From: Lacinutrix sp. 5H-3-7-4
Lineage (GTDB): Bacteria > Bacteroidota > Bacteroidia > Flavobacteriales > Flavobacteriaceae
Reading direction: 5' to 3'
Length of the DNA: 64,000 nucleotides
NCBI RefSeq assembly: GCF_000211855.2
Contig: NC_015638.1
Span: forward strand, 2,763,001 to 2,827,000
Shown here piece by piece: positions 1-64,000 of the stretch. The stretch's first letter is position 1. Each line of letters starts with the position of its first letter. A program made the translations under genes and the position numbers. Under the pieces are notes generated by a model, which was given only the letters and a program-made list of their open reading frames with translations, was not told where the DNA came from and searched no databases.

Positions 1-2
1 AT

Positions 3-500
3 GACATTAACAGGCGATCAAATATTATAGCATTTGTTATTGTTGCAGTTTTTGTATTATTAGGAAAATATATTTTCGAGTTATTTAATATTAGTATTCC
101 GGCATTTAAAATTACAGGAGGAATACTAATATTTTTTATTGGCTTTGATATGTTACAATCAAAACGTTCTAACGTAAAAAGCCTTAAACATGTTCATGTT
201 GATGAGAATATTGCGGTTTCACCTTTAGCAATTCCTATTTTGGCAGGTCCAGGAACCATTGTTACTGCAATGAATTTTGTTGCCAATGTAGAAACTGTCC
301 ATATAATAATTGTAATTCTTATTTTTGGTTTAATGAGTTTACTAACGTATTTCACTTTTAGATTAAGTGATTTAATTGTTAGAATTGTAGGGAAAAATGT
401 GATTTCTGTTATAGGAAAGATCATGGGTTTAATTATTGCTATTATTGGTACAGGAATGATTATAAACGGAATAAAACTTTCTTTTGATTTTATAACATAA
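3..500 (+). CDS. MarC/UPF0056 family membrane protein (5' truncated by window edge)
   Basis: The frame is open from the first bases of the window, so the N-terminus lies outside; about 165 residues remain. They contain several hydrophobic membrane segments and the MarC-family signature with an SPLAIPILAGPGTI stretch in its middle. MarC proteins are small multi-pass inner-membrane proteins, once linked to antibiotic resistance but of unsettled function. An internal ATG at 150 is not the start, because family similarity continues upstream (segments such as KITGGILIFFIGFDM). The gene ends 21 bp before the next one on the same strand and may be co-transcribed with it. Confidence 0.85.
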   Translation, partial: DINRRSNIIAFVIVAVFVLLGKYIFELFNISIPAFKITGGILIFFIGFDMLQSKRSNVKSLKHVHVDENIAVSPLAIPILAGPGTIVTAMNFVANVETVHIIIVILIFGLMSLLTYFTFRLSDLIVRIVGKNVISVIGKIMGLIIAIIGTGMIINGIKLSFDFIT

Positions 501-521
501 ACCTAATTTACTACTGTTAAT

Positions 522-1118
522 ATGAAAAAAATCCTAATTCTATTTGCGCATCCAAAACTTGAAAAATCCAGAGCTAATTTATCTTTAATTAATCATATTA
601 ATGATAAAGAAAATGTGACTGTTCATGATTTATACGAAGAGTATCCAGATTTTCATATCGACGTTCCTAGAGAGCAAAAATTATTAGAATCACATGATAT
701 AATTATATGGCATCATCCTTTTTATTGGTATAGTTGTCCGCCATTAATGAAACAATGGATTGATATGGTTTTAGAGTTTAATTGGGCTTATGGTCCAGAA
801 GGTAATGCACTTCAAAATAAAACATGTTTAAATGCCATAACAACTGGAGGTTCTAAAGAAGTTTACTGTTCAGCCGGATATAATAGCTTTACTGTAAAAC
901 AATTTTTAAGACCTTTTGAGCAAACTGCTAATTTATGTGGAATGATTTATTATCCACCATTTGCAGTTATGGGAACACATAATCTTTCCGATGAAAAATT
1001 AAACGATTATAAAATTAATTATGGAAAATTAATCGATTTGCTTCAAAACAATTTAGCAATAAACGATTTTGAGAAAAAATCTTTTATTAACGATATACCA
1101 CAACTTAAAAACTCTTAA
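522..1118 (+). CDS. NAD(P)H-dependent oxidoreductase, KefF/KefG-like
   Basis: A 198-residue flavodoxin-like protein. It opens with the phosphate-binding KILILFAHP strand-loop and carries the HHPFYWYSCPPLMKQWID block typical of the NQO1/KefF/KefG (Flavodoxin_2) family, FMN/FAD-dependent quinone reductases that also act as ancillary subunits of Kef potassium efflux systems. The next gene, 4 bp downstream, is a KefB/C-type antiporter, which supports an ancillary role. Product type is secure; the partner assignment rests on context. Confidence 0.88.
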   Translation: MKKILILFAHPKLEKSRANLSLINHINDKENVTVHDLYEEYPDFHIDVPREQKLLESHDIIIWHHPFYWYSCPPLMKQWIDMVLEFNWAYGPEGNALQNKTCLNAITTGGSKEVYCSAGYNSFTVKQFLRPFEQTANLCGMIYYPPFAVMGTHNLSDEKLNDYKINYGKLIDLLQNNLAINDFEKKSFINDIPQLKNS

Positions 1119-1122
1119 TTAT

Positions 1123-3015
1123 ATGACAGGAAGTTTACTTTTTGAAGCTATCATGTTTTTGCTTGGAGCCATTATTTGTGTCTCTATAGCAAAGCGATTA
1201 GGTTTAAGTTCGGTTATTGGTTACTTATTAGCAGGTGTATTAATTGGGCCTTATGTTTTAGGTTTTATTGGAGAAGAAGGCGAAGATATATTGCATTTTG
1301 CAGAATTTGGAGTCGTCATGATGCTGTTTCTTATTGGATTAGAAATTGAACCTAAAAATTTCTGGAACATGCGGAAAACCATACTTGGTATGGGAGGCAT
1401 TCAAGTAGGAGGAACCATGTTGTTATCCTATTTGTTATTTACTTTTTTAGGTTACGATTGGGAAGTCGCTTTAGTGATTTCTATGGCTGTAGCATTATCA
1501 TCTACAGCAATTGCTATGCAAACCATAAAAGAAAAAGGTTTGATGGAAACTACTTTTGGAACTTCGGCATTTTCCATTTTATTGTTTCAGGATATTATAG
1601 TGATTTTTATGATTGGTATAATGCCATTATTATCTAATTCTAATACAGAAACAGAAACCAATGGACATGCTGAGTCTGTTAGTCTAATTGAAAGTTTACC
1701 TTTAGGACTTCAAACAATAGCTATTATACTATCGGTTGTAGTAATTATTGCTTTAGGGCGTTATGTCATTGTACCAATGCTAAGAAAAGTTGCAAAAACA
1801 GATGTAAGAGAATTACTTATTGCTGCAGCGTTTTTAATTGTTTTTGGTATTTCATTTATTATGGAATTGGTAGGTATAAGTCCAGCTTTAGGTGCTTTTT
1901 TAGGTGGTGTAGTATTATCTAACAGTGAGTTTAAACACGAATTAGAAAGCACTCTAGAACCTTTTAAAAACTTACTATTAGGTTTGTTTTTTATGGCAGT
2001 TGGCGCTTCAATAAACTTTATAGTTATTGCCAAAAGTCCGCTTACTATTGGTGGTGTTTTAATTGCTATAATTATATTAAAAGCGGTAGTTTTATTTGTT
2101 ACCGGTCGTGTATTTAATTTAAAATTAGACCAAAAACTGCTATTAACTTTTAGCTTATCACAAGTTGGAGAATTTGCTTTTGTATTGTTGTCTTTTGCTT
2201 TCGGTTTAAATATTTTAGAACAAGAGGAAATGGATATGCTGTTGGTAATTACAGCTTTAAGTATGGCTTTAACACCAATAATTAGTATTGTAAACGAGCG
2301 TTTTATTCTGCCTAAAGTTGGAACTAAAGAGTCTATTAAACGTCCAATGGATCATATTGCAAAATCGCAAAAAATAATTTTGGTTGGTTTTGGTAATTTT
2401 GGAAGTACGGTAGGTCGTTTTTTAAGATCGCATGGCGTAGAAGCTACTATTTTAGATCAAGATTCAAACCGAGTAGATTTTCTTCGGAAAATGGGATTTG
2501 AAGTGTATTATGGAGATGCTACACGTCTAGATTTATTAGAGTCTGCAGGTATTGCTGAAGCAAAAATAGTAATTATTGCTACTAATAGATTAAGTGTAAC
2601 TAAGGCAATTACTAAAATTGTAAATGAAAAATATCCACACATCGAGCTCATGATTAGAACTAAAAACAGAGAAGATGCTTACGAGTTATTAAATCTTGGT
2701 CATGAAAATTTTTATCGTGAATCTTTGGATACTTCATTGGCATTAGCTAGTGATGTTTTACATAAATTAGGTTTTAGAAAATATACTTTAAAGCGACAAG
2801 TGAAAAACTTTATTAAGTATGACGAAACAAGTTTAAGGCGCTTAGCAAAAGCACCAAAACGCGATGAGGAATATATATTTAAAGCCAGAAAAGAGCTTAA
2901 AGAACAAGAAGAATTATTAGATGCAGACTTTAAAAGAGGTATTGTAGACTTTGACAATCATTGGGATAGTGACCATATTAGAAAAGCTTTAGAAAAATCT
3001 AATACAAAAATGTAA
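1123..3015 (+). CDS. KefB/KefC-like CPA2 monovalent cation:proton antiporter
   Basis: About 630 residues. The N-terminal ~390 form a multi-pass CPA2 antiporter domain (GYLLAGVLIGPYVLG near the start, GISPALGAFLGGVVLSNS in the middle). A cytosolic TrkA-N Rossmann domain begins near residue 414 (ILVGFGNFGSTVGRFL, then GDATRLDLLESAGI) and a charged tail follows. It should couple K+ efflux to H+ entry under redox or electrophile control. The ATG at 1123 is preferred over an upstream TTG at 1069 that lies inside the preceding gene. The stop overlaps the next ATG (TAATG), indicating translational coupling. Confidence 0.9.
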   Translation: MTGSLLFEAIMFLLGAIICVSIAKRLGLSSVIGYLLAGVLIGPYVLGFIGEEGEDILHFAEFGVVMMLFLIGLEIEPKNFWNMRKTILGMGGIQVGGTMLLSYLLFTFLGYDWEVALVISMAVALSSTAIAMQTIKEKGLMETTFGTSAFSILLFQDIIVIFMIGIMPLLSNSNTETETNGHAESVSLIESLPLGLQTIAIILSVVVIIALGRYVIVPMLRKVAKTDVRELLIAAAFLIVFGISFIMELVGISPALGAFLGGVVLSNSEFKHELESTLEPFKNLLLGLFFMAVGASINFIVIAKSPLTIGGVLIAIIILKAVVLFVTGRVFNLKLDQKLLLTFSLSQVGEFAFVLLSFAFGLNILEQEEMDMLLVITALSMALTPIISIVNERFILPKVGTKESIKRPMDHIAKSQKIILVGFGNFGSTVGRFLRSHGVEATILDQDSNRVDFLRKMGFEVYYGDATRLDLLESAGIAEAKIVIIATNRLSVTKAITKIVNEKYPHIELMIRTKNREDAYELLNLGHENFYRESLDTSLALASDVLHKLGFRKYTLKRQVKNFIKYDETSLRRLAKAPKRDEEYIFKARKELKEQEELLDADFKRGIVDFDNHWDSDHIRKALEKSNTKM

Positions 3016-3896
3016 TGCAAAAAAAAGTACCGCAAATTGTTTTCGATTCTAAAAAACCAAAAAATAGTGGTATTGAAATTTTGACCATTGAAGGTCTTGC
3101 CTCTCGTAAAACCGAAATTATAGACCATAATCCAGAAAAAGCACATCAGGTTGCTTTTCACATGATTGTTTTTTACACGCAGGGAGAAAGCAAACAATTG
3201 GTAGATTTTGTATGGCATCCTGTAAAGGAAAATACCATTATCCATCTGTCTAAAGGGCAAATAAATGCCTTTCAATTTACTAAAAAATTAAAGGGTTATA
3301 TTTTATTATTTACGGAAGCTTATTTAAAAAAACAGATAAATAATTTACCAAAAAATGAATATTTAAGGTTGTTTAATACGCACTTATTTTCACCAAGTAT
3401 TCAAGTGCCACAATATTCTAATATTACACGTTATTTTGATTTGTTTTATGAGGAGTATAACAATCATACAGAAGATTTAAATCAGCAAAACACCTATAAA
3501 TCATTATATTCTATCATTTTCTCCAAGTTAGAAGGCTTAAAGCAATTCCAGCCTTTTCATTTAAAGCAATCTAAACAAGTTAATATCTTTTTAGATTTTA
3601 AAGCACTTCTAGAGCTTCATTTTAAAGCCAGTAGAAATGCAGATTTTTATGCTGAAAAACTTCATATTACTTACAAACATTTAAACACTATCTGTAAAGA
3701 CATTCTTTCTATAACAGCAAAGCAATATATAGATAGTTTTATTATACTTGAAGCCAAAAGATTGCTTATAAATTCAGATATTAAAAGTTCAGAACTTGCG
3801 TATGATTTAGGTTTTCAAGAACCCACAAACTTTGTAAAATACTTCAAAAAACATACAGGTTTTACGCCAAACAACTTCAAAAAGAACTATTTGTAA
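3015..3896 (+). CDS. AraC-family transcriptional regulator
   Basis: 293 residues: an N-terminal cupin-like sensor half and a C-terminal double helix-turn-helix from about residue 190 (ADFYAEKLHITYKHLNTICK, then SELAYDLGFQEPTNFVKYFK). Its start overlaps the antiporter stop by one base, so it is the last gene of the reductase-antiporter operon and may control it or the divergent redox genes downstream. It has the same architecture as the regulator at 10372-11250, and the two look like distant paralogues. The effector is unknown. Confidence 0.88.
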   Translation: MQKKVPQIVFDSKKPKNSGIEILTIEGLASRKTEIIDHNPEKAHQVAFHMIVFYTQGESKQLVDFVWHPVKENTIIHLSKGQINAFQFTKKLKGYILLFTEAYLKKQINNLPKNEYLRLFNTHLFSPSIQVPQYSNITRYFDLFYEEYNNHTEDLNQQNTYKSLYSIIFSKLEGLKQFQPFHLKQSKQVNIFLDFKALLELHFKASRNADFYAEKLHITYKHLNTICKDILSITAKQYIDSFIILEAKRLLINSDIKSSELAYDLGFQEPTNFVKYFKKHTGFTPNNFKKNYL

Positions 3897-3960
3897 GTTT
3901 AGGTTCGATATTTACCATTTTTGCACTCATATTTATCTCTATAGTAATTTTGTTAAAACT

Positions 3961-3994
3961 TAAATTTGTTTACATAAATACTTGTAAACAAGTA
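3961..3994 (+). promoter_or_regulatory. Promoter -7 box with HxlR/MarR-like palindromic operator
   Basis: TAAATTTG at 3961-3968 matches the Bacteroidota -7 consensus TAnnTTTG. Immediately downstream, at 3979-3994, lies a perfect two-fold palindrome TACTTGT-AA-ACAAGTA. It would cover the expected transcription start of the gene at 4017, the usual place for a repressor site. Half-sites of this shape resemble HxlR/MarR-type winged-helix operators. No such regulator gene is visible in the window, so the partner is unassigned. Confidence 0.6.
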
Positions 3995-4016
3995 ACATTT
4001 AAAAAATAGCAAAATC

Positions 4017-4382
4017 ATGAAATATCTATTAATTCTATTAACAAGCTTAACCTTAACGAGTTTTGCAAAAAAGGAAAAAAACATAAAACCTTATGTTATT
4101 GAAGTAACAACTTATAAAATTAAAGCATCTGTAAGTCATGCGAATTTCTGGATTGAAGACGCAAAAGTAGATACTAATTACACAAGTAAACAACCTGGTT
4201 ATATAAGTAGAGAAAGTGGTTACAATAAAGACACGAAAACATTTTTGGTAGTAGCTAAATGGAAAACAATGGAAGATGCAGAAGCTTCAATGGCTAAATT
4301 CATGAAAGATAAATCTGTAGCAGATTTTGCAAATATGATTGATGGAAGCACTATGAAAATGTCACGTTATTTAGTAAAATAA
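4017..4382 (+). CDS. Exported ABM-like (antibiotic biosynthesis monooxygenase fold) protein
   Basis: 121 residues. The first ~18 (MKYLLILLTSLTLTSFA) look like a signal peptide. The remainder resembles the dimeric alpha-beta barrel/ABM fold, with the pattern VVAKWKTMEDAEASMAKFM typical of small cofactor-free monooxygenases. It is first after a palindromic operator and ends in a hairpin terminator, so it is probably monocistronic. Substrate unknown; fold assignment is moderate. Confidence 0.65.
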   Translation: MKYLLILLTSLTLTSFAKKEKNIKPYVIEVTTYKIKASVSHANFWIEDAKVDTNYTSKQPGYISRESGYNKDTKTFLVVAKWKTMEDAEASMAKFMKDKSVADFANMIDGSTMKMSRYLVK

Positions 4383-4409
4383 AGTAGTAATGATTGATTG
4401 ATAGCAGTA

Positions 4410-4438
4410 GAAAAAGGTTGCCTATGGTAGCCTTTTCT
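4410..4438 (+). terminator. Intrinsic terminator
   Basis: A stem with arms GGTTGCC and GGTAGCC (with G-U pairs), flanked by A-run and T-run, lies about 30 bp after the stop of the gene ending at 4382. Confidence 0.65.
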
Positions 4439-4480
4439 ATTTAAATTAATAAAGTGAAGTACTTAATAAATTAAAAAATT

Positions 4481-4680
4481 ATGTCAGATATAAAAAAACA
4501 TGCCCAAAGTGTGGCGCTAAAGCAAAATATAAAGTAAAAGGAGATATAGAATCTTTTGAAGCTGTACAAGATGATGAAGCCTTCAAAAAAATAGGGCAAC
4601 TAAAAAAAGCAATGCAAAAATTTAAGGATAAAGCTGAAGCTCTAGAGAAAGAATTAGCCGAATTAAAATCTAAACTATGA
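4481..4680 (+). pseudogene. Small zinc-ribbon/coiled-coil protein gene, frameshifted at an A7 run
   Basis: An ATG at 4481 gives MSDIKK and then leaves frame at a run of seven A (4492-4498). In the next frame the sequence reads on as TCPKCGAKAKYKVKG, followed by a Lys/Glu-rich helix (KKAMQKFKDKAEALEKELAEL) to a stop at 4678-4680. One extra A would restore a ~66-residue protein with a CPxCG knuckle and a coiled coil. The downstream frame has no ATG, GTG or TTG start of its own before the Cys motif. The stop overlaps the next ATG (ATGA). It may be a true mutation, programmed slippage on the A run, or a sequencing error. Confidence 0.6.
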
Positions 4681-5054
4681 ATATAGCACAAAACAAAAAA
4701 AACGCTATCGCATTTTATAAAATGGCTTACGAAGGCAATCCAACAAAAGCAGTCGAGTTATATGTTGGAGACGAATATATACAGCATAACCCAATGGTTG
4801 CTGATGGTCCACAAGCATTTATAGATTATTTTAATCGTATGGAAAAAGAATATCCTGTTAAAACAATGGATTTTGTAAGAGCAGTTGCCGAAGACGATTT
4901 GGTAGCATTACATACACATCAAATCTGGCCAGATAACGACCAATATATAACCATGGATTTTTTTAGGTTTGATACCAATGGAAAAATTGTAGAACATTGG
5001 GATAGTATTCAGCAAATACCAGAAACATCTGCTAATAATAATACGATGTATTAA
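4677..5054 (+). CDS. SnoaL/NTF2-like protein
   Basis: 125 residues with the SnoaL-like/NTF2 alpha+beta barrel pattern: N-terminal helix NAIAFYKMAYEGNP, then YIQHNPMVADGPQAFIDYF, and C-terminal FFRFDTNGKIVEHWDSIQ. Family members are small cyclases, isomerases or binding proteins, often annotated as ester cyclases. The ATG overlaps the stop of the frameshifted zinc-ribbon gene and the next gene starts 8 bp after its end, so it sits in a tight operon. Substrate unknown. Confidence 0.8.
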   Translation: MNIAQNKKNAIAFYKMAYEGNPTKAVELYVGDEYIQHNPMVADGPQAFIDYFNRMEKEYPVKTMDFVRAVAEDDLVALHTHQIWPDNDQYITMDFFRFDTNGKIVEHWDSIQQIPETSANNNTMY

Positions 5055-5062
5055 ATAATTAT

Positions 5063-5683
5063 ATGAATATTATCAAAAAAAATTACGGTTGGATACTTGT
5101 CACCATTTTAGCTAGTTTACCATTATTGGTGGTTTTTAAAATGATAAACATTGAGTTTTCTAATGGTTTATCGTTTTCATTCGCAGAAAATGCAGTTGGA
5201 GAAGGACGTGCAACTGTAGAAATGTTATATCATGTTACAGGTGAGTTTGCTATACGTTGGATGACTGCAGTATTAACGTGTACACCTTTTTTTATAATAT
5301 TTGGTGTAGCAAATCTTTTTGTAAGACAAGCTATGGGAATTGCCACAGCAGTATGGAGTTTATTACATTTTATATTTTTTATGGCTGCTGAAGGTTTTAT
5401 GGAAACTTTCACACAGGTTAACTATGTGCTAGGATTTATAGCAATACTAATTTTAATTCCGTTGCTTTTAACATCTAATAGAAAAGCTATGAAGTTTCTA
5501 AAAAGTAATTGGAAAAAACTTCAACAATATGCATATGCTGCTATTTTACTGTCTTTAATACATGTTGCAATACTAGATAAAACATGGATTATTTATGCAG
5601 TTGTAGTTGGTTTGGGTTTTATAATTAGAATTCCTATAGTTAAGAATAAAATTTTAGAGAGTAGAAAAAACAGAACACATTAA
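5063..5683 (+). CDS. Ferric reductase-like transmembrane protein (MsrQ/YedZ-like)
   Basis: 206 residues with about six hydrophobic segments. The arrangement matches the YedZ/MsrQ haem-binding membrane domain: HVTGEFAIRWMTAVLTCTP, RQAMGIATAVWSLLHFIFF with a candidate haem-ligand His, LLLTSNRKAMKFL, and WKKLQQYAYAAILLSLIHVAI with another His. Such proteins pass electrons across the inner membrane. The neighbour just downstream is the N-terminal part of a flavin reductase domain that could have supplied electrons, but it is truncated, so the chain may be broken here. Confidence 0.75.
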   Translation: MNIIKKNYGWILVTILASLPLLVVFKMINIEFSNGLSFSFAENAVGEGRATVEMLYHVTGEFAIRWMTAVLTCTPFFIIFGVANLFVRQAMGIATAVWSLLHFIFFMAAEGFMETFTQVNYVLGFIAILILIPLLLTSNRKAMKFLKSNWKKLQQYAYAAILLSLIHVAILDKTWIIYAVVVGLGFIIRIPIVKNKILESRKNRTH

Positions 5684-5686
5684 ACA

Positions 5687-5947
5687 ATGAGTATAATAGA
5701 AAATATTCTAAAAAAAGTAGTGTTAGACCATGCTGTTTTAACCCAAAAGCAACAAATATCTCCTTCTGTTTATAAAGTGAGATTACAAAGTGAAAATTTT
5801 AAAACAATAACCTTTAAACCTGGCTATTTTTTACGCTTAGGCATTGGTATTGGTAATGATGATATTTCGTTTAAAGATAAAGTTAGAAGCTATTCTGTTT
5901 GGAATATTAATCAAACAGAAGGTTTTATAGACTTAGCAATTGTATAG
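5687..5947 (+). pseudogene. Truncated FAD-binding (siderophore-interacting/FNR-like) reductase, N-terminal fragment
   Basis: The 86 codons encode the start of an FNR-like beta-barrel: VYKVRLQSENFKTITFKPGYFLRLGIG and then RSYSVWNINQTEGFIDLAIV, including the FAD-contacting R-x-Y-S motif. The gene ends abruptly at TAG 5945-5947; the rest of the FAD barrel and the whole NAD(P)H domain are missing. In the +1 frame the sequence continues directly into the middle of an unrelated NmrA-type protein, so this looks like a deletion junction at about 5940-5950. Non-functional as a reductase. Confidence 0.7.
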
Positions 5948-6489
5948 TAGGAGCAGAGGAGAATAATGCTTTTAGTCCAGTTGTGCAAAGTAATAGGCAA
6001 ACCGAAAAAGATATTCAAAACTCAGGTTTAGATTGGGTTATTGGAAGAAACGGAATTTATATTGAGCCAGATTTAGAATATATTGAAACCTATGTAAAAG
6101 AAGGTGAAATAAGAAATTGTGCAGGTGATGGAAAATGCACTTACACAAGTAGAACAGCGTTAGGTTTTGCTTATGCAAATATGCTAACCGAAGCTAAACA
6201 TAGCCAGAAAATCTATAATTTAGTTGGAGAGGCAATTACCCAAACACAATTAGCTAATTATATAAATGAAGTTTACAACACCAATTTGGTTTATACACCG
6301 GTTTCTATTGATGCTTATAAAACGGAAAGAATAGCAGAGTTAGGTGATTTTATGGGTACAATAATAGCAGGTATTTACCAAGGTATTAGAAGTGGAGCAA
6401 ACAACGTAACTTCAGATTTTGAAACAGCTTCAGGTAGAGCACATAAATCTGCCTTACAAATTATAAAAGACTTTAAAATTGCGAATTAA
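5944..6489 (+). pseudogene. NmrA/QorB-like NAD(P)H-binding protein, C-terminal fragment
   Basis: From 5944 the frame reads IVGAEENNAFSPVVQSNRQ and on through TEKDIQNSGLDWVIGRNGIY to KSALQIIKDFKIAN. This is the C-terminal two-thirds of an NmrA/SDR atypical-family (QorB-like) protein. The N-terminal Rossmann GxxGxxG half and a normal start are absent; the only start is a GTG at 5983 inside the conserved region. It follows the truncated flavin reductase with no spacer. Most likely a remnant left by one deletion removing the 3' part of one gene and the 5' part of the other. Confidence 0.72.
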
Positions 6490-6528
6490 ATAAGTAAAAT
6501 ATGTCCATTAATAGCATTTAAAAAAATC

Positions 6529-7434
6529 TTATTCAGAAGCATATAAAATCAAGCAAACGCCAATCATGATCCCTAATAATGGAACCATTTTTTTACGTTT
6601 GTTTTTCTCTTTAAAAACCAATCCGCCAATTACAACAGCAATTATAATTTGACTACGTTTTATGGCAGAAAGTAGCATAATTAATGCATCAGGATCTTGT
6701 AGTGCTTTAAAGTAAAAATAATCTGCAGATTGTAATAAAATACCAACAGCTATAATAGACCATCTAAAGGTAAATGCTTTACGTTTTTCGGCATAAGGAA
6801 ACCACGTTATGGTTAAGATTGCCAATAAAATTATAATGGTGTATAAGCAAAACCAAAACTGTAAAGTTTGTGGATTTAAACTTAAATTCTGAATTAAAAA
6901 TTTATCATATAATCCACTAGAAGCACCTAAAAAAGTAGCTCCAATAATGGCAAAAACCCATTTGTTGCGTTTAAAATTTATGCCTTCTTTTTTACCAATT
7001 CTAGAATATAATATCACAGAGAAAATAATAAGAAAAAATCCAATCCATTGGTAAGCATTTGGACTTTCTTTATAAATTAATATAGCACCAATAAACGTAA
7101 AAAATGGTCCCGCAGATCGTATAGGAGTTACAATTGTTATGGGTAAATGTTTTAAAGCCTGATAAGCTAACACCCAAGAACTAGCCATTATCATAGATTT
7201 TATAAAAATAAAACTATGTGTTTTTGCTGTAATATCTTGAAAATCGTAACCTTTTTCTAAAGCATATTCTGGATTAAATTTTGAAAACAAATAAAAACCA
7301 GCTATAAATAAAAATCCGCTAGAAACAGTTCCTAAAAGTACCGGAAACACTTCGTTTCCTTGTACTGCATGTTTTTTACATAGATTGTGTAATCCTAAAA
7401 AAAGTGCTGCTAATAAGCCTAAATACATCCACAT
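6529..7434 (-). CDS. EamA/DMT-superfamily transporter
   Basis: 301 residues with ten predicted membrane helices in two EamA-like halves (first half around VTPIRSAGPFFTFIGAILIYKE, second around LLSAIKRSQIIIAVVIGGLVFKEK). This is the drug/metabolite transporter layout; the substrate cannot be read from sequence. It stands alone on the minus strand, convergent with the NmrA remnant and separated by about 220 AT-rich bases from the catalase gene. The ATG at 7434 fits the first helix (MWMYLGLLAALF). Confidence 0.85.
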   Translation of the reverse strand: MWMYLGLLAALFLGLHNLCKKHAVQGNEVFPVLLGTVSSGFLFIAGFYLFSKFNPEYALEKGYDFQDITAKTHSFIFIKSMIMASSWVLAYQALKHLPITIVTPIRSAGPFFTFIGAILIYKESPNAYQWIGFFLIIFSVILYSRIGKKEGINFKRNKWVFAIIGATFLGASSGLYDKFLIQNLSLNPQTLQFWFCLYTIIILLAILTITWFPYAEKRKAFTFRWSIIAVGILLQSADYFYFKALQDPDALIMLLSAIKRSQIIIAVVIGGLVFKEKNKRKKMVPLLGIMIGVCLILYASE

Positions 7435-7654
7435 GGCGCGAATATACTTTATTGTAGTGTTTTGTTTATATATCTATTTTCAAAATTTTTAAAAAAAACT
7501 AAAATCAAAACATTAACAAAATGTTAAAAAGAAACTATAATTAACAGATATAAAAATAATATTAACTCATATAATATTTAAAGTATTTGCTATCAAATAA
7601 TATAATTAAATTAGAGATATACATACATATAACACTAATAATTACTTATAAATC

Positions 7655-9796
7655 ATGGCAAAAAAATCAACAGGAAAACACTCCAAAACACAAAAGATAA
7701 AAGACCTTGAGGCAAATCGTGTAGATTACGATAATAGCGCGATGACAACTAACCAAGGTTTAAAAGTTAATGATACAAATAATTCATTAAAATCTGGCGA
7801 GCGTGGTTCAACATTACTCGAAGATTTTTTATTAAGAGAAAAAATTACACATTTCGATCACGAACGCATTCCAGAACGAATAGTTCATGCAAGAGGTAGT
7901 GGCGCTCATGGTTATTTTGAGCTTACAAAAAGTATAAAAAAATATAGTAAAGCAGGAATATTTAATGATACAGAACGTAAAACACCAGTATTTGCCCGTT
8001 TTTCTACTGTAGCAGGCTCTAAAGGTTCTCCAGATTTAGCTAGAGATGTTAGAGGTTTTGCTGTTAAGTTTTATACAGAAGAAGGTACTTGGGATTTAGT
8101 TGGTAATAATATGCCAATTTTCTTTATTCAAGATGCTATGAAATTTCCAGATTTAATTCACTCTGTAAAACCAGAACCAAATAATGAAATTCCTCAGGCA
8201 GCTTCTGCACACGATACATTTTACGATTTTGTTTCGCATACAACCGAAACTTTACACAATCATATTTGGGCAATGAGTGATCGTGCTATTCCTAGAAGTT
8301 TAAGGATGATGGAAGGTTTTGGTATTCATACTTTTAGATTGATAAACGATAAAAACGAATCACATTTTGTAAAATTTCATTGGAAACCAAAATTAGGTGC
8401 GCATTCTGTTACTTGGGATGAAGCGGTTAAGATAAATGGAGCTGATGCCGATTTCCATAGGCGTGATTTATGGGAAGCTATTGACGCTGGTCATTTTCCA
8501 GAATGGGAATTAGGTATTCAAGTTGTACCAGAAGCAGATGAGCATAAATTCGATTTTGACTTGTTAGACCCAACAAAATTAATTCCTGAAGAATTAGTAC
8601 CTGTTGAAATTATAGGAAAAATGGTTTTAAATAGAAATCCAGATAACTTTTTTGCAGAAACAGAACAAGTCGCATTTTTACCAGGACATATTGTTCCAGG
8701 AATCGATTTTACAAACGATCCATTATTACAAGGTAGATTGTTTTCTTATCGAGATACGCAGTTGTCAAGATTAGGAACACCAAATTTTCATCAAATACCA
8801 ATAAATAAGCCTATAACAAAAGTTCATAACAATGAGCGAGATGGGCATATGCAAATGGATATTCCTAAAGGTCAAGGCGCTTATTTCCCAAATACTTTAA
8901 TGGGAGGTTGCCCACATCTTAATGCTATGGCAGATGGAGGTTTTACACATTATGAAGAGCGTATTGATGCTAAAAAAATAAGAGGTAGAAGCGAAAGTTT
9001 TAGCGATCATTTTTCTCAACCCGCTTTATTTTATAGAAGTTTATCAGATTGGGAAAAAGAACACGTTGCAGGTGCTTATTCTTTTGAGTTAGGAAAATGT
9101 ACGCAAAAGCATATTAAAGAACGTATGTTGTGGCTTATTAATAAAATTAATAATGATTTAGCTCTAACTGTTGCTAAAAATTTAGGATTAGAAATACCAA
9201 AAAGTATTGAAGAGCCAATTAATCAAGCTATTGGTGCAGATGCAGATGTTGAAAAACACCAACCAGGCGATGCCAAAAACTATTTAGATAAAGATGAAGC
9301 ACTAAGTCAGGCTAATACTAAATTTGATTCTATTGAAACAAGACAAATTGCAGTACTTGTTGCAAATGGTTTTGATATGAAAGCCTTTAAGAAAATGAAA
9401 TCGCTTTTAGAAGATGAAGGTGCTATGCTTAAATTAATTGCTCCTCATGGAGGTACAGTAAAATGTAGTGAAGCTATGGATCACGAAGTTGATGCAGCAA
9501 TTTCTACAACCGAAAGTGTTTTGTTTGATGCTATTTATATACCAGGAGGAAAAGATGCAATTAAAAAACTTATAGATACACCAAAGTATACCAAATTTTT
9601 AAACGAAGCATTTAAGCACTGTAAAGCTATTGCTGCAGATGATGAAGCTGAAGATTTAATAGATAATACTTTTATTAAAGATTATAAAGATGATGGTGCA
9701 GTATTTATTAACGAAAAGCCTAAAGCATTTAGAGATGCTATTGCTAAACATAGGTACTGGAAAAGGCGTGATGTTGCAGCTAAAGTTCCTGCATAA
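7655..9796 (+). CDS. katE: Large-subunit catalase (HPII/KatE type)
   Basis: 713 residues, the length of clade-2 large catalases. The catalytic His lies in [13 protein letters not shown] (about residue 78), the active-site Asn in [11 protein letters not shown] (about 151) and the haem-ligand Tyr in RLFSYRDTQ (about 365). From about residue 560 a DJ-1/PfpI-like domain follows ([13 protein letters not shown], with [11 protein letters not shown]), as in HPII. It dismutates hydrogen peroxide. It is monocistronic: a long AT-rich leader precedes it and a strong hairpin terminator follows. N-terminal Lys/Ser-rich tail is typical. Confidence 0.97.
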
Positions 9797-9812
9797 CAAT
9801 GTAAATATAAAT

Positions 9813-9844
9813 AAAAAAGGCTGCTTATTTAAGCGGCCTTTTTT
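9813..9844. terminator. Bidirectional intrinsic terminator
   Basis: A-run, GGCTGCTT, short loop, AAGCGGCC, T-run. It lies between katE and the convergent DUF983 gene and can serve both strands. Confidence 0.88.
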
Positions 9845-9862
9845 ATTTAAATTACTAAACAA

Positions 9863-10246
9863 TTACTCTGCTTTGCTTTTGTCGTATTTCATAAAAATAT
9901 TAATCCAAATATTTCTAGATAATCTTAAAATTATAGGTAAGCAAAGAAGCATAAACAATACTAAAATAATGTAAGAAGTTAATAAAGACAGTTCTAAAAC
10001 TATATATGAAAGAAATAAAGAAAAACCACCAAAAATTAAACCAACAGGATAGCTAACATACATTGCTCCAAAAAAGAAAGAGGGTTCAATCTGGTATTTT
10101 GTATTACAATGGCTGCATTGCTCTTCCATCGTTAAAGTACTAGTTACTTTGTATGGATTTTGTACAGAATACATACTTTCATTTTGACAAACAGGACAAC
10201 TTCCTGTGAAAATACTGTTTATTTTCGTGCCTTTTAATAACTTCAT
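9863..10246 (-). CDS. DUF983 family membrane protein
   Basis: About 127 residues. Two CxxC knuckles (CPVCQN, CSHCNT) are followed by the family hallmark YQIEPSFFFGAMYVSYPVG and two membrane helices. This is the DUF983 arrangement; function unknown, possibly membrane-associated metal or cofactor handling. ATG at 10246 (MKLLKGTKIN) is chosen over an upstream TTG. A TACTTTTG -7 box lies about 47 bp upstream on the minus strand. Confidence 0.88.
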   Translation of the reverse strand: MKLLKGTKINSIFTGSCPVCQNESMYSVQNPYKVTSTLTMEEQCSHCNTKYQIEPSFFFGAMYVSYPVGLIFGGFSLFLSYIVLELSLLTSYIILVLFMLLCLPIILRLSRNIWINIFMKYDKSKAE

Positions 10247-10292
10247 AATCAATGATTTTAGTTAAAATACATTTTAAGTAAATTTTACTTTA

Positions 10293-10300
10293 CAAAAGTA
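10293..10300 (-). promoter_or_regulatory. Promoter -7 box for the DUF983 gene
   Basis: TACTTTTG on the minus strand matches TAnnTTTG and sits 47 bp from the ATG at 10246. No convincing -33 TTG was found. Confidence 0.5.
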
Positions 10301-10371
10301 ATATTATTTACGCCTTATTCTATTGTTTAAATGATGCGACTATTTGTATATTTAGGACATATTTAGCTTTT

Positions 10372-11250
10372 ATGAAAAATCTACCTGTTTTAAGTATAAA
10401 TCAATTTGAGCAGCAAGAAAGTCTTACTAATTTTTATAGCAACGATTTAAGTACACATTTAAAACAGAATGCTAAAATTGTACATAAATCACATAGCCAT
10501 GATTTTTATCTATGTGTATGCTTTACTGCTGGAGAAGGTATTCATGAGATAGATTTTAACAGCTATAATATAGCCAAAGGCAGTGTGTTTTTTTTACGTC
10601 CAGGACAAACACATCGATGGCATTTTACAAGCCCAGCAAAAGGTTTTATTTTTTTTCATACTGCAGCTTTTTTTCAATTTCAGTTTACTAATATTAATTT
10701 AAATCAGTTTCCTTTTTATTTTTCATTAGAGAACCCACCAATGCTTCAGCTTGATGATTTTCAGTTAAATAGTGTTGTGTCTCATTTTAGTATTATTAAT
10801 ACTGAATATAAAGGAAAACTAGCTTATAAAAAAGAAAAAATAGCAAGTTTAATAAACTTGGCATATATAGATTTATCAAGATATTATACCGCAAATGTTT
10901 CAAAAAAAGATGTAGTCTCATCTTCATATTTAAGTATTTTAAAGGCTTTAGAATTAGAAATAGAATTACATTTTAAAGCAGAAAAAACGGTTCAGTTTTA
11001 TGCAGATGCTTTAAATATTACGGCTAAACATTTAAATAGGGTAACAAGAGCGACAATTAATAAAACAACTTCAGAGTTTATTCTAGATCGAGTAATTTTA
11101 GAAGCAAAACGATTAATAGTTCATTCTAATAATTCATTATCTATAATTGCAGAATCTTTAGGTTATTTTGATTATGCGCATTTTTCTAAACTATTTAAGT
11201 CTAAGGTTGGTATAACTGCTTTAGCGTTTAAAAAGAAACACTCAGATTAA
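10372..11250 (+). CDS. AraC-family transcriptional regulator
   Basis: 292 residues. The N-terminal half is cupin-like (GEGIHEIDFNSYNIAKGSVFF, then PGQTHRW). The C-terminal double HTH starts near residue 190 (QFYADALNITAKHLNRVTR, then IAESLGYFDYAHFSKLFK). It is transcribed divergently from the DUF983 gene and overlaps the end of the convergent membrane-protein gene by 4 bp. Same family and layout as the regulator at 3015-3896. Effector and targets unknown. Confidence 0.88.
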   Translation: MKNLPVLSINQFEQQESLTNFYSNDLSTHLKQNAKIVHKSHSHDFYLCVCFTAGEGIHEIDFNSYNIAKGSVFFLRPGQTHRWHFTSPAKGFIFFHTAAFFQFQFTNINLNQFPFYFSLENPPMLQLDDFQLNSVVSHFSIINTEYKGKLAYKKEKIASLINLAYIDLSRYYTANVSKKDVVSSSYLSILKALELEIELHFKAEKTVQFYADALNITAKHLNRVTRATINKTTSEFILDRVILEAKRLIVHSNNSLSIIAESLGYFDYAHFSKLFKSKVGITALAFKKKHSD

Positions 11251-11984
11251 AAGTAAGTTTCCTCTATGTTTTTTTTGTCTTTAGAATTTGTCTCTGAAAT
11301 GAATTTCATAAAAAGGTAAATAGATAAATAATGACAAATAAGAATAAGTATTGTAAAGGTTTTATTGTAGAAATAATACTCGTTAATAGGTGATAAGCCT
11401 ATGTTAAATAAAGATGCTATACCCGAAGCGAAAATAATAATAGTATTATCGTAATTATTATTTAGGTATATTCTAGAAAATATTACAACGTAGATAAATA
11501 AGCTGGAAGCGCATAAAAACACATAAATTACGCTATAATTTGGGATATGATTTAAAATTAAGTCTATTACAGAAAATATAATATAACCAATTAGTAGGCA
11601 GCCAATTAAAACAGATAAAGACAATATTTTTTTTATGTTACTTTTATTTAAATACTTTTTTAAAATTAAACTATAAATTATTAAATAAAAGCAGGTTAAC
11701 ATTGTTATTAAAACAAAATATTTTTGAAAAGAATAAAACGTAAGAAAATTTATAGCTATCAGTGCAAATAAAGCGATTACAAATAACAAGTTTGCCTTTT
11801 GTTTTGTGACACTTAAGTATTTTACTAAAATAGTAAATACTACTATTGGAGAAATATAAAGCAATTTCTCTCGTTCCATAGTAAAACTCATTATAATACT
11901 AGTTAAAAATGATATTAAAAACAAAACATCAAATATGTTTATCTTTTTTAAAAACAGAAAAGCGTTTGTATTTTTTCTAGTCAT
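11247..11984 (-). CDS. Hypothetical multi-pass membrane protein
   Basis: 245 residues with seven or eight hydrophobic helices and short Lys/Asn-rich loops. The pattern vaguely recalls the YhhN/TMEM86 (lysoplasmalogenase-like) family, but I see no decisive catalytic motif, so I leave it unnamed. The gene overlaps the convergent AraC gene by 4 bp. The 163 bp upstream contain no other gene. Confidence 0.6.
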   Translation of the reverse strand: MTRKNTNAFLFLKKINIFDVLFLISFLTSIIMSFTMEREKLLYISPIVVFTILVKYLSVTKQKANLLFVIALFALIAINFLTFYSFQKYFVLITMLTCFYLIIYSLILKKYLNKSNIKKILSLSVLIGCLLIGYIIFSVIDLILNHIPNYSVIYVFLCASSLFIYVVIFSRIYLNNNYDNTIIIFASGIASLFNIGLSPINEYYFYNKTFTILILICHYLSIYLFMKFISETNSKDKKNIEETYF

Positions 11985-12147
11985 TTTAGTTAACTTATTT
12001 AATTAAATGATATGTTTTATTACATGTGTATTTTAAATTTACGAAACTATAATTTAAGAAATTAATATTTGATGCTTTATTGTGTGATAACAATCATTTT
12101 GTAGTTAATAGATTACAAAACAACCTTTTTAAAGTTTGTTTTTAAAA

Positions 12148-12879
12148 TTATATACTAATTAGATAGTTTTTCTGAAACATTTTATCGTAAATATCCTTGC
12201 TAAACATGTACAGTTGTGCTGGTCTTTTTGAGACGCCTACTTGTTTTTCGTCTAAAGCAATAATATATTTTTTATTAATTAATTTTCTTCTAAAATTTCT
12301 GTTATCTATTTCTATTCCTAAAATAGATTCGTATAAATCTTGTACATCATTAATTGTAAATTTATCTGGTAACAATTTAAAGATAATAGGTTCAGAGAGG
12401 CATTTTTCTTTTAAATCCTCATAAGCTTCTTTAATAATTTTATTGTGGTCAAATCCTAACTCGGGTAAATTATTTAAAGGAAACCATCTAGCATTATTCA
12501 TGTTGCTTTCAATATCAACATCTTCTGTATTTAATAAAAAATAATAAGCAACAGTAACAGTTCTAGTATCAAACTCTTCATTTTTAATCCAAAGTAAATC
12601 TTTTTCATTTGTTAAACGATCTGGGTTACCAAAAGCTTTAAATTGTTTTTTATATTGGTTTGTTAAGCCTGTTAACTCTTTTAAAACTCTAGTTGCAGTA
12701 TCATCTAAAGTTTCGTGATTGTACATGTGGTATCCAGTTAAAACATAATCATCAACCAAAACTTTCCCTTCATTTTCTAAGTGTCTTTTTATTAATAAAA
12801 TATTTAAAGATTTTGTAGTTGTATCATATCCAAAAACAACACAATCTACAGAGATATTTAATATTTTTTCAAGCTTCAT
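12148..12879 (-). CDS. Nudix-domain transcriptional regulator (NrtR/AraR-type)
   Basis: 243 residues. An N-terminal Nudix fold (DCVVFGYDTTTKSLNILLIKR) has a degenerate Nudix box (RVLKELTGL where active enzymes carry REXXEE), so hydrolysis is probably lost. The C-terminal ~85 residues form the winged-helix domain of NrtR-type regulators (FTINDVQDLYESILG, then DNRNFRRKLINKKYI). In Bacteroidota such proteins (for example AraR) repress sugar-use operons. It is divergent from the mannitol locus, and matching operator sites lie in front of both genes. The likely effector is mannitol or a derivative (inference). Confidence 0.85.
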   Translation of the reverse strand: MKLEKILNISVDCVVFGYDTTTKSLNILLIKRHLENEGKVLVDDYVLTGYHMYNHETLDDTATRVLKELTGLTNQYKKQFKAFGNPDRLTNEKDLLWIKNEEFDTRTVTVAYYFLLNTEDVDIESNMNNARWFPLNNLPELGFDHNKIIKEAYEDLKEKCLSEPIIFKLLPDKFTINDVQDLYESILGIEIDNRNFRRKLINKKYIIALDEKQVGVSKRPAQLYMFSKDIYDKMFQKNYLISI

Positions 12880-12897
12880 AATCTAATTTTATTTATT

Positions 12898-12915
12898 AAA
12901 CGTCATATTTACATT
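12898..12915 (-). promoter_or_regulatory. Candidate operator of the Nudix regulator (site 1)
   Basis: Read on the minus strand the site is AATGTAAATATGACGTTT. It matches site 2 at 16 of 18 positions and lies 19-36 bp upstream of the regulator's own ATG, suggesting autoregulation. Confidence 0.55.
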
Positions 12916-13008
12916 AGCAATAATAGTGTTTTTATTTAAGTTTTATGTAATAAAAAATCAATTTAGAACACATAAATGTTAAAATAACATATTTTTATTG
13001 AGTATTTT

Positions 13009-13065
13009 TTGGTTTTTATTTGATTTTTGTAATACATTTGAAAAATAAACGTAAAAATGACGTTT
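13009..13065 (+). promoter_or_regulatory. Mannitol-locus promoter with operator site 2
   Basis: TTG at 13009-13011 and TACATTTG at 13033-13040 resemble the -33/-7 elements (21-bp spacer). At 13047-13065 follows the palindrome AAACGTAAAAATGACGTTT (arms AAACGT/ACGTTT), exactly where transcription should begin. A repressor bound here would block initiation. The ATG at 13057 lies inside this operator, so the CDS start is taken at 13096. Confidence 0.65.
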
Positions 13066-13095
13066 GTTATCGCATTAATCTTTAACTATTTAAAA

Positions 13096-13917
13096 ATGAA
13101 TCGAAAATCAAAAAACATTACACTCGTTTTATTTCTATTAGTTTCTTGCATTTTTAATCCACTAAGTGCTCAAGAAAATAATACTAAAGAAAGTTATTCG
13201 CCATTTAGTTTAAGTGCTCATTTAAAAAATATGCATACTTGGCATGGATTTGTTGTGCATCCTGGAGCGATGTTGGCAAGTAGTTTGGAATATAATACTA
13301 AAAACAAAAAATTCACTTTTGGTTTTTGGGGAGGCGCAAGTTTTTCATCTGTAGATGTAAAAAATATAGAAACAGGCGAAAACGAAAGTGCTTACTATAA
13401 AGAAGTTTCAATTTATACAAAATATCGTTTTTCAGATAAATTTTTTATTGAAGCTGTTACACATAATAATTATACAGGAGTAGAAGAAAGAGGTGATGAG
13501 TTAAGTTACTGGAGCTACGATAAAACACAAGGTTATAACTTTGTCGATCTAAATTTTGGTTACAACATAACACCTAATACCTTATTGTATTTTGCTACAA
13601 TTATTGGTGGTGGATCTGGAGATTACGAAGTGCAAGATAATGGCGATTTAAAAGATTCATGGACACATTATTTTGAAGTAAATAGTAAAGTTTGGCAAAA
13701 TAAAAATTCTAGTTTGTCATTATTTGCTGGTGGCGCTTGGTCTTTTATTACAGATAAAACATTTTATACAGAAGGTACAGGAAATATTATTAACGTAGGC
13801 GCTACTTATAATAAAAAGTTTGAAGTTTTAAAACACACTATTCCAGTAGATGTTACATTAATGTGGAATCCTGAACAAGAAAAAACAGTAATTCAGTTAG
13901 ATGTTGCCTTGTTTTAA
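13096..13917 (+). CDS. Predicted outer-membrane beta-barrel protein of the mannitol locus
   Basis: 273 residues from ATG 13096. A signal peptide (NITLVLFLLVSCIFNPLSAQ) is followed by alternating short strands rich in aromatic and Gly residues (FTFGFWGGASFSSV, NFVDLNFGYNITP, SLSLFAGGAWSF) ending in a strand with terminal Phe (TVIQLDVALF), as in outer-membrane barrels. It is first in the operon, 53 bp before the binding-protein gene. I infer a pore that admits the polyol to the periplasm. No SusC/SusD pair is present. No family name recognised. Confidence 0.7.
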   Translation: MNRKSKNITLVLFLLVSCIFNPLSAQENNTKESYSPFSLSAHLKNMHTWHGFVVHPGAMLASSLEYNTKNKKFTFGFWGGASFSSVDVKNIETGENESAYYKEVSIYTKYRFSDKFFIEAVTHNNYTGVEERGDELSYWSYDKTQGYNFVDLNFGYNITPNTLLYFATIIGGGSGDYEVQDNGDLKDSWTHYFEVNSKVWQNKNSSLSLFAGGAWSFITDKTFYTEGTGNIINVGATYNKKFEVLKHTIPVDVTLMWNPEQEKTVIQLDVALF

Positions 13918-13970
13918 TATATAAAAAATACACTTAACTTTAATAGCGTGTAACCATTAAACTTAAAATT

Positions 13971-15035
13971 ATGAAAACAAAATCTTCAATAATCAATTTT
14001 AAAAAATTGTGTTTTCCAATACTAGTGCTTTTATTGTGTTTTAATTTCTTTAGTTGTGCAGAGCAATTAAACGAGGTAGAAACTTCAACTAATACTTCAG
14101 AAGAAACAGGAGATATTTTTGAGAGTAAAATAGATTTAACTAGCAAAAAAATTGGTTACTGTTCACCATCATTAAACGCTCCTTATTACCAGGCTTTATG
14201 GAATAGTATAAAAACTACTACAGAAAAAAACGGAATGCAATTTTTATCTGCAGATGGTCAAGGCGATATTAACAAACAAATTGCAGCTGTAGAAGATTTA
14301 ATTACAAAAGGAGTGGATGCATTATTGCTAAATCCTAAAGATCCTGATGCTTTGGTTGGTGTTACTAAAATTGCAAAAGCTGCAGGAATACCTGTTTTTA
14401 TTATTGATAGTTCTATTAGTCCTGAAGCAGAATTTGTTACCACCATACAATCTAACAATTTAGCAAATGGCGAATTGGCAGGAGAATGGCTAGCTAAAAA
14501 GTTTGGAAGCAAACCAATGAACATCGCTTTATTAAGCGGAAATGCAGGAAACCCAGTGGGTCGCACTCGTAAACAAGGTTTATTACAAGGAATTACAGAA
14601 GAACAATTACGTACTCAAGGAAAAATTAATTTAAATGTAAAAACACAAGCGTATACCGAGTGGTCTTATGCGGGAGGATTGCAGGCAATGGAAGATATTT
14701 TAGTTGCGCATCCCGATGTTAATGTAGTGATTACAGAATCGGATGTTTGTGTATTAGGTGCTATTAAAGCGATTGCACAAGCTGGTAAAACAGATGATAT
14801 TTTAATTGTTGCTGGTGCAGACGGACAAAAAGAAGCGATTAAATATATCATGGAAACCGATTTTTATGGTTGTACAGCAATGAATAGTCCTGTGCAAATT
14901 GGTAAAAATGCAGTGCAATATGCAATTGAATACATGAATGGTAAAACCGATTTTGATAAAAAATCATACACAGCACCTTTATTAATTACCAAAGAGAATG
15001 CAGCTAAGTACTACAATCCAAACGCGATATTTTAA
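13971..15035 (+). CDS. Periplasmic sugar/polyol-binding lipoprotein of ABC transporter (RbsB-like)
   Basis: 354 residues. A type II signal peptide has lipobox FFSC (Cys about 29). The mature part is a type I periplasmic binding protein of the ribose/galactose group (KIGYCSPSLNAPYYQALW, GVDALLLNPKDPDAL, IALLSGNAGNPVGRTR, VNVVITESDVCVLGA). It delivers ligand to the permease encoded two genes downstream. Given the mannitol dehydrogenase and fructokinase in the same operon, mannitol (or a related polyol) is the likely ligand; that is an inference from context. Confidence 0.92.
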   Translation: MKTKSSIINFKKLCFPILVLLLCFNFFSCAEQLNEVETSTNTSEETGDIFESKIDLTSKKIGYCSPSLNAPYYQALWNSIKTTTEKNGMQFLSADGQGDINKQIAAVEDLITKGVDALLLNPKDPDALVGVTKIAKAAGIPVFIIDSSISPEAEFVTTIQSNNLANGELAGEWLAKKFGSKPMNIALLSGNAGNPVGRTRKQGLLQGITEEQLRTQGKINLNVKTQAYTEWSYAGGLQAMEDILVAHPDVNVVITESDVCVLGAIKAIAQAGKTDDILIVAGADGQKEAIKYIMETDFYGCTAMNSPVQIGKNAVQYAIEYMNGKTDFDKKSYTAPLLITKENAAKYYNPNAIF

Positions 15036-15050
15036 TCTAATCTAAGAGAT

Positions 15051-16574
15051 ATGAAAAACTCAGCAAGCGAATATCGTCTAGAAATGTCAGGAATTTCCAA
15101 AAGTTTTGGTGTTGTTTCTGTACTTAAAGACGTAAACTTAAAAGTTAAAGCAGGAGAAATTCATGCTTTATTAGGTGAAAATGGAGCTGGTAAATCTACT
15201 TTAATTAAAATTTTAAGTGGTGTACACCAAAAAGATACAGGTACTGTAATTTTAGATGGCGAAGAAATAACACCAAAAAACACACATGAAGGTCAGGTTT
15301 TAGGTATTAATGTAGTCTATCAAGAATTGTCTTTAGTGAATGACTTATCGGTTGCAGAAAATATTTATTTACACAAATTAGGTGCCAGTAAATCTTGGAT
15401 GAACTGGAAAGGATTAATTAAAGATGCTCAAGAGTTATTAGATTCTTTAGACTTTAAAATTGATGCTTCTGCTAAAGTTAAAAATTTAAGTATCGTTCAA
15501 AAACAAGTAGTTGAAATTGCGAAAGCCATTTCAGAAGATACTAAAATTTTAGTCTTAGATGAGCCTACAACTGTCTTCGATCCTAAAGATGTAAAAAAAC
15601 TGTTTCAAATTCTTTTCAGATTAAAAGAACAAGGTGTTTCTATAATTTATATATCGCATCACTTAGATGAAATTTTCAAAATAGCAGATACTGTAACTGT
15701 ACTTAGAGATGGTGTTGATACTGGTAGTATGCCTATTTCTGAAACGGATAAAGATGGCGTAATTCACTTAATGATTGGTCGTGAACTTAAAGATTTATAT
15801 CCAAAAAGAGATATTAAAATTGGAGAGATTCCAATCTTTCAAGTTAAAAATTTAACTGCTAAGGAAACCATGGTTAATGATGTTTCTTTCAATGTAAAAC
15901 CTGGTGAAGTATTAGGTATTGCTGGTTTAGGCGGAAGCGGAAGAACAGAAACTGCTAAATTAATTTTTGGTGCAGATAAAAAGAAATCTGGGACTTTAAT
16001 TTTAGAAGGTAAAGAGATTAAAACAAACTCTCCTGTAGATGCTGCAGGTTATCAAATTGGTTTTGTTTCCGAAGATAGAAAAGAAGAAGGTGTGTTTTTA
16101 CCACTATCTATTAGAAGAAATATTAGTGTAACAAGTTTTAGTTCCATTTCAAGTAAACTAGGTTTCATAAACATTGAAAACGAATACAAAAAGGTCTTAG
16201 GTTTAATTGAGAAGTTAAACATCAAAACACCAAATTCTGAGGTAAATGTAAAAAATCTTAGTGGTGGTAATCAGCAAAAAGTAGCTCTAGCAAAATGGTT
16301 GAGCATTGATAGTAAAGTCATTTTTATTGATGAACCAACTAGAGGCGTAGATGTAGGTGCAAAAATTGAAATCTACAACCTTATTAATGAGGTTGCAAAA
16401 AAAGGTGTTGGTGTTGTAGTAATATCTTCCGATATGCCAGAAATTATGGGTATTTCAGATCGTATTTTGGTAATGCATGAAGGTACTGTTTATGGCGAAT
16501 TGCAAAAAGAACAATTTTCAGAAGAAAACATTTTACGTTACTCCATTGGAGAAGCATTAAAACAATATAATTAA
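15051..16574 (+). CDS. Sugar ABC transporter ATP-binding protein (RbsA-like, two ATPase domains)
   Basis: 507 residues with tandem nucleotide-binding domains as in RbsA/MglA. Domain 1 has Walker A GENGAGKST (about 42-50) and Walker B ILVLDEPT. Domain 2 has the usual altered P-loop GLGGSGRTE, signature LSGGNQQKVALAKW and Walker B VIFIDEPTRGVD. It energises uptake by the downstream permease. It starts 15 bp after the binding-protein gene. Confidence 0.95.
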   Translation: MKNSASEYRLEMSGISKSFGVVSVLKDVNLKVKAGEIHALLGENGAGKSTLIKILSGVHQKDTGTVILDGEEITPKNTHEGQVLGINVVYQELSLVNDLSVAENIYLHKLGASKSWMNWKGLIKDAQELLDSLDFKIDASAKVKNLSIVQKQVVEIAKAISEDTKILVLDEPTTVFDPKDVKKLFQILFRLKEQGVSIIYISHHLDEIFKIADTVTVLRDGVDTGSMPISETDKDGVIHLMIGRELKDLYPKRDIKIGEIPIFQVKNLTAKETMVNDVSFNVKPGEVLGIAGLGGSGRTETAKLIFGADKKKSGTLILEGKEIKTNSPVDAAGYQIGFVSEDRKEEGVFLPLSIRRNISVTSFSSISSKLGFINIENEYKKVLGLIEKLNIKTPNSEVNVKNLSGGNQQKVALAKWLSIDSKVIFIDEPTRGVDVGAKIEIYNLINEVAKKGVGVVVISSDMPEIMGISDRILVMHEGTVYGELQKEQFSEENILRYSIGEALKQYN

Positions 16575-16594
16575 ACTAATTAAACTTTTACGTT

Positions 16595-17563
16595 ATGGCT
16601 TTAACATTAAAACAACAGCTTAGTTCTCCTGGAGGAATACTTAAGTTTTTAGTCAAGTATAATACTATATTCATTTTTATATTATTAGTGATTTTTTCAG
16701 CACTAATTTCCGATGTGTTTTTTACTTCTGTAAACCTTTCAAACTTATTAAAACAAGTTTCTGGTATTGGTATTATTAGCATTGGTATGCTCATCGTAAT
16801 ACTTACAGGTGGTATTGATTTATCGGTTGGGTCTATGGTAGCATTATTAGCTGTCGCTTTTGCCATTTTAGTCAATATTTTTGCTTTACCATTAGCCATT
16901 TTAATGACTATAGTTATTGGGTTTGGTTTAGGAAGCATTTCTGGTTACTTAGTTGCTTATCAAAAAATGGCACCTTTTGTGGCTACTTTAGCATTAATGA
17001 CTATTGCTAGAGGTATGAGTTTTATCTATTCTAAAGGTTCTCCAGTTACATTCACAACCGTTGGCGGAAAATTTATGTCAGACTTCGCAAACAACTCAAC
17101 TTTAGGTATTCCTAACATTGCAATCGTATTTTTTATCATCGTCATCTGCACAATGGTTATGCTACGTTATAACGTTTTTGGACGATTAATAATCGCTATT
17201 GGTAGTAATGAAGAAGCGTCTCGTTTATCCGGAATTAAAGTCAATAAATATAAATTTTTAGTCTATGCCATTTCTGGTGCTTTAGCGGCAACTGCTGCTA
17301 TTATTGTGGCTTCTAGAACCAACTTAGGATCTCCAAACATGGGAATGGCTTGGGAGCTAGACGCTATTGCTGCTGTAGTTATTGGTGGAGCAAGTTTAAA
17401 TGGAGGAAAAGGTACTGCAATAAATACCTTAATGGGTGTGCTTATTTTAGGATTAATAGGAAACATTTTAAACTTATTAAATGTGCCTTCATATCCACAA
17501 CAAGTGGTTAAAGGTGCTATCATCATTTTCGCAGTATTATTACAAAGATTCGAAAGCAAATAA
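16595..17563 (+). CDS. Sugar ABC transporter permease (RbsC-like)
   Basis: 322 residues, about ten membrane helices, with the BPD_transp_2 pattern: ILTGGIDLSVGSMVALLAV, IAIGSNEEASRLSGIKV and AVVIGGASLNGGKGT. It is the membrane channel of the ribose-type ABC importer encoded by this operon. One permease gene is present, so it probably works as a homodimer. It starts 20 bp after the ATPase gene and is followed 14 bp later by the dehydrogenase gene. Confidence 0.95.
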   Translation: MALTLKQQLSSPGGILKFLVKYNTIFIFILLVIFSALISDVFFTSVNLSNLLKQVSGIGIISIGMLIVILTGGIDLSVGSMVALLAVAFAILVNIFALPLAILMTIVIGFGLGSISGYLVAYQKMAPFVATLALMTIARGMSFIYSKGSPVTFTTVGGKFMSDFANNSTLGIPNIAIVFFIIVICTMVMLRYNVFGRLIIAIGSNEEASRLSGIKVNKYKFLVYAISGALAATAAIIVASRTNLGSPNMGMAWELDAIAAVVIGGASLNGGKGTAINTLMGVLILGLIGNILNLLNVPSYPQQVVKGAIIIFAVLLQRFESK

Positions 17564-17577
17564 ATATATATTCTGTA

Positions 17578-19062
17578 ATGGAAAATTTAAAATTAAATAC
17601 TAAAAACCTTTCTGCAATTGGAGAACGAATTGCAATACCAAAGTATAGTAGATCTGATATTAAAACAGGAATCGTACATGTTGGTATTGGCGGATTTCAT
17701 AGAGCGCATGAAGCTTTTTATACCGATCAACTATTACAAGACGAAAGCGTAAAAGATTGGGGAATTTGTGGTGTGGCTTTATTAGATTTTGATACTAAAA
17801 TCTATAACACATTAAAGGAACAAGATGGTTTGTATACATTAATTGTTAAAGAATTGGATGGCACACATACCAAACGTGTTATTGGTGCGATAACAGAATG
17901 TCTTTTTGCTCCAGAAAATCCAACAACTGTCATTGAAAAAATGGCAAGTCCAGAGGTTAAAATTATCACTTTAACCATTACGGAAGGTGGTTATAATTAT
18001 AATGAAGCTACCAAGCAATTTGATTTTACAAATCCGTTAATTACTCACGATTTAGAACATCCTAATACTCCAAAAACGGTTTTTGGTTACCTAACACAAG
18101 CTTTAAAATTAAGGCAAGAACGTAAGTTGAAAGGCGTTACTATTCAGTCTTGTGATAATATTCAAGGTAATGGTCACATGACGCAAAATATGCTATTAAG
18201 CTATGTGTCTAAAGCTGAGCCATCTTTAATAGATTGGATTAACGAAAACGTTTCTTTTCCAAATGCAATGGTAGACAGAATTACACCTGTAACTACAGCA
18301 GAAGATATTGCACATTTAAAAGACACTTCTGGTATAAATGATGCTTGGCCAGTAGTTTGCGAACCTTTTAAACAATGGGTTATTGAAGATCATTTTATTG
18401 CAGGAAGACCAGCTTGGGAAAACGTAGGAGCACAGTTTGTTGAAGATGTTGTGCCTTATGAAAAAATGAAGCTAAGTTTATTAAATGCAGGACATTCAGT
18501 ATTAGGGATTTTAGGTGCATTAATGGGTTACAATACCATTGATGAAGCGGTTAATAATCCAAATATTAGACTCTTTTTAAAGCATTATATGGATGAAGAA
18601 GTAACACCAACTTTAGGAGATTTAGAAGGTGTGGACTTAGATGCTTATAAAAAATCGTTGTTGGAGCGCTTCGGAAATATAAATATTAAAGATCAAATTG
18701 ATCGTATTTGTTCGGAAACTTCAGCAAAATATCCAATTTTCATTTTACCAACTATTCAATCACAATTAGAAAATAATGGTGCTATTCAATTGGCTGCATT
18801 TGTAACAGCTGCTTGGGCAATTTATAGTTTGGGTACTAACGAAAATGGAGACACTTTAAACATAAAAGATGTTCTTAAAAAGGAGTTAAGCGAAAAAGCT
18901 AAAGAAGCAAAACAAAATCCGATTGCATTTTTGGATATGGAGTCTGTTTTCGGTTCGTTAAAACAAAATCAATTGTTTTCTGAAATGTTTAAGAAAGCTT
19001 ATGAAACAATTGAAAATAAAGGCATAGAAAAAAGTATAATTGAAATTAATAGTAATTATTAA
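17578..19062 (+). CDS. Mannitol 2-dehydrogenase (polyol-specific long-chain dehydrogenase)
   Basis: 494 residues. The N-terminal Rossmann motif is IVHVGIGGFHRAHEAFYTD. The C-terminal catalytic helix has the K-x4-N-x2-H pattern (KLSLLNAGHSVLGILG). Length and motifs fit mannitol 2-dehydrogenase/fructuronate reductase. With a fructokinase as the next gene, oxidation of D-mannitol to D-fructose by NAD+ is the most coherent reaction. A similar dehydrogenase/kinase pair was characterised for mannitol use in the marine flavobacterium Zobellia galactanivorans. Fructuronate reductase is the alternative, but no uronate genes are present. Confidence 0.9.
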   Translation: MENLKLNTKNLSAIGERIAIPKYSRSDIKTGIVHVGIGGFHRAHEAFYTDQLLQDESVKDWGICGVALLDFDTKIYNTLKEQDGLYTLIVKELDGTHTKRVIGAITECLFAPENPTTVIEKMASPEVKIITLTITEGGYNYNEATKQFDFTNPLITHDLEHPNTPKTVFGYLTQALKLRQERKLKGVTIQSCDNIQGNGHMTQNMLLSYVSKAEPSLIDWINENVSFPNAMVDRITPVTTAEDIAHLKDTSGINDAWPVVCEPFKQWVIEDHFIAGRPAWENVGAQFVEDVVPYEKMKLSLLNAGHSVLGILGALMGYNTIDEAVNNPNIRLFLKHYMDEEVTPTLGDLEGVDLDAYKKSLLERFGNINIKDQIDRICSETSAKYPIFILPTIQSQLENNGAIQLAAFVTAAWAIYSLGTNENGDTLNIKDVLKKELSEKAKEAKQNPIAFLDMESVFGSLKQNQLFSEMFKKAYETIENKGIEKSIIEINSNY

Positions 19063-19074
19063 AAAGTAATTAGT

Positions 19075-19977
19075 ATGAAAAATATAGTTTGTTTTGGAGA
19101 AGTGCTGTGGGACGTTTTTCCTACTCATAAAAAAATAGGTGGAGCACCTTTAAATGTAGCTTTACGCTTAAAATCTTTAGAAAATTATGTGTCTATTATA
19201 AGTAAAATAGGCAAAGATAATAATGGTCAAAAAATACTATTTCATATAGTTGATAATGATATAAATACCGAGAATTTACAGATAGATAAAAATTTAAAAT
19301 CTGGAGAAGTGAAAGTGACTTTAGATAATCAAGGTTCTGCATCTTATAAAATTGAGTCACCAAGAGCTTGGGATAATATTGAATTAACCGAAACAGCAAT
19401 AAAATCTACTAAAAATGCTGATGCCTTTATTTATGGGAGCTTAATAACCAGAAATAAAACATCTAAAGAAACATTGTTTGAACTCTTAAAATTTGCAAAG
19501 TATAAAATTTTTGATGTTAATCTTAGAGCTCCTTTTTATTCTACGGAAATTTTAAATCATTTAATGAATGAAGCCGATTTTATAAAATTTAATGATGACG
19601 AATTATTTGAGATTTGTAAAAGTTTAAATTATGAATCTGAAACAATTGAAGATTATATAAAATTTATAGCAGTACAAACAAAAACGAAATCTATTTGCGT
19701 TACAAAAGGAAATGAAGGTGCAATTTTATATTGTAATAACACATTTTATTATAATGATGGTTATGCAGTAAAAGTGATTGATACCGTTGGTGCCGGTGAT
19801 TCTTTTTTAGCAACTTTAATAAATAAATTATTAAATAAAGACAAGCCTCAAGAAGCAATAAATTATGCTTGTGCAGTTGGTGCGTTAGTAGCCGCAAGTG
19901 AAGGAGCAAACCCAATAATAAATAGAGAACAAATCACAAAATTTATTAGTTCTAGTAAAGTTATGTGTGATAAATAG
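19075..19977 (+). CDS. PfkB-family sugar kinase, probable fructokinase
   Basis: 300 residues with both PfkB signatures: KIGGAPLNVALRL near residue 20 and the catalytic DTVGAGDSFLATL near 236. Bacterial fructokinases of this group begin with VCFGEVLWDVFP, as here. It would phosphorylate fructose from the preceding dehydrogenase to fructose 6-phosphate. Last gene of the operon; two hairpins follow. Confidence 0.9.
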   Translation: MKNIVCFGEVLWDVFPTHKKIGGAPLNVALRLKSLENYVSIISKIGKDNNGQKILFHIVDNDINTENLQIDKNLKSGEVKVTLDNQGSASYKIESPRAWDNIELTETAIKSTKNADAFIYGSLITRNKTSKETLFELLKFAKYKIFDVNLRAPFYSTEILNHLMNEADFIKFNDDELFEICKSLNYESETIEDYIKFIAVQTKTKSICVTKGNEGAILYCNNTFYYNDGYAVKVIDTVGAGDSFLATLINKLLNKDKPQEAINYACAVGALVAASEGANPIINREQITKFISSSKVMCDK

Positions 19978-20003
19978 TTGATTAATAGCAATTCAATTAT
20001 GAT

Positions 20004-20029
20004 AAGTGCTATAACTTGTTTTAGCACTT
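20004..20029. repeat. Short inverted repeat after the mannitol operon
   Basis: AAGTGCT at 20004-20010 pairs with AGCACTT at 20023-20029. Possible 3'-end processing hairpin ahead of the terminator. Confidence 0.5.
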
Positions 20030-20037
20030 TATTTAAC

Positions 20038-20073
20038 AAAAAAGGTTGTCCTATTTTAGGACAACCTTTTTTA
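20038..20073. terminator. Strong bidirectional intrinsic terminator
   Basis: A-run, then GGTTGTCCTA, TTT loop, TAGGACAACC, T-run. It separates the mannitol operon from the convergent reductase operon. Confidence 0.92.
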
Positions 20074-20092
20074 TAAGTACAATGTTTAAAGT

Positions 20093-20899
20093 TTATTTTA
20101 AACTCTCTAATAACTTTTCTGCCACTAACTCAGACGATGCTGGATTTTGACCAGTAATTAAATTACCATCTTGAATAGCGTAAGCTGCCCAATCTTCTTT
20201 TTTAGAGTAGATTCCTCCGTTTTCATTTAGCATATCTTCTACTAAAAACGGAACAACTTCTGTTAAACCAACAGCAGCTTCTTCAGAGTTTGTGAACCCT
20301 GTTACTTTTTTACCTTTTACTAAAGGCTCTCCATCTGTTCCTTTTACACCTTTTAATGCAGCAGGTGCGTGGCATACAAATGCTACAGGTTTATCTTGAG
20401 CATTAAATTTTTCAATTAAAGCAATTGACGTTTCATCGTTCGCTAAATCCCATAATGGTCCGTGACCTCCTGGATAAAATACAGCATCAAAATCATCTGC
20501 TTTTAAATCGGCTAATTTATGTGTATTTGCAATTAACGCTTTAGCTTCTTCATCTTTATTGTAACGCTCAGTATCTTCTGTTGCAGCATCTGGTGAGTCA
20601 CTACTTGGATCTATTGGTGCAGCACCACCATTTGGTGTTGCAATAGTGATTTTAGCACCTTTGTCTAATAATGTGTAATATGGATTTGCAAATTCTTCAA
20701 CCCAAAATCCTGTTTTCTTTCCTGTGTCTCCTAATTTATCGTGAGATGTTAATACAAATAATACGTTCATATCTTTTTCTTTTTTTGTTTCTGTTTTTTC
20801 TTCTGAAACGCTTTCAGAAGGTGTTTCTTTTGTTTGATCTTTACAACTTGAAGCTGTAATAATGGTTAGCGCTAAGGCTACCGTTTTTATTATTTTCAT
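20093..20899 (-). CDS. DJ-1/PfpI-family lipoprotein (Hsp31-like)
   Basis: 268 residues. The N-terminus is a lipoprotein signal with a candidate lipobox Cys in ITASSCKD. An acidic/Lys linker leads to a DJ-1/PfpI domain with the nucleophile elbow AFVCHAPAAL and the upstream DAVFYPGGHGPLWDL. Hsp31-type members act as chaperones or glyoxalase III/deglycases on reactive dicarbonyls. It is last in the six-gene reductase operon, 16 bp after the alcohol dehydrogenase gene. A periplasmic position for this fold is somewhat unusual. Confidence 0.88.
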   Translation of the reverse strand: MKIIKTVALALTIITASSCKDQTKETPSESVSEEKTETKKEKDMNVLFVLTSHDKLGDTGKKTGFWVEEFANPYYTLLDKGAKITIATPNGGAAPIDPSSDSPDAATEDTERYNKDEEAKALIANTHKLADLKADDFDAVFYPGGHGPLWDLANDETSIALIEKFNAQDKPVAFVCHAPAALKGVKGTDGEPLVKGKKVTGFTNSEEAAVGLTEVVPFLVEDMLNENGGIYSKKEDWAAYAIQDGNLITGQNPASSELVAEKLLESLK

Positions 20900-20915
20900 T
20901 TAAATAATTATAAAT

Positions 20916-22073
20916 TTAGTAGGCCATTTTTACTATTTTCTCTGCATCTTCTGGCATTAAAGCTTGACGCTCACCAAGTTTCCAACCTCTAGCTTTAAAA
21001 CGTTTGGCAACTTCTTCCGCAGTTCCTTCGTACTCTTTTGTATAGTCTGATAATTTAGTATCAATACCTAATTCATGGAAAAAAGCTTCGGTTTTAGCAA
21101 TAGCTTCATAGGCTTTATCGTCTGTGCTACCTTCAGTAATATTCCAAACACGTTCACCATATTGTGCTAATTTTTCTTTTTTAGCTTCAAAATTATATTT
21201 GTAATGACTTGGTGTTATTACAGCCAAAGTACGTGCGTGATCTATTCCAAATAAAGCTGTTAACTCGTGACCCATCATATGGATTGCCCAATCTCCAGGA
21301 ACTCCTTTTTGAATAAGTCCGTTTAAAGCCATAGTACAACTCCACATAAAGTTAGATGCTGCTTGGTAATTTGTAGGATCTTTTAATACTGTTGGTGCAA
21401 CTTCTACTAATGTTTGTAATATACTTTCTGCAAAGCGATCTTGTAATAATGCGCCAATTGGATACGTCATGTATTGCTCTAAAACGTGTGTAAAGGCATC
21501 GGTTAATCCGTTTGCTAATTGACGTTCTGGAATAGAGGTAATCACTTGAGGATCTAATATTGAAAACACTGGAAATAAACCAGGTCCACCCATTGCTAAT
21601 TTCTCTTTAGTTTCTTCACGTGTAATAACGGCTCCAGAATTCATTTCAGATCCTGTTGCAGGTAAGGTTAAAACGGTTCCAAAAGGCATGCCTTTTTCTG
21701 TTCTAATATTTTTGGTTAAAATATCCCAAGGTGTATCACCATCGTAAACTGCTGCTGCAGATAAAAATTTAGTTCCGTCAATTACAGATCCACCACCAAC
21801 TGCTAGTAAATACGTAATGTTTTCATCTTTTATTACTTTTAAAGCTTCCATTAGTTTAGCGTATTCTGGATTTGCAGGAATACCTCCAAACTCAGTCACA
21901 TCAACGTCTGCTAAAGCGGTTTTTACTTGGTCGTAAATTCCGTTTTTCTTAATACTTCCGCCTCCATAAAGCAGTAATACTTTAGCATCTGCAGGAATTT
22001 CTTCCTTTACTTTTTCTATTGTGTCCTTTCCAAAAATAATTTTGGTTGGGTTTTTAAAATCAAAATTGTTCAT
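20916..22073 (-). CDS. Iron-containing alcohol dehydrogenase (YqhD-like)
   Basis: 385 residues of the Fe-ADH family: cofactor motif AVGGGSVIDGTKFL near residue 95 and metal-binding His residues in DAFTHVLEQYM, MMGHELTALFG and IDHARTLAVI. The closest E. coli counterpart is YqhD, an NADPH-dependent aldehyde reductase active against lipid-peroxidation aldehydes. Operon context with OYE, nitroreductase and DJ-1 supports aldehyde detoxification. Confidence 0.92.
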   Translation of the reverse strand: MNNFDFKNPTKIIFGKDTIEKVKEEIPADAKVLLLYGGGSIKKNGIYDQVKTALADVDVTEFGGIPANPEYAKLMEALKVIKDENITYLLAVGGGSVIDGTKFLSAAAVYDGDTPWDILTKNIRTEKGMPFGTVLTLPATGSEMNSGAVITREETKEKLAMGGPGLFPVFSILDPQVITSIPERQLANGLTDAFTHVLEQYMTYPIGALLQDRFAESILQTLVEVAPTVLKDPTNYQAASNFMWSCTMALNGLIQKGVPGDWAIHMMGHELTALFGIDHARTLAVITPSHYKYNFEAKKEKLAQYGERVWNITEGSTDDKAYEAIAKTEAFFHELGIDTKLSDYTKEYEGTAEEVAKRFKARGWKLGERQALMPEDAEKIVKMAY

Positions 22074-22094
22074 TTTCTTTTTCGGTTTTACTTG

Positions 22095-23090
22095 TTATAT
22101 TTTTACTATCATTTTTCCTTTGTTTTTACCTTCAAATAAATCGATAAAAGCTTGAGGAATATTATCAAAACCATCAACGATAGTTTCGGTATAGGTTAAT
22201 TTGTCTTCAGCTAACCAACCTGCTAATTTTTGCATGGCTTCTGGGAATTTTTCAGCAAAATTGCTTACTATAAATCCTTGCATTAATGCACTGTTTTTAA
22301 CTAAAAATGGTTGTACGCTTATGCTTTTAGGTAATTCAGTTTCATTATAAACCGAAATGGCACCACAAATAATAATTCGTGCAAATTGATTAATACTAAA
22401 TAAAACAGCATCAGAAATTGGTCCGCCAACATTATCAAAATACACATCTACACCATTTGGTGCAGCTTCTGCAATTGCAGATTTCATGTCTTCTGTGGTG
22501 TTGTAATTGATACCTTCATCAAAACCGAATTTACTTTTTAGCATTTCGATTTTCTCATCTGTACCAGCAATACCAATAACGCGTAAGCCTAGTATTTTTG
22601 CTATCTGTCCAACAACGCTACCAACAGCTCCTGCTGCTCCAGAAACCACAATAGTTTCGCCTTCTTTAGGTTTTCCTATTTCGGTTAAACCTAAATAGGC
22701 TGTTAAACCTGTCATTCCTAAAATACCTAAATAGGCACTTAAAGGTGCTTTTTCTGGATCTACTTTATTTAAGCCTTCGCCATTAGACACTTGTTGTGTA
22801 GACCAGTTTAGCATACCAGAAACGTAATCTCCAACTTGAAATTTATCGTTTTTAGACGCTGTAACTTTAGCCACAACACCAGAGTGTACAGGTTCGTTTA
22901 ACTTAAAAGGTTCAACGTAAGATTTTGCATCACTCATGCGTCCTCTTAAATAAGGATCTACAGAAACATAAGCAGCTTCTAATAAAATCTCACCATCAGC
23001 TATTGTTAATGTTTTATCTTTTTCTACAAATTCAAAGTTTGAAAGTGTAGGTTTTCCTTCGGGTCTACTATTTAATAATATGGTTTTCAT
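22095..23090 (-). CDS. NADP-dependent MDR-family oxidoreductase (CurA/alkenal reductase-like)
   Basis: 331 residues, zinc-independent medium-chain reductase. Nucleotide motif GAAGAVGSVVGQIAKILG lies near residue 150 and DVYFDNVGGPISDAVL follows. The family includes curcumin reductase, leukotriene B4 dehydrogenase and plant alkenal reductases, which reduce the double bond of unsaturated carbonyls with NADPH. It sits 12 bp after the nitroreductase gene and 21 bp before Fe-ADH. Confidence 0.92.
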   Translation of the reverse strand: MKTILLNSRPEGKPTLSNFEFVEKDKTLTIADGEILLEAAYVSVDPYLRGRMSDAKSYVEPFKLNEPVHSGVVAKVTASKNDKFQVGDYVSGMLNWSTQQVSNGEGLNKVDPEKAPLSAYLGILGMTGLTAYLGLTEIGKPKEGETIVVSGAAGAVGSVVGQIAKILGLRVIGIAGTDEKIEMLKSKFGFDEGINYNTTEDMKSAIAEAAPNGVDVYFDNVGGPISDAVLFSINQFARIIICGAISVYNETELPKSISVQPFLVKNSALMQGFIVSNFAEKFPEAMQKLAGWLAEDKLTYTETIVDGFDNIPQAFIDLFEGKNKGKMIVKI

Positions 23091-23102
23091 TTTAATTCTT
23101 TT

Positions 23103-23735
23103 TTAATCTATAATTGTTACTAAATCTTCCATTGGTTTTCTAACTTTTACTAAGTCTGAAAGCCAATCTTCTTCTGTTTTTCTATATCCTATTGGTAGTA
23201 ATACAGCGCTTCTTAAGCCTTTTGCGCGAAGTCCTAAAATTTGATCTACAGCTTCTGCATCAAAACCTTCCATTGGTGTGGCATCCACACCTTCGTAAGC
23301 AGCAGCAACAATAGCATGAGCAAAGGCAATGTATGCTTGTTTTGCTGCATGATTAAAGTTTTCTTCTTCGTCTTTTTGAGGATACGAGTTTAATAGTTGC
23401 TGGCGGTAGTTTTCCCAACCTTCGTTTTTAAATCCTCGAATATCGTTTGTTAAATCGAACATATAATTAATACGCTCTTTAGTATAGGTATCCCAAGCAG
23501 CAAAAATGAATAGGTGAGAGCAGTCTGTAATCACAGATTGATTCCAACCAACTTCTCTTATTTTTTCTTTAATCTCTTTATTTTTTATAACTATAATTTC
23601 AAAAGGTTGTAATCCTGATGACGTAGGCGCTAAACGTGCAGCTTCTAAAATGCGTTCTATTTTATCTTCTGGCACAGTTTCACCATTCATAGCTTTTGTT
23701 GCGTATCTCCAATTTAATTTGTCTAGTAATTCCAT
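23103..23735 (-). CDS. NAD(P)H nitroreductase family flavoprotein (NfsB-like)
   Basis: 210 residues with the nitroreductase FMN motifs: NWRYATKAM near the start, LAPTSSGLQPFEIIVI, and C-terminal VLLPIGYRKTEEDW. Such enzymes reduce quinones and nitro compounds. It begins 6 bp after the SDR-like gene in the reductase operon. Confidence 0.93.
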   Translation of the reverse strand: MELLDKLNWRYATKAMNGETVPEDKIERILEAARLAPTSSGLQPFEIIVIKNKEIKEKIREVGWNQSVITDCSHLFIFAAWDTYTKERINYMFDLTNDIRGFKNEGWENYRQQLLNSYPQKDEEENFNHAAKQAYIAFAHAIVAAAYEGVDATPMEGFDAEAVDQILGLRAKGLRSAVLLPIGYRKTEEDWLSDLVKVRKPMEDLVTIID

Positions 23736-23741
23736 ATTTTT

Positions 23742-24407
23742 TTAGTTGTTTTTTGTAATTCGTTTTATATCTGTTGAAGTAATAATGACTTCGGCATGAT
23801 TTTCACTATTAGCCAGATTTATCATGGCTTGAGCCATTTTTTCAGGATCTGTGATTTTATATTTTTTTAATTTTCCGAAGAATAAAGGCTGAATAACTTT
23901 AAATACAGCTTTACCAATAGCTTCTAGCGTGCGACTTTCTTCGCGATCACCACCAATTAATGAAGGTTGAAAAATGAACGTTTTCTTTATGTTTTGTTTT
24001 AAAACATCACGTTCCATTTCACCTTTTGTTTTGTTGTAAAATACGCTACTGTTTGCATCTGCACCTAAAGCCGAAATGACTAAAAACGTTTCAACACCAT
24101 TAGCCTTTGCTAATTTTGCAGCAGAAACCGGAATGCCATAATCTATTTTTTTGTACAAGTCTTTATCTGGAGTTTTGGCTTTGGTTGTACCAATACAACA
24201 GAAAACATGGTCGCCAGTAAAATCGTTTTTAAACTGTTCTATTTCTAATAAATCACCAATGTATTGCGTGACTTTATTTGGTAAGTCTTCTATTTTTGAA
24301 CGCGAAAATAACTTGATACTTTCGTAACGCTCATCATTAATAAGTTGGTCTAACAATAAACCACCTGTTAATCCTGATGCGCCTAATATAATTGCTGTTT
24401 TTTTCAT
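23742..24407 (-). CDS. NAD(P)H-binding atypical SDR (HTATIP2/TIP30-like)
   Basis: 221 residues. N-terminal IILGASGLTGGLLLDQL is the atypical SDR nucleotide-binding loop. VFCCIGTTKAKTPDK and YNKTKGEMERDV are characteristic of the TIP30/HTATIP2-like group. The reaction is unknown; a quinone or aldehyde reductase role is suggested only by context. Starts one base after the TetR gene's stop. Confidence 0.85.
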   Translation of the reverse strand: MKKTAIILGASGLTGGLLLDQLINDERYESIKLFSRSKIEDLPNKVTQYIGDLLEIEQFKNDFTGDHVFCCIGTTKAKTPDKDLYKKIDYGIPVSAAKLAKANGVETFLVISALGADANSSVFYNKTKGEMERDVLKQNIKKTFIFQPSLIGGDREESRTLEAIGKAVFKVIQPLFFGKLKKYKITDPEKMAQAMINLANSENHAEVIITSTDIKRITKNN

Positions 24408-24408
24408 G

Positions 24409-24993
24409 TTATTGGCATACTTTAATACTGCTCCATGCAGATTGATAGGCTTCTTCTAAATGTGCTTTATCTAATGTAAAAACACCACGTTTTTGGATAA
24501 TCATTAAAAACGATAACGGATTTATAGCATAAGCATATAGTAAATAGTCTGATAATGGTTTTATAATGCCTTCTTGTCTGCCACGTTCCCAAAGGTCGAG
24601 TAGTGGTTGCAAGTGTTTAATACCTTCTTGTCTGCTTTGTTCATCAATCATTGGAGTGTTATCACATTGTGCTAAAAACATCGCATTTTCACTTTCTTTA
24701 AGTTTAAAGTCTGCAATACGATTCCAAATCAATTTAAAACCTGCTTCAACCGGCATTGTTTCATCATAAGTTGCAAAGGCGTATTTTGTGTATTCGGCTT
24801 TAACTTCAACGTAAGTCTTATTAACTAGGTCTTGTTTATTTTCAAAATATAGATAGATTGTAGCAGGTGAGACGTTTGCCATTTTAGCTATTTTACTCAT
24901 TGGTGTTGCATGAAAACCGTTGTTGTTTACCAACTCGATTGTCGCTTTTATTAATGCGTTACGTTTATCTATACTTTTTTGAAGTTTTGCCAT
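24409..24993 (-). CDS. TetR/AcrR-family regulator of the reductase cluster
   Basis: 194 residues. The N-terminal HTH (ELVNNNGFHATPMSKIAKMA, VSPATIYLYFENKQDLV) is a clear TetR domain. It is first in the minus-strand operon and divergent from the old yellow enzyme. A palindrome GAATGTTCATTC lies in the shared 161-bp intergenic region, so it probably represses both arms, comparable in logic to NemR control of nemA in E. coli. One Cys (NAMFLAQCDN) could sense electrophiles; that is a guess. Confidence 0.9.
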   Translation of the reverse strand: MAKLQKSIDKRNALIKATIELVNNNGFHATPMSKIAKMANVSPATIYLYFENKQDLVNKTYVEVKAEYTKYAFATYDETMPVEAGFKLIWNRIADFKLKESENAMFLAQCDNTPMIDEQSRQEGIKHLQPLLDLWERGRQEGIIKPLSDYLLYAYAINPLSFLMIIQKRGVFTLDKAHLEEAYQSAWSSIKVCQ

Positions 24994-25012
24994 TTCTGTT
25001 TAAATTCTAATA

Positions 25013-25041
25013 CAAAGATATGTAAAAATGAATGTTCATTC
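25013..25041 (-). promoter_or_regulatory. tetR promoter -7 box and adjacent TetR-type operator
   Basis: TATCTTTG (minus strand, 25013-25020) matches TAnnTTTG. GAATG-TT-CATTC at 25030-25041 is a perfect palindrome between the -7 box and the expected -33 position. On the plus strand TAGTTTTG at 25124-25131 is the likely -7 box of the old yellow enzyme gene. Confidence 0.65.
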
Positions 25042-25154
25042 TTTTTTTTAACAAAGGTTTATACTTTGATTAAATACTTCGTTAAACTTTTGAAAATTAG
25101 TCGTTAAAAGACAATCTATATTATAGTTTTGTGTAAAAAGAAACCAAAATTACT

Positions 25155-26243
25155 ATGAGCAAACAACACCTTTTAACACCTTATAAAAAAAATATTTCAC
25201 TAAATAATAGAGTCGTAATGGCACCAATGACACGTAGTCGTGCAGATAATGATGCTAAAGCACCAACTAACGATTTACACGGTTTGTATTATGAACAGCG
25301 TGCATCGGCTGGATTAATAATTACCGAAGGCTCTCAAGTTTCTAAACAAGCTGTTGGATATATAAACACACCAGGAATCCACACAGAAGCACAAGTAGAA
25401 GGTTGGAAAAAAGTAACTAAACGTGTACACGATAAAGGTGGAAAAATATTTATACAGTTATGGCATGTTGGCCGAATATCGCACCCAGATTTTCATGATG
25501 GCGACTTGCCAGTTTCGGCTTCAGCCATAAATCCTAACGCTAAATCGTTTACACCAGATGGCTTCAAGGATACAGTTACACCAAAAGCAATGACTATTGA
25601 AGAAATTAAACAAACGATTAAAGATTTTCAAGATGCTGCAGCAAATGCAGTAGAAGCTGGTTTTGATGGTGTAGAAATACATTCGTCTAACGGTTATTTG
25701 TTTCAGCAATTTTTTAATGGCTGTTCAAATGAAAGAACGGATGAGTATGGAGGTTCGATTGAAAATAGAGCGCGTTTCTTTTTTGAGGTTTTAGACGCTA
25801 TAAAAGAAGTGATTCCGCAGGAAAAAATAGGAACACGTTTTAATCCGTCGTTGCATGGTATGTCTGGAATTACGGTAGATGAAGAGACTATTCCAACATT
25901 TGAATACATCATTAAAAAGTTAAACGATTACAATTTAGCCTATATTCATTTATCTGAACCTTTTACAGATGTATCTGAAGTACCTTTTGCTGTCACAGAA
26001 ATTGCAAAACATTTTAGACCATTATATAATGGAACTTTAATTATTAATACCGATTTTGATCAAGACAAAGGAAATGAGGTTTTAGAAGCTGGTAATGCTG
26101 ATTTAGTTGCTTACGGAAAACCATTTATTTCTAATCCAGATTTAGTAGAGCGTTTTGAAAATAATATTGAATTAGCAGATTGGGATAAAGACACATTTTA
26201 CACCACAGGACCTGAAGGTTACACAGATTATCCAAAGGCTTAA
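25155..26243 (+). CDS. Alkene reductase, old yellow enzyme family (NemA-like)
   Basis: 362 residues of an FMN-binding TIM barrel: VVMAPMTRSRADN, IFIQLWHVGRISHPDF, and the active-site block GVEIHSSNGYLFQQF followed by RTDEYGGSIENRARF. It reduces activated C=C bonds of enones, quinones or nitro compounds with NAD(P)H. It faces the TetR-led operon across a regulatory region and is monocistronic, ending in a strong terminator. Confidence 0.95.
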   Translation: MSKQHLLTPYKKNISLNNRVVMAPMTRSRADNDAKAPTNDLHGLYYEQRASAGLIITEGSQVSKQAVGYINTPGIHTEAQVEGWKKVTKRVHDKGGKIFIQLWHVGRISHPDFHDGDLPVSASAINPNAKSFTPDGFKDTVTPKAMTIEEIKQTIKDFQDAAANAVEAGFDGVEIHSSNGYLFQQFFNGCSNERTDEYGGSIENRARFFFEVLDAIKEVIPQEKIGTRFNPSLHGMSGITVDEETIPTFEYIIKKLNDYNLAYIHLSEPFTDVSEVPFAVTEIAKHFRPLYNGTLIINTDFDQDKGNEVLEAGNADLVAYGKPFISNPDLVERFENNIELADWDKDTFYTTGPEGYTDYPKA

Positions 26244-26261
26244 AGCCAATAAATAATAAGT

Positions 26262-26300
26262 AAAAAAAGCATCTAAAATTAATTTTTAGATGCTTTTTTT
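26262..26300. terminator. Bidirectional intrinsic terminator
   Basis: Long A-run, GCATCTAAAA, short loop, TTTTAGATGC, T-run. Shared by the alkene reductase gene and the convergent NhaC-family gene. Confidence 0.92.
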
Positions 26301-26326
26301 AATTTATATAAAATTTTGATTTACAA

Positions 26327-27640
26327 TTATTTATGTTTAATATTTGAAAGCAAAGGTTTAAATGATATAAATAATATTGTATAAATAAATAATAGTAATA
26401 AATACCAAGTATTAGATACTAAATCTAAGTAATCTATCTTACCATTAGAGAAGCTTAAAATCATTAAAACTTGTGCTCCATAAGGTAAAATACCTTGTAC
26501 AATACAAGCAAAAATATCTAAAATTGAAGCTGTTTTTTTATTGTCTAAGCCATACTCATCGTTAATGGTTTTAGCAATTGGACCAGCAATAATTATTGAT
26601 ACTGTATTATTGGCAATTGCCATGTTTATAGTACCAACCAGAGAAGCTATTCCTAATTGTGCAGAGGTTTTGTTTTTTATAAGCTTTTTAATATTTTTTA
26701 ATATGTAGTCTATTCCTCCGTTTTTAGAGACCAAAGCAGCTAAACCACCAGTTAATAGCGATAGTAAAAATATTTCGGTCATGCTTGTAAAACCAGTGTA
26801 AGCTAGTTTTGTAGATTCAATAAGTGTGAAATCGCCATAAATAATTCCTAAAAGGCCACCAGCAATAACACCTAAAAGTAAAGTAATAAATACGTTAATT
26901 CCTATAATAGACAGTATGATAACTAATAAATAAGGCAATATTTTAATTACAGAATAGCTGTAAACCGTAGCGTCTTCAACATTAGTTTCTAATTCTAAAC
27001 CTTGAATAATTAGTATAGCAATAGTAAATAAAGCTGCTGGCAACGCTATTTTAATGTTCTGCTTAAATTTATCGCTCATTTTACAGCCTAGCGATTGTGT
27101 AGCAGCAATGGTAGTGTCTGATATTACAGATAAATTATCACCAAACATACTTCCGCCTAAAAGCGCGCCACAAAGGATTGCTAAATCTACACTGCTTTTA
27201 TCTGCAAAACCTATAACTATAGGTGCTAAAGCTACAATAGCACCAACTGAAGTTCCTGTAGAAACCGATAAAAATGCAGCAATTACAAACACACCAAAGT
27301 AAATGTATTGTATGGCAATAAAGTCTAACCCTAAATTTACAATAGCGTCAACACTTCCTGTGGCCTTTGTAATAGTAGCAAAAGCACCTGCTAATAAATA
27401 GATTAAACACATAGTTAAAATCTTATCATCGCCACAGCCTTTTAAAAGGGTTTCAATTTTAGAGTTAATCGATTGTCTAAACATTAAAAACGCGACTATA
27501 ATGCCTACTATAACTGCAATTGGTGCAGGAAGTGCATAAAAATCATTTTGATAAATTCCAACACCTAAAAACGTAAATACAAATACGAATAGCGGAATTA
27601 AAGCTGTAAATTTTGGAGTAATTTGCTGTGGACTTGCCAT
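26327..27640 (-). CDS. NhaC-family transporter, probable methionine transporter (MetT-like)
   Basis: 437 residues with about eleven helices and NhaC-family motifs (SVSTGTSVGAIVALAPIVIG, GGSMFGDNLSVISDTTIAATQ, INMAIANNTVSIIIAGPIAK). By sequence alone it is a Na+/H+ antiporter relative. The leader upstream contains a SAM riboswitch-like aptamer, and a branch of this superfamily (MetT) has been proposed as Na+-dependent methionine permeases under S-box control. I therefore infer methionine uptake. ATG at 27640 follows the A-rich leader. Confidence 0.85.
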   Translation of the reverse strand: MASPQQITPKFTALIPLFVFVFTFLGVGIYQNDFYALPAPIAVIVGIIVAFLMFRQSINSKIETLLKGCGDDKILTMCLIYLLAGAFATITKATGSVDAIVNLGLDFIAIQYIYFGVFVIAAFLSVSTGTSVGAIVALAPIVIGFADKSSVDLAILCGALLGGSMFGDNLSVISDTTIAATQSLGCKMSDKFKQNIKIALPAALFTIAILIIQGLELETNVEDATVYSYSVIKILPYLLVIILSIIGINVFITLLLGVIAGGLLGIIYGDFTLIESTKLAYTGFTSMTEIFLLSLLTGGLAALVSKNGGIDYILKNIKKLIKNKTSAQLGIASLVGTINMAIANNTVSIIIAGPIAKTINDEYGLDNKKTASILDIFACIVQGILPYGAQVLMILSFSNGKIDYLDLVSNTWYLLLLFIYTILFISFKPLLSNIKHK

Positions 27641-27656
27641 TTTTCTTTTTCATTTT

Positions 27657-27768
27657 AAAAAGGAAATAGCAATCAAAAAATAAGAAATATGAGTTAACAT
27701 TTGTTCCAATTAATTGGCTTATCTATTTAGCACCTTGCTCGTTATTGCAGGTTGCTATCTCCTTTTAG
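27657..27768 (-). promoter_or_regulatory. Putative riboswitch expression platform (alternative pairing)
   Basis: The aptamer strand AAAAGGAGATAGCAA (minus strand, about 27752-27766) is complementary, with one G-U pair, to TTGCTATTTCCTTTT at 27658-27672, 18-32 nt before the start codon. The two folds are mutually exclusive with the aptamer. Whether SAM switches expression off or on cannot be decided by eye. Confidence 0.5.
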
Positions 27769-27782
27769 AGATTCTTGATAAT
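27718..27782 (-). promoter_or_regulatory. SAM riboswitch (short SAM-I/IV-variant-like aptamer)
   Basis: On the minus strand the leader reads TTATCAAGA (P1 5' strand), a small hairpin AUCUC/GAGAU, AGCAACC, a short P3-like stem, AAGGTGCTAA and GATAAG (P1 3' strand). The GCAACC...AAGGUGCUAA core closed by UUAUC/GAUAAG is the SAM-I superfamily signature. The usual internal-loop/kink-turn helix is missing, as in SAM-I/IV variants. A CCAATTAATTGG hairpin follows directly. Confidence 0.75.
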
Positions 27783-27796
27783 TATTTTTAAGTCTG

Positions 27797-27804
27797 CAAA
27801 GGTA
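27797..27804 (-). promoter_or_regulatory. Promoter -7 box of the riboswitch-controlled gene
   Basis: TACCTTTG on the minus strand matches TAnnTTTG and lies about 15 nt before the aptamer begins. Confidence 0.6.
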
Positions 27805-27975
27805 GGGTAGAAAGCAATGCGTAATTCTTAAAAAGTGTTAATTTTTAAAAAAGTCAAAATTCTCGTCGATAGATTTCCCGATTTCGTATAGTAAAAACCC
27901 TCAAACGTCTATCGCTTTATAATAAGAATGCATATAGTTTCATCTTTGAAGTGTAAAATTAAAACACCTTAAAAA

Positions 27976-28018
27976 ATGAAATTATATTTAATCTTAGTTA
28001 GTTAGTTAGTTAGTTAGT
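27976..28018 (+). repeat. Six TTAG tetranucleotide repeats after a nine-codon mini-ORF
   Basis: TTAG is repeated six times at 27994-28017. An ATG at 27976 opens MKLYLILVS, which looks like the start of a signal peptide, and terminates inside the repeat. A four-base repeat containing TAG closes every frame, so this is either non-coding or a gene destroyed by repeat expansion. The rest of the ~480-bp gap between the riboswitch promoter and the gene at 28295 shows no coding signal. Confidence 0.6.
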
Positions 28019-28232
28019 TTATTTTTAGTGCAACTATCTCTTTATCAGTAAAAATCAACTAAATAAGCCTAAGTTTTTAGAGTATATTAATAATAACTCT
28101 TTGCATTAATTTTCAGGAATTTTATCTTATAAAAAAATCTCATCTATAAAAAATCCAATTTGGTAGATACAATCTAGCTAACGGTCTATTTTCATTTTTT
28201 AACAGAAATAATTCAAATACCTTTAAACTATT

Positions 28233-28256
28233 AATACTAATAACGGTCTTAGTATT
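28233..28256 (+). promoter_or_regulatory. Leader hairpin upstream of DUF6515 gene
   Basis: AATACTAA and TTAGTATT form a perfect 8-bp inverted repeat around TAACGGTC. A related TAACGGTCT also occurs near 28180. The hairpin lies 39 bp before the ATG. Confidence 0.4.
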
Positions 28257-28294
28257 GATGGTAAAATAAAGTTGAATTATTAAACCTTTAAATT

Positions 28295-28879
28295 ATGAAA
28301 ACATTTATAAAAACATATATACTACCTGCGGTATTATTGGTTGCATTTACAACACAAGCAGAAGCACAAACAAGAAGAACAACAACAACAAATAAAAAAG
28401 TAACTACAACTAAACGTACAGTTGCTAAGCGTGTACCAAGTACAAAAGTGACTTATAAAACGCCTAAACGTAAAGTAGTTTCGGTTAGAAATGTACCTAA
28501 TAGAATAGTAGTTGCACATCGTGGTCAAAATTATTACTATGCTAATAATAAGTATTATACACAATCCAGAGGTCGTTATATTGTTATAGCTCCAAAAGTT
28601 GGGTTCAGGATTAATACATTGCCTGTAAACTATAAAAGAGTACGTTATAATAACCATAATTATTACAATGCTCATGGTATATTTTATGTTCAAATAAATA
28701 ACCAGTATGAAGTTGTAGATCCAGAAGTTGGTACCATAGTTTATGAGTTACCCGACGATTATGAAAAAGTGGTTATAAACGACGAAACGTATTATGAATA
28801 TGCAAATATATTATACGAGAAAGTACAAGTAGATGGTACCAGAGCTTATGAAGTTGTAGGTATTATAGAAATGGAATAG
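28295..28879 (+). CDS. Secreted DUF6515-family protein
   Basis: 194 residues. A signal peptide ends in AEAQ, followed by a Thr/Lys/Arg-rich linker and then Tyr-rich repeats: a unit like NYYYANNKYYTQSRGRYIV recurs as NYYNAHGIFYVQINNQYEVV and TYYEYANILYEKVQVDG. This repeated GxxYYxxxGxFY pattern is the DUF6515 layout. Periplasmic or surface; function unknown. Monocistronic, with a leader hairpin before it and a terminator after it. Confidence 0.82.
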   Translation: MKTFIKTYILPAVLLVAFTTQAEAQTRRTTTTNKKVTTTKRTVAKRVPSTKVTYKTPKRKVVSVRNVPNRIVVAHRGQNYYYANNKYYTQSRGRYIVIAPKVGFRINTLPVNYKRVRYNNHNYYNAHGIFYVQINNQYEVVDPEVGTIVYELPDDYEKVVINDETYYEYANILYEKVQVDGTRAYEVVGIIEME

Positions 28880-28911
28880 TTATGTTTATTTTGATTGGTT
28901 AATAACGGGAA

Positions 28912-28944
28912 TTGAGGTTAGTTTTTTGCTAACCTCTTTTTTTG
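28912..28944 (+). terminator. Intrinsic terminator
   Basis: GAGGTTAG, T-rich loop, CTAACCTC, T-run, about 35 bp after the DUF6515 gene. Confidence 0.88.
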
Positions 28945-28950
28945 CCTCAG

Positions 28951-29002
28951 AATTAGTAAGCGTTTACTAATTTTATTTATATATTAGTAAAATAAAACTA
29001 AT
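28951..29002 (+). promoter_or_regulatory. Palindromic operator pair upstream of tetR
   Basis: AATTAGTAA-GCGT-TTACTAATT (28951-28972) has perfect 9-bp arms. A weaker copy, ATTAGT-N8-ACTAAT, follows at 28983-29002, just before the start codon of the TetR gene. Likely autoregulatory sites. Confidence 0.65.
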
Positions 29003-29008
29003 TTTATT

Positions 29009-29632
29009 TTGAAAACAAAAAGTAAATTAAAAGCAATTTCATTATTTAATAGCAACGGTATTGCTAATGTTTCTATGAAGCAAATTGCTGATGCGCTTAA
29101 TATTAGCGCTGGCAATTTAAGTTATCACTATAAAAATAAAGCTGTACTATTAGCTTCAATTTATGAAGATATGTATGCAGAAACTTTAGATTTTATTCTA
29201 CCAGAAAACACGTACATTACCTTATTTCATTTTGAAGAAATGATGCTAAAATTTGCGAATTTACAGCAACGCTATTCGTTTTTTTTTAATGATGTTGTTC
29301 ATATTATTAAAACCTATCCAAAAATAGCAAAACAGTACGAACAGTCTAACTTAACACGATTTAAAGAAGCTAGAAAATTAATAGACTATTATATAGAAAC
29401 TAAACGTTTAAAGCCCGAAAATGATATTATAAATTATAATAAAACCATTCATACTATTTGGATGATAAGTACATTTTGGCAAGCTCAAAAACTTGCTATA
29501 CAATCACCTAAATATAGTATTAATAAATGCGAATCTATTACTATGCTTTGGCAACTATTGTTACCACATTTAACCCAAAAAGGCACAGAAGAATACCTAC
29601 AACTAAAACAATTTGTAAACAGAACTAACTAA
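29009..29632 (+). CDS. TetR-family regulator (TTG start)
   Basis: 207 residues. The HTH is clear (LFNSNGIANVSMKQIADALN, ISAGNLSYHYKNKAVLLASI). The C-terminal ligand domain is of the flavobacterial type, rich in Trp/Phe. No ATG fits, and a TTG at 29009 follows the operator region directly. It is 12 bp upstream of the Mpo1-like gene and probably co-regulates it. Confidence 0.85.
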   Translation: MKTKSKLKAISLFNSNGIANVSMKQIADALNISAGNLSYHYKNKAVLLASIYEDMYAETLDFILPENTYITLFHFEEMMLKFANLQQRYSFFFNDVVHIIKTYPKIAKQYEQSNLTRFKEARKLIDYYIETKRLKPENDIINYNKTIHTIWMISTFWQAQKLAIQSPKYSINKCESITMLWQLLLPHLTQKGTEEYLQLKQFVNRTN

Positions 29633-29644
29633 ATTATATCCTTT

Positions 29645-30130
29645 ATGAGAACCATTGATTCATTATTAGCAGAATATGCAGAAAGCCACCAAAAAAAATT
29701 AAACATTGCCATACATTATATTTGTGTACCGCTTATATTTTTTAGTTTAATTGGCTTATTAGCATCCATACCATTACCTGATAGCATCACTAATGCGCTG
29801 CCAGTAAGTATTTTACCATACGCACATCTTGGAACAGTTGTTATTATTTTGGGTTTAATTTATTATTTACGCTTATCGGTGGTATTATTTATTGGTATGC
29901 TTCTATTTTCTGCACTTGTTTTATTTTTTATACACCAAATAGAATTATTGCAATTGGCTCCTTTGTGGCTAATTATGCTAATTATTTTTATTGTAGCATG
30001 GATTGGTCAATTTATTGGGCATAATCACGAAGGCAAAAAACCATCGTTTATTAAAGACTTACAGTTTTTAATGATTGGTCCAGCATGGACTATGAGCCAT
30101 TTATTTGATGCATTAGGCATAAAATATTAG
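29645..30130 (+). CDS. Mpo1/DUF962-family membrane protein
   Basis: 161 residues, four helices. The family signature is present: LLAEYAESHQKKLNIAIHYICVP at the N-terminus, FIGHNHEGKKPSF and a C-terminal GPAWTMSHLF. Yeast Mpo1 is an Fe(II)-dependent dioxygenase acting on 2-hydroxy fatty acids; the conserved His residues of the family (SHQ, IHY, GHNHEG) are visible. Bacterial function not established; a link to lipid metabolism with the TetR upstream is plausible. Confidence 0.85.
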   Translation: MRTIDSLLAEYAESHQKKLNIAIHYICVPLIFFSLIGLLASIPLPDSITNALPVSILPYAHLGTVVIILGLIYYLRLSVVLFIGMLLFSALVLFFIHQIELLQLAPLWLIMLIIFIVAWIGQFIGHNHEGKKPSFIKDLQFLMIGPAWTMSHLFDALGIKY

Positions 30131-30198
30131 TAGTAAATTATTTATTTTAAATAACTGGTAATTAGTTTTTTAGAAAGCAATTTTTACTTTAATAGCTG

Positions 30199-30206
30199 TA
30201 TATTTG
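30199..30206 (+). promoter_or_regulatory. Promoter -7 box of the TPR-HTH gene
   Basis: TATATTTG matches TAnnTTTG, 29 bp before the TTG start at 30235. Confidence 0.5.
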
Positions 30207-30234
30207 ATTAACCAACAAATATATTATTCTCGTT

Positions 30235-31938
30235 TTGAAGCTATTAAAAAACAAGATTGCTATTCTCTTTTTTTGTTTTTCCTGTTCTGTAATAAGTCAG
30301 GAAATGCTTTCAAGCGAAGCTGCGTATAATAAATACCAAGCACTGCAACTCCAAATAAAAGACAATAATTTAAAGTTTAGTGATGAAACATATTGGGCTT
30401 ATTATTTTGAAATAAACGATTTAGTAAAACAAATTAAAAACAATAACGAGCTTGTATTACTACATTATTACAAGTGCGCTTATAATTTTAGATACTTAGA
30501 CTTGCCAAAAGAAGCTATAAAACACTACAAAGCTTTTTTTAAATATTACGAAACCAATACTCAATTTTTTTCTGAAGCAGAATTAAACAACTTTCGGCAT
30601 TACCGTGCACAATCTTATGGTTATTTAGCAGATAGTTACGCTAAAGTAGCATATTTAGATAGTGCTAATTTGGTGCATAAAAAAAATATAGAATTTACAA
30701 AAGCAGATAAAAATTTAAATCGGGCTTCAGCATTAAACAATTACGGCCTTTTTTTCTATTGGAATAAAAAAGAATTAGATTCTGCATTAATCTATTTTAA
30801 TAAATCCTTTCAGCTTACAAAAGCTTTAAAACCTGTTAATCATTTACTTGGTAGCGTAAGAGATAATATAGCAGATGTTTATGTGGAACAAGGTAAAATT
30901 GCAGAAGCCAATGCTTTGTACAAGGAAAATTTCGAATTCTACAAAACCTCAAGAATTAAAGCAGCGAATGCATTTAGTGAAAGCCGAATTGATTATAAAC
31001 GCTTTGCAGCCGCAGGATTTCAACTAATAGATACAGCTATAATTTTAAAAGATTTTAAAAGTGTAGATACTGTATTACAACAAATGCATAAACTACTTTA
31101 TAACCCAGAAAAGAAAGTTAATGCAAGTTCACGATTGTATTATTTACAAGGCAAAGAATTAGTATTACTGGCTAAAAACCAGCCAAATGAAGCCTATTTA
31201 TGGTCAAAAAAAGTAAAACAATTATCAGATAGTATCGTTGCTATAGAAAACAATAAAAAAAGCACAATAAAAAATGCAATAAGTGATGTCGCTTTTCAAC
31301 GTTTAAAAGCCAGACACATTTTTGAAAAACAGGAAAAAGAAAGCAAAATTAAAAATCAGAGATTAAAACTTTGGATTATCTCTATCTCTTCAATTTCAAT
31401 TTTCAGTTTTTTAGCATTCTTATATTTTAGTCGTAAACAACACCTTATAAATGCTAAAAACAAACAAAAAATAGCAGAATTACAAAACGAAAAACTAAAC
31501 TCTCAAATTGAATCTAAACAACGAGATTTATCAGACTTTGCCATTAATTTAACCCAAAATCAAGAATGGGCAAAAGCACTTGCTACCAAGTTAGAGCATT
31601 TAAAAACAACCAAAGGCAGAGAAAGAAAAAAACTGTTCGATGCGTTTGAGCAAGACATACAAAATAAAATAACGTTTGATGTTGATACTAAAGATTTCTA
31701 CCAACGTTTAGATACTTTAAACGATGCATTTTATAGCAAACTTCAAAATAAATTTCCAAACCTTAGTAAAACCGAAAAACGTTTATGCTCTTTAATAAGG
31801 CTAAAAATAGAAAGCTATGAAATTGCAGCACTTCAAAACATAACTTTAGCTTCATTAAATACCAGTCGATACCGTTTAAGAAAAAAATTAAACCTTGATA
31901 AAGATGAAGATTTAAATGATTTCATTCAAAGTTTATAA
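30235..31938 (+). CDS. Membrane-anchored TPR protein with LuxR-like HTH
   Basis: 567 residues from a TTG start. A signal peptide (IAILFFCFSCSVISQ) precedes a periplasmic TPR-like solenoid. One membrane helix lies near residue 378-400 (LWIISISSISIFSFLAFLYF), followed by a coiled coil and a C-terminal helix-turn-helix of LuxR type (LSKTEKRLCSLIRLKI, LNTSRYRLRKKLNL). This one-component layout is common in Bacteroidota. It may control the small secreted protein encoded 183 bp downstream. Signal unknown. Confidence 0.82.
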   Translation: MKLLKNKIAILFFCFSCSVISQEMLSSEAAYNKYQALQLQIKDNNLKFSDETYWAYYFEINDLVKQIKNNNELVLLHYYKCAYNFRYLDLPKEAIKHYKAFFKYYETNTQFFSEAELNNFRHYRAQSYGYLADSYAKVAYLDSANLVHKKNIEFTKADKNLNRASALNNYGLFFYWNKKELDSALIYFNKSFQLTKALKPVNHLLGSVRDNIADVYVEQGKIAEANALYKENFEFYKTSRIKAANAFSESRIDYKRFAAAGFQLIDTAIILKDFKSVDTVLQQMHKLLYNPEKKVNASSRLYYLQGKELVLLAKNQPNEAYLWSKKVKQLSDSIVAIENNKKSTIKNAISDVAFQRLKARHIFEKQEKESKIKNQRLKLWIISISSISIFSFLAFLYFSRKQHLINAKNKQKIAELQNEKLNSQIESKQRDLSDFAINLTQNQEWAKALATKLEHLKTTKGRERKKLFDAFEQDIQNKITFDVDTKDFYQRLDTLNDAFYSKLQNKFPNLSKTEKRLCSLIRLKIESYEIAALQNITLASLNTSRYRLRKKLNLDKDEDLNDFIQSL

Positions 31939-32121
31939 ACAGTAGCAACCCTTTATTTTACAGGTGTTTCAAGCCTGAAAAATGCAACTTGTACACTATT
32001 TGTCTATAGGTTAAATAGTTAATTAATAGGTAATTGTGTCTAAATTAGACATAACAAAACAAGACGTGATCAATCTTGTTTTACGCTATTAATCATTTCT
32101 ATTAACAAAAAAACAAGTATT

Positions 32122-32613
32122 ATGAAAACATGTATTTTAGGTTTACTATTTTTAGGTCTAACCAGCCAGGCATTTGCCCAAGACGAATTAGCATTAAATA
32201 CCACAACACCAGATTTAGAGTCACGTTTTACAAAAACCAAAAGTAAAGCAACAAAAACAACTCAAATATCAAAACGCATTTCTGCTTTTCAAAAAGTAGT
32301 ATCAAATTACGATATTACTTCAAAGCAAATTTATACACCTAAAAAACCAGCAACCTATACCGTTGTGTTTAAAGAGGCAAATAATGTAATTACCAATGTG
32401 TATAATAAAAAGGGTGAAGTAATTGCCAGTAAACAAAAGTTTGAAAATGTGCGTTTGCCAGATCATATAAGTGTAGCTATCTTAAAAAAATATCCAAACT
32501 GGTCTGTTAAATCTGTAAAATGCACAATAGAGCTTAAAGAGAATGCTCAAGAAAATATTAGTTACAAAATTAAAATAACTAATGGTAAACAGAGCAAAAT
32601 AATTAAAGCATAG
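32122..32613 (+). CDS. Small secreted PepSY-like protein
   Basis: 163 residues. The signal peptide ends at QAFAQ. The mature part has one PepSY/DUF2874-like unit: YTVVFKEANNVITNVYNKKGEVI, then LPDHISVAILKKYPNWSV. Related flavobacterial proteins are sometimes labelled nicotinate-nucleotide adenylyltransferase, for which I see no support. Periplasmic; function unknown. Confidence 0.65.
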   Translation: MKTCILGLLFLGLTSQAFAQDELALNTTTPDLESRFTKTKSKATKTTQISKRISAFQKVVSNYDITSKQIYTPKKPATYTVVFKEANNVITNVYNKKGEVIASKQKFENVRLPDHISVAILKKYPNWSVKSVKCTIELKENAQENISYKIKITNGKQSKIIKA

Positions 32614-32649
32614 ACTAAGCACATAATATCCCTTAAGTTAATAGTATAG

Positions 32650-32676
32650 CAGGCAACAGTAGTTGCCTGTTTTTTT
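32650..32676 (+). terminator. Intrinsic terminator
   Basis: CAGGCAAC-AGTA-GTTGCCTG followed by seven T, 36 bp after the stop at 32613. Confidence 0.93.
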
Positions 32677-32733
32677 GTGTTATACTTAGGGTTTAATTAA
32701 CAAATTATTAGATTAAAAATTTAAGCTGTTCTT

Positions 32734-32741
32734 TAACTTTG
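32734..32741 (+). promoter_or_regulatory. Promoter -7 box of the LLM oxidoreductase gene
   Basis: TAACTTTG matches TAnnTTTG, 58 bp upstream of ATG 32799. Confidence 0.5.
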
Positions 32742-32798
32742 TAATGTAATTAAAAGAAGAAAATCCTTATGATTAAAAAGGATTAAGAATCTCACCTT

Positions 32799-33812
32799 AT
32801 GGCAGTAAAAAACACATTATATTCTATTTTAGATTTAGCACTAGTTTCACAAAACCATAGTTTAAAAGAAACATTTAATAATACTTTAAAATTAGCACAA
32901 AGTGCCGAAGCTTTTGGTTATACACGCTATTGGCTGGCAGAGCATCACAATTCCCATAATATAGCCAGTAGTGCAACATCTGTTTTAATAGGTTACGTAG
33001 CTCAAGGCACAAATACTTTACGAGTAGGATCTGGTGGCATTATGTTACCAAACCATTCGCCATTAATAATTGCAGAACAATTTGGAACATTAGGATCACT
33101 TTATCCAAACAGAATAGATTTAGGATTAGGCAGAGCGCCAGGAACCGATAGAGAAACCGCTCAAGCCATACGTTCAGATTTTATGCAGGCAGCACAATCC
33201 TTTCCTAATGAGTTAGAAAAAATACAAGGCTATTTTTCTGCTGAAAACACAAAATCTAAAGTTCGTGCAACAGTTGCCGAAGGTGTAAACGTACCCGTTT
33301 ATATTTTAGGTTCGAGTACAGATAGTGCACATTTAGCAGCCAAAAAAGGACTGCCTTATGCTTTTGCAAGTCACTTTGCAACCGCTCATTTATGGGATGC
33401 TTTAAGTATTTATCGTAACGAATTTAAGCCTTCTAAAGCTTTAGAAAAGCCATACGTAATAGCAGGAGTAAATATTATAATAGCAGATACAGATGAAGAA
33501 GCTCAAAGGTTATCAACCTCATTAATTCGTATGATTGTTGGTCTCTTTACAGGAAAACGTGATTTTGTACAACCACCAACAGATATGACTAACGATTATA
33601 GAGAAGTCATGCAAAATCCACAAGTACATCAAATGCTTAAATATTCTTTTATAGGTAGTAAAGCAACTGTAAAAGCTCAAGTAAAAGCATTTATTGAAAA
33701 TACTCAGGCAGACGAATTAATAGCCGTAACAAATATTTATAGTATAGACGATAGAATAAAATCGTATAAACTATTTGCCGAAATTATGACTGAGTTGAAT
33801 AGTGAAATGTAA
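32799..33812 (+). CDS. LLM-class flavin-dependent oxidoreductase
   Basis: 337 residues of the bacterial luciferase-like fold: YTRYWLAEHHNSHNIASS, LRVGSGGIMLPNHSPLIIAEQFG and RIDLGLGRAPGTDRE, the block typical of the MsnO8/YhbW-like group. FMN-dependent; substrate unknown. Monocistronic, with its own promoter and no obvious terminator before the repeat-bounded island. Confidence 0.92.
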   Translation: MAVKNTLYSILDLALVSQNHSLKETFNNTLKLAQSAEAFGYTRYWLAEHHNSHNIASSATSVLIGYVAQGTNTLRVGSGGIMLPNHSPLIIAEQFGTLGSLYPNRIDLGLGRAPGTDRETAQAIRSDFMQAAQSFPNELEKIQGYFSAENTKSKVRATVAEGVNVPVYILGSSTDSAHLAAKKGLPYAFASHFATAHLWDALSIYRNEFKPSKALEKPYVIAGVNIIIADTDEEAQRLSTSLIRMIVGLFTGKRDFVQPPTDMTNDYREVMQNPQVHQMLKYSFIGSKATVKAQVKAFIENTQADELIAVTNIYSIDDRIKSYKLFAEIMTELNSEM

Positions 33813-33864
33813 TTTTTAGAGTGTAATTTAATAGCACTAATAGCTGCACATCTAAATTACTCTA

Positions 33865-33986
33865 ACGAAGCCACAATTAGCTTGTACATAATTACTCGAT
33901 ATCAGTTTAAAGACGTTATATCTGCAATTATGTCAAATATCGCCCAAAAGCGCTATTACGCAAATTGCTATAAAATGTACTATAAT
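33865..33986 (+). repeat. Direct repeat copy A, foldable, bounding the KAP island (left)
   Basis: About 122 bp matching copy B at 38593-38713 in the same orientation at an estimated 85% identity. Shared blocks include ACGAAGCCACAATTAGCTTG, GACGTTATATCTGCAATTAT and AAAATGTACTATAAT. Inside are nested inverted segments (CATAATT/AATTATG, GATAT/ATATC). The apparent 63-codon ORF starting here is an artefact. The remainder up to 34234 holds no gene I can support. Confidence 0.8.
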
Positions 33987-34234
33987 GTTCTGCGTTATGT
34001 AACTTTGATTTGGGAAAAGCGAAGTTTAAACTACTATATTTTCTTATTTTTTTCTTCTCAAATGTTTCTTTAAAAATGTAATGAAATACGCTTTGCCCGA
34101 AGCGACGATAGGAGCGAAGTAGGAATGTGTATGTAATGGGATAAATATTCCTTACTTTCTTTATGGTTTACCGTAACCTATTACCTTTTCACTTCTATAT
34201 ATTTATACTTGAATATTTAAAACCAAATATCATA

Positions 34235-34372
34235 ATGAAAATTGAAGCTATTAAACCTGGTCCAAAACCAAAAAAAGATGATGGTTCGTTAGACAAAAGA
34301 AGACGAGTTAGTCCAGATAAAAAGAAAGACTATCCTCCATTAAAAAAACATAAACACAAAAAGGGTGATTAA
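34235..34372 (+). CDS. Small Lys/Pro-rich protein (45 codons)
   Basis: ATG at 34235 gives a 45-residue, strongly basic protein beginning MKIEAIKPGPKPKKDDG and ending KKHKHKKGD. The A-rich region before this ATG fits flavobacterial translation starts better than an in-frame ATG at 34163 that adds a hydrophobic run. No family recognised. It lies 192 bp before the KAP NTPase gene in the repeat-bounded island and could be its partner. Confidence 0.45.
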   Translation: MKIEAIKPGPKPKKDDGSLDKRRRVSPDKKKDYPPLKKHKHKKGD

Positions 34373-34564
34373 TTTAATCGTAAAACCTGTTTTTTGACTT
34401 GAACAAAACGACTAATGAATCGTATAGGGATTATAATCAATGACTTATTGTCGTATTTTTATTATAATTCTTTTGTTTTTGTCAGTTATTTGCTTAAAAA
34501 CATATGGATTCCCAAACGGTACAACTCTTGATTTAGTAAACCTTTAACATTTTAAAATCTATTT

Positions 34565-37500
34565 ATGAGTGAACCATCCATTAAACCAAAACCAACTTAT
34601 ATTTCTAGTTCTCCATCAGGAGAAGATTTGTTTGAAGGCAAATCACACGAAAAAATTTCAAATACAATCTTTGAGCTTATAAAAGATAAATCTTTGCCTA
34701 ACAATATAATTGGTCTTCAAGGTAAATGGGGTTCAGGTAAATCAAATGTAGTTAGCATACTTAATTCTAAATTCGATAAGTTAGATTCAGATTATTTCTT
34801 TTTTACCTATGATGCTTGGGGACATCAAGAAGATTTAACAAGAAAAACATTTCTAGAAGAGTTAATTTCACAACTTAAGAAAAAAGATAAGTTTAAAGGC
34901 AGTATTGACTGGAATAAAGAATTAAATAAGTTACTTTCAAAAACTTCACTAAAAACTACAGAAAAATTCCCTAAAGTAAAGTTCTATTGGATTTTAATAA
35001 TGGCTTCCATATTATTATTTTCTTTTTTAGATATTTTAAATGAAGACTTTTTTAGTACAAAAGATTTTATTCCATCATTTCAATCTCCAATATTAAAACT
35101 TATACTAATAAAATATTTTTTACCTGTAATATTATTTGTTTGGGGATTAATTGAAATAAAGAAAGAATATAAAGATTTTGATAAAGACGAAAAAACAAAA
35201 AATTTAAACTTTAAAGATAGATTTAAACAGTTGTTTTACATTTTTAGTGGTTCAGATTTAACTTCAGAAGAATTAGAACACACATTAGAAGATGAGCCAT
35301 CTGTTAAGAGCTTTAAGGAATACTTTGAGAAAATTACTAAAGATTTAAAATCAGACGGTTTAGTTATAGTTTTTGATAATATGGACAGGTTATCAGATAG
35401 TGCAAAAGTACTGTCATTATGGTCTTCGATACACACTTTCTTTGCGGAAGAAAAAATTGATAATGTCTGGGTTATTATTCCTTACGATAAAGAACACTTA
35501 TCAAGTCATTTTGATAAAAATGAAGACTCATATATAATTGATAATTTTATAGGTAAAACTTTTTCAACAATTTTTAGAATTTCTCCGCCTGTTTTATCGG
35601 ATTGGAAAAAATTCTTTGTTTTAAAATTTAAAGAAGCTTTTAAGGAAATTATTAGTAGTGATGATATTGACTTTATTTCATCTCTTTATGAAATAGTTAC
35701 TGATACAAATAATAGAAGACCAAGAGATATTATAACATTTGTTAACAACCTAGTCTCTCTTTATTTACAGCATAATAATTCAATTGACATTAAATATTTA
35801 GCACTTTTTTCTTTAAGAAAGAAAGAGATTTTATCAAATCCTCTAACTACTATTTCAAGTAAACAATTCCTAAAGCAAGAATCATATCTCTTTAACAATA
35901 ACGCAGAATTGGAGGAGAGTCTAGCTGCTATAGTATATAATGTTAATAAAGAGAAATCAAGCGAAATTCTACTAAAAAATAATATTGAAGATATATTTTT
36001 CAAAGCTAATTTCGATGTTCTGAAAGAGGTTAAAAAGCACAGTGAGTTTAAAACATATTTTGATAATGTAATTCAAAAAGGTGATTTTCCAAGTTCGAGA
36101 CCAGAGAATACTGCAAAAATATTAGATGAGATTAAAGATGTAGTCTCTTCGAAATCTTTATCTTCATATTGGGAAAAATTTGGTAAAAACTTAGATAGAA
36201 GACCAGAAGAGGAATTCCAATTATTAACTGATTGGCACAAAAATATTTTAGCAAAAACTTCAAAAGGAACGTCAAAGAAACTTGCTGACAAAATTGCTTA
36301 TAATAGCAAACAAAAATTTATAAAATCTAAAAAAGGAAGTGATTATTACTCAACTGTATATGATTTAATTGAATATATAAATGAAAATTCAATTAAGATA
36401 AATATAGATTTAGATAAAGTTGAATTTACATCTGACCAATTTGTTTATTTCATAGATGATATGGAGAACCTTTTTAAAGAAGGCAAATGTACTTTTAAAG
36501 ATTTGAAAATCTACTCAACTTCAAAAGAATTAAACAAATATTATATTGAACATAAAGACGGAATACCTATGAACCATAATTGGTTACACGTCATAAAGTT
36601 TTTAAAGAAAAATGATAAGTCTTATAATTTTGAAGAATTCAGAAAACATATTGAAACAAAACTACAAGCTGTAGGTTATACGTCGAAAGAAGATGTTGAA
36701 TATTTAATAGAAATTATCAAAACACTCACAGGGAAAAAAGCTTTAAAATTAATACCTGAAGCTACTGCAACAAATTATCTAAACCATAATGGAAGTAGTG
36801 ATGAAAATCCTTATTTTGATGTAATTGCTAATCAAATTGCTCATTTGGAAACTACTGTGCCAAGAAGTTCATTTTTCACAACAGAGCTTGGTAAAATAGA
36901 TAATGCAGAAAGAATTGCTGAAATTATTCATTATTATATTGATTATGGCTCGTTACTTAAATTAGTCATAGACAAAGGAAGAAATCATCTTTTACTTAAT
37001 GAAATAATTAATATAATAACACGTAATCAATTCGGGTTTACACAATCATTAAGTATAAAATGGGTTTTTGAAAATTTAGACAAAATCAACACTAAAATTT
37101 TCCCAGATAATTTTAATGACTTCCTAAATATGTTTGATAATTGGAATACTAAATTTGAAGAAAGCTTTAAAGGAGAAGATGTGTTTGATTTAAGAACAGC
37201 TATCATAGAATTAACTTTCTCTGAAGACAATCACAGTTTTAATTCTATCAAGCATATTCATAATAAAATTATAAATAAGTTGAATAATACTTCGAAAGAA
37301 GTTTGGTTAGAGAATTTTGATACTGATAACAATTTAAATTTTACTTATAAAGGGCTTATAGAAAATGAACTTTTGGATAAAAAAATAACTAAAGATGCTT
37401 CATTTATGAATGCATATGATGAATATTTTGAATCTATTGCCAAAACTGAAAAAAGCATTCCAGATGATGTTGAGTTTTGGGATGAATTATTAAAGAATAA

Positions 37501-37903
37501 TTATCTTGATGGTAGAAAATTAAACAGGATTTTTAATGACATTTTAGATGTAATAATCAATCAAACAGAGGTTTCTTCTAGTCATATCAAATTTTTTGCA
37601 TTAGGACTTTTTGAATACTCGTCAAATATTCTTTCTAAAGCTGACGAAGTTTGTAGAAAAATTATTCTTCATTTTAAAGATGATGACGACTTATTTGTTT
37701 TTATAATACAAAACCATTTAGAAAAACTAATTGAAATTCTTAATTCATCAAAAGGACTCTATAATCAAGATTTATCAGAGATGTTCGATTCTGCTGGAGA
37801 AAGAGAGTTAATTGAACCTAAAATTATAAGTTCTATTTTTGAACGAACTAAATTAGTTGTTCCTACTAAAAAAGAGAATAACGATGAAGTAAAGGAAGGT
37901 TAA
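34565..37903 (+). CDS. Large KAP-family P-loop NTPase
   Basis: 1112 residues. Walker A GKWGSGKS at about 53-60; KAP motif YDAWGHQED at about 82-90; two membrane helices (about 141-156 and 178-197) inserted inside the ATPase domain, the KAP hallmark; Walker B LVIVFDNMDRL at about 266-276. RRPRDIITFVNNLV near 380 is the sensor/arginine region. The remaining ~700 residues are alpha-helical, Asn/Lys/Asp-rich and unrecognised. KAP NTPases are sporadic in bacteria and often lie in mobile or anti-phage islands. Flanking repeats support lateral acquisition; a defence role is inference. Confidence 0.85.
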   Translation: MSEPSIKPKPTYISSSPSGEDLFEGKSHEKISNTIFELIKDKSLPNNIIGLQGKWGSGKSNVVSILNSKFDKLDSDYFFFTYDAWGHQEDLTRKTFLEELISQLKKKDKFKGSIDWNKELNKLLSKTSLKTTEKFPKVKFYWILIMASILLFSFLDILNEDFFSTKDFIPSFQSPILKLILIKYFLPVILFVWGLIEIKKEYKDFDKDEKTKNLNFKDRFKQLFYIFSGSDLTSEELEHTLEDEPSVKSFKEYFEKITKDLKSDGLVIVFDNMDRLSDSAKVLSLWSSIHTFFAEEKIDNVWVIIPYDKEHLSSHFDKNEDSYIIDNFIGKTFSTIFRISPPVLSDWKKFFVLKFKEAFKEIISSDDIDFISSLYEIVTDTNNRRPRDIITFVNNLVSLYLQHNNSIDIKYLALFSLRKKEILSNPLTTISSKQFLKQESYLFNNNAELEESLAAIVYNVNKEKSSEILLKNNIEDIFFKANFDVLKEVKKHSEFKTYFDNVIQKGDFPSSRPENTAKILDEIKDVVSSKSLSSYWEKFGKNLDRRPEEEFQLLTDWHKNILAKTSKGTSKKLADKIAYNSKQKFIKSKKGSDYYSTVYDLIEYINENSIKINIDLDKVEFTSDQFVYFIDDMENLFKEGKCTFKDLKIYSTSKELNKYYIEHKDGIPMNHNWLHVIKFLKKNDKSYNFEEFRKHIETKLQAVGYTSKEDVEYLIEIIKTLTGKKALKLIPEATATNYLNHNGSSDENPYFDVIANQIAHLETTVPRSSFFTTELGKIDNAERIAEIIHYYIDYGSLLKLVIDKGRNHLLLNEIINIITRNQFGFTQSLSIKWVFENLDKINTKIFPDNFNDFLNMFDNWNTKFEESFKGEDVFDLRTAIIELTFSEDNHSFNSIKHIHNKIINKLNNTSKEVWLENFDTDNNLNFTYKGLIENELLDKKITKDASFMNAYDEYFESIAKTEKSIPDDVEFWDELLKNNYLDGRKLNRIFNDILDVIINQTEVSSSHIKFFALGLFEYSSNILSKADEVCRKIILHFKDDDDLFVFIIQNHLEKLIEILNSSKGLYNQDLSEMFDSAGERELIEPKIISSIFERTKLVVPTKKENNDEVKEG

Positions 37904-37928
37904 TTTAAATTTGAGTTCAACTCGACCT

Positions 37929-38147
37929 CATAAAATTTTGGCAAAACAATAGGTGAGTGAAGCGTACATATTTTAGGCTATACAAATGCAATTATCCAGT
38001 GGGTGATTGGATGTGGATACAACACTTTGCTAAAATCACGTTTCAAATCGTATTTAACTAAAAATGTACTTTGGGTACATTTTCTTAACGCTAAATAGTC
38101 TAAAATATAGCGTAACGAGCCGTAATTGTTTCCAAAATTTTATGCAG
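37929..38147. repeat. ~220-bp imperfect palindrome downstream of the KAP gene
   Basis: CATAAAATTTTGG...AAAACAAT at the left end is complementary to ATTGTTT...CCAAAATTTTATG at the right end. Nested inside, ATATTTTAG-CTA pairs with TAG-CTAAAATAT, and two local hairpins occur (ATCCA/TGGAT; AAAATGTAC-TTTGG-GTACATTTT). The 880-bp gap (37904-38781) holds this element, repeat copy B and AT-rich sequence with no gene. Confidence 0.7.
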
Positions 38148-38592
38148 TCTTGATTTTTTTGTTTCTTTTTTATCAAGAAAAAAAGATATAATCAAAACTT
38201 AAGAAGTTCAAAACATCAATTTCTATTTTACATAATATTAGAAGTTCCTAATTAAAAAAGTTTAAATAGTAACGAGAATAGAATAAGTGCTTGGAATTTT
38301 ATTTTTACTCACTTATTAAATTATTTGCAGAAACTTCAAATGTGTTCGTGAATCTCCTAAAAAACTCGATTTCATAAAATTTAAGCTCTTATGGCAATCC
38401 ACGAGCATCGCGTAGAAAAAAATATTCCCTACATATACTCAATTACGAGAATTTTGATATTTACATAACGGCTAATTATAGTATCAAATTTATAGTTTCT
38501 AAAGTTTCTTTAGAATCGCGTATTTAAAAAATCATGAATGATTGTACAGAATATTCAATTCAAAAATTAGTTACATAGTAATATTTATAACT

Positions 38593-38713
38593 ACGAAGCC
38601 ACAATTAGCTTGACATAATTACTATCGATATAAGTCTACGACGTTATATCTGCAATTATGTCAAATATCGCCAAAAACGCTATTTCGCTAATTGTTGTAA
38701 AATGTACTATAAT
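38593..38713 (+). repeat. Direct repeat copy B, foldable, bounding the KAP island (right)
   Basis: Second copy of the 33865-33986 repeat. It has clear dyad symmetry: CAATTAGC with GCTAATTG at the ends, TTGACATAATT with AATTATGTCAA inside, GATATAA with TTATATC at the centre. The structure resembles a recombination or attC-like site more than a simple duplication. Confidence 0.8.
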
Positions 38714-38781
38714 TAATATTATGTAAAATAGAATGTTTAAAACGCTATTCTTCCATTGTGGAATTTAAATATTCAAAATAA

Positions 38782-39471
38782 TTAAAAACCATTTACTATA
38801 GTTTCAAGGGCTTTAATATTTTCAATTTTAATTTGTTTTCCTTTTAAGCTAATTAAGTTTTCTTTTTTTAAACTAGATAAAGTTCTTATGCAAGCTTCGG
38901 TTGCAGTACCAACAACATCTGCAATATCTGCTCGAGATAATACAATACTAATGTAGCCATCGTTATCAAGACCAAAATTAGTATATAAATAAATTATAGC
39001 TTCAGCAATTCGTTGTTTAACTGTTTTGTTAGAAATATTTACAATTAAATTATCGGCAGATTTTAAATCCTTTGCCATATGTAAAAGCAATTGTTTTGTA
39101 AATTCTGGATTGGTATTTATATTATCTTCAAAATGGTTTTTAGGTATAAAGCACACTTCCATATCATCTAGTGCCACAGCACTCAAATTGGTAGTTTCAT
39201 GAGAAATTACAGAACGTTGTCCTAAAACTTCGCCTTTAGTAGCCAGTTTTACAATTTGATTTTTACCATCTGTACTTAGCTTAGAAAGTTTAGAAACACC
39301 ATTTCTTACACAAAAAACACCATTAAGCAACTCTCCTTCTTTAAATATGGCTTCTCCTTTTTTTAAAGTTTTAGTTTGTTTACTATCAGATATTGTTTTT
39401 AATGTTTTTTTATCTAAGGTTTTTAAAGCATTAAGTTGCCGTATTATACAATGTTCACAACGGTTTTCCAT
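38782..39471 (-). CDS. Crp/Fnr-family transcriptional regulator
   Basis: 229 residues: N-terminal cyclic-nucleotide-binding-like beta roll (KKGEAIFKEGELLNGVFCVRNG) and C-terminal winged HTH (LSRADIADVVGTATEACIRTLSSL). Cysteines at about 5 and 8 (CEHC) plus one near 111 (MEVCFIP) resemble the layout of Fnr iron-sulphur ligands, but the usual N-terminal cluster of three is incomplete, so oxygen sensing is uncertain. A candidate Fnr-like box lies upstream of the small membrane-protein gene next door. Confidence 0.9.
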   Translation of the reverse strand: MENRCEHCIIRQLNALKTLDKKTLKTISDSKQTKTLKKGEAIFKEGELLNGVFCVRNGVSKLSKLSTDGKNQIVKLATKGEVLGQRSVISHETTNLSAVALDDMEVCFIPKNHFEDNINTNPEFTKQLLLHMAKDLKSADNLIVNISNKTVKQRIAEAIIYLYTNFGLDNDGYISIVLSRADIADVVGTATEACIRTLSSLKKENLISLKGKQIKIENIKALETIVNGF

Positions 39472-39504
39472 CTAAATAGTGTTTAATACCTTAAAGTTAA
39501 AATA

Positions 39505-39542
39505 GAAAAAGGAAATAACGATAAAATTATTTCCTTTTTTTT
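39505..39542. terminator. Bidirectional terminator-like hairpin
   Basis: GGAAATAA (39511-39518) and TTATTTCC (39527-39534) with A/T runs on both sides, downstream of the small membrane-protein gene. Confidence 0.8.
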
Positions 39543-39559
39543 AATTTAAAACATTCTAG

Positions 39560-39847
39560 TTAAAACACAACATTTAATGTTGTTAGTAAAACACTTAATA
39601 AAACGCTTATTATTAATAAATTAAATGTTGTTTTTGGCTTTTGCACAGTTAATATTGATGCATTGTGTAAACTACAAGCTACAACTATTAATAATACTTG
39701 AGACATTTGTAAAAAACCATTGCCATTTGCCAAAGTGTACATTACTGCTATTGATCCTAAACAAGTGGAAAGTATAATGGCTAATGCCGCAAAACCCATA
39801 AAATCTTGTTTAACTTCGCTTAATAATTTACTGTATAATGTATTCAT
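39560..39847 (-). CDS. Small three-helix membrane protein
   Basis: 95 residues from ATG 39847 with three hydrophobic helices (MGFAALAIILSTCLGSIAVMY, QVLLIVVACSLHNASILTV, LLIISVLLSVLLTTL). No family recognised. It has its own promoter with a candidate Crp/Fnr-type site upstream, and the Crp/Fnr gene is its neighbour, so it is probably a target of that regulator. Start at TTG 39853 is possible but less likely. Confidence 0.65.
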   Translation of the reverse strand: MNTLYSKLLSEVKQDFMGFAALAIILSTCLGSIAVMYTLANGNGFLQMSQVLLIVVACSLHNASILTVQKPKTTFNLLIISVLLSVLLTTLNVVF

Positions 39848-39873
39848 AATCAATTGTATTAGTTATTATACAT

Positions 39874-39918
39874 CAAAGGTATGGCAGCAAATAATTTTAA
39901 AATATGACTTTTATCATA
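39874..39918 (-). promoter_or_regulatory. Promoter with Fnr-like activator box
   Basis: TACCTTTG (minus strand, 39874-39881) is the -7 box. TATGA-CTTTTA-TCATA at 39903-39918 is a palindrome similar to TTGAT-N4-ATCAA, centred about 43 bp before the predicted transcription start, the class II activator position. No -33 TTG is seen, as expected for an activated promoter. Confidence 0.55.
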
Positions 39919-39935
39919 CTTTAAAAAATATTTCT

Positions 39936-41687
39936 TTAAACTATAAAATCGGCTTCGGTTTGGTTTAAATATGTCTTTGTAAAATACTTACTCAAAAATG
40001 CATCGGTATTATTATAAAAAAGCTTGTCTATAGCTTCTACAAACGGTTGTCCTACCATTAAATCGTCTAATTCTTGTATGGTAAATTGTGTTTCATCTGG
40101 TAAATTAATGACATTAAAACCTACATAATCTTCTAATACATAATGGTTTAAAGATTCAAGTATTTTTGCTCTAAATGTAGGTAAATCTGCCGCTGTACTA
40201 TAATGGTCAAAAGGATCTACAATACCGTCATTATCACTACCTAAACAAACAGTCTTCCACGCCTCTACTTCGTCTATTTTAGAGGTTGTTCTGGTTTTAT
40301 TTACGGTTCTTATATAATTTAAATTTACTTTAACTATATGAAAAACATTGGTTAAAAATAGCTGTACATGTAGTTTTTTGGTTGTTTCAGCATCTGCTTT
40401 TTTTAATAATTTTCTAAACCTGTTTCCTGGCATCCTGCCATCGTGCATGCAAATACCAATTAAACCATCAGACTTAAAAATTTCAACAATATCCTCATCT
40501 GTTAAATTAATATCCCACAAACTCACGTATGAGTTTTTATCTAATTCAAAATTGTCTTTTTTATGTAACGCATCGTCTAAAGTCTTAATACCGCTTATTG
40601 CTGTATGACTACTAATAATGGGTATATTATCATGCAATGCATCGCTTTTTTCTCTAAAATGAGCTAACATATTGTAATAGCTTTTTCGTGCTAAAACAGA
40701 CATGTGTTTAATGTCTATTAAAATACGTTGTCCGTTTTCTCGAGATAATAAATGATCGGAAATTAAAATGGCTCCAAAACTAGAAATACCTAAATCTTGA
40801 CCTAAAGTTTGGTCAAAAATATCTGAAAATCCAGGATCAAAAGTGCCTTTGCCATCCATAAAGCTTTTAGCATGACCAACTAATAAGTTATTAAAATGGT
40901 GTGCAAAGGTTATAAAAAACGGCGGAAACATTTCCTTTTTTAGAGCTTCAATATTTTCTATAAACGACAACTTTAGCTTGTTTTGGCGCTCTAATGGCAA
41001 GGATTCTATTTTTTCGGTTTCAAACAAATCGTTTTTATTATAAACACCCAAACCATGCATGCCTTCAATAGTCATAATACCACAAATAGTATCATTCGCT
41101 TGCATTTCTAAAAAATGCTCGTAGTTTTTTACAAGCTGAAATTTAGGGTTTATACCGTTAAAACTTTGTTGAGATGTACTTCGGTTAGCATGTAATAAAA
41201 ACTGGTATTCAAAAATATAATCATTAAAATAATCTATGGTATCAATACTATTATCGTGAATAGGATCTATTAACCGACTTGCCGTTTTAATTGAAATGCC
41301 GGCAAGTAACGACACTATTTTTTTATCTACAGCAATATTTTTTGAATTAAACTGTTTCCCGAAAATTAAACCTAATATAAACCGATGAACTCCAGTGCTT
41401 TTTTTAAATGGTCTTACGGGCTTTAAAAATTGTTTTTCAATGGGATAAACCGAACAGAATATTAACCTATTATTACCTTTAAAACAACTGTCTAAATTAG
41501 ACTGTGAATAGGTAGCCATTTTTTTTAACACCAGATTAATAATCCATTTTCTTACACTTATTTGTTTAAAATAATCTTTAGGTTCTTTATTTTTAAAATA
41601 ATCCCAAATGTCTTTAATATTGGCAGGATTGCCGTAAGGCTTTAAACTTGGATGATTGTGTAAATCGGAAATGGGTTTGCTACTCAT
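39936..41687 (-). CDS. M19 membrane-dipeptidase-like metallohydrolase
   Basis: 583 residues, longer than classical renal-dipeptidase homologues (about 400). Metal-binding landmarks are visible: DLHNHPSLKPYG at residue 8-19, GIMTIEGMHGLG (bridging Glu region), DIKHMSVLARKSYYN, IISSHTAISG, and GSDNDGIVDPFDH near 482. This order matches amidohydrolase-fold peptidase M19. There is no signal peptide, so it is probably cytosolic. Substrate unknown. Confidence 0.78.
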   Translation of the reverse strand: MSSKPISDLHNHPSLKPYGNPANIKDIWDYFKNKEPKDYFKQISVRKWIINLVLKKMATYSQSNLDSCFKGNNRLIFCSVYPIEKQFLKPVRPFKKSTGVHRFILGLIFGKQFNSKNIAVDKKIVSLLAGISIKTASRLIDPIHDNSIDTIDYFNDYIFEYQFLLHANRSTSQQSFNGINPKFQLVKNYEHFLEMQANDTICGIMTIEGMHGLGVYNKNDLFETEKIESLPLERQNKLKLSFIENIEALKKEMFPPFFITFAHHFNNLLVGHAKSFMDGKGTFDPGFSDIFDQTLGQDLGISSFGAILISDHLLSRENGQRILIDIKHMSVLARKSYYNMLAHFREKSDALHDNIPIISSHTAISGIKTLDDALHKKDNFELDKNSYVSLWDINLTDEDIVEIFKSDGLIGICMHDGRMPGNRFRKLLKKADAETTKKLHVQLFLTNVFHIVKVNLNYIRTVNKTRTTSKIDEVEAWKTVCLGSDNDGIVDPFDHYSTAADLPTFRAKILESLNHYVLEDYVGFNVINLPDETQFTIQELDDLMVGQPFVEAIDKLFYNNTDAFLSKYFTKTYLNQTEADFIV

Positions 41688-41846
41688 TGCTGTTTAAAGA
41701 GTTATAAAAATTCACAACTAAAAGTACAAAAAATATGTGAGGAAGAACATTTACAGACTACAGAATAAAACTCACAATTTTTGGTTAAAAGGGATTTTGC
41801 TACAAGATTTTTTTCTATCTTTAAGTATAACTATAAAACGAATAAT

Positions 41847-42149
41847 ATGACAGTGAACTATGAATATGATGGCGTAACAGCTAGTCAAGAACTAGAAGCC
41901 TATGTAAACGGAAAATTAGAGAAATTATTTAATAAATATGAATTTGTAGTACGCGCCGATGTGTTTTTTAAAACTGAAAATACTAGCGATAGAAATTCTA
42001 AAATGAAAACCTCTATTAGACTAAGTGCTCCAGGACCTAGATTGTTTGCAGAAAACGCAACAGATTCTTTTCATAAGAGTTCTGCAGAAGTTATAAATGC
42101 TTTAGAGCGACAACTTGATAAACGAAAAGATGCAATGCAAACGCATTAA
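41847..42149 (+). CDS. hpf: Ribosome hibernation-promoting factor, short form (HPF/RaiA)
   Basis: 100 residues. MTVNYEYDGVTASQELEAYV begins the S30AE/HPF fold, followed by LEKLFNKYEFVVRADVFF and the basic end HKSSAEVINALERQLDKRKD. Short-form HPF binds the 30S decoding region and promotes ribosome dimerisation in stationary phase. ATG 41847 is chosen; the 22 upstream in-frame residues do not belong to the family. A terminator follows. Confidence 0.9.
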   Translation: MTVNYEYDGVTASQELEAYVNGKLEKLFNKYEFVVRADVFFKTENTSDRNSKMKTSIRLSAPGPRLFAENATDSFHKSSAEVINALERQLDKRKDAMQTH

Positions 42150-42168
42150 TCACTAGATACTAAATATT

Positions 42169-42197
42169 AAAAAAGCCGCTATTTAAGCGGCTTTTTT
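42169..42197. terminator. Bidirectional intrinsic terminator
   Basis: AAAAAGCCGCT, short loop, AGCGGC, T-run, shared by hpf and the convergent methyltransferase gene. Confidence 0.92.
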
Positions 42198-42218
42198 ATG
42201 TATATAAAGTATTTGTTA

Positions 42219-43451
42219 TTACACATCAAACCTGTAATAGCCACATTTTAAATATGCGCCTTCTGGAAATCCAATAGGATGGTCGCTATCGTGGTACGTT
42301 TTTAAAATACAGTCTGATGTTCTACTGCTTTCGCGTAAAACTTGTGCATTAATATCAAAAAACGTTTGAGCTAATACTCTTGATGAACAAGAAGCTAATA
42401 CTAATAATCCTTTTTTAGCAGTAAGCTGTACGCCTAATTGTGCTAATTGTGCATATTTTTTCTTTGCTAGTTCTATTTCGCTTTGCTGCTTTGCAAAACT
42501 TGGCGGATCTATAACTACAACATCAAACGTTTGCTTGTTTTTTATTAGCTTTTTTAAAGCTACAAAGGCATCGTCTGCAATGGTTTTATGAGTTCCTGAG
42601 TAATTATTTAATTTTCCGTTTTGGTAAGCAATGTCTAGCGCTTGTTTACTTATATCTAAACTGGTAACTTCTTTAGCTCCATTAGCTAATGCATGTACCG
42701 AAAAACCACCTGCGTAACTAAATACATCAAGTACTGTTTTGCCTTTACTCCACTCGCCTACTTGTTTCCTGTTAGCACGATGGTCTAAAAAATAACCGGT
42801 TTTGTGTCCTTTAATTACATTTGCCGAAAAATGAACACCATGCTCTATAAACTGTATAACTTCGTTAGGTAAAGTACCATAAACAACTGCTCCGTTTTTA
42901 ATATTATGAAGTTTTGATTGTTCTAAGCTTCGGCTTAATCTAATGACTATAGTTTGTGCATTACTAACAGTTTGTAAGCTTTCTAAAATACCATCTAAAT
43001 ACGGAAGCCATATTTCAGAATATAACTTTACAACTAAAACATGTGCATAAACATCTGCTATTAAACCTGGGAAACCATCATTTTCACCAAATAATAAGCG
43101 GTAGCTGTTTGTATTGGTTTGCAATAAACCACTACGCTTAGCAAATGCTGCTTCTATTTTTTGTTTAAAAAAAGTGTTATCTATTGTGGCTGGAGTATTA
43201 CCACTATGTAACATTTTTATACGAATAGGAGAATTAGCATCGTATAAACCTAAGCCTATAACTTTGTTTTTATTTTTACTAAAAATTATGGCTAAATCAC
43301 CACTATTAGCATCGGTATTTACTTTTGTAATATTATCACTAAAAACCCAAGGATGACCTTGCAATACAAATTGCTCCCCTTTTGCATTTAGCTTGATTGC
43401 TAATCGCTTAGGGCTGTAATTTAAAGTATTACTTTTAATATTTAAAGACAT
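42219..43451 (-). CDS. rlmI: Class I rRNA methyltransferase (RlmI-like)
   Basis: 410 residues: N-terminal PUA domain (LQGHPWVFSDNI), central EEHEA-like domain (LLFGENDGFPGLIADVY), C-terminal Rossmann methyltransferase (VLDVFSYAGGFSVHALANGAKEV, VVIDPPSFAKQQ, LASCSSRV). The layout is that of RlmI, which makes m5C1962 in 23S rRNA. Starts 5 bp after the end of the upstream DEAD helicase gene, so the two RNA-modifying genes probably share a transcript. Confidence 0.9.
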   Translation of the reverse strand: MSLNIKSNTLNYSPKRLAIKLNAKGEQFVLQGHPWVFSDNITKVNTDANSGDLAIIFSKNKNKVIGLGLYDANSPIRIKMLHSGNTPATIDNTFFKQKIEAAFAKRSGLLQTNTNSYRLLFGENDGFPGLIADVYAHVLVVKLYSEIWLPYLDGILESLQTVSNAQTIVIRLSRSLEQSKLHNIKNGAVVYGTLPNEVIQFIEHGVHFSANVIKGHKTGYFLDHRANRKQVGEWSKGKTVLDVFSYAGGFSVHALANGAKEVTSLDISKQALDIAYQNGKLNNYSGTHKTIADDAFVALKKLIKNKQTFDVVVIDPPSFAKQQSEIELAKKKYAQLAQLGVQLTAKKGLLVLASCSSRVLAQTFFDINAQVLRESSRTSDCILKTYHDSDHPIGFPEGAYLKCGYYRFDV

Positions 43452-43455
43452 GGAA

Positions 43456-44577
43456 TTATAAAGTTAATTCCTTAATTTTTATACCTAAAGCCTTTTCTAG
43501 TTCTGCAACTTTTTTAAGTTCACTTGGTAAGACTAAAGCTATAGATTCTCCTTTTTTTCCAGCTCTTGCTGTTCTTCCACTTCTATGTGTGTAATATTCT
43601 ATATGTTCTGGTAATTGGTGGTGAATTATAAATGCTAAATTATTTACATCTATACCTCGCGCAGAGACATCTGTAGATATTAAAATTTGTAAGTTGGTGT
43701 TTTTAAAAGCACGCATAACTTTATCACGTTCTTTTTGCGTCATGTCACCTTCTAAAGCATCAACATTAAAACCTTCTTTTTGTAATTGTTGTTTTAAAGC
43801 TTGTGTTCCTGCTTTTGTTCTACAAAATATAATACCACGCTCATCTGCTCTATCGTCTAGCAAACGCATAATAGTATGCGCTTTATCAACAATTGGTGTT
43901 TGTACAAAATGGTGCGAAATATTTGCGTTTACTATGCTATTTCGGTTAACCTCTACTCTAGCCGCATCTTTAGAAATATAACGATTTACAATAGCTTTTA
44001 AATCGGTAGGCATTGTTGCAGAGAACAACCAAGTATTTCTAGCGCTTTTTGTAGTAGCGTCTAAAATTATATTTAAATCTTTTTTAAAACCCATACTTAA
44101 CATTTCGTCTGCTTCATCAAGCACAAGCGTATTAATATGTTTTAAATCGATTATATTTTTATCTAATAAATCTACTAAACGTCCTGGTGTAGCAACAATA
44201 ATGTGTGTTGGACGCTTTAAATTACTAATTTGAATATCTATTTTCTCGCCACCATAAACACCTTCAACAAAAATCTTTTTGTCGTTGTATTTGGTAAACT
44301 TAAAAAGTTGCTTTTTTATTTGTTGTACTAATTCACGTGTTGGTGCTATTATTAAGCCTTGAACACTTTTTTTATTAGCATCAACTTTGTGTAAAACAGG
44401 TAAGCCATAAGCTGCAGTTTTTCCTGTTCCAGTTTGTGCTAAGCCAACAAAATCTACTTTAGATTTTATTAAAATTGGAATCGCTTGTTCTTGAATTTCT
44501 GTTGGTGTTTTTATATCCAACTCTTTAAGCGATTTTATATAGTTTTTGTGTATTCCTAAGTCTCTGAAAGTACTCAT
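43456..44577 (-). CDS. DEAD-box RNA helicase
   Basis: 373 residues from ATG 44577 (MSTFRDLGIHKNYIKSL). All DEAD-box motifs are present: Q motif TPTEIQEQAIP, AQTGTGKT near 45, PTRELVQQI, VATPGRLVDLL, VLDEADEML, FSATMP, STDVSARGIDV, HRSGRTARAG. The C-terminal tail is short, as in minimal RhlE/CshA-type enzymes; likely rRNA or mRNA remodelling. An upstream in-frame extension to 44655 runs through a REP-like repeat and is rejected as coding. Confidence 0.93.
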   Translation of the reverse strand: MSTFRDLGIHKNYIKSLKELDIKTPTEIQEQAIPILIKSKVDFVGLAQTGTGKTAAYGLPVLHKVDANKKSVQGLIIAPTRELVQQIKKQLFKFTKYNDKKIFVEGVYGGEKIDIQISNLKRPTHIIVATPGRLVDLLDKNIIDLKHINTLVLDEADEMLSMGFKKDLNIILDATTKSARNTWLFSATMPTDLKAIVNRYISKDAARVEVNRNSIVNANISHHFVQTPIVDKAHTIMRLLDDRADERGIIFCRTKAGTQALKQQLQKEGFNVDALEGDMTQKERDKVMRAFKNTNLQILISTDVSARGIDVNNLAFIIHHQLPEHIEYYTHRSGRTARAGKKGESIALVLPSELKKVAELEKALGIKIKELTL

Positions 44578-44591
44578 TTTTAGATTTTTTT

Positions 44592-44665
44592 GTCTGGTCG
44601 AGCGCAGTCGAGACCTTATTATAAATAATATAAAACCTAAGCGTCCCGACTGCACTCGACGAGAC
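44592..44665. repeat. REP-like inverted repeat
   Basis: Two 22-bp elements (44592-44613 and 44644-44665) in inverted orientation agree at about 18 of 22 positions, with core GTCGAG-GCAGTCG. Their GC content is much higher than the surrounding DNA. Similar TCGAGCGCAGTCGA-type elements recur between genes in flavobacteria (recollection, not searched). It lies in the leader of the DEAD helicase gene. Confidence 0.7.
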
Positions 44666-44711
44666 TATATTTGTAATTGTAAAATAAGTATGTTAAAAGC
44701 TACTTATTTTA

Positions 44712-46265
44712 TTAATCTTCTGGTGGATACCCGTGAATTTCTTCAAACATCTCATCGAAATTAGCACGTAAATAAGCGTTTAATTTCTTTTTGTAATCAT
44801 CTTTTAACCATTCTACAAAGTTAAAAGTACTTTTACTTATACATTTTGTGTAACGTTGTATACGGTAATCTATATCGTCTTTTAGCATTTTTGCTAAGCC
44901 TAAAGCATCCCATAAATCTTCACTGTTTTCTATACACATTTTAGCATGATGCTTTATCGAGCGCTCTAAAATTACTTTAGACGAATCACCTTCTCTTACA
45001 GATCTAATGTACATGGCTTTAACATCAAAATACACATCTTCAGACTTAGCAAATTCTGCTCTAAGTTCTTCAGGCATTTCATACCTAAAGTTTTCTTCTA
45101 AATCTTCATCACTTAAAATACCATCTAAGTAAAAGTTTGGAGATCTAAATATTTTGTGCCAATCTAAGTCGCTTCCCCAAGGTCCAAAACGGTGAAGGTT
45201 GTTACCTAAATCTATAACAGTAAATTTGTTTTTATTCTTTAAAATACGCGATCCACGACCAATCATTTGGTAGTAAAGCGTTAAAGATTTTGTTGCCCTA
45301 TTTAAAATAATACAATCTACAGTAGGTTCATCAAATCCAGTTGTTAAAATACTTACCGAAGTTAATACTGCATCAGGTGTTTCTTTAAACCATTTTAAAA
45401 TAGCTTTACGCTCTTTTTTTGTATTATTATTATCTAGGTGAGCAATTGGGTAACCTGCTCGCCTAAAAGTATCATAAACGTGTAACGATGTATTAATACC
45501 GTTGTTAAATATTAAGGTTTTCTTTCCTTTACAGCGTTCTTCGTAAGCTTGAATAAGCTTAGTAAGCATGTCTGTATTTGTATATAAATCTTCAGATGAT
45601 TTTACAGTATAATCACCATTTGCACCAACTATTAAAGAGGTTAAACCTACGTTATAAGAAAACACTTCGGCACGTGCCAAAAACTCATTATCTATTAAAG
45701 ATTGAATAGTTTCTCCAACAATAAGCTCATCATAATTATCCTTCATTGGAAGGTTAATATTACTACTTAATGGTGTTGCTGTTACTCCTAATACAAAAGA
45801 TTTCTCAAAAAACTTAAATAGTTTAGTAAATGAGTTGTAGTGCGCCTCATCAATAATAACTAAACCAATATCACTAATGTCAAGTTTGTTATCATTTAAC
45901 CTATTATTTAAGGTTTCAACCATGGCAACAAAGCAATTAAAATCACCTTGATCACTTAAATCTGCCTTAGAATCTACAATTTTATTACTTACACCAAATT
46001 CAGACAGCATATTAGATGTTTGCTTACAAAGCTCAATCCTATGCGTCATTACTAAAACTTGCTTTTTATGGTGTTTTAAATATTGGCGAACAATTTCAGA
46101 GAAAATAACTGTTTTTCCACCACCAGTTGGTAATTGATACAATAAATGGTAATCCTCAGGTGCTTCTTCAAAACACTTGAAAATTTTATTAATTGCTCCT
46201 TGTTGGTAGCTATATAAACTTTTGCCTTCTTGTCTTTCTTCTAATTCTAAAGCTGTGACTTTCAT
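44712..46265 (-). CDS. SF2 DEAD/DEAH helicase (RadD-like)
   Basis: 517 residues from ATG 46265. Motifs: YQQGAINKIF, LPTGGGKTVIFSEIV, TVIDLGNNLHRFGPWG, DEAH in LVIIDEAHYNSF, SVSILTTGFDEPTVD and YYQMIGRGSRIL. This is the ResIII/helicase-C arrangement of RadD/YejH-type repair helicases. A ~150-residue C-terminal region follows the helicase core. Divergent from the DUF1853 gene. Confidence 0.82.
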   Translation of the reverse strand: MKVTALELEERQEGKSLYSYQQGAINKIFKCFEEAPEDYHLLYQLPTGGGKTVIFSEIVRQYLKHHKKQVLVMTHRIELCKQTSNMLSEFGVSNKIVDSKADLSDQGDFNCFVAMVETLNNRLNDNKLDISDIGLVIIDEAHYNSFTKLFKFFEKSFVLGVTATPLSSNINLPMKDNYDELIVGETIQSLIDNEFLARAEVFSYNVGLTSLIVGANGDYTVKSSEDLYTNTDMLTKLIQAYEERCKGKKTLIFNNGINTSLHVYDTFRRAGYPIAHLDNNNTKKERKAILKWFKETPDAVLTSVSILTTGFDEPTVDCIILNRATKSLTLYYQMIGRGSRILKNKNKFTVIDLGNNLHRFGPWGSDLDWHKIFRSPNFYLDGILSDEDLEENFRYEMPEELRAEFAKSEDVYFDVKAMYIRSVREGDSSKVILERSIKHHAKMCIENSEDLWDALGLAKMLKDDIDYRIQRYTKCISKSTFNFVEWLKDDYKKKLNAYLRANFDEMFEEIHGYPPED

Positions 46266-46367
46266 TAATGGTAAATAAAATTTTGAGATGTGCAAAAATA
46301 CAACGAATTAAAGGCTTTTGACGAATATTTTTAAAAAAATTTAAAATGTTTACATTCGTAATCTCTT

Positions 46368-47183
46368 ATGAAAGACTTTTTTACTAGCTTACAAGCCCAA
46401 TTTTGTGGCTTTTACAACACACCGCATTTATTTTTAAATCCTGTAAATGGTATGCAACCATTGCGTTTACCAAAACAAAAAACACCTGTTTTTAGTGGTA
46501 GCGGTTTAGAGCGAATTAGATTAGGACAGCGTGTAGAACGTTTTGTTACTACCGAGCTACTTTTAAATAAAAATTTTTCAATTTTAACCGAAAACCCTCA
46601 AATACAAACTAAAAACAATCAAACTATAGGTGAATTGGATTGTTTGTTTTTAGACAGCAACCAGCCAATACACTTAGAAATTCAATTTAAATTCTATTTG
46701 TATGATGAAACGCTTGGTGATAAAGAAATAGATTGCTGTATTGGACCAATGCGTCGTGATAGCTTAATAGAAAAACTAAACAAGCTAAAATTAAAACAAT
46801 TACCACTACTCTATGCGCCAGAAACTAAAGTATTGTTGGATAGTTTAAATTTTAAAGCTGAAGATTTTAAACAAAAAATTTACTTTAAAGCACAATTGTT
46901 TATTCCTTTTGGAAAACAAATACAATTAAAAACTTTAAATCCAGAATGCATTTATGGCTTTTATTTTAAGTATTCAGAATTACCACAATTTGAAAACTGT
47001 AAATTTTACATTCCTAAAAAAACCAATTGGTTAGTAGATGTAAATCCAAATGTAGCTTGGAAAAGCTATAATAATATACTTCCAGAACTAAATACATTTA
47101 AAACAGAAAAGTATTCGCCAATGCTATGGTTAAAAAATAAAAATGGTGAAATAAACAAGTGTTTTGTAGTCGCTTGGCAATAG
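46368..47183 (+). CDS. DUF1853-family protein, PD-(D/E)XK nuclease-like
   Basis: 271 residues. The core has IGELDCLFLD near 88-97 followed by HLEIQFKFYLYDE near 103-115; the spacing D...E-x-Q-x-K fits a PD-(D/E)XK nuclease site. CIGPMRRDSLIEKLNKL is the DUF1853 block. Its function is unknown; nuclease activity is inferred from motif only. Divergent from a RadD-like helicase and upstream of topB, suggesting DNA metabolism. Confidence 0.78.
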   Translation: MKDFFTSLQAQFCGFYNTPHLFLNPVNGMQPLRLPKQKTPVFSGSGLERIRLGQRVERFVTTELLLNKNFSILTENPQIQTKNNQTIGELDCLFLDSNQPIHLEIQFKFYLYDETLGDKEIDCCIGPMRRDSLIEKLNKLKLKQLPLLYAPETKVLLDSLNFKAEDFKQKIYFKAQLFIPFGKQIQLKTLNPECIYGFYFKYSELPQFENCKFYIPKKTNWLVDVNPNVAWKSYNNILPELNTFKTEKYSPMLWLKNKNGEINKCFVVAWQ

Positions 47184-47273
47184 CGTTACAAAAACCGTTA
47201 ATAACTCTCTAAAAATAAGCTTTAGCAATACAGTGTAAAGTCTTATTTTGCGTCTCCAAATTCTATTAAATTA

Positions 47274-49571
47274 ATGAAAGTCTGTATTGCCGAAAAACCT
47301 TCTGTAGCAAGAGAAATTGCCGCTGTTCTTGGTGCCAAAACAAAACGTGATGGTTATTACGAAGGCAATGGTTATGCGGTAACTTACACTTTTGGACACC
47401 TTTGTACACTTAAAGAACCTAGCGATTATAAACCTTATTGGAAAAGTTGGGATTTAAACAACTTACCAATGCTACCAGAACGTTTTGAGACCAAGGTTTC
47501 TAAAGATTCTGGTATAAAAAAGCAATTTAATATTGTTAAAGGATTATTTGAAAAAGCAGATGTTGTTATAAACTGTGGTGATGCCGGTCAAGAAGGAGAA
47601 CTTATACAACGTTGGGTTTTAAACCAAGCAAATTATAAAGGTAAAGTAGAAAGACTTTGGATTTCATCACTTACTACCGAGGCGATAAAAGAAGGTTTTA
47701 ATAATTTAAAACCAGCCAGCGATTACGATAATTTATACTATGCAGGATTTTCTCGTGCTATTGGCGACTGGCTGTTAGGCATGAATGCTACAAGACTTTA
47801 TACCGTAAAACATGGTGGTTACAAACAAGTATTATCGGTTGGTCGTGTACAAACGCCAACATTAGCAATGCTTGTAAACAGGTTTAAAGAAATTGAAAAT
47901 TTTAAACCACAACCTTATTGGGAGCTACAAACATTATATCGTGATACTTTATTTAGTTATGAAGAAGGTAGATTTTTAAAAGTTGAAGACGGAGAAAAAC
48001 TTGCTAATATTGTTAAAACGCATGATTTTGAAATCGTCTCTATTGCAAAAAAAGCAGGTAATGAATACGCGCCAAAACTATTCGATTTAACAGGTTTACA
48101 AGTGTATTGTAATACTAAGTTTGGCTTTAGTGCAGATGAAACCTTAAAAATAGTACAAAAACTATACGAACAAAAAGTAGTAACCTATCCAAGAGTAGAT
48201 ACAACATTTCTACCTAACGATGTGTACCCAAAAGTACCAGCGATATTAAAAAACCTAACTAAATACGCTACTTTAACACAACCTCTTCAAGGAAAAAAAC
48301 TAAAAAAAACCAAAAAGGTTTTTGATGATAGTAAGGTAACAGATCACCATGCCATAATCCCAACAGGACAAGAAATGAACTTGCAATACAACCAGCAGCA
48401 GGTTTACGATATTATTGTACGTCGTTTTATAGCCGTGTTTTATCCAGAATGTAAAGTATCAAACACTACTGTTATTGGTAAAGCCGAAAAAGTAAAGTTT
48501 AAAACTACAGGAAAAGAGATTTTAGAAAAAGGCTGGAGAATTGTATTTGAAACTCCTGGAAAACCTACAAAAGAAACAGGAATGTTACCTACGTTCGAAA
48601 AAGGTGAAAAAGGACCACATGAGCCATCATTTTTAGAAAAACAAACCAAGCCACCAAATCAATATACAGAAGCTTCTCTCCTACGTGCTATGGAAACCGC
48701 AGGAAAACAAGTAGATAATGATGAGCTTCGTGAAATAATGAAAGAAAATGGCATTGGTAGACCATCTACACGCGCCAATATTATTGAAACTCTTTTTAGA
48801 AGAAAATACATAAAGCGAAATAAAAAGCAAGTATTACCAACAGTTACAGGTATTCAATTAATAGATACCATTCAAAATGAGTTACTAAAATCTGCAGAAC
48901 TCACAGGAAAATGGGAAAAGCAATTAAAAGATATTGAAAAAGGAGAATTTAGCGCTGTAAGCTTTATAAAACAAATGAAGCAAATGGTAGATCGCTTAGT
49001 TTACGAAGTAAGAAGCGAAAATAGAAAAGCAAACATAACCTCTATAAACAACAAGCCTGCTGGAGCAAAAAAGAAAAAAGCTACAAAAAAAGCGGCCGGA
49101 ATAGCTTCTCAAAAATGTCCAAAATGTAAACAAGGTGCTATTTTAAAAGGAAAAACCGCTTATGGCTGTTCAGAATATAATAAAACTTGTGACTTTGTAA
49201 TGCCTTTTAAGTTTGAAGGGAAAACAATTTCTGAAAAACAATTTATACGTTTATTAGAAAAAGGCTCAACTGTAAACTTAAAAGGATTTAAAATTGATGG
49301 CGCTTCCGCTGAAGGACTAGTAAGATTTGATGATGATTTTAAGTTAAAGTTCGAACCTAAAAAAGGAAAAGTTCAACCTAAAAGTACTTCCGAAGAAAAT
49401 AAATGTCCAAAATGTAAAAAAGGCACAATAATAAAAGGAAAAACGGCTTACGGTTGTAGTGATTATAAAAGCGGATGTGATTTTAGATTTAGTTATGATT
49501 TAATTCGCGAAAAAGCGAACGGACAACAACTAACTAAAGCTTTGGTTTTTAAAATTATAAACGAAAACTAA
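47274..49571 (+). CDS. topB: DNA topoisomerase III
   Basis: 765 residues of type IA topoisomerase. Toprim domain KVCIAEKPSVAREIAAVLGA and CGDAGQEGELIQRW at the N-terminus, SVGRVQTPTLAML, active-site Tyr in VVTYPRVDTTFLP (about 304), GIGRPSTRANIIETL. Two C-terminal zinc ribbons with CPKCK...CSEY/CSDY pairs lie at about 613-640 and 709-735, one or two more than minimal TopB. It relaxes and decatenates DNA. The next gene starts immediately after its stop. Confidence 0.96.
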   Translation: MKVCIAEKPSVAREIAAVLGAKTKRDGYYEGNGYAVTYTFGHLCTLKEPSDYKPYWKSWDLNNLPMLPERFETKVSKDSGIKKQFNIVKGLFEKADVVINCGDAGQEGELIQRWVLNQANYKGKVERLWISSLTTEAIKEGFNNLKPASDYDNLYYAGFSRAIGDWLLGMNATRLYTVKHGGYKQVLSVGRVQTPTLAMLVNRFKEIENFKPQPYWELQTLYRDTLFSYEEGRFLKVEDGEKLANIVKTHDFEIVSIAKKAGNEYAPKLFDLTGLQVYCNTKFGFSADETLKIVQKLYEQKVVTYPRVDTTFLPNDVYPKVPAILKNLTKYATLTQPLQGKKLKKTKKVFDDSKVTDHHAIIPTGQEMNLQYNQQQVYDIIVRRFIAVFYPECKVSNTTVIGKAEKVKFKTTGKEILEKGWRIVFETPGKPTKETGMLPTFEKGEKGPHEPSFLEKQTKPPNQYTEASLLRAMETAGKQVDNDELREIMKENGIGRPSTRANIIETLFRRKYIKRNKKQVLPTVTGIQLIDTIQNELLKSAELTGKWEKQLKDIEKGEFSAVSFIKQMKQMVDRLVYEVRSENRKANITSINNKPAGAKKKKATKKAAGIASQKCPKCKQGAILKGKTAYGCSEYNKTCDFVMPFKFEGKTISEKQFIRLLEKGSTVNLKGFKIDGASAEGLVRFDDDFKLKFEPKKGKVQPKSTSEENKCPKCKKGTIIKGKTAYGCSDYKSGCDFRFSYDLIREKANGQQLTKALVFKIINEN

Positions 49572-50147
49572 TTGCATCAACATTTTAAAATATACAAACC
49601 TTACGGTATGCTTTCGCAATTTGCGAGTAATTCTACACAACAAAAGCGCAAGCGTTTTTTAGGTGAGTTGGGTAGTTTTCCTCAAGGTACAATGCCTATT
49701 GGTCGTTTAGACGAAAAAAGTGAAGGCCTATTGTTATTAACTACAGATGGGAAATTAAGCGATTATGTTAACTCCAGTGGTATTGAAAAAGAATATTATG
49801 CCTTAGTTGATGGTGATATTTCTCAAGAGGAAATTAGTTCACTAAAAAAAGGTGTAGAAATTGGTTTTGATGGTAAAAAGTACCAAACCAAACCATGTAA
49901 AGTTTTTAAATTAGACAACGCACCTCTTTTACCAGAGCGAGGAAAAAAAATACGTGATGCTAGACATGGTCCTGTTTCTTGGATTTCTATAACTTTAACC
50001 GAAGGTAAGTTTAGGCAAGTTAGAAAAATGACAAGCGCTGTTGGCTGTCCTACACTTCGTTTAGTACGTGTTAGAGTTGGAAATATACAACTTGGGAATT
50101 TGGAATCTGGCGCTGTAAAACCAATAGATATCCCTAGTTTACTTTAA
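49572..50147 (+). CDS. 23S rRNA pseudouridine synthase (RluE-like, TTG start)
   Basis: 191 residues. The RsuA/RluE catalytic motif MPIGRLDEKSEGLLLLTTDG carries the Asp, and RHGPVSWISITLTEGKFRQVRKM is the family C-terminal motif. There is no S4 domain, as in RluE (pseudouridine 2457). The only fitting start is TTG at 49572, directly after the topB stop, so it is translationally coupled to topB. Confidence 0.9.
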   Translation: MHQHFKIYKPYGMLSQFASNSTQQKRKRFLGELGSFPQGTMPIGRLDEKSEGLLLLTTDGKLSDYVNSSGIEKEYYALVDGDISQEEISSLKKGVEIGFDGKKYQTKPCKVFKLDNAPLLPERGKKIRDARHGPVSWISITLTEGKFRQVRKMTSAVGCPTLRLVRVRVGNIQLGNLESGAVKPIDIPSLL

Positions 50148-50191
50148 CTATTTTTTATAGGTTAATTTAGCTAAGACAAATTAAATCTCTT

Positions 50192-50199
50192 TAATTTTG
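50192..50199 (+). promoter_or_regulatory. Promoter -7 box of the MscS gene
   Basis: TAATTTTG matches TAnnTTTG, 20 bp before the ATG at 50219. Confidence 0.45.
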
Positions 50200-50218
50200 T
50201 TAAAAATTTTAATAGACT

Positions 50219-51466
50219 ATGCAAGAGCAAATTGCCTGTTTTTTTTATGATTACTATGAGGTTTTTGGTTTTAATGAAACCGCAGCCAAATATCTTAATA
50301 TGTTTACATTATTAATAATAGCCTTATGTGTTATTTATTTTGTAGATAAAATTATCACAAAAACATTACGCGTAGCCTCTGTTCGTATTGCAGAGCATAC
50401 AAAATCTCCTTTTGACGATTTATTATTAGCCAATAAAGTTCCAAGAAATGTAGCACATATTTTTCCGTTAATATTAGCTTTAAACTTGCTACCTATAATT
50501 TTTGCAGATTTTGGCTATATAGAATCACCTGTTAGAAAACTACTTCAGGTTACATTTATAGTTCTAGTATTATGGATTGTTAGAAGTGTTTTACATACCA
50601 TTGAAGATTTTTTAAAAACCTTACCTAGTTTAAGAGACAAACCAATAGACAGTTACATACAAGTATTCATGATTTTTGCTTGGATAGTTGGTGCTTTTGC
50701 GGCTATTGCTGTGTTTACAAACCTTTCAATAATTAAATTCATCACTGGATTTGGTGCAGCATCTGCTATAATACTTCTTATTTTTAAAGACACCATTCTT
50801 GGTTTTGTTGCAAGTATACAAGTGTCTATTAACGATATGGTGCGTATTGGCGATTGGATAACTTTCGAAAAATATGGTGCCGATGGTGATGTTGTTGAAA
50901 TTAATTTGGCAACTGTAAAAGTTCAAAATTTCGATAATACAATTACCACAATTCCTACCTATGCCATGATTTCAGACTCGTTTAAAAACTGGCGTGGTAT
51001 GAAAAATTCTGATGGTAGACGTATTAAAAGACACTTAATGATTAAGCAAGATTCTATTAAATATTTAACACCCGAAGATGTAGAGCGTTTAAAAGACGTG
51101 CAGCTTATCTCTAGTTATTTAGCAGGAATGCAAGAGAAACTAGATAAATATAACACCGAAAACAATGTAGATAAAACCTTATTGTTAAACGGAAGAAACC
51201 TTACCAATATTGGTGTTTTTAGAAAATACATTCAAACTTATTTAGAAAATCATTCTGCAATAAATAAAGACATGTTGTTAATGGCTAGGCAATTACAACC
51301 TACCACTCAAGGTGTACCATTAGAGGTTTATGCTTTTAGTAAGGATAAACGTTGGGAAAATTACGAATATGTAATGTCTGATTTATTTGACCATTTCCTT
51401 GCAGCAGTTCCTTTTTTCGAATTGGAGATTTTCGAATTACCAAGCTCTAAGACCTTTAAAGCCTAA
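50219..51466 (+). CDS. Mechanosensitive channel of MscS family (YbdG-like)
   Basis: 415 residues. About five N-terminal helices lead to the MscS pore helix and beta domain: ITGFGAASAIILLIFKDTILGFVASIQVS, then MVRIGDWITFEKYGADGDVVEINLATVKV and FDNTITTIPTYAMISDSFKNW. The long topology and GADGDV insertion fit the YbdG group, low-conductance osmotic-stress channels. Monocistronic. Confidence 0.92.
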   Translation: MQEQIACFFYDYYEVFGFNETAAKYLNMFTLLIIALCVIYFVDKIITKTLRVASVRIAEHTKSPFDDLLLANKVPRNVAHIFPLILALNLLPIIFADFGYIESPVRKLLQVTFIVLVLWIVRSVLHTIEDFLKTLPSLRDKPIDSYIQVFMIFAWIVGAFAAIAVFTNLSIIKFITGFGAASAIILLIFKDTILGFVASIQVSINDMVRIGDWITFEKYGADGDVVEINLATVKVQNFDNTITTIPTYAMISDSFKNWRGMKNSDGRRIKRHLMIKQDSIKYLTPEDVERLKDVQLISSYLAGMQEKLDKYNTENNVDKTLLLNGRNLTNIGVFRKYIQTYLENHSAINKDMLLMARQLQPTTQGVPLEVYAFSKDKRWENYEYVMSDLFDHFLAAVPFFELEIFELPSSKTFKA

Positions 51467-51511
51467 TTTTACAGTAAAAAAGTTAATTAATAGTTAATCT
51501 GATTTCAAAAT

Positions 51512-51534
51512 TAATAGTATTACTATTATATTTG
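51512..51534 (+). promoter_or_regulatory. Promoter and TetR-type operator of the ABC export operon
   Basis: TAATAGTA-T-TACTATTA (51512-51528) is a perfect 17-bp palindrome overlapping the -7 box TATATTTG (51527-51534). A repressor bound here would block the promoter of the TetR-led operon starting at 51552. Confidence 0.7.
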
Positions 51535-51551
51535 CAACTAAATAAGTTGTT

Positions 51552-52229
51552 ATGAAATATTTACTATCAAATATAAAAATTAGTATTAACGAGAAAATTT
51601 ATTTAAAAGATCCAGAATCTTCTTCGTTAGGTAAACGCATTATAAAAAACAGCATTTTATTAATAGATGAAATTGGTTTTGATTTATTCACTTTTAAAAA
51701 ATTAGGAGTTAAAATTGGATCTAACGAAAGTTCAATTTACAGGTATTTTGAAAACAAACACATGCTTTTACTCTACCTTACTTCTTGGTATTGGACCTGG
51801 CTAGAATACCAATTAGTACTTTCTACAAATAGCTTAGCAGATAAAGAATTAAAACTAAAAGCTGCAATAGAAGTACTTACACAAACAACTACAATAGATA
51901 GTGCTTTTGGTCATATAGACGAAATTATTTTAAAGCGTATAGTAATAAATGAATACTCTAAATCTTATTTAACAAAAGAAGTTGATGAAGAAAACAAAGA
52001 AGGCTATTTTTCAGTATATAAAAGATTAGTAAACAGGTTAAAAGATTTTATAATAGATGTTAATTCATCATATAAATATCCAAAATCGCTTGCAAGTACA
52101 ATAATTGATGGTGCAATGCACCAACATTATCTAAAAGATCATTTTAAATCTATTACAGAATGTAGTGAAACCTTGGCTCCTACTGTATTTTTTAACGATT
52201 TGGTTTTTAAAATTTTAAAACAGAACTAA
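51552..52229 (+). CDS. TetR-like regulator of the export operon
   Basis: 225 residues. The HTH is clear (LLIDEIGFDLFTFKKLGVKIG, SNESSIYRYFENKHML). The Trp-rich stretch YLTSWYWTWLEYQL after it may line the ligand pocket. It is first in the TetR-ABC-HlyD-TolC operon; its stop overlaps the ATPase ATG (TAATG). Presumed autorepressor via the palindrome upstream. Confidence 0.85.
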   Translation: MKYLLSNIKISINEKIYLKDPESSSLGKRIIKNSILLIDEIGFDLFTFKKLGVKIGSNESSIYRYFENKHMLLLYLTSWYWTWLEYQLVLSTNSLADKELKLKAAIEVLTQTTTIDSAFGHIDEIILKRIVINEYSKSYLTKEVDEENKEGYFSVYKRLVNRLKDFIIDVNSSYKYPKSLASTIIDGAMHQHYLKDHFKSITECSETLAPTVFFNDLVFKILKQN

Positions 52230-53893
52230 TGGCAAAAACAATATTAACTACTACACAAAGATTAATAGGTCTTTTAAAACTTGATAAAAAAGATATTAAA
52301 CAAATATTCTTTTATGCCATTTTTGCAGGTATAGTAAGTTTATCATTACCGCTAGGAATTCAAGCTATTATTAACCTTTTGCAAAGTGCTCAAATTAGTA
52401 CATCTTGGATGGTTTTAGTTGGCTTAGTAACCTTAGGCGTTGTATTTGTTGGTGTATTACAGCTTATGCAAATTAGAATTATAGAAAATGTACAACAAAA
52501 AATATTTACGCGATCATCATTTGAGTTTGCATATCGCTTTCCTAAAATGACAATGAAAGGCTTAAATGGTTCTTATGCACCAGAATTAGCAAATAGATTT
52601 TTCGATACATTAACAATACAAAAAGGACTTTCAAAAATTTTAATAGAATTTCCCGCTGCATTATTGCAAATAATTTTCGGTTTAATATTACTATCCTTTT
52701 ACCACCCGTTTTTTATTATTTACGGTTTTTTGCTGTTACTATTAGTTTACATTGTATTTAAATTTACCGCTCAAAAAGGACTAGAAACCAGTTTAGAAGA
52801 GTCTAATAGCAAATATAAAGTTGCACATTGGCTACAAGAAGTTGCCAGGTCTATACTAAGTTTTAAACTTTCTGGAAAAACTAATTTGGCAATGCATAAA
52901 AACGATAGACTTGTAACTAACTATCTAGAAGAAAGAGAAAAACATTTTAATGTTTTAATTCTTCAGTTTATGCAATTGGTAGGTTTTAAGGTTTTAGTAA
53001 CTGCTGGATTGTTAATTATTGGAGGCCTTTTGGTTTTAAATCAAAAAATGAATATTGGACAATTTGTTGCTGCCGAAATTATAATACTTCTAGTAATTGC
53101 ATCTGTAGAAAAACTAATTCTTGGCTTAGAAACTATTTATGACGTTTTAACCTCTATAGAAAAACTAGGAAAAATAGTAGATAAACCTTTAGAATCACAA
53201 GAAGGAGAAATACTAAAAGTTAATAATGAGTTTCATTTAGAATTAGATGATATTTCATACTCTGTACCAGATAGAGAAGATAAAATATTAGACAACATCT
53301 CATTAGAAATTAAACCTAAGCAAACATTGTTAATAACAGGACAAAATGGTTCTGGAAAATCTACTCTTTTAAAATTAATAGCAGGCTTAATTAAGCCAAC
53401 TAGCGGTAAAATTTATATAAATAACAAATCGCTTTTAGGAATTAATATAAACTCTTACAGATCTTTTATTGGGCAAACACTCGCGCAAGAAATGCCTTTT
53501 GAAGGTACTTTGTTAGAAAACATCACTTTTGGTGATACTACTATAACATTAGATCAAGTAAATGATGTAATAAAAAACTTAGGCCTTAAAGATTATGTAA
53601 AAAGCTTACCCTTAGGCTTAAAAACAATGCTTTATCCAGAAGGAAAAGGAATGTCTTTTACAATTTCTAAAAAAATTATGTTAGCACGAAGTGTTGTTAA
53701 AAAACCAAAACTACTATTACTAAAAGAACCATTAGATCAATTTGAAGCAAAAGAAGCTCAAGACATAATTCAATATTTAACCTTACCATCTCACGACTGG
53801 ACTCTGGTAGTGGTAAGCCATAATAATATTTGGTTACCTAAAGCAAATAATGTTATAGAATTAAATGAAGGTAGAATAATTAACAAGAAATAA
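52229..53893 (+). CDS. ABC exporter, membrane plus degenerate ATPase domain
   Basis: 554 residues. The N-terminal ~310 form a type IV ABC membrane domain with no peptidase domain. In the ATPase domain Walker A is intact (GQNGSGKST, about 370-378) and the H-loop His is present (VVVSHNN). The LSGGQ signature is replaced by MSFTISKK (about 474-481) and the Walker B Asp by Lys (LLLLKEP, Lys 499). With HlyD and TolC partners it should form a type I-like tripartite exporter, but hydrolysis may be weak or need a partner. Confidence 0.85.
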   Translation: MAKTILTTTQRLIGLLKLDKKDIKQIFFYAIFAGIVSLSLPLGIQAIINLLQSAQISTSWMVLVGLVTLGVVFVGVLQLMQIRIIENVQQKIFTRSSFEFAYRFPKMTMKGLNGSYAPELANRFFDTLTIQKGLSKILIEFPAALLQIIFGLILLSFYHPFFIIYGFLLLLLVYIVFKFTAQKGLETSLEESNSKYKVAHWLQEVARSILSFKLSGKTNLAMHKNDRLVTNYLEEREKHFNVLILQFMQLVGFKVLVTAGLLIIGGLLVLNQKMNIGQFVAAEIIILLVIASVEKLILGLETIYDVLTSIEKLGKIVDKPLESQEGEILKVNNEFHLELDDISYSVPDREDKILDNISLEIKPKQTLLITGQNGSGKSTLLKLIAGLIKPTSGKIYINNKSLLGININSYRSFIGQTLAQEMPFEGTLLENITFGDTTITLDQVNDVIKNLGLKDYVKSLPLGLKTMLYPEGKGMSFTISKKIMLARSVVKKPKLLLLKEPLDQFEAKEAQDIIQYLTLPSHDWTLVVVSHNNIWLPKANNVIELNEGRIINKK

Positions 53894-53894
53894 T

Positions 53895-55241
53895 ATGCTA
53901 AATATATCTACAAATAAATTAAACGAAAAAGTAGACATTTCTAACTACATGTCTCATAAAAAAGCTTTTGGTAAAAAGCATTTTAAAAACTTTAATAGAC
54001 TATTAGTTTCATTTGCTATACTTTGTATAATAATCTTGTTATTACCATGGACACAAAATATATCGGCCAATGGTGCAGTAACAACGCTTACACCAGACCA
54101 AAGACCACAAAGCATACAATCTCCAATTCCTGGACGTATAGAAAAATGGTTTGTACGTGAAGGTGATTTTGTAAAAAAAGGCGATACAATTCTATTTATT
54201 TCTGAAGTTAAAAACGATTATTTCAATCCAGATTTAGTGAAAATTACTGGTCAGCAAATAAATTCTAAAACAGCATCTGTAGAAAGTTATGGTTTAAAAG
54301 TAAAAGCTTTAAACAATCAAATTTCAGCATTATCAAAAGAGCGTGTATTAAAAATTAAGCAAGCAGAAAACAAACTATTACAAGCAAAGCTTAAAATGAA
54401 AAGCGATAGTATAGATTTTGAAGCAGCTAAAACAAATATTGAAATAGCAAGAAAACAATTAAATCGTGCAGAAATTTTAGAAAAAGAAGGATTAAAATCA
54501 TTAACAGATGTTGAACAAAAACGATTAAAACTTCAGGAAACTCAAGCCAAACTTATATCTCAAGAAAATAAATTTTTAGCTTCTAAAAACGAAATATTAA
54601 ATGCCCGAGTAGAAATCAACCGCTTAAAAGCTTCATATATAGACAAAATATCTAAAGCACAAAGCGATAAGTTTACAGCAGAATCTAACCAATATGATGC
54701 AGAAGTACAAGTTTCGAAATTAGAAAACAACCGTACCAATTACGAGATACGAAATGCTATGTACTATATAAAAGCGCCTCTAGATGGTTATATTAATAAG
54801 GCTTTAAAAACAGGGATTGGAGAACGTTTTAAAGAAGGCGAACGTATTGTTGGTATTATGCCTGCAAATTACGATTTGGCTGTAGAAACCTATATAGATC
54901 CTATAGATTTACCATTAGTACATATAGGTGAAACATTTAGAGTACAATTTGATGGTTGGCCAGCAATAGTATTTAGCGGTTGGCCAAATGTATCTTACGG
55001 TACCTATGGCGCAAAAGTAATAGCAATAGAAAATTTTATAAGCAGCAATGGTAAATTTCGAATCCTTTTAGCTCCAGATGAAAACGATTACAAATGGCCA
55101 TCTGCAATTAGAGTTGGCTCTGGTGTTAGAGCAATTGGCTTATTAGAAGATGTACCTATTTGGTTTGAAGTCTGGAGACAATTAAACGGATTCCCGCCTA
55201 ATTATTACCAACCAGAAAACAATGGAGACAAAACAAAATAG
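53895..55241 (+). CDS. HlyD-family membrane fusion protein
   Basis: 448 residues. One N-terminal membrane helix (LLVSFAILCIIILLLPW) is followed by a lipoyl half-motif (IEKWFVREGDFVKKGDTILFI), a long periplasmic coiled coil (about 130-270) and the second barrel half (YIKAPLDGYINKAL, VETYIDPIDLPLV). It bridges the inner-membrane ABC protein and the TolC-like channel. Starts 1 bp after the ABC stop. Confidence 0.92.
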   Translation: MLNISTNKLNEKVDISNYMSHKKAFGKKHFKNFNRLLVSFAILCIIILLLPWTQNISANGAVTTLTPDQRPQSIQSPIPGRIEKWFVREGDFVKKGDTILFISEVKNDYFNPDLVKITGQQINSKTASVESYGLKVKALNNQISALSKERVLKIKQAENKLLQAKLKMKSDSIDFEAAKTNIEIARKQLNRAEILEKEGLKSLTDVEQKRLKLQETQAKLISQENKFLASKNEILNARVEINRLKASYIDKISKAQSDKFTAESNQYDAEVQVSKLENNRTNYEIRNAMYYIKAPLDGYINKALKTGIGERFKEGERIVGIMPANYDLAVETYIDPIDLPLVHIGETFRVQFDGWPAIVFSGWPNVSYGTYGAKVIAIENFISSNGKFRILLAPDENDYKWPSAIRVGSGVRAIGLLEDVPIWFEVWRQLNGFPPNYYQPENNGDKTK

Positions 55242-55242
55242 C

Positions 55243-56628
55243 ATGAAAAAAAATATATTAATATTATGTATTTTATTATGTACTAATGCTTTTTCACAAA
55301 GTATTAATGAATTAGAATTAAGTTTTGAAGAATATATAAGCTACGTAAAACAATTTCATCCTATTGTTAAGCAGGCAAACTTAAAACTTGAAGAAGGCGA
55401 ATACAATTTATTAAAAGCACGTGGAAGTTTTGATCCAAAAATTGAAGCTATTTACGACCGAAAAGATTTTAAAAACAAAGAATATTATAACTTATTTAAC
55501 GCAACATTTAAAGTGCCTACTTGGTATGGTGTAGAATTAAAAGCAAATTTTGAAAATAATGATGGACTCTTTTTAGACCCTCAAAAAAATGTACCAGATG
55601 ATGGTTTGTTTTCTGCAGGAATATCGGCATCACTAGGACAAGGATTGATTATTAACGAAAGAATGGCTACTTTAAAAAAAGCAAAATACTTTATAGAACA
55701 AAATAAAGCAGAAAGAACTTTAGCTGTAAACAAAGTGTTATACGAAGCCTCAATAGCCTATTTTGAATGGCTTCAAACTTATAACGAACAGAAAATGTAT
55801 AGTCGTTTTCTAGAAAACGCTAAAACACGATATAATGGAGTGAGAAAAAGTGTTTTAGCTGGTGATAAACCAGGAATAGATAGTTTAGAAGCAAACATAA
55901 ATATTAATAATAGAAAACTTTCACTAGAGCAATCAAATATTAAATTTTTAAAAAACACCTTAAAGGTCTCTAATTTTCTGTGGTTAGATTCTGGTGTGCC
56001 TTTAGAAATAAATACAAGTGTAACACCTGCACAATTACCGGAAACCACTGTAGATAAGGTTTTAAGTTTAAATCAAGATATTAATTTTGAAATAAACAAC
56101 CATCCAAAATTAAATGCTTTAAATAATAAAATAAAAAGTTTGGATGTAGATGCTAAACTAAAAGCAAATATGCTTTTACCAAAAGTAGATATACAATATA
56201 ATTTTATTACTGAAAATCCAGATATAAGTAATAGTTATAGTTCTAACAATTACAAATTAGGATTAAACGTCTCATTTCCTTTATTTTTAAGAAAAGAACG
56301 TGGAAGTTTAAAATTAACAAAACTAAAAATTGATGCTTCAAAGTTTGAGCGATTAAACACTAGTATTACAATAATAAATAAAGTGGAATCGCTAAAAAAA
56401 GAGCTTGATTCTTATATTACGCAAATAGAATTAATAAACTCTGTAGTAAAAGATTATAAAACTTTACTTAATGCTGAAGAAAGAAAATTTAGCTTTGGAG
56501 AAAGCTCTGTTTTTTTGATTAACTACCGTGAGTCAAGTTTAATTGATGCAGAATTAAAAGCTTTAAAACTAAAAAACATGTTTTACAAAACTAAAGTTAA
56601 GTTATTTGAAGCTTTAGGTAATATTTAA
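55243..56628 (+). CDS. TolC-family outer-membrane efflux protein
   Basis: 461 residues from ATG 55243, giving a proper signal peptide (NILILCILLCTNAFSQ). ATG 55222, inside hlyD, would add seven residues ahead of it. The helical hairpin repeat pattern of TolC is seen twice (SFEEYISYVKQFHPIVKQA and INNHPKLNALNNKIKSL). It forms the outer-membrane duct of the exporter. Last gene of the operon; strong terminator follows. Confidence 0.9.
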   Translation: MKKNILILCILLCTNAFSQSINELELSFEEYISYVKQFHPIVKQANLKLEEGEYNLLKARGSFDPKIEAIYDRKDFKNKEYYNLFNATFKVPTWYGVELKANFENNDGLFLDPQKNVPDDGLFSAGISASLGQGLIINERMATLKKAKYFIEQNKAERTLAVNKVLYEASIAYFEWLQTYNEQKMYSRFLENAKTRYNGVRKSVLAGDKPGIDSLEANININNRKLSLEQSNIKFLKNTLKVSNFLWLDSGVPLEINTSVTPAQLPETTVDKVLSLNQDINFEINNHPKLNALNNKIKSLDVDAKLKANMLLPKVDIQYNFITENPDISNSYSSNNYKLGLNVSFPLFLRKERGSLKLTKLKIDASKFERLNTSITIINKVESLKKELDSYITQIELINSVVKDYKTLLNAEERKFSFGESSVFLINYRESSLIDAELKALKLKNMFYKTKVKLFEALGNI

Positions 56629-56661
56629 AAAAAAGCCTTGGTTAAAAAACCAAGGCTTTTT
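56626..56661. terminator. Intrinsic terminator
   Basis: AAAAAGCCTTGGTT, short A loop, AACCAAGGC, T-run, directly after the TolC gene; also usable by the convergent cold-shock gene. Confidence 0.92.
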
Positions 56662-56682
56662 TTAAACATGCGCTTTATTGCG

Positions 56683-57135
56683 TTATATTTTTTTAACACG
56701 AACGGCATTTAATCCTTTCATGCCTTTTTCTAATTCAAATTGAACTTTGTCATTTTCTGTAATTTCATCAATTAAACCACTAACGTGACAAAAGTATTTC
56801 TCTTGATCTTCGGTATCTATAATAAAACCAAAACCTTTTGATGAATCGTAAAATGAAACTTTTCCTTTTCTAATTGGATCTACTTCTGGCAAATCTTCTT
56901 TTTTAGGTACACCTAAAATAATATTATCTGCTTTTACTTTAATTTTATCTTCTGGATCTGGCGGCGTATCTACTAAATTACCGTTAAAATCTACGTAAGC
57001 AAATTGTATTCCATCTGTACCATTTTCTTCCTTAGCGGCCTTTCTAGCCTCCATTTTCTTACGTTTATCTTCTCTTTTCTTTAAGCGCTTTTTTTCTTTT
57101 TCTAATTTGTTAAATGTCTGTTGCGACTTTGCCAT
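56683..57135 (-). CDS. Cold-shock-domain protein with Lys-rich N-terminal extension
   Basis: 150 residues. The C-terminal ~65 are a cold-shock domain (KGKVSFYDSSKGFGFIIDTE, EKYFCHVSGLIDEI, VQFELEKGMKGLNAVRV). The RNP1 motif is modified (KGFGFI). The N-terminal half is a charged Lys/Glu helix and an acidic linker. This two-part form is widespread in flavobacteria, sometimes with a DUF1294 domain, which is absent here. Nucleic-acid binding expected. Confidence 0.88.
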   Translation of the reverse strand: MAKSQQTFNKLEKEKKRLKKREDKRKKMEARKAAKEENGTDGIQFAYVDFNGNLVDTPPDPEDKIKVKADNIILGVPKKEDLPEVDPIRKGKVSFYDSSKGFGFIIDTEDQEKYFCHVSGLIDEITENDKVQFELEKGMKGLNAVRVKKI

Positions 57136-57232
57136 TCTTCTTTTTTGTGAGTATTAAAAATTAACTTAGTTGTTAATTATGTTTGTAAAAATACGATTTT
57201 CAGTTGGTTAAATAAAAAAAAATTGAAGTTTG

Positions 57233-57949
57233 CTATTCTTTATCTCCTTCTTCAGGTAAATCCTGAGGTAAAAGTACTACTGTAAAAGTACCGCGAACAC
57301 CCGTAAGTAGGTTCCATTTGCTATTTAAAAGCATGTTTCCTGTAGTTTTTTCAAACACTGCAAAAGCTGCTGTATTTGGTCCAGATGTTCCTTGGTTTAA
57401 AGCCTCAAATTCAACAACATTTTCTCCAGGCTCTAATGTAAGTGTAAATTTTTTATTAGCATTTGCTAAAGCTACTCTACTGTTTACAACAGTTCCGTTT
57501 ACCCAAATTCTAACCAAATCTCCATCTTCTGCTCCAAAATCTCTTAATGAAACATCTTGATATTTAGATTTTGTAAGGTATTTACCAAAAAACTGATTTA
57601 CTTTTCGGCCTTCTTCACGATATTCATCTTCTCTTAACTGTAGAGCATTTTTTAATTGCTTACCAAATAATTCAGCAGGATTTCTTAATTTATCGTCATG
57701 AACCATAGAGAATTCCTTCCTTTTTGCAATACTCATTTGTTCTTCTTTAGAAAGCGTTTCTTTTACATCGTCTTCTTTCTCGGTTTTTTCGTCATTCTTC
57801 TTTACAGGTTGAATAATAATTTCGTCATCTTCTAAAGGATCATCCACGTTTTCTGCTGGTATCGCAATAGATCTGTTTTCGCTATCTATTTGGGCATTTA
57901 CACCTATTATAGAGCAAAATAAAAAGAATGTTAGTAAATAGATTTTCAT
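57233..57949 (-). CDS. Secreted hypothetical protein
   Basis: 238 residues from ATG 57949. The signal peptide is IYLLTFFLFCSIIGVNAQ. An acidic/Lys low-complexity linker follows, then a C-terminal beta-rich domain (DLVRIWVNGTVVNSRVAL, FTLTLEPGENVVEFEALNQG) resembling carbohydrate-binding or jelly-roll-like modules, not identified further. Periplasmic or surface. Upstream frame to 57988 lacks a reasonable start. Confidence 0.6.
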   Translation of the reverse strand: MKIYLLTFFLFCSIIGVNAQIDSENRSIAIPAENVDDPLEDDEIIIQPVKKNDEKTEKEDDVKETLSKEEQMSIAKRKEFSMVHDDKLRNPAELFGKQLKNALQLREDEYREEGRKVNQFFGKYLTKSKYQDVSLRDFGAEDGDLVRIWVNGTVVNSRVALANANKKFTLTLEPGENVVEFEALNQGTSGPNTAAFAVFEKTTGNMLLNSKWNLLTGVRGTFTVVLLPQDLPEEGDKE

Positions 57950-58132
57950 AGGTATTTGGTAATATGTCAAAAATAAACCAAAAACCATACCTAAATATTA
58001 ATTTTTTATTAATTACTGTGAAAATATTCTTAAACCAAGCTATTATTAACAAATACATTATTGGAGTTACTCCATTTTAAGGGTGTCTAAATGTTAAATT
58101 ATGTTAAATTAGTACTATGCATTACAAAGTAC

Positions 58133-58158
58133 TGTAACAATTTTGAAATTGCGTCGTC
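58133..58158 (+). promoter_or_regulatory. ECF-sigma-like promoter of the micro-peptide array
   Basis: TGTAAC (58133-58138) and CGTC (58155-58158) are separated by 16 bp, the arrangement typical of ECF sigma factor promoters. It lies about 48 bp before the first micro-ORF. No TAnnTTTG housekeeping box fits better. No ECF sigma gene is in the window. Confidence 0.55.
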
Positions 58159-58205
58159 TTTATAGTATAACAAAACAATTATCAATCAATTTAAAACCAA
58201 TAATT

Positions 58206-58292
58206 ATGAGAACTTTAAACACAAATCAATTATCAGCAACATTAAACGGTACTAAAAGTAACACTTGGAATACTAGAAGACGTTTTAGATAG
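58206..58292 (+). CDS. Micro-peptide 1 (28 residues)
   Basis: 28 codons: N-terminal MRTLNTNQLSATLN, then a basic C-terminal part with TKSNTWNTRRRF. Too short for usual gene finders. Support comes from the tandem copy 118 bp downstream, which encodes the identical peptide although three nucleotides differ (all third-position synonymous). ATCAATCAA occurs 25 bp before the ATG. No signal peptide, GG leader or Cys. Function unknown. Confidence 0.7.
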   Translation: MRTLNTNQLSATLNGTKSNTWNTRRRFR

Positions 58293-58323
58293 AAGAAAAT
58301 CATCAATCAAAAAATTAACCATC

Positions 58324-58410
58324 ATGAGAACTTTAAATACAAATCAATTATCAGCAACATTAAACGGAACTAAAAGTAACACTTGGAATACTAGAAGGCG
58401 TTTTAGATAG
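58324..58410 (+). CDS. Micro-peptide 2 (28 residues, identical to micro-peptide 1)
   Basis: Tandem copy of the ORF at 58206. Differences are AAC/AAT (Asn), GGT/GGA (Gly) and AGA/AGG (Arg), all synonymous. ATCAATCAA lies 22 bp before its ATG. The duplication unit is about 118 bp. Conservation of the protein but not the DNA argues for selection on the peptide. Confidence 0.72.
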   Translation: MRTLNTNQLSATLNGTKSNTWNTRRRFR

Positions 58411-58452
58411 AAAAAATCAACAATCAACCATCAATCAAAAAATCAAACAATT

Positions 58453-58587
58453 ATGAAAGCAATTATTAATACCTTAAGAAAAACCAGCAGTATTACAGAT
58501 GAACGTTTATTTGTTAATAGAGAAGTTTTTAAATTTAGTAATACTAAAGGAACACTATGGAATGGCGTAAAACGCTATGCACATTAA
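58453..58587 (+). CDS. Micro-peptide 3 (44 residues, related C-terminus)
   Basis: 44 codons, MKAIINTLRKTSSITDERL and on to a C-terminus NTKGTLWNGVKRYAH. Aligned with peptides 1 and 2 it keeps N-x-T-K-x3-W-N-x2-(R/K)-R-(F/Y) near the end, while the N-terminal part differs. ATCAATCAA again lies 23 bp upstream. A terminator follows 25 bp after the stop, so the three ORFs form one transcription unit. Function unknown. Confidence 0.68.
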   Translation: MKAIINTLRKTSSITDERLFVNREVFKFSNTKGTLWNGVKRYAH

Positions 58588-58605
58588 AATTGCTCGATTA
58601 ATTAA

Positions 58606-58640
58606 AAAAAGCCAGCGAGTTAGGGTTCGCTGGTTTTTTT
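58606..58640. terminator. Intrinsic terminator of the micro-peptide array
   Basis: A-run, CCAGCGA (58612-58618), loop, TCGCTGG (58627-58633), T-run. Shared with the convergent dehydrogenase gene. Confidence 0.9.
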
Positions 58641-58658
58641 ATATAATAGTATTAGCTA

Positions 58659-60647
58659 TTAATATTCTAATAAGGTTAATAATTCTGCTTCAAACTTATC
58701 ACGAGCTAAATATTGATCTTCTAGCTGGTTTATAAAAGGAATAGGTGTTTCAAGACTTGCAACACGTTTTACTGGTGCATCTAAATGTTCGAAACAATTT
58801 TCCATAATTAGTGCAGAGATATCACTGGCAATACCGCCAAAAAGTGAATCTTCTTGTAGTATAATTACGCGTCCTGTTTTTTTAGCTGAAGCATAAATAG
58901 TTTCTGTATCTAATGGCTGTAAAGATCTTAAATCAATAACATCGGCAGAGATGTCTTGGTGTTTATCTAAAGTATTTAATGCCCAATGTACGGCTTGACC
59001 ATAGGCAATTACAGTAATATCATCGCCTTGTTTTAGTGTTGCTGCTTTACCAAACGGAATTGTAAAATAGTCTGTTGGTACATCTTGACGAATACTTCTA
59101 TATAAAGCTTTGTGCTCAAAAAACAATACTGGATTTGGATCATTAATTGCTGTTGCCAATAAGCCTTTTGCATCTTTTGGAAATGCAGGATATATAACTT
59201 TTAAACCTGGAGTTTTAGTAAACCAAGCTTCGTTTGTTTGACTATGAAAAGGTCCTGCAGCTACGCCTGCACCACAAGGCATTCTTAGTACAACATCTGC
59301 ATTTTGGTTCCAGCGATAATGTGATTTTGCTAAATAATTTACAACAGGATTAAAACCAGATGTTACAAAATCACTAAACTGTAACTCTACAACGCTTTTT
59401 ATTCCTGCTATGCTTAATCCCATTGCAGTTTCAATTATTGCCGATTCGCAAATTGGAGTATTACGTACTCTGTCTTTTCCAAATGCTTCTACAAAGCCAT
59501 CTGTAATTTTAAAAACACCACCATATTCTGCTACATCTTGACCCATAATGACTAAGTCCTTATGCTTTTCCATAGACTGTTTTAAACCTACGTGTATCGC
59601 ATCAATCAAGCGTAACTCTTCGGTGTTTTTGTTTTCTTTAACACCTTGATAATCAAAACTTTTAAAAACATCATTTAATTCGTTACTTTCAGTTGAAACA
59701 ATTGCAGCTTCAGCATTCGTTCTGTCTAAATGTGTATCTATTTCAGCCTTAATTTCAGCTTTAAAAATAGCGTCTTCTTTTTCGGTTAAAATACCTTCTT
59801 CTAAAAGGTGTAACTTATAATTATCTATTGGGTCTTTTTTTGCCCATTGGTCCATTAACTCCTGTGGCACATATTTAGTACCACTAGCCTCTTCATGACC
59901 ACGCATTCTAAAAGTTTTGAATTCTATTAAAACAGGACGTGGTTTTTTTCTTATACTTTCTGTTATTTTAGAAATTTTAGTAAACACTTCTAAAATGTTA
60001 TTACCATCTATAATATGAGATTCCATACCATAACCTAAAGCACGATCTGCTAAATTCTCACAATTATACTGTTCTTTGGTAGGTGTTGACAACCCATATC
60101 CATTATTTTCAATACAAAAAAGCACAGGCAATTGCCAAACAGATGCTACATTTAAAGCTTCGTGTATATCTCCTTCACTTGTTCCGCCTTCACCTGTAAA
60201 TACTGCTGTTACTTGGTTTTTATTTTTTAATTTACTAGCTAATGCAATACCATCTGCAACGCCAAATTGAGGTCCTAAGTGAGAAATCATACCTACAATA
60301 TTAAACTCTTGCGTTCCAAAATGAAATGAGCGATCTCGACCTTTTGTAAATCCGTTTGCTTTTCCTTGCCATTGGCTAAATAAACGGTATAGTGGTATGT
60401 CTCGAGTTGTAAAAACACCCAGATTTCTATGCATTGGTAAAATATATTCTTCTGCATGCATAGCCATTGTTACACCTACAGAAATAGCTTCTTGGCCAAT
60501 ACCAGAAAACCATTTACTAATTTTACCTTGACGAAGTAAAATAAGCATTTTTTCCTCTATTAATCGAGGTTTTAACATGGCTTGATATAATGCTATCTTG
60601 GTTTTGCTAGATAACTTTGTTTTATTATAATTTATGTTAGATTTCAT
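58659..60647 (-). CDS. 2-oxoacid dehydrogenase E1, fused alpha and beta subunits
   Basis: About 662 residues in one chain. The alpha half has GIGQEAISVG and the thiamine-diphosphate motif GEGGTSEGDIHEALNVA near 152. The beta half begins near 342 (LRLIDAIHVGLKQSM, VIMGQDVAEYGGVFKITDGF, ICESAIIETAMGLSIAG, FGGIASDIS). Such fusions are typical of the branched-chain/acetoin-type E1 in Bacteroidota. It decarboxylates 2-oxoacids for the E2 lipoyl subunit, encoded elsewhere. Starts at 60647 or 60662 are both possible. Confidence 0.92.
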   Translation of the reverse strand: MKSNINYNKTKLSSKTKIALYQAMLKPRLIEEKMLILLRQGKISKWFSGIGQEAISVGVTMAMHAEEYILPMHRNLGVFTTRDIPLYRLFSQWQGKANGFTKGRDRSFHFGTQEFNIVGMISHLGPQFGVADGIALASKLKNKNQVTAVFTGEGGTSEGDIHEALNVASVWQLPVLFCIENNGYGLSTPTKEQYNCENLADRALGYGMESHIIDGNNILEVFTKISKITESIRKKPRPVLIEFKTFRMRGHEEASGTKYVPQELMDQWAKKDPIDNYKLHLLEEGILTEKEDAIFKAEIKAEIDTHLDRTNAEAAIVSTESNELNDVFKSFDYQGVKENKNTEELRLIDAIHVGLKQSMEKHKDLVIMGQDVAEYGGVFKITDGFVEAFGKDRVRNTPICESAIIETAMGLSIAGIKSVVELQFSDFVTSGFNPVVNYLAKSHYRWNQNADVVLRMPCGAGVAAGPFHSQTNEAWFTKTPGLKVIYPAFPKDAKGLLATAINDPNPVLFFEHKALYRSIRQDVPTDYFTIPFGKAATLKQGDDITVIAYGQAVHWALNTLDKHQDISADVIDLRSLQPLDTETIYASAKKTGRVIILQEDSLFGGIASDISALIMENCFEHLDAPVKRVASLETPIPFINQLEDQYLARDKFEAELLTLLEY

Positions 60648-60701
60648 AAGTGTGTTTGGCATCCTAAAAAAGTTTATCAAATATAACATTATTGCATAAA
60701 A

Positions 60702-60761
60702 ATCAATTATTGATCATAATAATTATCAATTATTAAATATGGTAACTTTTCTTTACATTTG
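60702..60761. promoter_or_regulatory. Divergent regulatory region with direct and inverted repeats
   Basis: AATTATT-GATCAT-AATAATT (60705-60724) is a 20-bp dyad. ATCAATTATT occurs at 60702-60711 and 60725-60734, 23 bp apart (about two helical turns). TACATTTG at 60754-60761 is the -7 box of the plus-strand oxygenase. Possible operator for both divergent genes. Confidence 0.5.
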
Positions 60762-60791
60762 TATATAAAAGATTATAAAACGAAAGTAGAA

Positions 60792-61739
60792 ATGACAAGT
60801 ATCCCAAGTGTTAATTTAGAAGATTTTCTTTCTGATGACCCAAAGAGAAAACAAAAATTTATAGATGAAATAGGAAAAGCTTATCAAGAGATAGGTTTTG
60901 TTGCTTTAAAAGGGCATTTTTTAGATAAAAAACTAGTTGATAGATTATATTCTGAAATAAAAAACTTTTTTTCTTTACCTGTAGAAACTAAACAAAGCTA
61001 TGAGATTCCTGGAATTGGAGGTCAACGTGGTTATGTTTCTTTTGGAAAAGAGAGTGCAAAAGGAAAAAAAGAAGGTGATTTAAAAGAGTTTTGGCACTTT
61101 GGTCAATACGTAGAAGATGATCCAGAACGCGCAAAAGAATATCCTGATAATGTAGAAGTTAAAGAAATTCCTGCCTTTAATGAAGTTGGTAAAGAAACAT
61201 ACCAAATGTTAGAAAAAACAGCTAAATATGTTTTACGTGCTTTAGCTTTACATTTAGATTTAGAAGAAACGTATTTTGATAAACATATTCATAATGGTAA
61301 TTCTATTTTAAGACCAATACACTATCCTCCAATTACCGAAGAGCCAAAAGCTGCAGAACGTGCAGCTGCCCATGGCGATATTAATTTAATTACTTTGTTA
61401 ATGGGCGCACAAGGTCGTGGTTTACAAGTACAAAACCATGATGGCGAATGGATTGATGCTATTGCAGAACCAGATGAATTAATGATTAATGTTGGAGATA
61501 TGTTATCTCGCCACACAAATAATAAATTAAAATCTACAATACATAGAGTAATTAATCCGCCAAGAGAACTTTGGGGAACTAGCCGCTACTCTATTCCGTT
61601 TTTCATGCACCCAATTAGCGAAATGAAATTAGATGTATTAGATAGTTGTATAGACGAAAACAACCCTAAGCAATACGAAGATATTACTGCAGGAGAATTT
61701 TTAGACCAACGTCTTATCGAACTAGGACTTAAAAAATAA
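60792..61739 (+). CDS. 2OG-Fe(II) oxygenase, isopenicillin N synthase-like family
   Basis: 315 residues from ATG 60792, because the -7 box covers the alternative TTG at 60759. Fe ligands: His and Asp in AAHGDINLITLLMG (about 193/195) and distal His in KSTIHRVINPP (about 250). The 2-oxoglutarate or substrate Arg-x-Ser is in TSRYSIPFFMHP. N-terminal IPSVNLEDFL is the DIOX_N domain. The reaction is unknown. Divergent from the E1 dehydrogenase. A 13-bp hairpin follows. Confidence 0.9.
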   Translation: MTSIPSVNLEDFLSDDPKRKQKFIDEIGKAYQEIGFVALKGHFLDKKLVDRLYSEIKNFFSLPVETKQSYEIPGIGGQRGYVSFGKESAKGKKEGDLKEFWHFGQYVEDDPERAKEYPDNVEVKEIPAFNEVGKETYQMLEKTAKYVLRALALHLDLEETYFDKHIHNGNSILRPIHYPPITEEPKAAERAAAHGDINLITLLMGAQGRGLQVQNHDGEWIDAIAEPDELMINVGDMLSRHTNNKLKSTIHRVINPPRELWGTSRYSIPFFMHPISEMKLDVLDSCIDENNPKQYEDITAGEFLDQRLIELGLKK

Positions 61740-61751
61740 GTTATAAGTACT

Positions 61752-61788
61752 ACAGTCTTCAGTAAATAAAACTACTGAAGACTGTTTC
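61752..61788 (+). terminator. Hairpin after the oxygenase gene, probable terminator
   Basis: ACAGTCTTCAGTA and TACTGAAGACTGT form a perfect 13-bp stem with an 8-base loop. The T-tail is short (TTTC), so attenuation or partial termination is possible. Confidence 0.7.
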
Positions 61789-61809
61789 TATATACTTAAT
61801 AATTAATAT

Positions 61810-62136
61810 ATGGACTTAAAAGACCAATTAAAAAATCTTTTTCCAGAACACGAAGAAAAAGATATAGAACCTACAACAGAAGATCAAGGTCTTTGGTTGC
61901 AGGACGATCCTATTATTTGTAAATACGAAAAACGAAAAGGAAAACCTATTACCATATTAGAAGGTTATACTGGAGCTACAGAAGATTTTAAAGCTTTAGC
62001 TAAAGAGTTAAAGCAAAAACTAAGCGTTGGCGGAAGTTTTAAAGATGATAAAATTATAATTCAAGGAGATTATCGTGATAAAATCATGACAATTCTTAAA
62101 GAAAAAGGCTTCAATGTAAAACGTGTTGGCGGTTAA
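61810..62136 (+). CDS. SUI1/eIF1-like translation factor (YciH family)
   Basis: 108 residues. The C-terminal SUI1 fold shows KRKGKPITILEGYTG, LKQKLSVGGSFKDDKIIIQGDY and GFNVKRVGG. Bacterial YciH-type proteins influence start-codon fidelity or repress translation under stress. The N-terminus is an acidic tail. It is followed 4 bp later by the DUF1835 gene. Confidence 0.92.
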   Translation: MDLKDQLKNLFPEHEEKDIEPTTEDQGLWLQDDPIICKYEKRKGKPITILEGYTGATEDFKALAKELKQKLSVGGSFKDDKIIIQGDYRDKIMTILKEKGFNVKRVGG

Positions 62137-62140
62137 TAAT

Positions 62141-63082
62141 ATGAGTAAAAAAACACTTCACATTACAAATGGCTCAAGCCTTACAGATTTTCTTATAAAA
62201 GAAAAATACGAAGGAAATATTGTAACCTGGCATGAGATGTTATGCGAAGGCCCAACCGAAAAAATAATAGATACCGATTCATTTTTTGAAAACCGAAAAA
62301 CCTACCTAGAATCTATTTACGATTTTAAATACGATATTTCTAAAGTAAGAGATGAATTAAAAGTTTTAAATACCGTAAATGAATTTGATGAAATAGTACT
62401 TTGGTTTGAGTACGATTTATTTTGTCATATTAATTTAATAGCTGCCATTAGCTTACTAAAGCAAAAGGATATTAGAAAACCTTTAAGTTTAGTTTGTAGT
62501 GGTAGAATTGAAAATGAAAAAGAATTAAAAGAATTACCACAATTAACACCAACACAATTAAAAACACATTATAACGAGCGTGTTTCACTTACTATAGATG
62601 ATATTGCATTGGCACAAAAAGCTTGGAGAATATACTGTGAAGACGATCATAACTTATTAAAACCGTTAATTGTTAGACCTTCAAATTTTAAATATTTAAG
62701 TATTTGTTTAAAAGCACATTTAAAACGTTTTCCGGATACTAGAAGTGGTTTAAGTACATTAGAGTATAATATTTTAAAATTAGCAAAAGAGCATAAAGTT
62801 AAATCACGACACCATTTAGTTGGTTATGCACTACATTACCAAGGTTATTATGGTTTTGGAGATATACAAATAAAGCGTTTAGTAAATAATCTTGAAGCTT
62901 TTTATACCGAAACCGAAGATAGCCTTACACTAAATAGAAATGGGCATTTAGCCTTAGAACATTTAAAAAACTTTAGAAACGAAATGGATTGTAATTTTGT
63001 TTTTGGAGGTGTTAATAAATGTGAATTTCAATTTAATAAAAAAGAAAATAAACTTATTAAAAATATAATGAATGCCAATTAA
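62141..63082 (+). CDS. DUF1835-domain protein
   Basis: 313 residues from ATG 62141. N-terminal HITNGSSLTDFLIKEKYEGNIVTWHEMLCEGP is split across the DUF1835 pattern (HITNGDS, then W-x-E-x-L-x-x-GP). IVLWFEYDLFCHINLIAAI follows, with an all-alpha C-terminal part. Function unknown. It overlaps the downstream nucleoside phosphorylase gene by 11 bp, indicating translational coupling. Confidence 0.85.
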   Translation: MSKKTLHITNGSSLTDFLIKEKYEGNIVTWHEMLCEGPTEKIIDTDSFFENRKTYLESIYDFKYDISKVRDELKVLNTVNEFDEIVLWFEYDLFCHINLIAAISLLKQKDIRKPLSLVCSGRIENEKELKELPQLTPTQLKTHYNERVSLTIDDIALAQKAWRIYCEDDHNLLKPLIVRPSNFKYLSICLKAHLKRFPDTRSGLSTLEYNILKLAKEHKVKSRHHLVGYALHYQGYYGFGDIQIKRLVNNLEAFYTETEDSLTLNRNGHLALEHLKNFRNEMDCNFVFGGVNKCEFQFNKKENKLIKNIMNAN

Positions 63083-63941
63083 AGATTCAGAATTAATATT
63101 AAATCCAGATGGTAGTGTTTATCACTTAAATCTAAAACCTGAACATATATCTAACACCATAATTACAGTTGGTGATCCAGATCGCGTATCAAGTGTAACA
63201 AAACATTTTGATACTATTGAGTTTAAAACACATAAGAGAGAATTTCATACTCAAACAGGAACCTATAAAGGCAAACGCATTACTGTAATTTCTACAGGAA
63301 TTGGTACAGATAATATTGATATTGTATTTAATGAGCTTGATGCTTTAGTTAATATTAATTTAGAAACTAGAGAAGTAAAACAAGAATTAACCGCATTAAA
63401 TATAATACGTATTGGTACTTCTGGCTCAATAAAAGAAGACATTCCTGTAGATGCTTTTTTAATTAGTGAATTAGCAGCAGGTTTTGATAGTTTACTTCAT
63501 TTTTATGATAGCGAATCGTTTCAACACAAAGATATTTCACAAGCATTAATAGAACAAACTAATTGGTTTAAAGCAAAATCAGACCCTTATGTAGTGAGTT
63601 GTGATGATTCTTTATTAAACAAACTAAGTTCAGACAAAACAGTTACTGGTTTTACAGCAACTAACGTAGGTTTTTATGGACCTCAAGGTAGAATTTTACG
63701 ATTAGCACTTCAGGATAATCAATTAAATAATAAATTAGCTAGCTTTAATTTTAATGGTAAATCTATTACCAATTTAGAAATGGAAACTGCTGGTATTTAT
63801 GGTATTTCTAAATTATTAGGCCATAAAGCATTATCTATGAATGCTATTATAGCAAACAGAGCAACTGGTGAATTTAGCGAAAATCCTACAGCAACTGTAG
63901 ACAATTTAATAACTTACACATTAAATAAGTTAGTAGACTAA
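63072..63941 (+). CDS. Nucleoside phosphorylase (uridine phosphorylase-like)
   Basis: 289 residues of the PNP/UDP family: TVGDPDRVSSVTKHFD (phosphate-binding GDPxR), ISTGIGTDNIDIVFNEL, NIIRIGTSGSIKEDI and EMETAGIYGISKLLGHKA, the block with the catalytic Glu/Met pair. It cleaves nucleosides with phosphate for salvage; uridine is the likely base partner but purines cannot be excluded. The last 59 bases of the window after it hold no gene. Confidence 0.92.
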   Translation: MPIKDSELILNPDGSVYHLNLKPEHISNTIITVGDPDRVSSVTKHFDTIEFKTHKREFHTQTGTYKGKRITVISTGIGTDNIDIVFNELDALVNINLETREVKQELTALNIIRIGTSGSIKEDIPVDAFLISELAAGFDSLLHFYDSESFQHKDISQALIEQTNWFKAKSDPYVVSCDDSLLNKLSSDKTVTGFTATNVGFYGPQGRILRLALQDNQLNNKLASFNFNGKSITNLEMETAGIYGISKLLGHKALSMNAIIANRATGEFSENPTATVDNLITYTLNKLVD

Positions 63942-64000
63942 TTTTAATAACACTTAAAAACAAACGCTATTACTACTTTTTAAGGTAAAAGAAAAAAACT

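Follow-up and report, generated by a model that had tools for sequence, protein, structure and literature searches.

Introduction

Proteins of the DUF1127 family, among them CcaF1, YjiS and the Agrobacterium SDPs, are short, arginine-rich and positively charged, and some bacteria have several of them per genome (PMC12501420, PMC10253847). In the available parts of these reports, ccaF1 shares its transcript, made from an RpoH-type promoter, with four homologous sRNAs; the partner described for CcaF1 is RNA, and that of the Agrobacterium proteins and of E. coli YjiS is PhoR (PMC12501420, PMC10253847); the targets of the DUF1127 proteins themselves are disputed. The 28-mer described here is likewise short and basic, and it would be induced by stress, judging by the promoters of its family. 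Unlike DUF1127 proteins, however, they have 28 residues rather than 47–71, with an invariant W-N and R-R, and neither the 28-mer nor its 44-residue partner matches any Pfam family at E ≤ 10. The ccaF1 unit, as far as it is described, repeats sRNAs, whereas our array repeats protein genes.

Ribosome-arrest and attenuator leaders such as TnaC and the Erm leaders are encoded by the first ORF of an operon and combine a C-terminal motif with a free N-terminus. Peptides of the present family also occur as the first ORF of operons with a C-terminal motif and a free N-terminus. Unlike in the leaders, no co-directional gene follows the array studied here, the distance from motif to stop is not fixed, and there are several copies together with a separate partner.

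A third relevant system is the P. gingivalis locus PG_0214-0216, where, as in the genome studied here, an ECF sigma factor of the sigma_PG0214 type occurs with a small gene and a DUF4252 protein gene. Under peroxide, PG_0214-0216 was 8- to 11-fold higher in FLL361 than in W83, according to the part of the report available (PMC10101095). In the open-access PMC literature we found no description of peptide targets of a PG0214-type sigma factor, nor any paper on the peptides themselves.

Results

The window is the whole 64 kb stretch of Lacinutrix DNA that was analysed, and the unit of interest lies at 58133-58640. Its parts and neighbours are listed below; here and throughout, gene names come from Pfam or NCBIfam where so stated and otherwise from reading the sequence.

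57233-57949, minus strand: divergent gene for a secreted protein, outside the unit; a neighbour in 75 of 80 loci
58133-58158, plus strand: ECF-type promoter TGTAAC-N16-CGTC, the sole site in the window
58181-58189, plus strand: ATCAATCAA element in the leader of copy 1, 25 bp before the ATG
58206-58292, plus strand: 28-aa WNxKRRY-type peptide, copy 1; an ORF with homologues
58302-58310, plus strand: ATCAATCAA element in the leader of copy 2, 22 bp before the ATG
58324-58410, plus strand: 28-aa WNxKRRY-type peptide, copy 2; the protein of copy 1 with three synonymous changes
58430-58438, plus strand: ATCAATCAA element in the leader of the 44-aa ORF, 23 bp before the ATG
58453-58587, plus strand: 44-aa partner peptide with C-terminus W-N-G-V-K-R-Y-A-H; an ORF, with the partner in 66 of 80 loci
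58612-58640, no strand assigned: hairpin resembling a terminator, read from the sequence, which separates the array from the convergent E1 dehydrogenase gene
58659-60689, minus strand: convergent E1 dehydrogenase gene (Pfam)

The array of three micropeptide ORFs reported in the preliminary description is confirmed. Both 28-codon ORFs encode MRTLNTNQLSATLNGTKSNTWNTRRRFR, and a recount of their DNA differences gave three synonymous and no non-synonymous changes, as had been stated. The third ORF does have 44 codons. The C-terminal pattern assigned to all three ORFs holds in part: N-x-T-K is found in both 28-mers (as NGTK), whereas the 44-mer reads S-N-T-K at this place. The spacing of 22–25 bp given for ATCAATCAA ahead of each ATG agrees with the distances above, and the window has 6 such sites against 1.24 expected from shuffling. 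The TGTAAC-N16-CGTC site is 1 per 64 kb window against 0.05 expected. The unit was also said to have its own promoter and terminator, and it does have both the promoter and a terminator-like hairpin (stem CCAGCGA/TCGCTGG followed by a T-run, read from the sequence), with the next gene convergent. The pattern scan lists this hairpin on the minus strand only, while a separate script applied to L032, a near-identical locus, finds it on the plus strand. The AlphaFold2 model of the 44-aa peptide is a low-confidence single helix (mean pLDDT 69.7, pTM 0.27).

The preliminary description looked to related genomes for homologues with a conserved reading frame, and these were found. A profile of the 28-mer (A3) matches 139 of 397 Flavobacteriaceae genomes at E ≤ 0.01 and 126 at E ≤ 1e-4; 13 of the 139 are thus weaker than 1e-4, and about 4 are expected by chance at E ≤ 0.01. 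The genome G037 is confirmed by this profile. No homologue was found in 39 genomes of other families. A sample of 296 genomes from the phylum gave 8 matches, 6 of them in Flavobacteriaceae; the remaining 2 were partial (E ~0.004) and were taken as chance. In the samples searched, the 28-mer is therefore known only from Flavobacteriaceae. None of the three query peptides matches a family in Pfam, NCBIfam or PHROGs, no relative was confirmed among 96 pattern stretches from viral contigs, and the best match among PDB sequences, weak and partial like the others, had E 0.22. These searches give the impression that an unannotated class of stress micropeptides is widespread in Flavobacteriaceae and has been overlooked.

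For the anatomy of the arrays we used a set of 80 loci, which consists of the window and 79 distinct loci from the best 80 of 290 confirmed contig stretches; Lacinutrix, Algibacter, Flavivirga, Mangrovimonas, Hyunsoonleella, Winogradskyella and Aquimarina are among the genera included. There are 1–5 copies of the 28-mer per locus, and 45 of the 80 loci have two or more. The length is 28 aa in 124 of 136 members, 29 in 9, 31 in 2 and 20 in 1. In 135 copies M1, T3, N7, W21, N22, R25 and R26 are 100% conserved, which bears out the fixed Trp-Asn first noticed in the window, and the N-terminus MRTLN.NQ is strongly conserved. The peptides are cationic, as had been claimed, with mean net charges of +5.9 for the 135 28-mers and +5.6 for 68 partners. 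Cysteine is missing from 133 of the 135 28-mers.

The 43/44-aa partner is encoded in 66 of the 80 loci, downstream of every 28-mer in 65 of them. Eight of the 14 other loci have instead an ORF of 22–25 aa of type MKALSKIIDSTHSREDDLETLK; a side observation is that these replacement ORFs (L046, L048, L077, L090, L099, L100, L109, L110) carry an acidic D-D-L-x-T segment. The partner is seemingly disrupted in L087, the contig stops in L052, and L082, L083, L084 and L104 have neither the 44-aa partner nor the 22–25-aa ORF. In L082, L083, L084 and L109, long (ATCA)n runs occur in a leader, either that of a micro-ORF or that of the following gene; such runs could slip and so vary expression.

In the 45 bp ahead of the gene, the ATCAATCAA element is present for 26 of 80 first copies, for 41 of 56 later copies and for 46 of 68 partner genes; among ORFs with 150 aa or more, 6 of 907 have it there. 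As an exclusive tag for these genes it was rejected, since it precedes an ATG 18 times in the Lacinutrix genome, where the reversed pattern does so 9 times, and several of the 18 sites lie ahead of other genes.

The divergent gene at 57233-57949 in the window has a counterpart in 75 of the 80 loci. Its product is a secreted protein with no Pfam match; the C-terminal half of its AlphaFold2 model is beta-rich (mean pLDDT 74), and a comparison with PDB folds gave no match at E ≤ 0.001. Downstream of the array, at a median distance of 277 bp, 52 of 80 loci have a co-directional gene that is ExbD-like by reading. A leader position relative to a following gene is thus absent in the window and possible in 52 of the 80 primary loci. 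Ahead of the ExbD-like gene there is a conserved TGGTATTGTTTTTGTG (L034, L036, L037 and many others), perhaps a sigma-54-like promoter. A count of terminators over the 80 loci (42/80 against 1/80 shuffled) was left unused because several of the hits lie inside this ExbD-like gene.

The 28-mer genes appear to evolve under coding selection, a conclusion supported by the substitution pattern. Pooled pN/pS over 8972 pairs, the selection check proposed at the outset, is 0.34, a value biased low because a peptide match was the basis for choosing the loci. The partner gene was identified with a profile in the vicinity of the arrays; its corrected ratio is 0.37 in 61 close pairs and its pN/pS 0.59 over all 1481 pairs. 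The mean major-base frequency is 0.88, 0.86 and 0.73 at codon positions 1–3, so that the third position is the most variable. Concerted evolution of the copies was considered and is not established, since just 47 of 99 copies have their best match, ties included, within their own array.

The exact TGTAAC-N16-CGTC motif precedes the first copy in 76 of 80 arrays, which agrees with the assignment of the window site as an ECF-type promoter. L046 and L048 have CGTAAC-N16-CGTC instead, L083 has the motif ahead of a short upstream copy, and L084 has a sigma-54-like TGGCAC-N5-TTGC. The Lacinutrix genome contains 10 sites against 2 for the reversed pattern, and all 10 lie 9–61 bp ahead of an ORF on the same strand. 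The genes concerned include, by Pfam, an ECF sigma factor, a rhodanese, Pmp3, a DUF4870 protein and an ankyrin protein, and, by reading, an ABC ATPase and others. The ECF protein is NF058625 sigma_PG0214 (NCBIfam, 237.2 bits against a cut-off of 130); its gene is followed by a 122-aa ORF and a DUF4252 protein gene. Among 30 loci of the sigma gene that were fetched, 26 have the exact motif ahead of it; of the others, inspected by eye, L140, L146 and L150 are off by one base and L148 is without the motif. The array thus shares its promoter motif with an ECF sigma gene. Because the motif precedes 26 of 30 sigma genes as well as the arrays, the sigma_PG0214-type factor is probably autoregulated and cognate to the arrays. 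The sigma_PG0214 gene is also present in Flavobacteriaceae genomes without the 28-mer.

In F. psychrophilum, the ECF motif SM6 is found ahead of an ECF/anti-sigma pair, a rhodanese and an ABC ATPase, and also ahead of a 'putative regulatory RNA', Rfp11, in the part of the study available (PMC9723704). Rfp11, lying behind an ECF motif, may merit a check for micro-ORFs.

Further copies of the motif were found outside the arrays. These secondary copies come from the listed peptide matches or were picked by eye from a DNA search for the WNxKRRY motif, and they are a non-random sample. The motif search has a high background, with a control pattern also frequent; 10 of 20 regions picked from it by eye have a short ORF that ends in the motif, one of which (L338) is doubtful. 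The secondary copies keep W-N-x-[KR]-R-R-[YF] while their N-termini vary. Members outside the arrays are 18–43 aa long, and the motif W is 7 to 16 residues from the end, depending on the member.

Many secondary copies are the first ORF of an operon, the position of a leader. dnaK follows the peptide in five genomes from three genera (Pfam check in L269), with 36–58 bp between the peptide stop and the dnaK ATG. Genes for HlyD and an ABC ATPase follow in five genomes (HlyD check in L328), with an 801-aa permease in the three that are listed that far. In all five HlyD loci (L259, L263, L264, L328, L334), the WN peptide is separated from HlyD by two more micro-ORFs, one of 38–42 aa and one of exactly 21 aa that is hydrophobic; such trains of micro-ORFs are as expected of small-protein genes. 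An ABC ATPase follows in seven loci of six genomes, and in five of the seven it is followed in turn by an ABC-2/M1 protein of 1153–1185 aa (check in L189); in the other two, L273 and L284, the stretches end early, and L284 has another gene between. A hydrolase, with or without a CMD gene, follows in five cases (check in L261), and a histidine kinase in two (check in L183). Other secondary copies form solitary arrays or lie ahead of convergent genes.

When four dnaK-linked peptides were made into a profile, it had matches at E ≤ 0.001 in 41 of 249 genomes, mostly through array peptides. Since the best of these array matches has E 3.0e-11, the array and dnaK-linked peptides are homologous.

Promoters were classified for 59 groups of secondary copies, obtained by filtering for the motif and counting a single group in each 400 bp. 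The set counts one locus twice (L083 = L191), includes a locus that is also among the 80 (L104 = L193) and contains several arrays of the primary type; L262, L270, L277, L279, L288, L338 and others, the peptides of which depart from the motif, were dropped by the filter. An ECF motif is present in 24 groups, a sigma-54-like promoter in 9 and no more than a weak sigma-A-like match in 13, and none was recognised in 13. In random 130-bp windows from the same loci, these types occur by chance at 0.33%, 0.27% and 8.8%, respectively. The nine sigma-54-like promoters belong to all five dnaK loci, three of the five HlyD loci and the L084 array. In F. psychrophilum, the list of sigma-54 promoters includes those of DnaK, GroES/EL, Lon, GrpE/DnaJ and HtpG (PMC9723704 Table 2A, the part consulted).

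Discussion

The peptide family, its coding selection, promoter and partner, the link to the sigma gene and the operon contexts all come directly from the computation. The best explanation, which we hold tentatively at a little short of even chances, is that the peptides are intracellular, cationic stress micropeptides that act in trans, perhaps in a manner like that of DUF1127. Action in trans as small intracellular proteins is suggested by the self-contained unit, the dosing by copies, the conserved N-terminus of the array peptides, the partner and the trains of micro-ORFs, and a role in stress by stress promoters of more than one kind. On the other side stand the varied N-termini and lengths of members outside the arrays, the secondary groups with no recognised promoter or with just a weak sigma-A-like match (13 of 59 each) and the low confidence of the 44-aa model. 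An anionic target, for instance RNA or the ribosome, would fit the charge of the basic aromatic C-terminus and the analogy to DUF1127.

Flavobacteriaceae are a large group of bacteria without Shine-Dalgarno sequences. In the proposed mechanism, stress would lead the sigma_PG0214-type ECF factor, which controls its own gene through its promoter, to switch on the array, and the A-rich leaders with ATCAATCAA would probably aid translation, as in F. johnsoniae, which also lacks Shine-Dalgarno sequences and in which A-rich leaders promote initiation (PMC6847099). The two gene copies would give a higher dose of one 28-mer, with the 44-mer partner co-produced. The working part would be the conserved C-terminus W-N-x-[KR]-R-R-[YF], which most likely docks on one shared anionic partner inside the cell, with the ribosome or another RNA as the first candidate and a chaperone or the membrane as the second, and the docked peptide would tune the response to stress in trans. 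Other members of the family that carry this motif stand under different stress promoters, ahead of dnaK and efflux operons. The expression, strong translation, target and effect of the peptides are what we infer in this scheme.

Because many copies are the first ORF of an operon, the main rival is that these are leader (upstream ORF) peptides: in the presence of stress or drugs, the ribosome would stall on the nascent W-N-x-K-R-R-Y chain and expression of the next gene would change, the arrays being tandem leaders or ribosome decoys; we consider this unlikely, though by no means negligible. A leader acting in cis would also suit the promoter-proximal ORFs of such unlike operons (dnaK in five genomes of three genera, ABC/M1, HlyD, hydrolase and histidine kinase) and the co-directional ExbD-like gene after 52 of 80 arrays, and the conserved C-terminal motif with a free N-terminus has the form of a leader peptide. 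The basic K-R-R / R-Y-R stretch also resembles drug-dependent arrest motifs. However, the window array ends in a terminator with the next gene convergent, its peptides belong to arrays in which MRTLN.NQ is strongly conserved, the motif W stands at a varying distance from the end, and the folding of the window transcript is no more stable than that of shuffled sequences (z −0.07). A broader scheme would combine action in cis and in trans: a portable stress module of Flavobacteriaceae, in which one motif is wired into ECF envelope stress, sigma-54-like dnaK heat shock and export or efflux as a nascent-chain or ribosome-bound switch, with arrays setting the level of the signal in trans and single copies gating operons in cis. 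We regard this scheme as speculative and rather improbable.

The functions first proposed for the array were secreted or stress-induced signalling, antimicrobial or modified peptides, and this interpretation as a whole is partly supported. The link to stress stands, given the ECF sigma gene with the shared promoter and the homologues before dnaK and efflux genes. By contrast, that the peptides are exported as signals, antimicrobials or modified products, to be sensed or used against rivals, has little support, and we think it improbable. They are cationic with a Trp, and some secondary copies have as neighbour an ABC exporter that contains an M1 peptidase domain, others a histidine kinase, contexts in which signalling is conceivable. 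Against this, reading of the sequences finds no hydrophobic signal or leader segment, Cys is nearly absent from the 28-mers, and no maturation, modifying or immunity gene was recognised among the recurrent neighbours (ORF clusters judged by eye, with Pfam scans of a few proteins); the near-constant 28-mer sequence and a shared chromosomal position with the same divergent neighbour also argue against secretion. It is about equally doubtful that the RNA is the functional product, as a small RNA or as repeated AUCAAUCAA binding sites, with the ORFs secondary. The repetition of ATCAATCAA before the ORFs, far above its frequency before long ORFs, and the occurrence of Rfp11 behind an ECF motif in F. 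psychrophilum (PMC9723704, as far as available), the kinship of which with the peptides is hypothetical, are consistent with an RNA role. However, the third codon positions vary most, the transcript shows the ordinary folding given above, and the window unit has no Rfam match at the gathering score: the four matches are all below it, the lowest E being that of Leu_leader (0.005, 27.9/50 bits). Finally, chance ORFs or annotation noise might be suspected because the ORFs are very short and have no family in three libraries, but this is hardly credible, since length (28 residues), sequence, promoter and partner are all conserved in other genomes across many genera.

Intracellular stress micropeptides of this kind would be of interest because about one third of the sampled Flavobacteriaceae genomes (139/397) carry genes that have no model in three curated libraries. 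These genes are tied by their promoters to stress-type sigma systems and adjoin dnaK and efflux genes, which offers a handle on stress regulation. With their short length, fixed C-terminus and extra gene copies, the target should be easy to seek with a tagged or synthetic peptide.

The two types of peptide in the array may themselves be related. A pair of 43-aa ORFs at L320:1674-1986, preceded by an ECF motif, have a partner-like N-terminus and a 28-mer-like WNx[KR]RRF end, and these hybrid ORFs suggest a common ancestry of the 28-mer and 44-aa types.
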